Source: an uncultured beta proteobacterium
GTDB lineage: Bacteria; Pseudomonadota; Gammaproteobacteria; Burkholderiales; Burkholderiaceae_C
Assembly (NCBI GenBank): GCA_903927295.1
Contig: CAIYMN010000097.1
Span: 1 to 34,242, forward strand
Direction of reading: 5' to 3'
Length of the DNA: 34,242 nt
Below, piece after piece: positions 1 to 34,242 of this stretch. The notes beneath the pieces are model-generated. The model had not been told where the DNA came from. It did no database searches and saw only the letters and a list, made by a program, of their open reading frames with translations. The position numbers were made by a program, and so were the translations under genes. Within the stretch, counting starts at the first letter, position 1. Each line of letters opens with the position of its first letter.

Positions 1-1191
1 CTGAGCCTGATCGCCAATACCGCTCCGGTGGCTTATGGCGCCCTTGGCACACCGGTTATCACGCTGGCCAAGGTGCACGGCTACGACCTGATGGCGGTGT
101 CGGCCATGATCGGTCGCCAACTGCCCTTCTTCTCTTTGCTGGTGCCGTTCTGGCTGATCTGGGCTTTTGCCGGACGCAAGGGCATGATGCAGATCTGGCC
201 GGCGGTGCTGGTGACAGGTGTGAGCTTCGCCATTCCGCAGTTCCTGGTCTCCAACTACATGGGGCCGGAGCTGGTTGACGTGATCGCGGCGCTGGTCTCG
301 ATGACCTGCCTGGTGCTCTTCCTGCGTGTCTGGCAGCCCAAGGAAATCTGGCGTTCGGTGTCGCTCAAGGGTCATGAAGCTGACGGTGGCACGGCACAGG
401 CTCCGGTTGCCATCAAGCAACATCCGCGCGCCGATGTCATCCGCGCCTGGGTGCCATGGATCATCCTGACGGTGTTCGTCTTTGCGTGGGGTCTGCCATC
501 GGTCAAGACCTTCTTCAACGGCATCTTTGCACCGGCTTTCCCGATGGACGGCCTGCACCAGATGGTGGAAAAAGTGGCGCCCGTGGTTTCCAAACCGACC
601 AAGGAAGGTGCGATCTATGTCTTTGGCCTGCTCTCAGCCACCGGCACCGGCATCCTGCTGGCCGCACTGGTTGGTGGGTTGACGCTGAAGTTCAGCATCG
701 GCCAACTGATCGGCGCCTATGGCCGCACGCTGTGGCTGGTCCGCTACTCGCTGCTGACCATCGTCCTGATGCTCGGTCTTGGCACACTCACACGTTACTC
801 GGGTCTGGACACGACGCTCGGTCTGGCTTTTGCCACCACCGGTTTCCTCTATCCCTTCTTTGGCACCCTGATGGGCTGGCTTGGCGTCGCGCTGACCGGC
901 TCCGACACTGCCAGCAACGTGCTGTTCGGTGGCATGCAAAAAGTCGCAGCCGAGCAGCTCGGTCTGTCACCCAACCTGATGGGTGCAGCCAACAGTTCGG
1001 GCGGGGTCATGGGAAAGATGATTGACGCACAGTCGATTGTGGTGGCCTCTACGGCGACACGCTGGTTTGACCACGAAGGCGACATCCTGCGCTACGTGTT
1101 CTTCCACTCGATCGCTCTGGCCAGCCTGGTTGGCATCTTTGTCACGCTGCAGGCTTATGTCTGGCCATTCACCGCGATGGTCGTGAAATAG
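1..1191 (+). CDS. lldP: L-lactate permease, C-terminal part (5' end outside window)
   Basis: This is the C-terminal 396 residues of an LctP-family permease, which imports L-lactate (or glycolate) with protons across the inner membrane. The reading frame is open to the first base of the window, so the start lies upstream; the family is about 550 residues long, so roughly 150 are missing. Visible family features are the ANTAPVAYGALGTPV stretch at the very start, many hydrophobic membrane segments, and the conserved C-terminal region with SSGGVMGKMI and a serine/alanine-rich run. The stop codon lies 7 bp from the stop of the convergent MFS gene, leaving no room for a separate terminator. The family assignment is firm. 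Lactate versus glycolate as substrate cannot be decided from sequence, and no lld dehydrogenase genes are visible in the window. Confidence 0.93.
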   Translation: MSLIANTAPVAYGALGTPVITLAKVHGYDLMAVSAMIGRQLPFFSLLVPFWLIWAFAGRKGMMQIWPAVLVTGVSFAIPQFLVSNYMGPELVDVIAALVSMTCLVLFLRVWQPKEIWRSVSLKGHEADGGTAQAPVAIKQHPRADVIRAWVPWIILTVFVFAWGLPSVKTFFNGIFAPAFPMDGLHQMVEKVAPVVSKPTKEGAIYVFGLLSATGTGILLAALVGGLTLKFSIGQLIGAYGRTLWLVRYSLLTIVLMLGLGTLTRYSGLDTTLGLAFATTGFLYPFFGTLMGWLGVALTGSDTASNVLFGGMQKVAAEQLGLSPNLMGAANSSGGVMGKMIDAQSIVVASTATRWFDHEGDILRYVFFHSIALASLVGIFVTLQAYVWPFTAMVVK

Positions 1192-1198
1192 GTATCTG

Positions 1199-2410
1199 TC
1201 AGAGCAGGCGGTCGCGCCGCGCCAGCGCCGGAAACAGGCGCAGCCACGCGGCCGCCACCAGCAGGGTGCCTACGCCCCCTGCCACTACCGAACCCACCGG
1301 CCCCCACAGGGCCGCCGTGGCACCGGATTCGAATTCCCCCAGCTGATTGGAAGCACCGATAAAGATCGAGTTGACGGCCGCAACACGGCCGCGCATCTCG
1401 TCGGGCGTTTCCAACTGCATCAGCGTCAGACGGATCACCACGCTGATGTTGTCGGCTGCACCGGTCACGGCCAGCGCCAGCAGAGCCACAGCAAAATGGG
1501 TGGATAAGCCAAACAGTACGGTAGCCAGGCCAAACACAGCCACCGCTGCCAGCAAGCGATGCCCGACGCGGCGGCGCAAGGGAAATCGCATCAAGTACAA
1601 GGACATAGCCAAGGCTCCAAACGCTGGAGCCGCGCGCAGCAAGCCCAGTCCGACCGGCCCTGTATGCAGGATGTCACGGGCATAGATCGGCAGCAAGGCG
1701 GTGGCGCCGCCCAGCAGCACGGCAAACAGATCGAGTGAAGTCGCGCCAAGCAGAACTTTGCGGCGCCAGACAAATGCCACACCGGCCAGCAAAGTACTCC
1801 AGGAAGCGGACAAGCCGGAGACCCGGTGCTGATAGCGAACCAGCAAGGTCAAAGCGCCCGCAAGAATCAGCAGTACGGCGCAGCTTGCATAGACCACCGT
1901 CGCGCCCATCACGTACAGCAGGCCACCCAGCGCTGGCCCGCAAATGATGGCTACCTGCATGCCGCTTGAACTCATGGCAATGGCACTCTGCAAAAGTTGC
2001 TGCGGCACCAGCAACGGTGTCAGAGCCTGCTGCGCCGGCATCTGGAAAGCGCGCGTGACACCCAGAACCACCGACAACGCAAAGATCAACTCCCTGGTAG
2101 CGAAGCCGCCGGGCGTGGCCAACACCAGCAGCAAAGCCACCACTGCCTGCGCCAGCATGCAGGCAGCGAAGATGCGCCCCCGATGCAAGCGATCGGCGAG
2201 ATGTCCGGCCGGCAAGGTCATGACGAGAGCGGGTACAAACTGAAACAGACCTACCAGCCCCAGATCCCAGGCGCTCGACGTGATATCGTACATATGCCAT
2301 GCGACCGCTACCATCAGCATTTGATTGGCCATGACACCTGCCAGGCGCGCCAGCCAGAAACGCATGAATTGGCGCTGCGCAAACAATTGTGAATAATGGG
2401 CTGATGACAT
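1199..2410 (-). CDS. MFS transporter, EntS-like exporter family
   Basis: A 403-residue major facilitator superfamily protein with about 12 hydrophobic segments and the MFS signature after the second helix (GHLADRLHRGR, residues about 67-77). The overall pattern, including DEMRGRVAAVNSIFIG in the C-terminal half, matches the MFS_3 family. That family contains the enterobactin exporter EntS and many uncharacterised drug or metabolite exporters. The substrate is unknown, and no siderophore biosynthesis genes are nearby, so an EntS function should not be assumed. It is convergent with lldP (7 bp between stops) and divergent from the nitroreductase (63 bp between starts), so a promoter for each probably sits in that short gap. 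Confidence 0.85.
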   Translation of the reverse strand: MSSAHYSQLFAQRQFMRFWLARLAGVMANQMLMVAVAWHMYDITSSAWDLGLVGLFQFVPALVMTLPAGHLADRLHRGRIFAACMLAQAVVALLLVLATPGGFATRELIFALSVVLGVTRAFQMPAQQALTPLLVPQQLLQSAIAMSSSGMQVAIICGPALGGLLYVMGATVVYASCAVLLILAGALTLLVRYQHRVSGLSASWSTLLAGVAFVWRRKVLLGATSLDLFAVLLGGATALLPIYARDILHTGPVGLGLLRAAPAFGALAMSLYLMRFPLRRRVGHRLLAAVAVFGLATVLFGLSTHFAVALLALAVTGAADNISVVIRLTLMQLETPDEMRGRVAAVNSIFIGASNQLGEFESGATAALWGPVGSVVAGGVGTLLVAAAWLRLFPALARRDRLL

Positions 2411-2473
2411 GCTGCAAGATTAACAGCATGCAGCCGACGACCAGCGGCACCCACTCAAACCTGGAGCACGACC

Positions 2474-3136
2474 ATGGACTTGTCAGAAGGCATCGCAACG
2501 CGCCGCAGCGTACGCGGCTTCAAATCGACCCCGGTAGCGCAAGAGACTTTGCGCAAAGTTCTTCAACTCGCCAGTTGCAGCCCTTCCTACACCAACACGC
2601 AGCCGTGGGAAGTGGCCGTGGTCAGTGGCGCGCGCCGTGACGCCCTGAGCCGCATTCTTTACGACATGGCCAGCGCCGGTGTACCCAGCAGTTCCGAGAC
2701 GCCGGTTCCAGCGCTGTGGCCAGCGGAACTGGCCAGTCGTGCCGGCGAACACAACGCCCGGCGCTTTCGGGTACTCGAAGTCGAACGCGACGACGCCGCG
2801 GCCAGAAATGAACTCCGGCTGCTGAACTACCGTTTCTTCGGTGCACCCTGCGTGCTCTTTCTGTTCCTGGACAACACACTGAGTCCCTGGTCGGTCTTCG
2901 ATATGGGACTGTTCACTCAGACACTGGCACTGGCAGCGCACGCACAGGGTCTTGGCACCTGCTTGCAGGCGTCACTCACGCACTACCCGGACGCGGTGCG
3001 TGATTTTCTGGGTCTGGAGAAGAGCAAGAAGTTGATGCTGGGCATCTCGCTGGGCTATCCGGATCCCGAGGCCAAACTCAATGGCTACCAAAGTTCCAGA
3101 GTCGCAGTCGACAACTTTGTGAAGTGGTACTCATGA
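2474..3136 (+). CDS. Nitroreductase family FMN-dependent oxidoreductase
   Basis: A 220-residue cytosolic flavoprotein of the nitroreductase family, which uses FMN and NAD(P)H to reduce nitro compounds, quinones or similar acceptors. The N-terminal RRSVRGF motif binds the FMN phosphate, followed by SCSPSYTNTQPWE (the SPS..NTQPW flavin-binding stretch). The C-terminal half has the family's GLGTCLQASL segment and a GYPDPEAKLNGY-like end. A GGAG Shine-Dalgarno sits 9 bp upstream of the ATG. Its TGA overlaps the ATG of the following secreted hydrolase (ATGA), so the two are probably translated together. The natural substrate is unknown. Confidence 0.88.
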   Translation: MDLSEGIATRRSVRGFKSTPVAQETLRKVLQLASCSPSYTNTQPWEVAVVSGARRDALSRILYDMASAGVPSSSETPVPALWPAELASRAGEHNARRFRVLEVERDDAAARNELRLLNYRFFGAPCVLFLFLDNTLSPWSVFDMGLFTQTLALAAHAQGLGTCLQASLTHYPDAVRDFLGLEKSKKLMLGISLGYPDPEAKLNGYQSSRVAVDNFVKWYS

Positions 3137-3933
3137 AGCTACTGAACATAGCCTGTCTGGCGTCACTGCTCATCACTCTGGCGACGCCTGCCACTGCCCA
3201 GACCACTCAAAGCGTGGTGGACATTCCAAGCCGCCCCGGCGTATCGCAGAGGCTTTTGCTGTTGACACCACCTTCGCCCAAGGCGGCCGTGATCCTGCTC
3301 GCCGGTGGTCACGGTGGCCTGCAGATTTTTCAGAACGGCACGTTTCGGTGGGGCGCCGGCAACTTTCTGGTGCGCAGCCGCCAGCTGTTTGCGGACCAGG
3401 GCTTGACGGTGGCCGTGCTGGACGCGCCGTCTGATCGACAGTCGCCCCCTTTCCTGAATGGCTTTCGGCAAACAACCGAACACGCAACGGACATCAAGGC
3501 GGCCATCGCCTGGCTGCGTGAGCAAACCCAACGGCCGATCTGGCTGATCGGCACCAGCCGCGGCACGCAATCGGCTGCCTTCGCTGCACTCGAACTCGCC
3601 GGGCGGGATGGACCGGACGGACTGGTGCTGAGTTCCAGCATCGTGACGGACCGGCGGGAACGCTCCGTCGCCGCCATGCCGTTGGGTCAACTGCGCATCC
3701 CGGTGCTGGTGGTGCATCACGAGCAGGATGCTTGTGCCCTGTGCCGCTTTAGTGAAGCAGCGTCCATGATGGAAAGATTGACGCAGTCACCACGCAAGCA
3801 ATTGCTGCCATTTCGCGGTGGCGAGAACCAGGGAGACCCCTGCGAAGCCTTCGCCTACCACGGCTTCAACGGCATCGAAGCCGATGTCGTGACCCAAACC
3901 ACTGCGTGGATCACGGCATCTTCCGCTCACTGA
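3133..3933 (+). CDS. Secreted alpha/beta hydrolase
   Basis: A 266-residue predicted periplasmic alpha/beta hydrolase. I chose the ATG at 3133 because it overlaps the upstream nitroreductase stop as ATGA; an in-frame GTG nine bases upstream has no better support. Residues 1-23 form a signal peptide (MKLLNIACLASLL, then an Ala-x-Ala site before QTTQS). The LLAGGHGG segment is the oxyanion-hole loop and GTSRG (about residue 140) is the nucleophile elbow with the catalytic serine. HHEQDACALC provides the acid, and a C-terminal YHGF histidine is the likely third triad member. Two cysteine pairs may form disulfides. Its stop overlaps the convergent flavin-reductase gene by 7 bp. The substrate (ester or peptide) is unknown. 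Confidence 0.8.
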   Translation: MKLLNIACLASLLITLATPATAQTTQSVVDIPSRPGVSQRLLLLTPPSPKAAVILLAGGHGGLQIFQNGTFRWGAGNFLVRSRQLFADQGLTVAVLDAPSDRQSPPFLNGFRQTTEHATDIKAAIAWLREQTQRPIWLIGTSRGTQSAAFAALELAGRDGPDGLVLSSSIVTDRRERSVAAMPLGQLRIPVLVVHHEQDACALCRFSEAASMMERLTQSPRKQLLPFRGGENQGDPCEAFAYHGFNGIEADVVTQTTAWITASSAH

Positions 3934-4547
3934 GCTTTACCCTGCCACTGCGCGTAGCTGATGCGCGCAACGTCAAACTGATCGGTCGTCCTGCAATACA
4001 CCGAGGGCGAACCCAGGCGACCGATAGGCGCAAACTTGTTGATGCGCAGGCGCGGTCCGATCAGATGATCGGCAACATGGAACATCACGACTTCACCGAT
4101 GAGAAGCATATTGGCACCAAGTTGCTGCGCGCTGAAGAGCTTGCATTCCATACTCACCTGCGCTTGCGCCACGCGCGGCGTCCTGATGTGCACTGAGGGC
4201 GCGGTGTGCAGATTGGCAGCTTCGAGTTCGCTCTGATCCGGCGGAAAATCAGCCGCCGAGATATTCATGGCTTCGAGCAGGTCCTCGGTAACCATATTCA
4301 CGACAAACTCGCCAGTGAACTGTATGTTCTTCTCCGTGTCCTTGAGCTCGCCTTTGTCATTGCGGCCCACGCTGATGATCAGGTACACCGGATTGCTGCC
4401 AAGTGCATTGAAAAAACTGAAGGGCGCCAGATTGACGACGCCGCTCTGGCTCAGCGTGCTGACCCAGGCAATCGGGCGCGGCACCACCAGGTTGGTGAGC
4501 AGCTTGTAGTTGTCGGCGTTGGTCTGCAGTGCGGGATCGATTTGCAT
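3927..4547 (-). CDS. Flavin reductase-like domain protein (DIM6/NTAB family)
   Basis: A 206-residue protein with the FMN-binding split-barrel fold of flavin reductases. Visible family signatures are VVPRPIAWVSTLSQSGVVNLAPFS near residues 19-42 and the FVVNMV segment near residue 80. Such proteins either reduce free flavin for a partner monooxygenase or bind FMN for another reaction; no monooxygenase is adjacent. I start it at the ATG at 4547 because GGAG lies 8 bp upstream; the frame stays open for another 15 codons upstream without a comparable site. It is divergent from the DUF4197 gene (56 bp) and overlaps the alpha/beta hydrolase stop on the other strand. Confidence 0.85.
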   Translation of the reverse strand: MQIDPALQTNADNYKLLTNLVVPRPIAWVSTLSQSGVVNLAPFSFFNALGSNPVYLIISVGRNDKGELKDTEKNIQFTGEFVVNMVTEDLLEAMNISAADFPPDQSELEAANLHTAPSVHIRTPRVAQAQVSMECKLFSAQQLGANMLLIGEVVMFHVADHLIGPRLRINKFAPIGRLGSPSVYCRTTDQFDVARISYAQWQGKAQ

Positions 4548-4603
4548 GAGTCTGGCTCCGGTGGATTGGTAATTGATGATATCGTGTTGCAAAGGAGCGA
4601 ATC

Positions 4604-5287
4604 ATGCGCGTTACTGTCGGACTTGTTGTTGGACTGGCCATCAGCCTGCAGGCGCTGGCCCTCGATCTGGGCAGCCTGAGCAGCGCCGATGCAGGCAGTG
4701 GTCTGAAGGACGCACTGACGCAGGGCACTGCCGTCGCCGTTTCCAGACTGGGTGCGGAGAACGGGTTTCTGGGCAATGACAGGGTCAGGATACCCTTGCC
4801 CGACGCCTTGAAGCGTGTTGAGGGCATGCTGCGCATGCTGGGCATGCAAAAGCAGGCAGAAGAACTGGTAACAGCGATGAACCGGGCTGCCGAGCAGGCC
4901 GTACCCCATGCCAAACCGCTGTTGGTCAACGCCGTCAAGAACATGAGTTGGCAGGACGCCAAGGGCATACTTGCCGGCAGCGACACTGCGGCGACCGAGT
5001 ATTTCCGCCGAACCACCAGCGACCAGCTCACGGAGAAGTTTCTCCCGATCGTCACCAAGGCGACGGCCAACGTGGGCCTGGCCGAGAAGTACAACGAAAT
5101 CGCCGGCAAAGGCGCGAAACTGGGCCTGGTTGATGCGAAGCAGGCGAGGATCGAGAACTATGTAACGCAGAAGGCGCTGGACGGGCTTTTCCTGATGATG
5201 GCAGAGCAGGAGAAGGCCATCCGCGCCGATCCCATCGGTGCCGCTACGGCCATGGCCAGACGGGTTTTTGGGCTCGCGGCGAAGTAG
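4604..5287 (+). CDS. DUF4197 family exported protein
   Basis: A 227-residue protein recognised as DUF4197 by the SGLKDALTQGTAVAVSRLG stretch, the helical ALKRVEGMLRMLG region and the YFRRTTSDQL segment. The N-terminus (MRVTVGLVVGLAISLQALA) is a signal peptide, so the protein is probably periplasmic or outer-membrane associated. The remainder looks all-helical. The ATG is preceded by AAAGGAG at good spacing. No function is established for the family. The stop codon directly abuts the stop of the convergent small membrane protein, with no base between them. Confidence 0.85.
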   Translation: MRVTVGLVVGLAISLQALALDLGSLSSADAGSGLKDALTQGTAVAVSRLGAENGFLGNDRVRIPLPDALKRVEGMLRMLGMQKQAEELVTAMNRAAEQAVPHAKPLLVNAVKNMSWQDAKGILAGSDTAATEYFRRTTSDQLTEKFLPIVTKATANVGLAEKYNEIAGKGAKLGLVDAKQARIENYVTQKALDGLFLMMAEQEKAIRADPIGAATAMARRVFGLAAK

Positions 5288-5530
5288 TCACCACTTCGCA
5301 TACAGCCAGCCAGAGAGCCCAAGGCCGATCACCCAGAGCATCCATGTTTCTGATACAGCATAGGGGTATACCATCAAGGCAACGCCGGTCCATGTCAGCG
5401 CGGCGCTCGATACTTTTTTTCCACGCCTGAACGCCACCCATCCAATGATGCCAAACATGATCGCGCCGAACAGGTAGGCCGGACCAGGCAGAACCAGACC
5501 AAGTGATTCAAGCTGCTTGAGTTCATTCAT
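5288..5530 (-). CDS. Small inner-membrane protein of unknown function
   Basis: An 80-residue hydrophobic protein with three likely membrane helices (about residues 12-30, 37-53 and 58-76) and a basic loop FRRGKK between the first two. I start it at the ATG at 5530; the frame continues 15 codons upstream to a TTG, but that segment is not hydrophobic and overlaps the divergent dehydrogenase start. Similar short proteins occur as conserved hypotheticals in proteobacteria, but I do not recognise a named family. The gene is convergent with the DUF4197 gene, the two stop codons touching. Confidence 0.65.
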   Translation of the reverse strand: MNELKQLESLGLVLPGPAYLFGAIMFGIIGWVAFRRGKKVSSAALTWTGVALMVYPYAVSETWMLWVIGLGLSGWLYAKW

Positions 5531-5574
5531 AAGCCGGATTGTCGCCGCAGCCCAACACCGAGAAGGTATGAACA

Positions 5575-6471
5575 ATGACCTGGAATATCAATGATGCCCC
5601 CGAGCAGCATGGGCGCACTGCCATCGTTACCGGCGCCAACATCGGCCTGGGCTACGACACCGCTCTGGCGCTTGCAGGTAAAGGTTGCCAGGTCGTCCTC
5701 GCTTGCCGCAATATGGACAAGGCGAGCGCAGCCCGCCAGCAGATTCTGAGTCGCTATCCGAAGGCCCATGTCGAGTGCCAAGCCCTGAACCTCAGCAGCC
5801 TGAAGTCGGTCCGCTCGTTTGCCACGGCCTTCGCAAAAAACCACAAGAAGCTGGACCTGCTGATCAACAACGCAGGCATCATGATGCCCCCCTACTCGCT
5901 CAGCGAGGACGGTTTCGAGAGCCAACTGGCAGCCAACTATCTGGGCCACTTCGCCTTGACCGGCTTGCTGCTGCCTTTGCTGGGAAAGACATCAGGCTCT
6001 CGAGTCATCAGTCTGAGTAGCCTGGCCCACAATTGGGGCGCTATCCGTTTCGACGATCTGAACTTCAAGCATGGTTACAGCAAGCGTGCCGGCTACGGCC
6101 AAAGCAAACTGGCGTGCCTGATGTTTGCCTATGAACTGGATCGCCGGCTGCGCAAGGCGGGTCTCAAGACACTCTCTGTCGCAGCACATCCAGGCGTGGC
6201 CGCGACCAACCTGGCACATCACTTTCCGCGGGTTCTGACAGTACTCTTTCCCTTGGTCGGTCAATCGGCCGCCAATGGCGCTTTGCCCACGCTCTATGCC
6301 GCCCTTGGCGATGACATCAACGGTGGCGACTACTGTGGGCCGCGTTCCATGCGACAGATGCGTGGCTCCCCCGTCAAGGTCAATTCAAACCGTGCTTCGA
6401 AAGACCTTGCAGCGGCGACGCGGCTGTGGAAACTTTCCGAGGAGTTGAGCGGGGTGAGTTTTCCTATTTGA
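5575..6471 (+). CDS. Short-chain dehydrogenase/reductase (retinol dehydrogenase-like)
   Basis: A 298-residue classical-type SDR oxidoreductase. The Rossmann nucleotide-binding motif TGANIGLG is at residues 19-26 and LACRNMDKA follows beta-2, where the Arg suggests NADP(H). LLINNAGIM is the NNAG motif, and SLSSLAHNWG plus YGQSK supply the Ser-Tyr-Lys catalytic residues. The length and the HPGVAATNL segment place it near the retinol dehydrogenase/WW-domain oxidoreductase-like SDRs common in bacteria. AGAAGG precedes the ATG by 8 bp. The substrate is unknown. Confidence 0.87.
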   Translation: MTWNINDAPEQHGRTAIVTGANIGLGYDTALALAGKGCQVVLACRNMDKASAARQQILSRYPKAHVECQALNLSSLKSVRSFATAFAKNHKKLDLLINNAGIMMPPYSLSEDGFESQLAANYLGHFALTGLLLPLLGKTSGSRVISLSSLAHNWGAIRFDDLNFKHGYSKRAGYGQSKLACLMFAYELDRRLRKAGLKTLSVAAHPGVAATNLAHHFPRVLTVLFPLVGQSAANGALPTLYAALGDDINGGDYCGPRSMRQMRGSPVKVNSNRASKDLAAATRLWKLSEELSGVSFPI

Positions 6472-6544
6472 ATTGCCAACGACAAGCAGCCGCACCTGCA
6501 ACATTTATTGCTGGCGATGCGTTCTCTGTGCGACTCCGACTCCC

Positions 6545-6573
6545 TTGACGGATCAGACCAAATACACGATCAT
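6545..6573 (+). promoter_or_regulatory. Possible sigma-70 promoter for the pilin gene
   Basis: TTGACG (6545-6550) and GATCAT (6568-6573) are separated by 17 bp and lie 33 bp upstream of the pilin ATG. The first element matches 5 of 6 of the -35 consensus, the second 4 of 6 of the -10. Many pilA genes use sigma-54 instead, but no GG-N10-GC site at the right spacing was found here. Confidence 0.35.
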
Positions 6574-6605
6574 TTGCAGCCTTTTCCTGCAGTAAAAAGA
6601 CATGC

Positions 6606-7109
6606 ATGAAGTCCATCAATGATCAATCTGGATTTACGCTGATCGAACTGATGATTGTGGTCGCGATCATCGGCCTGCTCGCTTCTATCGCATTACCCGC
6701 TTATCAGGACTATCTCACTCGGACAAGAGTCAGTGAAGGGTTGGTTCTCGCGTCGCCAGCAAGAACCAGGGTGACCGAAAACGCCATGATGGGCGTTGCG
6801 TTCAGCTCCGGATGGACGTCCCCGAATCCGACAGCCAATGTAGCCAGTATCGACATTGACGATACACGTGGACAAATCACGATCACTTACACGACCTTGA
6901 TCGCACCAGTGGGAGCCAACACCCTGATTCTGGCTCCCCGCATTGGAAGTTCAGACGGAGCAAGGATTTACGGCACTCCGACCAGTTCCACGCCTCCAGA
7001 CGGACAACTTGTCTGGAACTGCAATTCTGCCGATCAGAACCCAGTCATCAACCACGGCACCTTCGGTACCTTGGCCGGCAAATATACGCCCGCCAATTGC
7101 CGAGGATAG
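6606..7109 (+). CDS. pilA: Type IV pilin (PilA-like major or minor pilin)
   Basis: A 167-residue type IVa pilin. A short leader (MKSINDQSG) is followed by [25 protein letters not shown], the class III signal cleaved by PilD after Gly, with the essential Glu at mature position 5 and the N-terminal assembly helix. Two cysteines near the C-terminus (WNCNS and ANCRG) would form the disulfide-bonded D-region typical of pilins. The length fits the family. No other pilus gene is nearby, so this is an orphan locus. It could be the main pilin or an alternative one (or a minor pilin). No strong Shine-Dalgarno is visible before the ATG. Confidence 0.88.
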
Positions 7110-7132
7110 TAATTTCGCAGGCGGCGATCACT

Positions 7133-7164
7133 CCCCTCTAGAGGGGGAATTCGGGTTCAGACCC
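7133..7164. repeat. Palindrome and short hairpin between convergent genes
   Basis: A perfect 14-bp palindrome CCCCTCTAGAGGGG (7133-7146) is followed by a small inverted repeat GGGT-TCAG-ACCC (7153-7164). They sit in the gap between the convergent pilin and diguanylate cyclase genes. There is no T-tract, so it is not a classical intrinsic terminator; it may still end transcription or be a REP-like element. Confidence 0.4.
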
Positions 7165-7203
7165 ATTTCAGCCGGTCGCTCAAAACGGTCCAGGCACCCT
7201 GAA

Positions 7204-9075
7204 TCAGCCAGGCACAACTACGTCCTCTGAGGCCACCTCGGTCGGCGCCTCGTAGAACTGCACCCGGTCACGCCCCTGCTCCTTGGCGTGGTACATCGCG
7301 GCGTCGGCCCGCTTCAACAGGCCCTCCACGCTGTGGTGCTGCGGCTCGATCAGCACCACACCGATGCTGGCGCTGCAGTGGTGTTCGATGGTTTCGGACT
7401 CGGATCCACCGGGTAGCAGGTAGGGCTCTGCCAGGGCGAGGCGGATTTTTTCGGCGAGCTTGCCGGCTTGTTCCGCGGCTTGGGCTTGCTCCGTCGCCAG
7501 GTCGCCCAGCAGCACCACAAATTCATCACCCCCTATGCGCGACACGGTGTCCGCGGCACGCACACAGTTGTTCAACCGATGAGCAGCCTCCATTAACAGC
7601 ATATCGCCCGCTCCATGGCCGTGCTGGTCGTTCAGTGGCTTGAAATTGTCCAGGTCCAGATAGATCAGTGCCCCGAAGAGCTTACTGCGCCGGTTGGCAG
7701 CCAAGGCCTGACTCATACGGTCTAGCAGCAACCGCCGGTTCGGTAGTGCCGTCAAGGGGTCAAGAAAGGCGAGTTGGCGCACCCGCTCCTCCATCATTCT
7801 GGTCTTGCTGATGTCCTGCACAAAACCCAACACCTTTATCGGCTTGCACTGAACGTCGGCCTCCAATATGGCCATGGAGTGGGTTATCCTGGCGGGCGAG
7901 CCGTCAGCCGGCATGACAGTGAATTCGAGGTCGTACTTGTGGCCTTCGTGAATCAAGCCCTGCAGGCTTTGATGAACGCGCTCCCGATCCTGCTCGGCAA
8001 TGCAGGCTTGAAAGCGCTCGATCGGGAAATTTCCGGCAACGGGTGGCAATCCAAAAATGCGCATCCCCTCGGCCGAACCCCATATTTCGTTGCTTGCAAG
8101 GTCGTAAGTCCAGGAGCCGGTGGCGCTGATGCTCTGGGCGATCTCCATTTGCTTTTCGCTGATGCGTAGCGCTTGCTCGGATTGCTTCAATGCAAATTCG
8201 GCCCTTGTCCTTTCAGAAATGTCATGAACGATCGACATCAATTCGATTCGATTGCCAACCGATATCGGTGTCGAGTGCACTTCGACATCACGTACCTCAC
8301 CTGTGGCCAGCCGATGCTGGAATTGAAAATGGCTACTTTCCTCATGCACCGCCCTTCGCATTTCCTCGGCGATGCGCTGTGGCGAGAGGAGAATGATTTC
8401 ATTGATCGACATGCCAATCAACTTCTCTGGTGGGTAGCCATAGTAAGCGGTGGCACTCTTGTTGGCTTTGAGAATCTGCCCGGACAGCGGATCAATCAAC
8501 AGCATCACCGAACTGTTCTTTTCAAACAGTTGACGAAACCGCAACTCCCTGTCACGCAAGACCAGTTCATGGCGCTTGCTCTCGATGTCGAGATCGCGTT
8601 GCGTGCGGCGAAACGCCTTGCTTTGCATGTCGAATTCGATCAGTTGCACGCGCAACTCGTGCAGCGTCCTTTGCGCCTGTGCCGACGAGAGTGTCTGATC
8701 GATGAGCGACTCCGCGCTCAGGTAGTTCGTCGCAATTGCCTCGGCACGCCCGGGCCGCGCCTTCAGGTCAGGTAGGACCGGCGCTTGCTCCCCCAGGGGG
8801 TTGACGGCAACGTGGCCGTCAACGGTCGTAGCAGCCAGTAGCTGGCGCAATTCCTCGTTTTGCATGTCGAACGTAATCTGCTGCACGCGCAAATGGTGGC
8901 GCGCGTCCTTCTTTGCTTGCGGTGTCAATCCATCAAACAACTCAGCCAACTCGGATGAGCTGACTCGAAAAGCAGCTTCAGTGCGTTGGCGCAAGGACGG
9001 CGCTGCGCGCACGGGTGCTTCTTGGCTTGCAGGCAGTGCCGGTACGGACGGTGAAGAATCACTGTTTGTCTCCAT
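7204..9075 (-). CDS. Diguanylate cyclase with two PAS domains (PAS-PAS-GGDEF)
   Basis: A 623-residue cytosolic signalling enzyme predicted to make cyclic di-GMP from two GTP. Order: variable N-terminus; two copies of a short helical motif (about residues 62-78 and 141-157, each with the core FDMQ); PAS 1 (about 180-290); PAS 2 with PAC (about 315-430); GGDEF domain (about 435-610). The active-site motif is intact GGDEF (about 515-519), and an inhibitory I-site RAAD lies five residues before it, so product inhibition is likely. No EAL domain or membrane helix is present. I prefer the ATG at 9075; an in-frame GTG at 9090 is the alternative. The sensed ligand is unknown. It is convergent with the pilin gene; cyclic di-GMP often controls pili, but a link here is only inference. 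Confidence 0.92.
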   Translation of the reverse strand: METNSDSSPSVPALPASQEAPVRAAPSLRQRTEAAFRVSSSELAELFDGLTPQAKKDARHHLRVQQITFDMQNEELRQLLAATTVDGHVAVNPLGEQAPVLPDLKARPGRAEAIATNYLSAESLIDQTLSSAQAQRTLHELRVQLIEFDMQSKAFRRTQRDLDIESKRHELVLRDRELRFRQLFEKNSSVMLLIDPLSGQILKANKSATAYYGYPPEKLIGMSINEIILLSPQRIAEEMRRAVHEESSHFQFQHRLATGEVRDVEVHSTPISVGNRIELMSIVHDISERTRAEFALKQSEQALRISEKQMEIAQSISATGSWTYDLASNEIWGSAEGMRIFGLPPVAGNFPIERFQACIAEQDRERVHQSLQGLIHEGHKYDLEFTVMPADGSPARITHSMAILEADVQCKPIKVLGFVQDISKTRMMEERVRQLAFLDPLTALPNRRLLLDRMSQALAANRRSKLFGALIYLDLDNFKPLNDQHGHGAGDMLLMEAAHRLNNCVRAADTVSRIGGDEFVVLLGDLATEQAQAAEQAGKLAEKIRLALAEPYLLPGGSESETIEHHCSASIGVVLIEPQHHSVEGLLKRADAAMYHAKEQGRDRVQFYEAPTEVASEDVVVPG

Positions 9076-9330
9076 TTGCTTCGTTTCCACGCTGAGGCGT
9101 CAGACTGGCCCACGGTTTCAATTGCGGTGACTGATTGCAAACCGCAGAACAAAGATAAGGGCAATGAGCGTGACAAAACAGGGCGGACAAATGTTTATTT
9201 CCCTGCGACCGTGAGTAACGATGCATCGTCTATGACTGGCATGGAAAAAATTCTGTGTAGCTTGCATTTTCAATCTTGAAGTGCGAGGTCGAGCGAATGA
9301 TGAAACTGGACCTGTGTCAGGAATGACCGT

Positions 9331-9695
9331 TTATGAGAAGTCATCGCAGCCCCGAGCTTCGCCGCGACAGTCGGCTTTCGCTGCACTGCCGGGCCACGAT
9401 CTTCTCCATTGCAGCTCGACGACATCAATTCGGTCCCCCGTCTTGCGCAGGATTACTTCCGTGGCCGCGTTCGTTTTCACTATTCGGAGATCGTGTTGCG
9501 TGAAGACAAAGCGCTCATGGTAGCTAGTACCGCCGTGATGAAGCCCGGTGACTGTCAAGGACCCACCTCCTTGGTTCAACGTATTGCCGAACGCATCGAC
9601 TCGAACCACTTCCCGCGAGCGGTGCATCGTGATCTGATACGTCTCACCGAGGCCGCCAAGTGGTGTGTAGTGAACGACGAGACCTGGCGATCAGT
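9331..9695 (-). pseudogene. Truncated unknown gene, 3' part only
   Basis: A minus-strand frame opens just after a TGA near 9697 and runs about 120 codons to a stop at 9331. The segment containing ETYQITMHRSREVVRV, LTVTGLHHGGTSYHERF and TEVILRKTGDRIDVVEL reads like beta-rich protein with ordinary codon use, but the first ATG (9627) is well inside it and has no upstream gene start. I infer that the 5' part was lost, possibly with the adjacent insertion-sequence remnant. The family is not recognised. An overlapping plus-strand frame (9409-9705) is less protein-like. Confidence 0.35.
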
Positions 9696-9796
9696 TTCTG
9701 AGTGAAGTGGCCGGCTTCACAAGACACTTTCAGCTTAGACGGTCAGCTTCGAAGAAACGTAGCTGGCTTCAGAAGCACAGGCCGTGCAAAAAACAC

Positions 9797-9943
9797 AAGT
9801 TGGAGGCGGTACGCGTTCAATCTGAAATCGACAATGGTCAATACCCCAGGGGCCCGATCCTTTCCGATGGAGACCTGGCCGCGATCAAGATCGAACGCAA
9901 TGCGTTTCACGAGGAATGGAACTACCGCATTCGTCCCGGATGA
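9797..9943 (+). pseudogene. C-terminal remnant of an ISAzo13-like transposase
   Basis: The last roughly 48 residues of a plus-strand frame resemble the end of ISAzo13-family (Rhodopirellula-type) transposases. They run YPRGPILSDGDLAAIKI, then a conserved-looking FHEEWNYRIRP ending; the family typically finishes with a similar (F)HGxWNY segment. The upstream part of the frame (from 9707) does not look like transposase, so all the catalytic region is gone. The assignment is from memory of the family's C-terminal pattern, not a search. The remnant stops 29 bp before the 3' end of the cysteine-rich gene, suggesting that an insertion sequence once landed there and decayed. Confidence 0.5.
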
Positions 9944-9971
9944 TTTGCTCAACTTATTTCTTGACGAACTC

Positions 9972-12206
9972 TTAGCGCGCGGCGCACGAAGAACCGTCCT
10001 TCGTCGGGTACTGCCCCGGCGGGCAACTGACGCAAGAAATACGGTCTTTCCCCGGCACCTGCCCCATCGGGCAGTTGTAGCAGCGCTTGTCGCCCGACAT
10101 CAAGACGTACTGGTTGACCGGGCAAGCGCCGCAGCGCGTCCCGGGGAGAATACCCTGACCCGTCGGGCAGACGCCACAGGTCCCGTCCGCGCGGACCGCC
10201 TGGCCATCTCCGCAAGGGCCACAGCTGCCGTTGGGGTAGAAGCCCTGCCCGGCGGGGCACGCCCCGCAGACGCCACGGATCAGCCCTTGCCCGGTGGGAC
10301 AGGCGCCGCAGGTCCCGGTTGCCAGCACACCCTGCCCGGAGGGACAGGCGGCGCACTTGCCGTTGGTCGGTACTTGCCCACTTGGGCACGCCCCGCAGCG
10401 GAAGTCACCGAGGACAGCCTCGCCCGTGGGGCAGGCGCCGCATAAGCCGTTGGCCAGGAACCCCTGACCGGTCTGGCATTTCGCCTGTGCCGCGTCGTTT
10501 TTGTTGGTGCGAACGTACTCCGCATCCTTGCTTAGCGGCTCGCAGGAGGTCGTCGCCAGGTCGAGATACTGTTTCGAGACATTCTGGTCGATCAAGACTT
10601 TTTGCTTGGCGTACTTGTCTGCCGCTGCCGCCACCAGGCCCTCCTCGGTGGCCACACTCGCCTCGTACCCGCCCGGGAGTCCGGGCTGGTATTGCGCCAG
10701 GACTTTGTCGGCGACAGACTGGCGCGTGACGACTTCACTGTGAGCAGCGTCGACGATTGTCCTTATCGATGAGGAAACGTCGGCAGCGCTCTTCACGGCT
10801 TTGCGGCAGGCGAGCAGGTTGGCGTAGAGCGTGGTCAGGTGAGTAGCGAGTGCCGAGCACTTCGTCTTGTCGACCCCCCCGTTGGAGCACCAGGTTGCGG
10901 CCACGCCCGAGCCCTCAACCCAGAGACCCAGCAGTTCCTTCTGCTGGATCGCGGCTAGAGCGTCATCGGCTTGCTTGGTGTGCGCGGCGACCTGGGAGTC
11001 GATGGCGGCGCGCGCGTCTGCGCCGGCCTTGTCAATCGGTGGCAGCAGGGCCTGCTGATTGGTCTTCACGGCGTTCAGGCGTTGGGTGTAGCGGGTGAGC
11101 TCTGTAACTGGTTTCTTGACACAGATGTAATCCGTCCGCGAGCCATTGGGGCCCTGCATCTCGTCGGAGCCGCAGGCCGCGCAGATGCCGTTGGAGTTGC
11201 GTCCCATGCCCACCGGACAGAGGCAGCTCTCACTGCCCTTGGCGTTAGTTCCCGAGACGCCCCAGACGGTCGGCGCCGGGCAATTGCAGGTGCCCTCGTG
11301 GAACTCCGTGAAGCCGTGCGTCCGACACCCGTCGCTGGTGTACGACGAACCATTCGGCGATTTGAATCCCACCAACGCCGCGTTCTTCTGGTTGGACACC
11401 GCGTTGATCGCGCTCTGCGCGGCAGCGTCCTGCGCCTTGAGCTTGTCCGCCTCCGCCTTCGCCGCCGCGCCCTTGTCCGCCGCGGCTTTATCGGTCGCCG
11501 CCTTCGCCGCCGCCGCGCGCTTGACGCCGTCATCGTAGCCGGTGTCGTAGGCGTCGTTCCACTTGAGCGTCTGCGTGGTAACCACGCCGGCGACGTCCTT
11601 CATCCAGACCGCCACGGTCGCCGCGTCGTCCGCGACCCGCTTCTCGGCAGCGAGCTTCTCCGCGGTTTTGATCGATTTTCCGGTGTCCGTGTTCTTGCAG
11701 CCGTGGCCAAGGACGTCCTTGCCGCAGGAGAGACCGTTCGCGTCGCACGACTTGAGGCAGGCCGCCTGGGCGGCGGCACCCATCGGCTGGCACCTCACCT
11801 TGCAGGCCTTGACGTCGACGGAGCAGTCACGGCAGAAGAAGGTAGGGACGACGACATTGACCTCGGCGAAGGGAACGCCGTCGCAGCCATTGGTGTGGCA
11901 GATCGCCCGGTGCGGATCGCTGGCGGGGAACTTGCCGTCACAGGAGGCGTAACACCAGGCCTGCTTCAGGGAGGCCGGGGCCTCCGACCGCGCGCGAGGC
12001 TTTGCTCCCGAGCATGCCATGGTGCATCCAAGCTGGGCCTGGGTGTTGAGACCCGTGCAGGTTGCGTCCTTGCCGCAGCTGGCGGGGTTATAGTCATTGG
12101 CGCAGGCCGTGCAAGTGGCGTCGGCGGCTATCGCTGGGGTGACCGAAGGCCCCAACAGGAGCAGTCCTGCGACGAATAGGGTGAGAGCTGCCAGGCGCTT
12201 GTTCAT
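9972..12206 (-). CDS. Secreted cysteine-rich protein with C-terminal CxxC repeats
   Basis: A 744-residue predicted exported protein of unknown function. I start it at the ATG at 12206, which has GGAG six bases upstream and opens a clear signal peptide (MNKRLAALTLFVAGLLLLGP, Ala-x-Ala site near residue 28). Next is a cysteine-rich region (about 18 Cys to residue ~180), an Ala/Lys-rich segment likely to be coiled coil (about 185-275), a second Cys cluster with NCPAP and CLCPVG, another helical stretch, and finally 11 tandem units of 14-17 residues of the form CPxGQG...CGA (about 577-744). The repeats resemble eukaryotic growth-factor-receptor/GCC2-GCC3 modules. No CxxCH haem site is present. 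The cysteines are probably disulfide-bonded or metal-binding outside the cytoplasm (inference). No neighbour suggests a partner. Confidence 0.85.
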   Translation of the reverse strand: MNKRLAALTLFVAGLLLLGPSVTPAIAADATCTACANDYNPASCGKDATCTGLNTQAQLGCTMACSGAKPRARSEAPASLKQAWCYASCDGKFPASDPHRAICHTNGCDGVPFAEVNVVVPTFFCRDCSVDVKACKVRCQPMGAAAQAACLKSCDANGLSCGKDVLGHGCKNTDTGKSIKTAEKLAAEKRVADDAATVAVWMKDVAGVVTTQTLKWNDAYDTGYDDGVKRAAAAKAATDKAAADKGAAAKAEADKLKAQDAAAQSAINAVSNQKNAALVGFKSPNGSSYTSDGCRTHGFTEFHEGTCNCPAPTVWGVSGTNAKGSESCLCPVGMGRNSNGICAACGSDEMQGPNGSRTDYICVKKPVTELTRYTQRLNAVKTNQQALLPPIDKAGADARAAIDSQVAAHTKQADDALAAIQQKELLGLWVEGSGVAATWCSNGGVDKTKCSALATHLTTLYANLLACRKAVKSAADVSSSIRTIVDAAHSEVVTRQSVADKVLAQYQPGLPGGYEASVATEEGLVAAAADKYAKQKVLIDQNVSKQYLDLATTSCEPLSKDAEYVRTNKNDAAQAKCQTGQGFLANGLCGACPTGEAVLGDFRCGACPSGQVPTNGKCAACPSGQGVLATGTCGACPTGQGLIRGVCGACPAGQGFYPNGSCGPCGDGQAVRADGTCGVCPTGQGILPGTRCGACPVNQYVLMSGDKRCYNCPMGQVPGKDRISCVSCPPGQYPTKDGSSCAAR
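9975..10478 (-). repeat. Eleven tandem coding repeats of 42-51 bp (CxxCP units)
   Basis: The 3' end of the cysteine-rich gene encodes 11 consecutive units of 15, 15, 14, 15, 14, 15, 15, 15, 17, 16 and 17 residues. Each begins with Cys-Pro or a close variant (first unit CQ, seventh CG), and most have Gly-Gln next and end with a Cys two residues before the following unit, which creates the CxxC spacing. Unit boundaries were read by eye. The units have diverged at the DNA level but remain alignable, pointing to growth by internal duplication. Confidence 0.85.
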
Positions 12207-12559
12207 GGGGGACTCCAGGGCGTTACGACACGGATTAGGCACCTGCGATTCAAAATGCGTGGCAAGGCGTATTTTGGTTGACTTGATAGAGTGGTTAATG
12301 TTGCCCGTCCGTGCTGGTCAGATCGTGACTGCCAGTGTGAATCTGGCACAGATCACCTCGCCAGCCGACCGAGTTACGGTTGGCTTTCGATCAAAGTTCT
12401 TGAGTTGAACTTCCAGAAAGCAGCCACCCACCAGTACCCGTTGGACCAGTGGCGTGTCAACACCTGGTGCATGAGTCAGCAATTCATAACCACTGTCTGT
12501 GATCAGGATGGTATCGGAGTGGTGCTACCTGTTCCTGCGTGTGCCGCCACTTCATGGGT
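12207..12559. other. Intergenic region with a possible gene remnant
   Basis: About 350 bp between the cysteine-rich gene start and the crotonase gene stop, both on the minus strand. The part nearest the cysteine-rich gene (12207-12317) must hold its promoter, but I see no convincing -35/-10 pair. The rest (12318-12524) reads as a decayed coding fragment, listed separately. Confidence 0.6.
12318..12524 (-). pseudogene. Possible remnant of an M24-type metallopeptidase
   Basis: A 68-codon minus-strand open frame bounded by stops (12525-12527 and 12318-12320) with no start codon. It contains SDTILITDSGYELLTHAPG, which resembles the end of M24 peptidases (Xaa-Pro aminopeptidase/creatinase group), where a conserved (E)DTVLVT..G.E.LT strand closes the pita-bread fold. 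In the preceding bases a second frame shows SSEPMKW, reminiscent of the family's (S)xEP segment, which would mean a frameshift. The following 40 codons also look coding but are unassigned. This is tentative pattern reading. Confidence 0.3.
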
Positions 12560-13444
12560 TCACTGGAAAGGCAACTCGTCCCACCACGGGAAGAACTCCG
12601 GCATGTCTTGTGATACGCGATCGGGATAGACCGGCGTGCGCTTTTCAAGAAAGGCGCTGACGCCTTCTTTGGCGTCGGCTGACCTGCCACGCGCCTGCAA
12701 GGCCCGGCTGTCGATTTGATGTGCTTGCATCGGATCGCCTGCGGCCGACATACGCCACAGCATCTGGCGCGTCAGCGCAATGGAAACCGGCGCCGTGTTG
12801 TCCGCAATTTCACGAGCCAAGGCTCGCGCGGCTGGCAGCAAGTCCTCGGGGGTATGGACCGAGCGTACCAATCCGTGTTTGAGCGCCTCCGCTGCATCAA
12901 AGACACGACTGGTGTAGCACCACTCCAGCGCCGTCTGCATGCCTACAAGCCGCGAGAGAAACCAGGATGAAGCGGCCTCTGGAACAATGCCCCGGCGCGC
13001 AAAAACAAAACCGAAGCGGGCGCTGCTCGATGCCATCCGGATATCCATCGGCAAGAGCATGGTCACCCCGATTCCGACCGCGGCTCCGTTGATCGCCCCG
13101 ATCACGGGCTTGAGGCTGCGAAACGTTCTCAGCGTCTGCAAGCCTCCGCCATCCCGGTACACATCACCGACCCGGGTCGACTCGCGCTGCGGATTGGACT
13201 GCGCAGCATAGTCAAAAGTTTCCCCACCGCGCGACAAATCCGCTCCTGCGCAAAACGCCTTGCCAGCGCCCGTCACAATGACAACCCGGACCGCGTCGTC
13301 TGCATCCGTTTCGTCAAATACGGAGATGAGTTCATCCCGCATTCGCGGGGTGTACGCATTCATCTTTTCAGGTCGGTTCAAAGTCACGGTGGCGATGCCC
13401 TCTTCAACCGCGTAGTGCACCGTTTGCAAATCGTTCAATGCCAT
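12560..13444 (-). CDS. Enoyl-CoA hydratase/isomerase (crotonase) family protein
   Basis: A 294-residue crotonase-fold enzyme acting on acyl-CoA thioesters. The start is the ATG at 13444, one base after the TGA of the DUF2889 gene and preceded by GAAGGG; the frame is open 89 codons further upstream but those overlap DUF2889. Oxyanion-hole segments are AFCAGADLSRGG and the later GAAVGIGVTMLLPMDIRMAS. At the usual first catalytic Glu position (rat hydratase Glu144) I read Phe (FVFARRG), while the second (Glu164) is retained in ALEWCY; a VPEAASS motif adds another Glu, as in several hydratase/isomerase subfamilies. True hydratase chemistry is therefore not assured. It is the last gene of the SRAP-DUF2889-crotonase operon. 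Confidence 0.87.
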   Translation of the reverse strand: MALNDLQTVHYAVEEGIATVTLNRPEKMNAYTPRMRDELISVFDETDADDAVRVVIVTGAGKAFCAGADLSRGGETFDYAAQSNPQRESTRVGDVYRDGGGLQTLRTFRSLKPVIGAINGAAVGIGVTMLLPMDIRMASSSARFGFVFARRGIVPEAASSWFLSRLVGMQTALEWCYTSRVFDAAEALKHGLVRSVHTPEDLLPAARALAREIADNTAPVSIALTRQMLWRMSAAGDPMQAHQIDSRALQARGRSADAKEGVSAFLEKRTPVYPDRVSQDMPEFFPWWDELPFQ

Positions 13445-13445
13445 C

Positions 13446-14003
13446 TCAATTCCCTTCAGTCCTGGGGTGCCAACCAACAAAAGCAGGGTAGTGACGCTGG
13501 ACCACGGATCCATCAACGTCCCAGGCCAGACATTGCCCAACGAAGTGCGGCGGGGAGCCGTCGATCGCATCGGGCAGCGGTCCTTCAGGCAGCGTCTGAA
13601 AGGCAACCGTGGCCATGTTGAACAAAAGCTCGCGCAGGTGCGTGCAACCTCGCGCCCCACCAAGGTTGGTCTGGATGGCACGTCGCCAGCCGGGCCCCAT
13701 GGTGCATCCAATCATCTTCTGCATCGGGGCCTGAGCCATCGGGCACTCCGGGTGTGGCACGTCATCCATCGCCACCGCAATCCCGCGCACCATAAATCCG
13801 TCATCAATCGTTAGGCGTATCGACAGGTTGTGAATCGGCTCTCCGGGCTCCCAGGTCCCTTCCCCAGGGATGTTCATCGCATAGGTCTTCGTGTCGCGCA
13901 TCTCCGCTTCGATGTCCCACAGGCGGTCGGTTCGCTGAAAGCCGCGGTAAATGATGTCGCGGCTATGCAAATGGGTTCTTGGTTGGGATGGTGGCAGTGG
14001 CAA
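13446..14003 (-). CDS. DUF2889 domain protein, TTG start
   Basis: A 185-residue cytosolic protein of DUF2889, recognised by IIYRGFQRTDRLWDIEAEM near the start, the GEPIHNLSIRLTIDD segment, the GCTHLRELL motif and several conserved His/Cys residues. No biochemical role is established; relatives are often encoded beside acyl-CoA enzymes, as here. The start is a TTG at 14003, chosen because GGAGG lies exactly seven bases upstream and because no ATG or GTG is available near the N-terminal conserved region. It begins one base after... more precisely, a single base separates it from the upstream SRAP stop codon, and a single base separates its stop from the crotonase ATG. Translation of the three is probably coupled. 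Confidence 0.85.
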   Translation of the reverse strand: MPLPPSQPRTHLHSRDIIYRGFQRTDRLWDIEAEMRDTKTYAMNIPGEGTWEPGEPIHNLSIRLTIDDGFMVRGIAVAMDDVPHPECPMAQAPMQKMIGCTMGPGWRRAIQTNLGGARGCTHLRELLFNMATVAFQTLPEGPLPDAIDGSPPHFVGQCLAWDVDGSVVQRHYPAFVGWHPRTEGN

Positions 14004-14004
14004 A

Positions 14005-14652
14005 TCAGGACCTCCGGTCAGTGGCAGTTATGGCGGCAAAAGGCCGCAAGAATTCTTCGCTGTGCCGGGCAGGTGCCTCCAGCCAGTCGTGATAGCGTGC
14101 CGTCGGCAGAATCACCACCATCCGCTTTTCGTCGGTCGGCTTGTGGAACATGCGCATCAGGGGATGCTCATCGGCATTCACTGTCAGCATGGTGTAGCTG
14201 TAAACGATCTCGCGATCGGGCGACTTCCAGACTGACCACAACCCGGCAATGCCAAGTGGCTCCCCGTCAGCACGAACAATCTGGGTGGACACCGATTTGC
14301 CGCTGCGCCAGTCGGGTTCGAACAAGGAGTCTGCAGGGATGATGCAGTGCTGGGCGCGCGTCCAGGCATCCCGAAAGCTCGGTTTCTCCGACACTGTCTC
14401 GCTCCTTGCGTTGAAGGTATGCCGAGCAATCCTCGTGTCCTTTGACCAGTGAGGAACGAGGCCGAACAGGCCCGTCAGCGCCTCGCAGCGCGGTACTGCA
14501 TCGTCACCTGCGTCAGCATGCGGATGACGCCGTATGAATGGTCCCAGGTACCCTGGCCACAGATCCCACTTACCGGGCTCGGCGGGTGGCTCGACGCCAA
14601 AGTAGCGGCGGTACCTGTCCTGCTCTTTGAGGGCTTGGTAGTGACTGCACAT
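14005..14652 (-). CDS. yedK: SOS response-associated peptidase (SRAP; YedK/HMCES-like)
   Basis: A 215-residue SRAP-domain protein. These enzymes bind abasic sites in single-stranded DNA and form a DNA-protein crosslink through Cys2, which is exposed after the initiator Met is removed. Cys2 is present (MCSHY). The FNARSE motif (residues 80-85), Glu112 in the SLFEPDW segment and His170 (MFHKPTDEKRM) fit the other active-site positions. The usual FYEW is changed to FEPDW here, a local variant. No LexA box is visible upstream despite the family name. First gene of a three-gene minus-strand operon; divergent from a small membrane protein. Confidence 0.9.
   Translation of the reverse strand: MCSHYQALKEQDRYRRYFGVEPPAEPGKWDLWPGYLGPFIRRHPHADAGDDAVPRCEALTGLFGLVPHWSKDTRIARHTFNARSETVSEKPSFRDAWTRAQHCIIPADSLFEPDWRSGKSVSTQIVRADGEPLGIAGLWSVWKSPDREIVYSYTMLTVNADEHPLMRMFHKPTDEKRMVVILPTARYHDWLEAPARHSEEFLRPFAAITATDRRS
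14011..14015 (-). promoter_or_regulatory. Shine-Dalgarno GGAGG fixing the TTG start of DUF2889
   Basis: On the minus strand GGAGG is followed by seven bases and then TTG at 14003. It is the best ribosome-binding site near the beginning of this frame and lies immediately upstream of the SRAP stop codon, within the SRAP coding region. Confidence 0.7.
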
Positions 14653-14731
14653 GCGCCGATGTTAGCCTTGCTCATGACCCATGCCGCCCTACGGCGAACG
14701 CTCGCAGTGCACCCAGCATATGATCGCAGGT

Positions 14732-14980
14732 ATGACTGTGCCAAAAATATACTGGTTTCCAGCGAAGTCCTACGGTTGGGGCTGGGGTGTCCCCTGCACC
14801 TGGCAGGGCTGGCTGGTTCTCGGTGCCTTCGCCGCTCTGCTTTTCGGAGCCAGTGTCCTGTTTCCGCCCCATGACGCACCGTTGGCTTTTACTGCCAGCG
14901 TCTGCGTTTTGTGCGCAGGGCTGGTCGGTATTTGCTACGCCAAGGGTGAACCCCCTCGTTGGCGCTGGGGCTCCCGGTAG
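14732..14980 (+). CDS. Small membrane protein of unknown function
   Basis: An 82-residue protein starting MTVPKIYWFPAKSYGWGWG, with two hydrophobic helices (about residues 26-45 and 50-70) and a C-terminal GEPPRWRWG tail. The aromatic YGWGWG...TWQGW core and the PRWRWG end recur in short conserved hypothetical membrane proteins of proteobacteria; no function is known to me. The start is uncertain: ATGs at 14723 and 14732 are both possible and neither has an ideal Shine-Dalgarno. It is divergent from the SRAP gene, about 80 bp apart. Confidence 0.65.
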   Translation: MTVPKIYWFPAKSYGWGWGVPCTWQGWLVLGAFAALLFGASVLFPPHDAPLAFTASVCVLCAGLVGICYAKGEPPRWRWGSR

Positions 14981-15073
14981 CGCTCCCGCGAAATTTCTTC
15001 CAACCTGGGCATCGCGTGCTCAATGCGACCACCCCTCCCGCCAGAATAGATATGCATGACAAAAGGGCATCCC

Positions 15074-16321
15074 ATGACCTCGCCGACTGATAACGCTGCG
15101 GTAGCGGCCGTCGAACGGCCGGCTGCGATGCGCTTCATCATGATCGCCGTGCTGATCGATATGATGTCGATCGGCCTGATGATCCCGGTGCTGCCACATC
15201 TGGTCGGGCTGTTTACCCAATCGAAAGCCGACCAGGCGTTCTGGTTCGGTGCGGTTTCATTTTCTTTCGGTATCGCCAACTTTTTTGGCTCGCCCATCCT
15301 GGGCGCCCTGTCCGACCGCTTTGGCCGCCGCCCGGTATTGCTGATCGGTTTTTCGGGGCTCGCATTCAACTTCTTCATGACCGCTGCTGCCACCAGTCTA
15401 TGGATGCTGGTCTGGGTGCGGCTCATTGGCGGTGCCATGCAGGCCAATATTGCCGTGGCCAATGCCTACGTCGCTGACATCACGCCACCCGAGGACCGTG
15501 CCAGGCGTTTTGGCCTGTTGGGCGCCATGATGGGCGTGGGCTTCATCCTGGGGCCGGCGCTGGGTGGAGTGTTGGGCAATATGGATCTGCGGCTGCCATT
15601 TGTTGCTTCCGGGACCCTGGCTGTCATCAACTGGATTTATGGCTATTTTGTGCTGCCGGAAAGTCTGCCGCGGCAACGCCGCACACCGTTTGACTGGCGC
15701 AAGGCCAACCCCGTATCGGCTTTGCGCGGACTGTTTGACCTGCGCGGCGGTGGCCCCCTGGTTGCCGTCATTGCCTTGAGCAACCTGGCGCAGTTCATGC
15801 TGCATTCGACCTGGGTTCTTTTTACGACCTTCAGGTTTGGCTGGGGGCCGCATGAAACCGGCTTGTCACTCATGGCCGTTGGCGGTGTCAACGTGCTGAT
15901 GCAAGGCGTCTTGCTCAAACATGTGTTGAAACGCATTTCCCCCCAAAGGCTGGCCGTGATCGGGCTGGCTACCTCGGCCGTGGCCTTCTGCGCTTTCGGG
16001 CTGGCGCCACAGAGTTGGATGGTATTTGTGATCATCGCGCTGAACATGCCCTCTGCCGCCACCAGTTCCACGCTGCAAAGCATCGTCTCAGGTGCGGCTC
16101 ATGCCAGCATCCAGGGCCGAACACTGGGCGCCGTCTCGTCGCTCAACAGCATGGTCGCCGTACTGGCACCTCTGGCAGGGGCCGGCCTGCTGGCACTGGT
16201 ATCCGATGCGCCGGCGGGCGACCTGCGCTTGGGGCTTCCACTCTTTGTGGGAAGTCTGATTCAAGTCACAGCCCTGGTCATGGCGATCTGGCACTTCTCT
16301 CGCCACCGGCCACACGCATAA
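15074..16321 (+). CDS. TetA-type MFS drug/metabolite exporter
   Basis: A 415-residue 12-helix proton antiporter of the MFS. Hallmarks of the TetA/DHA1 group are [15 protein letters not shown] in helix 1, [14 protein letters not shown] (motif A, loop 2-3), the Arg in [20 protein letters not shown] (motif B/helix 4 region) and [10 protein letters not shown] (motif C, typical of antiporters). I start it at 15074, where AAGGG is six bases upstream, rather than the ATG 18 bases earlier. The family includes tetracycline exporters, but most relatives are uncharacterised and resistance should not be assumed. The RIO1-like kinase starts six bases after its stop, suggesting cotranscription. Confidence 0.88.
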
Positions 16322-16327
16322 ACGACC

Positions 16328-17176
16328 ATGAAACCACCAGGCAGATTGCAATCACTCGTTGACGAGGGTCTGATCGATACGGTCGTTCGCCAACTCATGA
16401 GTGGCAAAGAGGCCATGGTCTACGTGGTGCGGTGCGGCGACGAAACACGTTGCGCCAAGATATACAAGGAAGCCACGCAACGCAGTTTTCGACAGGCAGT
16501 GGACTACACTGAAAACCGCAAGGTCAAGAATACGCGGCAAGCCCGTGCCATGGCGAAGGGCACGAAATTTGGACGCCAGGCCCAGGAGGCTGCATGGCAA
16601 AGTGCCGAGGTAGATGCGCTCTACCGTTTGGCCGCTGCCGGCGTGCGGGTACCGCAGCCGTTCAACTTCCATGATGGCGTGCTGCTGATGGAACTGGTAG
16701 TGGATGCGCAGGGCGACGCGGCCCCGCGTCTGAATGATCTTGTCTTCACGTCGGACCAGGCAAGAGCCCACCATGCTACGCTGATTGCCGAGGTGGTCCG
16801 CATGTTGTGCGCGGGCTTGATCCACGGTGATCTGTCCGAGTTCAACATACTGATGGCTGGGGATGGCCCAGTGATCATCGACTTGCCGCAAGCGGTGGAC
16901 GCAGCAGGCAACAACCACGCACAACGGATGTTGTTGCGCGATGTAGCCAATCTGCGTGACTTCTTTGGCAAGTTTGCCCCGGAATTGCTGGGTACGGACT
17001 ATGGACCTGAAATCTGGAGTCTTTACGAGAAGGGTATGCTTTCCACGGACCTGATTCTCAGCGGTCACTTTGATCGAAAGACCGTCGCGGTGGATTTGGG
17101 CAGCGTCCTGCGCGAGATCGACGACGCCCGCTCCGAAGAGGTGCTGCGCCGTCAGCGCATGCTCGCGGCGCCCTGA
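16328..17176 (+). CDS. RIO1-family serine protein kinase-like protein
   Basis: A 282-residue RIO-type atypical protein kinase. A helical/winged N-terminus precedes the flexible P-loop SGKEAMVYVV (25-34), Lys44 in CAKIYK binds ATP phosphates, HGDLSEFNIL (166-175) is the catalytic loop with Asp168 and Asn173, and IIDLPQAVD supplies the metal-binding Asp185 that replaces DFG. All catalytic residues are intact. Bacterial RIO kinases of this length are common in proteobacteria; their targets are largely unknown. It follows the MFS exporter by six bases and has no clear Shine-Dalgarno, so translation may depend on coupling. Confidence 0.88.
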   Translation: MKPPGRLQSLVDEGLIDTVVRQLMSGKEAMVYVVRCGDETRCAKIYKEATQRSFRQAVDYTENRKVKNTRQARAMAKGTKFGRQAQEAAWQSAEVDALYRLAAAGVRVPQPFNFHDGVLLMELVVDAQGDAAPRLNDLVFTSDQARAHHATLIAEVVRMLCAGLIHGDLSEFNILMAGDGPVIIDLPQAVDAAGNNHAQRMLLRDVANLRDFFGKFAPELLGTDYGPEIWSLYEKGMLSTDLILSGHFDRKTVAVDLGSVLREIDDARSEEVLRRQRMLAAP

Positions 17177-17273
17177 CTGGAAGGCGATCTCAGGAAAATC
17201 GTCGGTACACCAAGCCTCTGCGGTGAAAAGAGTCAGCGGCCGGGGCATCGCCGTGAAAAGCACAGGAGTTGAA

Positions 17274-17293
17274 TACTGTATATACTTACAGTA
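17274..17293 (+). promoter_or_regulatory. LexA box (SOS operator)
   Basis: The 16-bp core CTGT-ATATACTT-ACAG (17276-17291) lies within a 20-bp site that matches the E. coli LexA consensus at 18 of 20 positions by eye. It is one base upstream of the ATG at 17293, and its last base is the A of that codon. A TATACT hexamer at 17281-17286 inside the box can serve as the -10, so LexA binding would cover the promoter. It is the only good LexA box I found in the window. Confidence 0.85.
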
Positions 17294-17517
17294 TGAAGAC
17301 AGAAATTCAATTCCGCTGGCGCATCAAGTGGTCAGGGCATTGGGCAACCACCGGCCACCACTGCACCGAGGAACAAATCCGCAAAGAGCACCCCGAAGCA
17401 GTGTGTATCGAAGATTCGCGCCGAGAGCTCAGTGTTGCGGAGACTTTCGATGAACGCAAGAATGTCATGTTCCCTGTGCACTCATTGCACCGGCAATCGG
17501 CAGGGGACAGCACGTGA
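17293..17517 (+). CDS. SOS-regulated small protein of unknown function
   Basis: A 74-residue hydrophilic protein starting MKTEIQFRWRIKWSGHW and containing TTGHHCTEEQIRKEHPEA, which I believe recurs in short hypothetical proteins of Comamonadaceae (memory only). It has no signal peptide or membrane segment, and one HHC plus another Cys that could bind metal. The start ATG overlaps the LexA box, and with TATACT seven bases upstream as the -10 element the transcript would begin at the AUG itself, i.e. leaderless. A TTG at 17269 is the alternative start. Its TGA overlaps the GTG of the next small frame (GTGA). Function unknown; DNA-damage induction is inferred from the operator. Confidence 0.7.
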   Translation: MKTEIQFRWRIKWSGHWATTGHHCTEEQIRKEHPEAVCIEDSRRELSVAETFDERKNVMFPVHSLHRQSAGDST

Positions 17518-17627
17518 GCGCTGTCGCGAAAGCACGGGCTTCGATGCCTTGCACTGCCGCGCAATGGTGGCGCATCATGAAACCGGCACTTGGCAAGTGC
17601 GCTCTGCTGGTCTGGCGCTGGCTATGA
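17514..17627 (+). CDS. Tiny Trp-rich cationic peptide, coupled to the SOS gene
   Basis: A 37-codon frame beginning with GTG that overlaps the preceding stop as GTGA and has AGGGGA eight bases upstream. The peptide is basic and tryptophan-rich at its end (AAQWWRIMKPALGKC, then ALLVWRWL) and could form a short membrane-associating helix. Small SOS-induced membrane peptides exist (for example TisB toxin of E. coli), but there is no sequence similarity that I can claim. A 13-codon frame overlaps its stop as ATGA (17624-17665) and may be a chance continuation. It could also be a remnant of a longer membrane protein. Confidence 0.45.
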   Translation: MSAVAKARASMPCTAAQWWRIMKPALGKCALLVWRWL

Positions 17628-17693
17628 GCGGCCCTTGCGTCCCTGGCCGACGCACAGCGGCCTGAAAATGACCTGCGTGCGCAAACGAGGTGG

Positions 17694-17714
17694 CAGTTTG
17701 CAGTTTGCAGTTTG
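17694..17714. repeat. Three tandem copies of CAGTTTG
   Basis: Three perfect copies of the 7-bp unit CAGTTTG, followed by a partial CA, lie between the SOS cassette and the 3' end of the convergent membrane-protein gene. The copies are exact, so slippage could change their number. Confidence 0.9.
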
Positions 17715-17721
17715 CACGACT

Positions 17722-18405
17722 TCACATGTCTCTGCTGCCGCCTTTCGGTGTTTTCGGGCGGGGAACCAGGCGGTAGTAGTACTCATGCCAGTGCGGTGGA
17801 GGCAGCGGGGCCATGCGACTACCAATGTCCTCCTGTTCCAGCCAGTCAATGTCTCGCATGACATCGCGATCCACAAGCCGCAGTTCGCGACCCAAGCTTG
17901 TGATGGTGTCACGATAAGCTGCTACGTTGGTGCTTCTTTTTAACATGCGCAGAGCATGCTGGTCAGCATCCTTTGTGTTGTGCAGTGGTGATAATTGGGC
18001 GGCGATATCCGCAACCACGCCCCAAGAGTATTGCTCATGTGCCACGGTGGCTATCGCTATTGCCACAGCGGCACCGAGGGTACCTGCTGCGATAAGGAGA
18101 ATGCCGGTTAACAATACGTCGGCGGGCGTATTCCCGCGAAGGCTGGCGCCCTGAGTCAGAAAGCAGAGCAGCATTCCTGCCAAAAAAGCGACGGCCCCCC
18201 TGAACTTGAACGAACGCAGCAGCGGTGAAATTCTGGTCACCCAGTGCGCCTCGCAACGCTTTTGCAGGGTCGCAACCTCTTGTTCCGAGCGTTTGCTCCA
18301 AAAGTCAGGGGAAGGCTTGACGAAAAACGCTTGCCAGATGGCGCTTAGTGATGGCGATGCGAGGGACAGCGAGTCGGTGGACTTGGTTGCGTTAGTTTTG
18401 TTCAT
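17722..18405 (-). CDS. Unknown two-helix membrane protein
   Basis: A 227-residue protein starting MNKTNATKSTDS. Two adjacent hydrophobic helices (about residues 71-89 and 97-122, the second Ala/Ile-rich) divide a charged N-terminal cytosolic part from a C-terminal charged domain rich in Arg/Asp (LRLVDRDVMRDIDWLEQE), ending with a proline- and Tyr-rich tail (HWHEYYYRL). I do not recognise a family. The ATG overlaps the stop of the small upstream frame as ATGA, which fixes the start and suggests translational coupling. It converges on the LexA-controlled cassette. Confidence 0.6.
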   Translation of the reverse strand: MNKTNATKSTDSLSLASPSLSAIWQAFFVKPSPDFWSKRSEQEVATLQKRCEAHWVTRISPLLRSFKFRGAVAFLAGMLLCFLTQGASLRGNTPADVLLTGILLIAAGTLGAAVAIAIATVAHEQYSWGVVADIAAQLSPLHNTKDADQHALRMLKRSTNVAAYRDTITSLGRELRLVDRDVMRDIDWLEQEDIGSRMAPLPPPHWHEYYYRLVPRPKTPKGGSRDM

Positions 18406-18611
18406 GTGCAATTCGTGTTTTGGTGCTTCCAATGAAAACGTCCATTGACTGAGGCATGCGCCTTCACCAATCTGTTTGTTGCTGCACAGGTCAAGGTGAT
18501 TGCTTCATCGACTGAAACCACACGACTGTTCGGATAGAACTGTTGCACCAAAGAAAGAGCCCGGTGGAGTAGGTCCTGTAGCCCATTTAACCCATGTTCT
18601 GACCCATGCAT
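18402..18611 (-). CDS. Small hypothetical protein coupled to the membrane-protein gene
   Basis: A 69-residue frame beginning MHGSEHGLNGLQDLLHRAL and containing LVQQFYPNSRVVSVDEAI, apparently helical and soluble, with no recognised family. A GTG at 18644 is an alternative start. The reason to consider it real is the 4-bp ATGA overlap with the downstream membrane-protein start plus its position just downstream of the tRNA-His terminator, where a new transcript would begin. No strong Shine-Dalgarno is seen. Confidence 0.45.
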   Translation of the reverse strand: MHGSEHGLNGLQDLLHRALSLVQQFYPNSRVVSVDEAITLTCAATNRLVKAHASVNGRFHWKHQNTNCT

Positions 18612-18727
18612 TGTGATGTGACGCCGTGGACGGCATAAACACACGAATAGACATCCATAGATTCAATAACTCTAATGGAGTACAAGTTTAGCTGTGCTTC
18701 TCACTCGAGAAAACAGGAACTTGAACG

Positions 18728-18753
18728 AAAAAAAGACCCGGATGGGTCTTTTT
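18728..18753 (-). terminator. Intrinsic terminator after tRNA-His
   Basis: A perfect 10-bp stem (AAAAAGACCC / GGGTCTTTTT) with a 4-base loop, followed on the minus strand by a run of T. It lies 15 bp downstream of tRNA-His. Because the stem ends in A/T runs on both sides it could also work on the plus strand. Confidence 0.85.
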
Positions 18754-18767
18754 CAGAGGGGATTACT

Positions 18768-18844
18768 TGGGGTGGCTGATGGGGCTCGAACCCACGACAA
18801 CAGGAATCACAATCCTGGACTCTACCAACTGAGCTACAGCCACC
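18768..18844 (-). tRNA. tRNA-His (anticodon GTG)
   Basis: A 77-nt cloverleaf on the minus strand beginning with the extra G-1 that is diagnostic of tRNA-His and pairs with C73; encoded CCA end. The anticodon loop reads ATTGTGATT (GTG, reads CAC/CAU), and the T-loop is GGTTCGAGCCC. Only 11 bp separate it from the ppiD stop, so it is probably processed from the ppiD transcript. Confidence 0.97.
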
Positions 18845-18855
18845 GCGTGATCAGA

Positions 18856-20778
18856 TTATAGGGGCTGGCTTCCCGCGCGCGCCGGACGTGGGGCCATGAT
18901 TTCAGCCTTGAATCGCTCTTTGAGCAAGCCGTAGTAGGCCTGCGACTCAGCCGCGGTCCACCATTGGGCGTACTGAGCACGATCCTGCTTGGCCGCAACC
19001 TCGGTTGGTACCGGGCGCGCGACCAGCTGATTGATCTTGACCACGGCATAGCCTTGTGAGCCCATGCTGACGCCGACAAAGACAGGCAATTTGGAAGTGT
19101 CGGCACGCAGCACGGCGTTCAGAATTTGCGGCGGCGTGTTCTGCGCCTGGTCGCGCGAGAGCGTCTGCGCTGCCGGCATCACCGCGCTGCCCGGCGCTGC
19201 CTTCCAGGCGGCAAGTTTGGCAGCGCCGTCCTGCGCTGCCAGTTCAGCAGCACGCGCGGCCACCAGGCGTTCGCGCACATTGGCGCGCACGTCGGCCAGC
19301 ACCAGCGTTCTGGCAGCCTGGTATTGCGTGATGCGCCCGGCAGTCAACTGGTTGGGAGCGGTTTCAATCGCTTCAGTATTGCGCTTTTTTTCAATCGCAT
19401 CCGGGCCAAAGATCGCCGCCAGAAATTTGGCGTTGGCCAGAGGACCGGTGACACCCGCAGCAGCATTGCGCGACAGCTTCTCTGCGCTCCTGACCTCAAG
19501 TTTGAGCTTGTCAGCGACCGGCTTCAAGCTATCCGACTGTTCATAGACACCGTTCGTAAAGGCTTCAGCCGTCTCGGCAAACTTGCGCTGCGCCTGCTGC
19601 GTCTTCAAGTCCGCCTCGATGCTGGCACGCAGTTCTTCAAAGCTGCGCTGCTTGGGCGCCTTGATGTCGGTGAGTTTGATGATGTGGTAACCAAAGTCAG
19701 ACTCCACCAACTCGCTGATGTCACCCTTCTTCATGGCAAAGGCAGCGTCTTCGAACGGCTTGACCATCGCGCCACGTGCAAAGAAGTCAAGATCGCCACC
19801 CTTGGTGGCAGAACCCGTATCCTGCGAGTTCTTCTTTGCCAGTTCAGCAAAACTGTCAGGTGCCTTGCGCAACGCCGCGAGCAGTTCCTGTGCGCGCGAC
19901 CTGGCCTTCTCGCGCTCGGCTGCGGGGGCGTCCTTGGCCGCGTTGATCAGGATGTGGCTGGCACGCCGCTCCTCATTGCCGCTGAGTCGTGCCGCGTTTT
20001 GATCGTAATAAGACTTGAGATCAGCGTCACTGAGCGTAATGCTCTTCTTGACCGACTCCAGATCAAGCACAACGTACTCAATGCTGGCCTGCTCAGGCGC
20101 CTTAAACAGAGCCTGATTGGCTTTGTAAAACGTCTCCAGTTCAGCCTCGGTCGGATTCACGCGGGAAGCGAACTCTTTGCTGAAGAAGTTGGCGATCTGG
20201 ACTTCACGCCTTTCAAAGAATGCATTCAAGGCGACGTCGGCAACGGCTACCGCGGCAAAGCCGGTTTGCGTCAGCCCGCTTTCCACCTGACGCACCGACA
20301 GGTCGCGGCGCACACGGGCTTCAAATCCTTCGGGTGTCAAGCCCTGGCTGGCGGCCATCTGCCGATAGCGCTCCATGTCGAGTTTGCCGTCGGGGCGACG
20401 CAGTGACGCAATGCCCGGGTCTTCCTGCAGGTCACGCGCCAGTCGTGCGTCACTGGTGGTAAGTTTGAACTGGTCGGCGGCCTGCGCCATCACGCGCTCA
20501 CGCACCAGCCGCTCCAGGGTCGAATAGCGCGCCTCGGGCGAGTCCAGCAACTTGGCGTCCAGGTTGGGCATCTGCGCCCGCAAGCGATCAGCCTCCGATT
20601 TGTGTGCCGCATCCCATTCACCCTGTGTGATGTCCTGGCCACCAACTCGTGCCACGGCATCGCCTTTTTCGCGCATGCGGTTGTAGCCATCAATGCCAAA
20701 CAGCACAAAGGACGGGATGATGAGCAAAAACATCAGGCCCATCATGATCTTCGTGTGCTTGCGGACAAAATCAAACAT
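18856..20778 (-). CDS. ppiD: Periplasmic folding chaperone PpiD (SurA N-terminal/parvulin)
   Basis: A 640-residue inner-membrane-anchored chaperone that helps newly exported proteins fold at the Sec translocon. A single N-terminal membrane helix (about residues 12-30) is followed by a SurA_N chaperone domain (about 35-180), a coiled region and one parvulin domain (about 265-370) with RASHILI, the SFAELAKKNSQD segment, GGDLDFFARGAMVKPFEDAAF and FGYHIIKL. The C-terminal half folds back as chaperone surface. The length fits PpiD. The ATG has GGAG nine bases upstream. It follows tRNA-Val and a terminator and precedes tRNA-His on the same strand. Confidence 0.93.
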   Translation of the reverse strand: MFDFVRKHTKIMMGLMFLLIIPSFVLFGIDGYNRMREKGDAVARVGGQDITQGEWDAAHKSEADRLRAQMPNLDAKLLDSPEARYSTLERLVRERVMAQAADQFKLTTSDARLARDLQEDPGIASLRRPDGKLDMERYRQMAASQGLTPEGFEARVRRDLSVRQVESGLTQTGFAAVAVADVALNAFFERREVQIANFFSKEFASRVNPTEAELETFYKANQALFKAPEQASIEYVVLDLESVKKSITLSDADLKSYYDQNAARLSGNEERRASHILINAAKDAPAAEREKARSRAQELLAALRKAPDSFAELAKKNSQDTGSATKGGDLDFFARGAMVKPFEDAAFAMKKGDISELVESDFGYHIIKLTDIKAPKQRSFEELRASIEADLKTQQAQRKFAETAEAFTNGVYEQSDSLKPVADKLKLEVRSAEKLSRNAAAGVTGPLANAKFLAAIFGPDAIEKKRNTEAIETAPNQLTAGRITQYQAARTLVLADVRANVRERLVAARAAELAAQDGAAKLAAWKAAPGSAVMPAAQTLSRDQAQNTPPQILNAVLRADTSKLPVFVGVSMGSQGYAVVKINQLVARPVPTEVAAKQDRAQYAQWWTAAESQAYYGLLKERFKAEIMAPRPARAGSQPL

Positions 20779-20801
20779 GCAGAACTACTCCAGTAGAAAA
20801 C

Positions 20802-20829
20802 AAAAAAGGCGAACACATCGTTCGCCTTT
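20802..20829 (-). terminator. Intrinsic terminator after hupB/tRNA-Val
   Basis: A 10-bp stem (AAAGGCGAAC / GTTCGCCTTT) with a 5-base loop, continuing into T residues on the minus strand. It lies 8 bp after the tRNA-Val 3' end and 23 bp before the ppiD start, so it separates those two transcription units. Confidence 0.8.
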
Positions 20830-20837
20830 GCCAGAAG

Positions 20838-20913
20838 TGGTGGGTGCTGACGGGCTCGAACCGCCGACCTACGCCTTGTAAGGGCGCCGCTCTACCAACT
20901 GAGCTAAGCACCC
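20838..20913 (-). tRNA. tRNA-Val (anticodon TAC)
   Basis: A 76-nt cloverleaf with encoded CCA, acceptor stem GGGTGCT/AGCACCC, D-arm TAGCTCAGTTGGTAGAGC, anticodon loop with TAC, and T-arm GGTTCGAGCCC. It lies 14 bp downstream of hupB on the same strand and is likely cotranscribed. Confidence 0.97.
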
Positions 20914-20927
20914 CACTTAACCGGCTA

Positions 20928-21200
20928 TCAATTCAACGCGTCCTTCAGGGCCTTGCCCGGACGAAACTTCGGAATCTTGGCTGCCTTGATTTTAATCGCA
21001 GCGCCAGTACGCGGATTTCGTCCCACGCGAGCGGCACGTTTTGTCACTGCAAACGTGCCAAAACCAACCAGAGAAACATCGTTCCCCTTCTTCAATGTTG
21101 TCTTCACCGCGTCGATGACGGCTTCCAGCGCGCGATTCGCTGCCGCTTTGGAAATATCGGCCTTGGTTGCGATGTGCTCTATCAGTTCAGTCTTGTTCAC
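20928..21200 (-). CDS. hupB: DNA-binding protein HU-beta
   Basis: A 90-residue HU histone-like protein that bends and compacts DNA as a dimer. It begins [11 protein letters not shown], has the hydrophobic VSLVGFGTF core, the DNA-intercalating arm with GRNPRTG (Pro at the arm tip) and the C-terminal [14 protein letters not shown] helix. It starts with GTG at 21200, preceded by GAAGGG at six bases. The 143-bp region upstream contains its promoter; a 10-bp palindrome GTTGATCAAC (21225-21234) lies in it, but I cannot place -10/-35 boxes securely. Confidence 0.97.
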
Positions 21201-21343
21201 AATAAACCCTTCTTATAGAAATAGAGTTGATCAACTTGTCTCGTCAAAAATCTGGTGCCCGCAGTGTTGGAGGGCGGACGCGAATTCTAGTCGTCTTTTC
21301 CCGCCAGCGCTGATGAAATTTTCGCATCTCGGTGGCTTGCAGC

Positions 21344-22429
21344 TCAGAGTGCCTCAGCAATCGCGCGCCCGACGTCTTCGGTACTTGCGGTGCCCCCGAG
21401 GTCACGCGTGCGCGGCGCGGCGCTTTGCGGCTCCAACACGGTTTCAATCGCCTTCAGAACGCCGTCGTGTGCCGAGCGGTAACCCAGAAAATCAAGCATC
21501 ATCGCGCCGCACCAGATCTGTCCAATCGGATTGGCAATGCCCTGGCCTGCAATGTCGGGCGCAGAGCCATGAACCGGCTCGAACAGCGATGGAAAATTGC
21601 GCTGCGGATTCAGGTTGGCACTTGGTGCAATACCAATCGTGCCGGTACAGGCCGGACCGAGGTCGCTCAGGATGTCACCAAACAGATTACTGGCTACCAC
21701 CACATCAAAGAAGTCGGGGCGCTGCACAAAGTGGGCCGTCAGGATATCGATATGGAACTTGTCGACCGTGACCTCCGGATAGTGCTGAGCCATCTCAACC
21801 ACACGCTCGTCCCAATACGGCATGGTGATGGCGATGCCGTTGGATTTGGTGGCACTGGTCAGATGCTTCTTCGGCCGCGACTGCGCCAGTTCAAAGGCAA
21901 ACTTCAACACGCGGTCAATGCCGACGCGCGACATCACGGTTTCCTGCATCACGATTTCACGCTCGGTGCCGGGGTACATGCGTCCACCGATGCTGGAATA
22001 CTCGCCCTCGGTGTTTTCTCGCACGATGAACATGTCGATCTCACCCGGCGCCCGGCGGCTGCCGTCGCGCCGCACCACCGGCGCGATGATGCCCGGCATC
22101 AAGCGCGCCGGGCGCAGGTTGACATACTGGTCGAACTCGCGGCGAAACAGCAGCAGCGAGCCCCACAGCGAGACGTGATCGAGAATCTTTTCTGGCCAAC
22201 CCACCGCGCCAAAATAGATGGCGTCGTGGCCACCGATCAGTTCCTTCCAGTTGTCCGGCAGCATCTTGTCGTGCTTCTCGTAGTAGTCCCAGCTGGAAAA
22301 GTCGAAATGGTCAAACTGCAGGTCGATTCCGTACTTGACGGCAGCGCGCTCCATCACCCGGAGGCCCTCGGGCATGACTTCCTTGCCAATGCCGTCACCG
22401 GCAATGACTGCAATCCTCTTTCTACTCAT
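21344..22429 (-). CDS. ttuC: Tartrate/D-malate dehydrogenase (isopropylmalate dehydrogenase family)
   Basis: A 361-residue NAD-dependent beta-decarboxylating dehydrogenase oxidising tartrate, D-malate or a similar 2-hydroxyacid; such enzymes need Mn2+/Mg2+ and a monovalent cation. The N-terminal IAVIAGDGIGKEVMPEG, NLRPARLMPG (substrate Arg), IVRENTEGEYSSIGG, the Lys-Asn pair in TKSNGIAITMPYWDE, LFGDILSDLGP (metal Asps) and the EPVHGSAPDIAGQGIANP NAD-binding end are all present. Phosphate-binding Asp/Arg patterns point to the tartrate dehydrogenase group rather than LeuB. AAAGGA precedes the ATG by six bases. It is the last gene after a DMT exporter; no other tartrate genes are visible, so the in vivo substrate is open. 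Confidence 0.85.
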   Translation of the reverse strand: MSRKRIAVIAGDGIGKEVMPEGLRVMERAAVKYGIDLQFDHFDFSSWDYYEKHDKMLPDNWKELIGGHDAIYFGAVGWPEKILDHVSLWGSLLLFRREFDQYVNLRPARLMPGIIAPVVRRDGSRRAPGEIDMFIVRENTEGEYSSIGGRMYPGTEREIVMQETVMSRVGIDRVLKFAFELAQSRPKKHLTSATKSNGIAITMPYWDERVVEMAQHYPEVTVDKFHIDILTAHFVQRPDFFDVVVASNLFGDILSDLGPACTGTIGIAPSANLNPQRNFPSLFEPVHGSAPDIAGQGIANPIGQIWCGAMMLDFLGYRSAHDGVLKAIETVLEPQSAAPRTRDLGGTASTEDVGRAIAEAL

Positions 22430-22472
22430 GGCGAATCCTTTTGCATCATGTTCAAGAAACTGTTCACTAGCG

Positions 22473-23366
22473 TCACCCCGACATGCGCGTCCCGGCGGGC
22501 CTGACCACCAACGCCACCCCCATCACTGTCATCATGGTGCCGACAAGGGTCAGCGTGTTGATGGGCTCGGCAAACAACAGCCAGGCAATGCAGGCCGTCA
22601 CGGGTGGCACCAGGTACATCAAACTCGTCACGGACGCCGCCGCACCGCGCTGAATCAGCAGGTAAAGCAAGGAACTACCACCCAGCGTCAGCACCAGTAC
22701 CGACCAGGCCATGGCGCCCAGCATTTCGGCATTCCAGCGCACGGTCTCGGTCTCCATCAAGGCCAGCGGCAGCGTCACGAGAAAAGCTGCCATCAGTTGA
22801 ACCGCATTGGCGCTGCGCACGTCACAAGGTTTGATGAATCGCTTTTGATAAAGCGTGCCCAGCGTGATTGCAAACAGTGCACCAACGGCCATCGAAACAT
22901 TCAACCAGTTCGCCTCGCCGCCTTGACCAAACTTGCGCGATACAACCAACACCAGACCGACAAAACCGAGAACCAATCCGCTCCATTGCCGCGTGCTGAC
23001 ACGCCCGCCCGTACCGGACAGCCACAGGGCAGTGAGCACCGGCTGAAACCCGACAATCAGGGCCGACAGGCCTGACCCCATGCCGGCTTTCACAGCGGCC
23101 CAGACACCACCCAGGTAGCAGGCGTGCATGAGCACGCCAGTGAAAGACAGATGCACCCACTGACTCCGTGTGGCTGGCCATTTGACGCCCGAAATCAGAA
23201 TCCAGGGTAAAAAGCACATGATCGAGAAGAGGTAACGCAGCAACAGGAATTTCAGTGGCGGGGCATGCGGCATGCCATAGCGGGCGACAATAAAGCCGGT
23301 ACTCCAGATCAGTACAAACAGCACCGGCATGGCACGGATCAGTGCCGAATCATCACGTACAGTCAC
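22473..23366 (-). CDS. DMT-family transporter (EamA domains)
   Basis: A 297-residue protein with two EamA repeats, about 10 membrane helices, starting VTVRDDSALIRAMPVLFVLIW. The FVLIWSTGFIVARYG N-terminal stretch and the second-half EPINTLTLVGTMMTVMGVALV match the drug/metabolite transporter superfamily, whose members export amino acids, metabolites or drugs. The start is a GTG at 23366 that overlaps the pgsA stop as GTGA; the open frame upstream of it overlaps pgsA and is not coding. Substrate unknown. It lies between pgsA and the tartrate dehydrogenase gene on the same strand. Confidence 0.82.
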   Translation of the reverse strand: MTVRDDSALIRAMPVLFVLIWSTGFIVARYGMPHAPPLKFLLLRYLFSIMCFLPWILISGVKWPATRSQWVHLSFTGVLMHACYLGGVWAAVKAGMGSGLSALIVGFQPVLTALWLSGTGGRVSTRQWSGLVLGFVGLVLVVSRKFGQGGEANWLNVSMAVGALFAITLGTLYQKRFIKPCDVRSANAVQLMAAFLVTLPLALMETETVRWNAEMLGAMAWSVLVLTLGGSSLLYLLIQRGAAASVTSLMYLVPPVTACIAWLLFAEPINTLTLVGTMMTVMGVALVVRPAGTRMSG

Positions 23367-23935
23367 TTTACGCGAGCCCGGATTTCCGGCAGCGCCTTGC
23401 GCAGGTAGTAGACCATTGACCAGACCGTCATCACCGCGGCAATCCAGATCAACCAGGCACCCCACTGATGGGTATTGATAACGCCGAACAGCGTGCCGTT
23501 GAATAGCAGGAACGGAATGGCAACCATTTGCACCACGGTCTTGAGCTTGCCTACCATGTGCACTGCGACACTCTTGGCAGCGCCAATCTGTGCCATCCAT
23601 TCGCGCAGCGCGGAAATGGCAATCTCCCGGCCAATGATGATGAGCCCGACAAAGACGTCAGCCCGCCCCAGATGCACCAGCACCAGGACACTCGCACAAA
23701 CCAGTATCTTGTCCGCCACGGGGTCAAGAAAAGCGCCGAAGGAAGAGACCTGATTGAGCTTGCGCGCCAGATAGCCGTCGAGCCAGTCGGTGATGGCCGA
23801 CAACACAAAGACGCAGGTTGCGATCAGGTCTCGGCTGGCCATTGCCAGCGGCAGATCGTCAAAATAGACGCCAACGATCAGCGGAATCGCTGCGATGCGA
23901 CCCCATGTCATGAGCGTGGGCGTGTTGAAAAACAT
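23363..23935 (-). CDS. pgsA: CDP-diacylglycerol--glycerol-3-phosphate 3-phosphatidyltransferase
   Basis: A 190-residue integral membrane enzyme making phosphatidylglycerol phosphate. The CDP-alcohol phosphotransferase signature is intact: ITDWLDGYLAR followed by FGAFLDPVADK, containing the catalytic Asp residues in the D-x2-DG-x2-AR-x8-G-x3-D-x3-D order. About four to six membrane helices are visible and the start MFFNTPTLMTWGRIAAIPL is typical. It lies 43 bp after uvrC on the same strand (a known uvrC-pgsA order) and its stop overlaps the DMT exporter start. Confidence 0.94.
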   Translation of the reverse strand: MFFNTPTLMTWGRIAAIPLIVGVYFDDLPLAMASRDLIATCVFVLSAITDWLDGYLARKLNQVSSFGAFLDPVADKILVCASVLVLVHLGRADVFVGLIIIGREIAISALREWMAQIGAAKSVAVHMVGKLKTVVQMVAIPFLLFNGTLFGVINTHQWGAWLIWIAAVMTVWSMVYYLRKALPEIRARVK

Positions 23936-23978
23936 ACAGCGTCATTGTGGCACGACCAAGGTGCGCCGGGCGCGCGAA

Positions 23979-25925
23979 TCAGTGCAGGGCACGGTAAATT
24001 TCCTCGGCCAATTCGTGCGATATGCCTTCAACCGTCGCAAGATCTTCCACGCCAGCCATCGCAACCCCGCGCACGCCGCCAAAGCGCTGCAGCAATCTGG
24101 CACGGCGCTTCGGGCCCACGCCGGCGATTTCCTCGAGCTTGCCGCCGTCAACACGCACTCTGGCGCGCTTGGCGCGCATGCCGGTGATGGCAAAGCGGTG
24201 CGCCTCGTCGCGGATCTGCGCCACCAGCATCAGCGCAGCCGAGTCCTTGCCCAGATAGACCTTCTCACGGCCATCGGCAAAGACCAGTTCCTCCAGTCCC
24301 ACCTTGCGCCCTTCACCCTTTTCCACGCCAACGATCAACCCTAACGACAAGCCCAGTTGTTCGAACACCTCCCGCGCTACCGACACCTGCCCCTTGCCAC
24401 CATCGACCAGCACCAGATCCGGCAATCGCCCGGTCGCGCCGGCGCCACCAGACTGCGTTTCCCGCAGGGCCTCGGCAAGTTTTCCGTAGCGACGCAGAAG
24501 CACCTGGCGCATGGCAGCGTAATCGTCGCCCGGCGTGATGTCTTCGATGGAGAAGCGCCGGTACTCGGCGTTTTGCATCTTGTGTTTCTGAAACACGACG
24601 CAGGACGCCTGGGTTGCCTCGCCAGCGGTGTGTGAAATGTCAAAACACTCAACGCGAAGCTGTTCCAGATCGTCCATCGCAAGATCGAGCGCATCGGCCA
24701 GTGCGCGCGTGCGCGCCTGTTGCGAGCCCTCTTCCGACAGCAGCCGCGCCAGTTGCAAGGCGGCGTTCGTCTGCGCCATTTCCAGCCACAGGCGACGCTG
24801 CTCGCGCGGCTGATGCACGGCGCTGACCTTGACACCAGACTGCACGGACAGGGTCTTGATCAGATGCTCATCCACCGCAACGCTGAGTACCAGCGAGGGC
24901 GGCACCGGCACCTGCAGATAGTGTTGCGCCACAAAGGCCTGCAGCACCTGGGCCTCGATGGACAGAGCATCGCTGACCGTGTCAACATCGGCTGCGTAAA
25001 TGTCCGCCGCATCTTCGACATGCACCGGAAAATAGGCACGATCTCCAAGATGTCGTCCGCCACGCACCATGGCCAGAATCACGCAGGCGCGTCCACCCTG
25101 CACCTTGACAGCCAGAATGTCCACATCGCGGTCCGACACGTTTTCGACCGACTGCTGGTGCAGCACATTGGACAGGGCCGAAATCTGGTTGCGCAGTTCG
25201 GCTGCCTGCTCAAACTGCAGCACTTGTGCGTGCGCCAGCATGCGCTGCTCAAGTTCCTGCATCACTTGCTGCGCATCGCCGCGCAGAAATCGCTCGGCGT
25301 CGGCCACGTCCTGCGCATAGTCGAGCGCCGAAATATGCCCGACGCAGGGCGCCGAACAGCGCTTGATCTGGTAGAGCAGACAGGGCCGGCTGCGGTTGTT
25401 GAAAACCGGATCCTCACAGGTACGCAGGCGAAAAACCTTTTGCATCAGCAGTATGGCCTCCTTCACCGCCCAGGCGCTCGGATAGGGGCCAAAGTAACGA
25501 TGCTTCTTTTCCACTGCACCGCGGTAATAGGCAACGCGGGCAAACTGCGAGCTCAAATTGGCTGAGACAGCGGCACCGGTCATCTTCAGATACGGGTAAC
25601 TCTTGTCATCCCGAAACAGAATGTTGTACTTCGGGTTGAGCGTCTTGATCAGGTTGTTTTCCAGCAGCAAGGCCTCGGCCTCGGAGCGCACGACCGTTGT
25701 CTCAAGCCTGGTGATCTTGCTCACCATGTGGCCTATGCGCGTGCCGCCGTGGTTCTTCTGGAAGTAGCTGGCCACCCGCTTCTTCAGGTTGATTGCCTTG
25801 CCGACGTAGAGCACCGCGCCTTCGCTGTCGAAATAGCGATAGACGCCAGGCAGCGGCGGCAAGCCCGCCACATCGCTCAGCAACTGGGCGTTGTGGACTG
25901 GCGTGGAATCAGGCAAATCGGACAT
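23979..25925 (-). CDS. uvrC: UvrABC system protein C (excinuclease subunit)
   Basis: A 648-residue nucleotide-excision-repair endonuclease that cuts on both sides of a UvrB-bound lesion. The GIY-YIG domain (about residues 22-100) has GVYRYF and [15 protein letters not shown] Cys cluster with [19 protein letters not shown] and CSAPCVG follows, then a UVR (UvrB-binding) motif near 220-255 and the RNase H-like C-terminal nuclease with FDISHTAGE (Asp-His of the DDH triad) and VLVDGGKGQ. Two helix-hairpin-helix motifs close the protein ([20 protein letters not shown]). Divergent from earP, with only 27 bp between starts. No good LexA box lies upstream. Confidence 0.96.
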
Positions 25926-25952
25926 AGGTCCGTATTGTGGACAATCTCTGGT

Positions 25953-27047
25953 GTGAAAACAGCAAACCTTTGGGACATCTTTTGCCGGGTCATCGATAAC
26001 TACGGCGATGTTGGGGTTTGCTGGCGCCTCGCAACCGACCTCGCCTCGCGCGGTGAGCAGGTGCGTCTTTGGCTGGACGACGTCAGCGCGCTGACCTGGA
26101 TGGCGCCCGATGGCTGCCCGGGAGTGACCGTGATGGACTGGAACAGCGCGCCGCAGACCACCGGTTTAGCCGTTGGCGATGTGCTGATCGAAGCCTTTGG
26201 CTGCGAGGTGGATGCCCGATTCCTCGCCGCCTGCGCACAAAGATCGCTTGCCACCGGCTATCAGGGAGCCTGGATCAACCTGGAGTACCTGAGTGCCGAA
26301 ATGTATGTAGAACGCTGCCACGGCCTCGCTTCTCCCGTGCTGGCCGGACCGGGTGTGGGTCTGAGCAAGCATTTCTTCTATCCCGGCTTCACGCCGGCTA
26401 CGGGCGGCCTGTTGCGCGAACCCGCTCTGGCTGCGCGACAGGCATCCTTTGATCGTGACGCCTGGCTGCGCCAGCATGCCATCAATGCGACAGGCGAGCG
26501 CCTGATCTCACTGTTCTGTTACGAGCCAGCCGCTCTGCAAACGCTTCTGGAGCAATTGGCTTTGGATGTTCAGCCGACGCGTCTGCTGGTCACGCCCGGG
26601 CGCGCCAGCGCCGCCGTGCAGGCGGCCATCGCCCGCGCGAACGGCGAGCGCGCCCACTGGAACGCGCAGAATCGGCTGGCGCTGAGCTATTTGCCAACGC
26701 TCACGCAAGCCGACTATGACTGTCTGCTCTGGTCCTGCGACCTGAACTTTGTCCGCGGCGAAGACTCGCTGGTACGCGCCTTTTGGGCCGGCAAACCCTT
26801 TGTTTGGCAGATCTACCCTCAATCCGACAACGCGCACCAGGCCAAGCTGGAAGCTTTCCTTGACACGCTGCAGGCGCCACCCTCGCTGCGGACGTTTCAC
26901 CGGGTGTGGAACGGTTTGAGCCGGGCCGCCCTGCCCGCCCTGAATCCGGTCGAATGGCAGCAAAGCGTCGACCTGGCCCGCGCGCGGCAACTGCAAGACG
27001 ACGATCTTGTGACAAAGATCATCCGATTCGCACGCAAAAACCGTTAA
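25953..27047 (+). CDS. earP: EF-P arginine rhamnosyltransferase EarP
   Basis: A 364-residue cytosolic GT-B fold glycosyltransferase that transfers rhamnose from dTDP-L-rhamnose to Arg32 of elongation factor P. The N-terminal [22 protein letters not shown] contains the conserved Asp residues, and the C-terminal [26 protein letters not shown] is the family's nucleotide-sugar site with conserved Arg/Glu/Asp. I start at the GTG at 25953 ([10 protein letters not shown]); a TTG at 25935 is possible. Further upstream the frame overlaps uvrC and is not coding. The target gene efp follows 89 bp downstream. Confidence 0.93.
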
Positions 27048-27136
27048 AATTCAACGCTTTGCAATATTGGCCGGGAACGTTTCCGGTCATGCAGCCCATG
27101 CCGCGAACCGTGCGGCCAACCTTCACACCATTCACT

Positions 27137-27691
27137 ATGAAAACCGCTCAAGAAATTCGCGCCGGCAACGTCATCATGCACGGCAAAGACCCCATGGTCG
27201 TCCTGAAAGCCGAATACAGCCGCGGCGGCCGCAACTCGGCGACTGTGCGCATGAAACTCAAAAGCCTGATCGCCAACTTCGGTACCGAAGTCGTGTTCAA
27301 GGCCGACGACAAGATGGATCAGGTGATTCTGGACAAAAAAGAATGTACCTACTCCTACTTTGCCGACCCGATGTACGTGTGCATGGACAGCGAATTCAAC
27401 CAGTACGAAGTCGAAGCCGAAAACATGGGCGACTCGCTGAACTACCTGGAAGACGGCATGACTGTTGAAGTGGTGTTCTACGACGGCAAGGCGATTTCGG
27501 TTGAACTGCCGACCAGCGTGGTACGCGAAATTACGTGGACCGAACCCGCCGTCAAAGGCGACACTTCTGGCAAGGTGCTCAAGCCCGCCAAAATTGCCAC
27601 CGGTTTTGATGTCGGCGTACCGATCTTCGTGGCACAGGGCGACAAGGTCGAAATTGACACCCGCACTGGCGAGTACAGAAAGCGCGTCTGA
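27137..27691 (+). CDS. efp: Elongation factor P, Arg32 type
   Basis: A 184-residue factor that binds between the P and E sites and relieves ribosome stalling at polyproline. Three beta-barrel (OB/KOW) domains are recognisable: [19 protein letters not shown] start, a middle domain ending near residue 125, and the C-terminal [16 protein letters not shown] and [14 protein letters not shown]. The modification loop reads SRGGRNS with Arg at position 32, so this is the EarP-modified (rhamnosylated) type, not the Lys34/EpmA type. The frame is open upstream but those codons fall in earP. No obvious Shine-Dalgarno is seen before the ATG. Confidence 0.96.
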
Positions 27692-27707
27692 ACGCCTGCA
27701 ACGACCG

Positions 27708-27725
27708 GCAGCGGACAGCCGCTGC
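27708..27725. terminator. GC hairpin between efp and plsY
   Basis: A 7-bp stem GCAGCGG/CCGCTGC with loop ACAG lies in the 34-bp gap between the convergent efp and plsY stops. It lacks a T-tract on either strand, so it may be a weak or factor-assisted bidirectional terminator. Confidence 0.4.
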
Positions 27726-28367
27726 TCAGGTCTTGCGCTTCTTCCCCAGTCGCGATTCAGTGCCCTTGACGAGACGTCCGATATTTTCGGCGTGGCGATA
27801 AAGCAGCAGCAGTGACATGATGGACACCGACAGCAGGACGCCCTTGTTCAGATACCAGACGGAGCCATCGCCAAAAACATAGTAGACCGGCGCCAGCACG
27901 GCGCAGGTCAACGATGCGAGTGAAGAGTAGCGGAAGAAGTAGGCCATCAGGAGCCAACTGACACCGCTGGCCAGGCCCAGTATCCAGCTGATGCCCAAGA
28001 GCACGCCAAAGGCCGTCGCCACGCCCTTGCCGCCTGCAAACTTGAAGAACACCGGATACAGATGCCCGACGAAGGCGGCCAACCCGACCAGTGCCATCGT
28101 GCCCTCTTCCATGCCATAGGCTTTGCCGTACCAGCGGACCAGCATCACTGCTAACCAGCCCTTGGCTGCATCAAGCAGCAACGTGACAACCGCCGCACTC
28201 TTGTTACCGGAACGCAGCACATTGGTGGCTCCGGGGTTCTTGCTGCCAAAGGTGCGCGGGTCATTCAGCCCCATCAGCCGGCTGACGATCACGGCAAACG
28301 AGAGCGAGCCCATCAGGTAAGCCAGCACGGTCGCCAGCCAGGGAAGCAATGGTTGCATGGTGTTCAA
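27726..28367 (-). CDS. plsY: Acyl-phosphate:glycerol-3-phosphate acyltransferase
   Basis: A 213-residue integral membrane enzyme that makes lysophosphatidic acid from acyl phosphate, the first step of phospholipid synthesis. Three conserved loops are visible: [11 protein letters not shown] near the start, [12 protein letters not shown] with the catalytic Ser/Arg, and [19 protein letters not shown] place the start at TTG 28367 (MNTMQPLL), because AGGAG ends six bases before it; ATG 28358 would be 15 bases from that site and GTG 28385 has none. It converges with efp. Confidence 0.93.
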
Positions 28368-28373
28368 GATAAT

Positions 28374-28378
28374 CTCCT
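28374..28378 (-). promoter_or_regulatory. Shine-Dalgarno AGGAG fixing a TTG start for plsY
   Basis: On the minus strand AGGAG is followed by ATTATC and then TTG at 28367. It makes TTG the best-supported initiation codon of plsY. Confidence 0.65.
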
Positions 28379-28446
28379 GCAGCACGGCGCAGACGCGGCC
28401 GGGATGCTGCTATTTTGCCAGCCCGCGCTGCCGGCTTGGCGAGCAC

Positions 28447-28932
28447 TCAATCGGTCAGAGCGCATTGCACTTTTCGCGCCGCCAGCAGGGCAACACAAAC
28501 CTGCGGATCAATACCCACCAAATAGCCGCGTCGGCCACCATTGATGAGGATGGTTGGCAAGTCCAGAATCGTGGTCTCGATGTATACCGGCATCTGCCGG
28601 CGCGTCGCAAAGGGTGAAGTACCCCCCACCAGATAACCGCTGTGCCGATTGGCAACCTCGGGCAGACAGGGCTCTACCGACTTGGCGCCGATCTGACGTG
28701 CCAGATTCTTCGTGGAAACCTTGCGGTTGCCGTGCATCAACACCAACAGAGGTTTGGCGTCCTGATCCTGCATGACGAGCGTCTTGACCACCATGTAGGC
28801 ATCAAAACCGAGCACCTCGGCACTGTGCAACGCGCCGCCATGCTCCAGATAGTTGTACGGATGCTCCGTGAACGCAACCTTGTGCGCCTTGAGCATCTGG
28901 GTTGCCGGCGTCAGGCTGATGTGCTTGACCAT
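28447..28932 (-). CDS. ybaK: Cys-tRNA(Pro) deacylase, YbaK type
   Basis: A 161-residue cytosolic trans-editing enzyme that hydrolyses Cys mischarged onto tRNA-Pro. The family patterns TPATQMLKAHKVAFTEHPY, GFDAYMVVKTLVM, the catalytic-site Lys in GNRKVSTKNLAR and GYLVGGTSPF (with the GGTSPF motif) are all present, and the length is typical. It overlaps the end of the acyl-CoA synthetase gene by 22 bp, suggesting cotranscription. Confidence 0.94.
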   Translation of the reverse strand: MVKHISLTPATQMLKAHKVAFTEHPYNYLEHGGALHSAEVLGFDAYMVVKTLVMQDQDAKPLLVLMHGNRKVSTKNLARQIGAKSVEPCLPEVANRHSGYLVGGTSPFATRRQMPVYIETTILDLPTILINGGRRGYLVGIDPQVCVALLAARKVQCALTD

Positions 28933-30698
28933 CGCAGTTCTTCCCGCTCCTGTTCCTGCAGTCGCAGGAGACGGCGCTGCACTTTGCCAGTGGTGGTCAT
29001 GGGCAAGGCATCAATAAATTCAATCTCCTTCGGGTACTCGTAGGGCGCCAGTTTTTCCTTCACATGGGCCTGCAGCTGGGCCACCAGTTCTGCCTCGAAA
29101 GCGGCGTCGCCGCCTGGCCGGAAATCATTGGCTGCAACAAAGTCGGCAGCGAGTACCACGTAGGCTTTGACCACCGCACCGCGTTCCCGGTCCGGCTTGG
29201 GCACCACCGCCGCGTTGGCCACTGCCGGATGCTTGACCAGGCAGTTCTCTATTTCGCCCGGCCCGATGCGGTAGCCAGATGACTTGAACACGTCGTCGGA
29301 GCGCCCCTGGTACCAGAGATAGCCGTCGGCGTCGCGCACTGCGAGGTCGCCGGTGCAACACCAGTCGCCAGTGAACTTTTCCTGCGTCGCGGCATCGTTC
29401 TTCCAGTAACCCAGAAAGAAGATCGGGTCGCTCTGACCGTGCACATCAAAGCGGCTTAACGCCACGTCTCCTGCGACGCCCACGGGACACTCCTGTCCCG
29501 CCTCGTCGATAACGGCAACGCGATGCCCCGGATAACCCTTGCCCATGCTGCCAGGTCTTGCTGGCCACTGTGCAGCACAATTGCCTACGATGTAGTTGAT
29601 TTCAGTCTGGCCAAACATCTCGTTGACGGTAACACCGAGCTGCGACTGGCAATAGTCAAAGACCGCATCACCGACCGCCTCACCGGCGCTCATGATGGCT
29701 TGCAGCGCCAGGCCGAATTGCTGGCGCACACTGTAGCCGGGGCTCCCGGGATACGCCTTCATGATGGCCTTGAGCGCTGTGGGAAACAGGAAACTGTGGG
29801 TGACACCAAATTGCTGCATCAGGCTCATGGCTTGCTGTGGGCTGAAGCGCCCCTTGAAGCCGACGATGGGCCGGCCAAAGTACAGCGTTGGCAGCAGCGC
29901 GTCCATCAGCCCGCCAGTCCAGGCCCAGTCAGCCGGCGACCAGAAAATTGCCTGCGTCTCCCGGTTGTCGCGACCGTTGAAACCGAACCAGTTCTGACTG
30001 CAGACGAAGCCCGTGAGGTTGCCGATCAGGGCACGGTGAGGAATCAAGGCGCCTTTCGGATTGCCGGTGGTTCCGCTGGTGTAGATCAGCACGGCCGGGG
30101 TGTCGGCTTGCGTCACCATAGGCGTGAAGTCGGGCCTTGCCAGTTCCAGCAACTTGCCGTAATCCAGGCCGGCTCGCGCTGCCGCGGCGCCCACACCGAG
30201 CACGCTGCGCAGCGCCGGGCAACGCTCGCGTACCAGCAACACGTTCTCTATCGAACTCTCATCACAAATCGCCAGCACCGCCTCACCATCCTGCAGCCGG
30301 TACTCGATCGCTTCGGGCCCGAACAGCATCGACAGCGGCATTGCCACGGCGCCCATCTGCAACACCGCCATGTAGGCAACGGCGGTCTCGAAACGCTGCG
30401 GCATCACGATGGCAACGCGCTGGCCCGGCTGAACCCCAAGCCCGGCCAGCACCTGCGACAGCCGGTTCGCCTGCTGCTGCAGTTCGAGGTAGCTGAAGCG
30501 CTTGCTTGTGCCTTCGGCGTCGGTGGCATAAATCGCGACCCGGCTGCTGGCGTCGGGCAGGGCCGCCCAACGGCCGCAACAAACCTGGGCGATATTGAAT
30601 TGTTCCGGCACCAGCCACTCAAAGCCGGCGTGCAGCCGCTCATAGTTGTCCGCCGCGCCGGACTGCCGTTTGTCGCTGTTTTGACTGACGATCACCAT
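28911..30698 (-). CDS. AMP-dependent acyl-CoA synthetase (acetyl/acyl type)
   Basis: A 595-residue ANL-superfamily enzyme that activates a carboxylic acid to acyl-AMP and then acyl-CoA. The phosphate loop YTSGTTGNPKG (about residue 208-218), the aromatic QTEINYIV (A5-like YGQTE variant) region, GDWCCTGDLAVRDADGYLWYQGRSDDVFKSSGYRIGP-type hinge with the hinge Asp/Lys, and the C-terminal MTTTGKVQRR with the catalytic Lys are present. Related proteins are annotated as acetyl-CoA, propionyl/butyryl- or medium-chain synthetases; the chain length preferred is not clear. CGGAGG precedes the ATG. Its end overlaps ybaK and its start lies within about 25 bp of the divergent hydrolase. Confidence 0.88.
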   Translation of the reverse strand: MVIVSQNSDKRQSGAADNYERLHAGFEWLVPEQFNIAQVCCGRWAALPDASSRVAIYATDAEGTSKRFSYLELQQQANRLSQVLAGLGVQPGQRVAIVMPQRFETAVAYMAVLQMGAVAMPLSMLFGPEAIEYRLQDGEAVLAICDESSIENVLLVRERCPALRSVLGVGAAAARAGLDYGKLLELARPDFTPMVTQADTPAVLIYTSGTTGNPKGALIPHRALIGNLTGFVCSQNWFGFNGRDNRETQAIFWSPADWAWTGGLMDALLPTLYFGRPIVGFKGRFSPQQAMSLMQQFGVTHSFLFPTALKAIMKAYPGSPGYSVRQQFGLALQAIMSAGEAVGDAVFDYCQSQLGVTVNEMFGQTEINYIVGNCAAQWPARPGSMGKGYPGHRVAVIDEAGQECPVGVAGDVALSRFDVHGQSDPIFFLGYWKNDAATQEKFTGDWCCTGDLAVRDADGYLWYQGRSDDVFKSSGYRIGPGEIENCLVKHPAVANAAVVPKPDRERGAVVKAYVVLAADFVAANDFRPGGDAAFEAELVAQLQAHVKEKLAPYEYPKEIEFIDALPMTTTGKVQRRLLRLQEQEREELRWSSTSA

Positions 30699-30720
30699 GT
30701 GCCTCCGTATGATGCTTCAA

Positions 30721-31638
30721 ATGTACCAAGCCCAACGAATTTCCCATAGCGAGTTTGTCCCTATACGCAATCTGCAGTACCACGTGCAGGTCTGGGGTGA
30801 ACCCCGACCCGGCAGCACGCCCTGGGTGATGGTGCACGGCTGGATGGACGTGGCCGCCAGCTACCAGTTTGTGGTGGATGCACTGAGCCACCAGCATTAC
30901 GTCATTGCCCCGGACTGGCGCGGCTACGGGCGCACGCCCGGTCACGCAGGCGCAGGACCCGGCGTGGACAACTTCTGGTTTCCCGACTACCTGGCAGATC
31001 TGGACTTTCTGCTCGACCACTACGCACCGGAAACGCAGGTGAATCTGATCGGCCACAGCATGGGCGGCAACGTCGCCATGCTGTACGCCGGTGTGCGCCC
31101 CGAGCGCATACGCCGCCTGGTCAACCTCGAGGGCTTTGGCATGCCCGCCAGCAAGCCCGAACAAGCGCCGCGACGCTACGCGAGCTGGATGAATGAACTG
31201 AAGCAACTGCACCGGGGCGAACTCGAACTCAAAACCTATGACAGCGCGGCCGGAGTGGCACAGCGACTGATGAAGACCAACCCGCGCCTGGGCGCCGACA
31301 AGGCCAACTGGCTGGCACAACACTGGGCGCAGCAGGACGCACAGGGCCGGTGGCGCATTCTGGGCGAGCCCGCGCACAAAATTTCGAACGCTCAGCTTTA
31401 CCGTGCCGATGAGGTGCTGGAGCTCTACAAGCGCATCACCATGCCGGTGCTGTGCGTCGAAGCCTCTGAAAACAGTCTGGACCTTTGGTGGAAGGGCAAA
31501 TTCACGCTGGAGCAGTTCCATGAGCGCCTGCAAGCGGTGCCACAGGTTGAAATTGCCCGCATCGAGGACGCCGGCCACATGATGCACCACGACCAGCCGG
31601 CAGTTTTGGCAGCCCTGATCGAAAGATTTCTTGATTGA
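30721..31638 (+). CDS. Alpha/beta hydrolase
   Basis: A 305-residue cytosolic alpha/beta hydrolase. The HGWMDVAASY oxyanion loop, the GHSMGGN nucleophile elbow (catalytic Ser, about residue 115) and a C-terminal GHMMHHDQP containing the catalytic His are clear. An Asp/Glu in CVEASEN is the likely acid. The start is uncertain: ATGs at 30697, 30709, 30712 and 30721 are in frame; I choose 30721 because the earlier ones reach into or overlap the divergent synthetase start. No Shine-Dalgarno is seen. The substrate is unknown. Confidence 0.82.
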   Translation: MYQAQRISHSEFVPIRNLQYHVQVWGEPRPGSTPWVMVHGWMDVAASYQFVVDALSHQHYVIAPDWRGYGRTPGHAGAGPGVDNFWFPDYLADLDFLLDHYAPETQVNLIGHSMGGNVAMLYAGVRPERIRRLVNLEGFGMPASKPEQAPRRYASWMNELKQLHRGELELKTYDSAAGVAQRLMKTNPRLGADKANWLAQHWAQQDAQGRWRILGEPAHKISNAQLYRADEVLELYKRITMPVLCVEASENSLDLWWKGKFTLEQFHERLQAVPQVEIARIEDAGHMMHHDQPAVLAALIERFLD

Positions 31639-31688
31639 GTGCGAAAATACGCGCTTATTGGAAACACACTCAGTCAGGATCACCCAGC

Positions 31689-32793
31689 ATGGAAGCAGAA
31701 CGCATCAACCTCATTGGCAACCAACTCTCCGATCTGAGCGCCCGTACGCTCGATCTACGGGGGTATCTTTGACTACGATGCCAAAGCTGAGCGACTGAGG
31801 ACGGTCAACGCCTCGCTGGAAGACCCCACCGTCTGGAACGACCCGAAACGCGCCCAGGAGCTCGGGCGCGAAAAGAAGGCGCTCGACGGCGTGGTGCTGA
31901 CGCTCGACACCCTGAGCGCCGAGTTGTCCGACAACTCCGAGCTGTATCAGATGAGCAAGGACGATGGCGACGAGGCCGGTCTGCTCACGATTGAAGCCGA
32001 CACCGCGAAACTGGCTGCGACCATCGAGGGCCTGGAGTTTCGCCGCATGTTCAACAACCCGGCCGATCCGCTCAACGCCTTTGTTGACATCCAGGCCGGC
32101 GCCGGTGGCACCGAGGCCTGCGACTGGGCCAGCATGCTGCTGCGCCAGTACCTGAAATACGCCGAGCGCAAGGGATTTACCGCGACGCTGGAAGACGAGA
32201 CCGCCGGTGACACGGCCGGCATCAAGGGCGCCACCATCAAGGTCGAGGGTGAGTACGCCTTTGGCCTGCTGCGCACCGAGACCGGCGTACACCGGCTGGT
32301 GCGCAAGTCGCCGTTTGATTCATCCGGCGGCCGCCATACCTCGTTCGCCTCGGTCTTTGTCTACCCGGAAATTGACGACTCGATCGAGATTGACATCAAC
32401 CCTTCGGACGTGCGGGTGGATACGTTCCGCGCCAGTGGCGCCGGTGGCCAGCACATCAACAAGACAGACTCTGCCGTGCGTCTGACGCACCTGCCAACCG
32501 GCATCGTGGTGCAGTGCCAGGATGGGCGCAGCCAGCACAGCAACCGCGACGTGGCCTGGAAGCGACTGCGCTCGCGCCTGTACGACTTCGAAATGCGCAA
32601 GCGACAGGAAGAACAGCAGAAGCTGGAAGACTCCAAAACCGACGTTGGCTGGGGTCACCAGATCCGCTCCTACGTGCTCGACAACAGCCGCATCAAGGAC
32701 TTGCGTACCAACTACGAAACGTCGGCAACACAAAAAGTGCTCGACGGTGACCTGGACCAGTTCATTGAAGCATCCCTGAAGCAAGGTGTCTGA
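31689..32793 (+). CDS. prfB: Peptide chain release factor 2 (programmed +1 frameshift)
   Basis: A class I release factor that terminates translation at UGA and UAA. Codons 1-27 run from the ATG at 31689 to CTT, then an in-frame TGA at codon 28 (31770-31772); a +1 shift continues as GAC TAC GAT in the downstream frame to the stop at 32793, giving 367 residues. The SPF motif (in [12 protein letters not shown]), which reads the stop codon, and the GGQ motif (in [12 protein letters not shown]), which promotes peptide release, are intact. The length fits RF2. The HAD gene overlaps its stop by one base (TGATG). Annotation that ignores the shift would wrongly start it near 31891. Confidence 0.96.
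31758..31773 (+). promoter_or_regulatory. RF2 autoregulatory frameshift site
   Basis: CGGGGGTATCTTTGAC matches the E. coli prfB site except at its first base. It combines an internal Shine-Dalgarno-like GGGGG, the slippery CTT and the in-frame TGA followed by C. Scarce RF2 lets ribosomes pause at TGA and shift +1, making more RF2. Confidence 0.95.
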
Positions 32794-33467
32794 TGAACGT
32801 TGAGGCCCTGATCTTTGATCTGGACGGCACCATGATCGATTCGATGCCGTGGCATGCCAGAAGTTGGCTCCGATTCGCGCATGAGCACGGCCTGAACGTA
32901 GAAATTGACGACGTCATGCGACGCACTACCGGGCGCACCGGGCTGGAGTGCATGCGCGAGCTCTTTGGCCAGGACCTGCTCGAGGAACGTGCCTGGGAGC
33001 TGATTGCACAGAAGGAAGAGATCTACCGCGACCTGTTCGCCCCGGAGTTCTGCGAAGTTGCTGGCTTCGGCGAATTCGCGCAGCAAGCCCGCAGCCTGGG
33101 CTTGAAGGTCGGCATCGGTACCGCCGGCGACCGCTACAACATTGCGTTTGCCTTGTCCAAGCTGAAAATGCCACGACCGCCGCACGCGGTGGTCGGTGGC
33201 GACGAAGGGCTGCCCGGCAAGCCCGAGCCAGCTATCTTTCTGGAGGCGGCGAACCAGATGGATGCGTCCGCTGCCGGCTGCATCGTCTTTGAAGATGCGC
33301 CTTTTGGCATTGAGGCGGCGCGGCGCGCCGGCATGCGCGCCGTCGCCCTGTGCACCACCCACACGGCGGCGCAACTGGCCGGTCCGCACGTGATCGCCTG
33401 TGCACGTGACTACCATGAACTGATGAGTATGAAATTTTTGGAGAACCTGCATGTTGCAACTTCGTAA
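32793..33467 (+). CDS. HAD-superfamily hydrolase (beta-phosphoglucomutase-like)
   Basis: A 224-residue haloacid-dehalogenase-like phosphatase or phosphomutase. Motif I is FDLDGTMIDS (nucleophile Asp9, acid/base Asp11), followed by a helical cap containing RTTGRTG, which is typical of the beta-phosphoglucomutase subgroup. Motif II Thr is in IGTAGD, motif III Lys in GKPEPAIF and the acidic motif IV is VFEDAPFG. It may hydrolyse a sugar phosphate; the substrate is unknown. AAGG precedes the ATG; it overlaps prfB by one base and its end overlaps the start of pepN by 17 bp. Confidence 0.88.
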   Translation: MNVEALIFDLDGTMIDSMPWHARSWLRFAHEHGLNVEIDDVMRRTTGRTGLECMRELFGQDLLEERAWELIAQKEEIYRDLFAPEFCEVAGFGEFAQQARSLGLKVGIGTAGDRYNIAFALSKLKMPRPPHAVVGGDEGLPGKPEPAIFLEAANQMDASAAGCIVFEDAPFGIEAARRAGMRAVALCTTHTAAQLAGPHVIACARDYHELMSMKFLENLHVATS

Positions 33468-34242
33468 CGCCGACGGCCCGACCAGCGTGATACGCCGCGC
33501 CGATTACAGCGCCCCGCCCTTCTGGATTGACTCGGTCAATCTGACTTTTGACCTGGACCCGGCCAAGACCCGCGTGCTCAACAAGATGACCCTGCGGCGC
33601 AACCCGGATGTGCCAGCGCAAGCGCTGCGCCTGGACGGCGAAGAGCTTAATCTTGCACGGGTGCTTGTCAATGGCCAGGGAGCTTCCTTCAAGATCGAGG
33701 GCAACCAACTGGTGCTGGACAACCTGCCGCCCGAAGGCGTTTTCGAGCTCGAAATCTTTACCACCTGCGCTCCCGTCAAGAACAGCAAGCTGATGGGCTT
33801 GTATGTGAGCAACGATTCCTTCTTCACCCAGTGTGAGGCCGAGGGCTTTCGGCGCATCACCTACTACCTGGACCGCCCCGATGTGATGGCGAGTTTCAGC
33901 GTCACACTGCGTGCAGACAAGCAGCGCTACCCGGTGCTGCTGAGCAATGGCAACCTGGTCGACTCCGGTGCGCTGGAAGGCTCCGGAAATGAGGGCCGTC
34001 ACTTTGCCACCTGGGTTGATCCGCACAGAAAGCCGTGCTACCTGTTTGCGCTGGTGGCCGGCCAGTTCGTCTGCCGCGAGCAACGCATCAGTTCACGCGA
34101 GGGCAAAGAGCATTTGCTGCAGGTTTACGTACGCGCGGGGGATCTGGAGAAGACCGAGCAGGCCATGAACTCGCTGATGGCTTCCGTGGCCTGGGACGAA
34201 GCCCGCTTTGGCCTGCCGCTCGATCTGGAGCGCTTCATGATC
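33451..34242 (+). CDS. pepN: Aminopeptidase N, N-terminal part (cut by window end)
   Basis: The first 264 codons of an M1-family zinc aminopeptidase; the open frame runs to the last base, so the C-terminal part (over 600 residues in the family) is outside the window. The ATG has GGAG seven bases upstream and overlaps the HAD gene end. Recognisable PepN features are RADYSAPPFWIDSVNLTFDL, TQCEAEGFRRITYYLDRPDVM and VVAGQF-like ALVAGQFVC in the N-terminal beta domain. The segment ends FGLPLDLERFMI, just where PepN normally leads into the GAMEN substrate-binding motif; neither that nor the HEXXH zinc site is within the window. Confidence 0.94.
   Translation, partial: MLQLRNADGPTSVIRRADYSAPPFWIDSVNLTFDLDPAKTRVLNKMTLRRNPDVPAQALRLDGEELNLARVLVNGQGASFKIEGNQLVLDNLPPEGVFELEIFTTCAPVKNSKLMGLYVSNDSFFTQCEAEGFRRITYYLDRPDVMASFSVTLRADKQRYPVLLSNGNLVDSGALEGSGNEGRHFATWVDPHRKPCYLFALVAGQFVCREQRISSREGKEHLLQVYVRAGDLEKTEQAMNSLMASVAWDEARFGLPLDLERFMI

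Follow-up and report, generated by a model that had tools for sequence, protein, structure and literature searches.

A LexA box on the start codon of a two-gene cassette from a freshwater bacterium: a candidate phage-related SOS locus

TisB/IstR-1 and DinQ of E. coli are described as SOS-controlled small membrane peptides. SidA and DidA of Caulobacter and SulA of E. coli are damage-induced small proteins that halt division. For temperate phages, an excerpt of PMC3121763 describes LexA-controlled antirepressors of the Gifsy and Fels prophages as well as Tum of phage 186, and, for the Gifsy phages, an arrangement of a LexA box, a dinI homologue and a small antirepressor gene.

The cassette analyzed here resembles these systems in combining a LexA box with very small genes. 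It lies in a DNA stretch of 34,242 nt (the window), which is contig C97 of a draft genome (4.1 Mb, 400 contigs, 86.8% complete) of a freshwater bacterium. Gene A (17293..17517, plus strand) has 74 codons and belongs to no recognised family. It is followed by gene B (17514..17627, plus strand), a cationic, Trp-rich frame of 37 codons that starts with GTG and ends in VWRWL. As judged from the sequence comparisons, this is a real, conserved and unnamed SOS-type cassette. Its close relatives mostly keep the box together with A and B, and A has cousins in phages; the locus is therefore probably a small, phage-related cassette of the damage response that escapes ordinary annotation.

Seven close cassettes were compared (the window, L026, L027, L028, L029, L030 and L051), and 22 loci of the wider A family, 18 from one comparison and 4 from another. 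Rows for the same locus were merged (L003, L004, L005 and L006 with L027, L028, L029 and L030, respectively; L007 lies within L051; L107 is L039; L112 is L111). L108 and L109 have identical A genes and upstream bases, yet each was counted within the 22. The candidate relative L010 (G078:C285; 21.9 bits, 33% identity) was judged a chance match and dropped. In one further comparison the row of L034, which began one base out of register, was left out.

The operator and the putative promoter

The sequence TACTGTATATACTTACAGTA at 17274–17293 (plus strand) shows two mismatches (18/20) to the LexA consensus of E. coli, TACTGTATATATATACAGTA. The start codon of A begins on the final base of this box, which was the only match to the E. 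coli consensus in the window at ≤3 mismatches, and no match was found in 100 shuffles. The near-consensus box that the first-pass annotation had placed on the start of the 74-residue gene is thus confirmed. At ≤3 mismatches, a single copy of the window's own 20-mer was detected in the 4.1-Mb draft genome, compared to none for the reversed control. The short core CTGT-N8-ACAG is not enriched in the host genome (29 occurrences vs. 42 for the reversed control). Since it does not rise above its control, the short core alone says little, and it is the long 20-base match that counts. The 16 bases CTGTATATACTTACAG at 17276–17291 conform to CTGT-N8-ACAG, which is the operator motif for the LexA regulon of Betaproteobacteria as quoted in an excerpt of PMC6595937.

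One gene of the host genome encodes a LexA DNA-binding domain, and two tandem CTG-N10-CAG sites, AACTGGTTAAAAATACAGCT and TACTGGATATGAAACCAGTG, are located upstream of this lexA gene. There are 28 other core sites in the host genome, 14 of which were examined together with their flanking loci. Among these 14, three reach scores of 14 to 16 of 20; they are located upstream of imuA, parE and yifB homologues. The site before the ImuA homologue scores 16, and the protein match is above its cut-off. The sites before the ParE and YifB homologues both score 14; the YifB match is above the TIGR00368 cut-off, and the ParE match is below its cut-off, the examined stretch being cut. The box of the cassette outscores all three.

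Five of the seven close cassettes have kept the box, which is absent from L030 and L051. At the latter locus (G074) the box is disrupted and a stop codon lies inside A, and B is still open. At L030, unrelated sequence stands in place of the box upstream of position 133; A starts one codon earlier, and A and B are both open. In the wider A family a box (a site scoring at least 15 of 20 in the 100 to 120 bases before A) was present at 11 of the 22 loci; by the same measure none was found at L030, L051, L032, L033, L034, L036, L037, L039, L108, L109 and L110. Homologues without the box had been named by the first-pass annotation as evidence against its reading, and they do occur, at two of the seven close cassettes and at half of the A-family loci. 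At seven of the 11 boxed loci (window, L026, L027, L028, L029, L038 and L111, the A of L111 being frameshifted) the final base of the box doubles as the first base of the ATG. At the remaining four (the two copies of strain T118, L035 and L040) 11 to 25 bases separate the box from A, and in the T118 copies and in L040 a ribosome-binding site is visible by eye in this interval. With seven fused and four spaced loci, the fused arrangement of operator and start codon is recurrent in the family but not a general feature. Taken together, the box, the presence of sites of the same type at the host lexA gene and the retention in five of seven close cassettes support control of the cassette by LexA, as far as this can be read from sequence, and agree with what had been proposed for it.

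A putative −10 element, TATACT (17281..17286, plus strand), lies within the box and ends 6 bases short of the ATG. The same hexamer is present in L027, and L026, L028 and L029 have TATAAT; all end exactly 6 bases before the ATG, and the spacing is constant in 5/5 boxed close cassettes. Matches to a −35 element were weak (2 to 3 of 6), and a generic promoter scan of 17100–18900 reported no promoter. By eye, no ribosome-binding site of A was seen in the 20 bases of the box, and an AGGAG motif in the window, about 25 bases before the ATG of A, is too far off. Because the −10-like element ends 6 bases before the ATG, the mRNA of the cassette may be leaderless: a transcription start 6 to 7 bases past the element would coincide with the A of the ATG or be adjacent to it.

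Two coupled reading frames

Both genes look like real genes under purifying selection. At the six loci with both frames open (window and L026 to L030), pooled pN/pS was 0.23 for A and 0.37 for B, so A is the more conserved of the two. For B, the other two sense frames gave 1.11 and 1.44 and the antisense frames 0.94, 0.59 and 1.34 at the same number of loci. Restriction to three disjoint pairs gave 0.39 for B (Fisher p 0.00025, calculated from rounded counts). A lack of synonymous bias in the 37-codon frame, which the first-pass annotation had listed as a sign against it, was therefore not observed. The distribution of variable columns over the codon positions of B (17, 12 and 25 of 36) is a weaker signal alone. 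Twelve of the 37 residues of B are invariant in 8/8 aligned sequences (M1, A5, K6, W19, R20, A30, L31 and V33 to L37).

The start of B overlaps the stop of A by four bases, GTGA. This four-base overlap is present at eight of nine B loci, two of the eight carrying just a tail of A, which supports, at the level of sequence, the coupling noted in the first-pass annotation. A putative ribosome-binding site of B, GGGGA (17503..17507, plus strand), was seen by eye within the 3' end of A; at this position the six-locus alignment has GGGAG or GGGGA (by eye). A third frame of 13 codons (17624..17665, plus strand) had been proposed as a further member of the cassette. It exists and overlaps B by ATGA; however, neither its start codon nor its length is conserved over eight B loci, and we rejected it as a gene. 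The overlapping codon is ATG at five loci, ATA at one and GTG at two, and the lengths range from 4 to 40 codons, where the upper value is set by the end of the translated stretch. Rfam at E 0.1 found tRNA and no other RNA family in 16900–18900. In a consensus fold of the sense strand, 5 of 98 pairs were changed on both sides, and the covariation term was unfavourable.

A profile search with A returned 105 relatives, none of which has a precomputed Pfam domain. The predicted structure of A is beta-beta-alpha-beta over residues 2–48, in a model of middling confidence (mean pLDDT 70.8, pTM 0.47), and a structure search with this model gave no credible match. Neither A nor B matched Pfam or NCBIfam at E 1. 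The best E values were 0.13 against PHROGs and 0.031 against PADLOC, the latter to a type I specificity subunit, and no described type II toxin-antitoxin domain was recognised in A or B in these four collections. The family libraries also gave none of the names of SOS division inhibitors (SidA, DidA, SulA) for A or B. When 64 members of the A family were compared to Pfam, the best E value was 0.011, for a single member; against PHROG there were 0 families at E 0.01. As the first-pass annotation had stated, no known SOS gene can be recognised in the cassette by a credible match in the family libraries.

The nine B sequences have a net charge of +2 to +6 and contain 3 to 5 Trp residues. B has an amphipathic stretch, with a hydrophobic moment over 14 residues of up to 0.58. 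The best hydropathy over 15 residues is low (0.43 to 1.20), and the hydrophobic stretch is too short for an ordinary membrane span. Net charge, Trp content and hydrophobic moment are the basis for our guess that B may act on a membrane, and the low hydropathy speaks against it.

Distribution, genomic setting and phage links

A was found in seven of 89 congeneric genomes, in six of them as a close homologue (74 to 100% identity) and in T118 as two paralogues with 44 and 45% identity. Protein P0026 is named Rfer_3056 of Rhodoferax ferrireducens T118 by its source. Eight of 399 family genomes, the own genome included, have A, and among 399 genomes of the order only the own genome has it. B gave eight clear matches (at least 49.8 bits; the next best had 22.5) in seven of the 89 congeneric genomes. 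In this search 36 of the 89 genomes gave a row at E 0.1, and all rows beyond the eight counted (≤22.5 bits) were taken as chance. Among 399 genomes drawn from the family, only the own genome has B, and a B profile run against a database of 5.8 billion proteins returned one protein.

In 6/6 congeneric genomes with a close A, B follows directly (A being broken in G074), and A is thus conserved together with B, a point which the first-pass annotation had left for comparison with related genomes. L026 is an additional cassette carrying both genes. B without the body of A, with only an adjoining A tail, was found at G070:C47 and G072:C225, and therefore neither A nor SOS control may be required for B. 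At these loci (L075, 2870–3027, and L074, 4308–4450, respectively) B stands behind other sequence, and the block that they share begins shortly before the ribosome-binding site of B, as if B were an exchangeable unit.

Similarity of the window to L026 to L029 starts 18 to 21 bases before the ATG and stops at most 7 bases from the end of B. L026, L028 and L029 have about 100 further upstream bases in common among themselves; in these pairs similarity thus extends beyond the box. Twenty-nine related loci, taken from around the RIO kinase gene next to the cassette, resemble the window up to 17213 at most, short of the cassette; the exception is L104, which also matches the tRNA region. Twenty-five of these loci are informative; the stretches of L084, L097, L098 and L102 stop no more than about 210 bases from the gene. 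The genes that flank the cassette in G072 enclose 4.6 kb of other DNA in G070, and the flanks of this site from G000 (1.15 kb, up to where the contig stops) and from G078 gave no match. From the RIO kinase and the G072-site comparisons we concluded that the cassette sits in different variable slots. In the window, the slot between the RIO kinase gene and tRNA-His (18768–18843) also holds a 236-codon frame (17722–18432, minus strand) with membrane segments seen by eye and no convincing family match. In L028 (1425–5821) the cassette is located beside what looks, by eye, like an arsenic-resistance operon.

The first-pass annotation had also raised, by analogy, a phage-related function. This guess gained support for A from a relative in a complete temperate phage genome and from phage integrase or regulator genes as neighbours of other relatives. 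No phage genes were recognised next to A in the window or at the T118 loci. The relative in the phage genome lies at 199–468 of NZ_CP083453.1 (L041) and has the box TACTGTATAAATTAACAGTA. This record is filed as a Comamonas plasmid; with annotated integrase, S24 peptidase, terminase, portal, capsid, tail tube and lysis genes it is a complete temperate phage genome, in which the A homologue is located between the integrase and the lysis genes. A frame at 455–679 of L041 starts inside the end of A, is longer than the annotated gene at 515–679 and could be a coupled second gene, different from B. The A copy of viral contig L039 lacks a box and shares bases with the end of an integrase gene. An integrase is encoded about 2 kb from A in L045, and a gene with Rha and ANT domains about 2 kb from A in L046; both A copies are boxed (L035 and L038, respectively). 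L048 gave an integrase match below the cut-off only, and in L110 and L111, the latter a viral contig, integrases were recognised by eye only. A search of a phage collection matched no record. Both T118 paralogues are boxed and are followed by a gene of 134 to 136 codons and then by a gene for an SRAP (SOS response associated peptidase) protein. An SRAP gene (PF02586, E 4.9e-36) is also present, perhaps by chance, in the window (14005–14652, minus strand), 2.6 kb upstream of the cassette.

Possible functions and comparison with known systems

We favour, with a probability of about 0.4, a self-contained phage-related SOS cassette of about 350 bp, in which a small protein is coupled to a cationic, Trp-rich peptide that may act on the membrane. 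In the undamaged cell LexA would cover the −10 element and keep the operon off. After damage and self-cleavage of LexA, transcription would begin on the A of the ATG or adjacent to it, the leaderless mRNA would be translated, and ribosomes finishing A would restart on B. Our guess is that A could be a small soluble alpha/beta protein, which might dose B via the coupling or act together with it. B might be located at the cytoplasmic membrane, on its inner face, and slow growth or division during DNA repair, working like TisB and DinQ of E. coli.

The main rival is a LexA-controlled antirepressor or prophage switch, in which A or A with B would bind a phage repressor after damage and induce resident prophages, like the small Gifsy and Fels antirepressors, the chromosomal cassette being a phage-derived copy that still acts on prophages. 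The boxed relative between integrase and lysis genes of a complete temperate phage, the boxed A 2 kb from the Rha/ANT-domain gene (L046/L038), the boxed, frameshifted A in the viral contig L111 and the Gifsy arrangement of LexA box, dinI homologue and small antirepressor gene, as given in the excerpt of PMC3121763, all fit this scheme. We nevertheless regard it as unlikely. The 64 A members matched 0 PHROG families at E 0.01, where known antirepressors were covered only via PHROG, the repressor of the Comamonas phage is an S24 peptidase that is expected to cleave itself, and the cassette in the window has no recognisable phage genes next to it. A switch of this kind also leaves the selected, Trp-rich B, found also without A, unexplained. 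The overlap of A with the end of the integrase gene in L039, the integrases near A in L041 and L045 and the size of A would suit a recombination directionality factor or another partner of a phage integrase that was caught in chromosomes, with LexA tying excision to damage. Such a role is improbable, because L039 lacks the box, no integrase gene was identified next to A, either in the window or in the R. ferrireducens copies, which have the 134 to 136-codon gene and the SRAP gene downstream, and the fold predicted by the model of middling confidence is beta-beta-alpha-beta.

A may instead be an accessory protein of DNA repair or damage tolerance, with B as a minor coupled product that has no membrane function. 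The two boxed paralogues ahead of an SRAP gene in R. ferrireducens and the better conservation of A (pN/pS 0.23 vs. 0.37) point in this direction; the 12 invariant residues of B in 8/8 sequences and the open B frames without A at two loci make it distinctly unlikely. We consider it very improbable that the cassette is a decaying selfish element or phage remnant with no present function. The patchy occurrence (close A in 6/89 congeneric genomes), the broken copy L051 and the boxless copy L030 would be expected for a remnant, but purifying selection on both frames, the constant spacing of box, −10 element and ATG and the constant overlap would not.

Extended to all relatives, the phage-related SOS cassette would represent an unnamed family with the operator fused to the start codon and a leaderless mRNA, to which one genus added the coupled membrane peptide B, hardly visible to gene callers and also found alone, as a new kind of compact SOS effector cassette; we put this wider view forward only tentatively. 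Fusion of operator and start codon would amount to a natural leaderless SOS mRNA, and the phage link would indicate a damage-response effector common to hosts and phages. Very small SOS genes are easily missed, as seen from the one protein returned by the B profile compared to B in 7/89 genomes of the genus, and a conserved operator points directly to them.

By description, the cassette can be likened to SidA, DidA and SulA, although no such name came up for A and B in the family libraries. Compared to TisB/IstR-1, Rfam gave tRNA only in 16900–18900. By description, B is like TisB and DinQ in putative LexA control, very small size and proposed membrane action; unlike these peptides it is second in an operon, is coupled to A and has a short hydrophobic stretch rich in Trp. 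The A family shares with the Gifsy and Fels antirepressors and Tum, as described in the excerpt of PMC3121763, a LexA box before small genes in temperate phages, and differs from them in having no PHROG match and in occurring also on chromosomes, both as a stand-alone gene and together with B.
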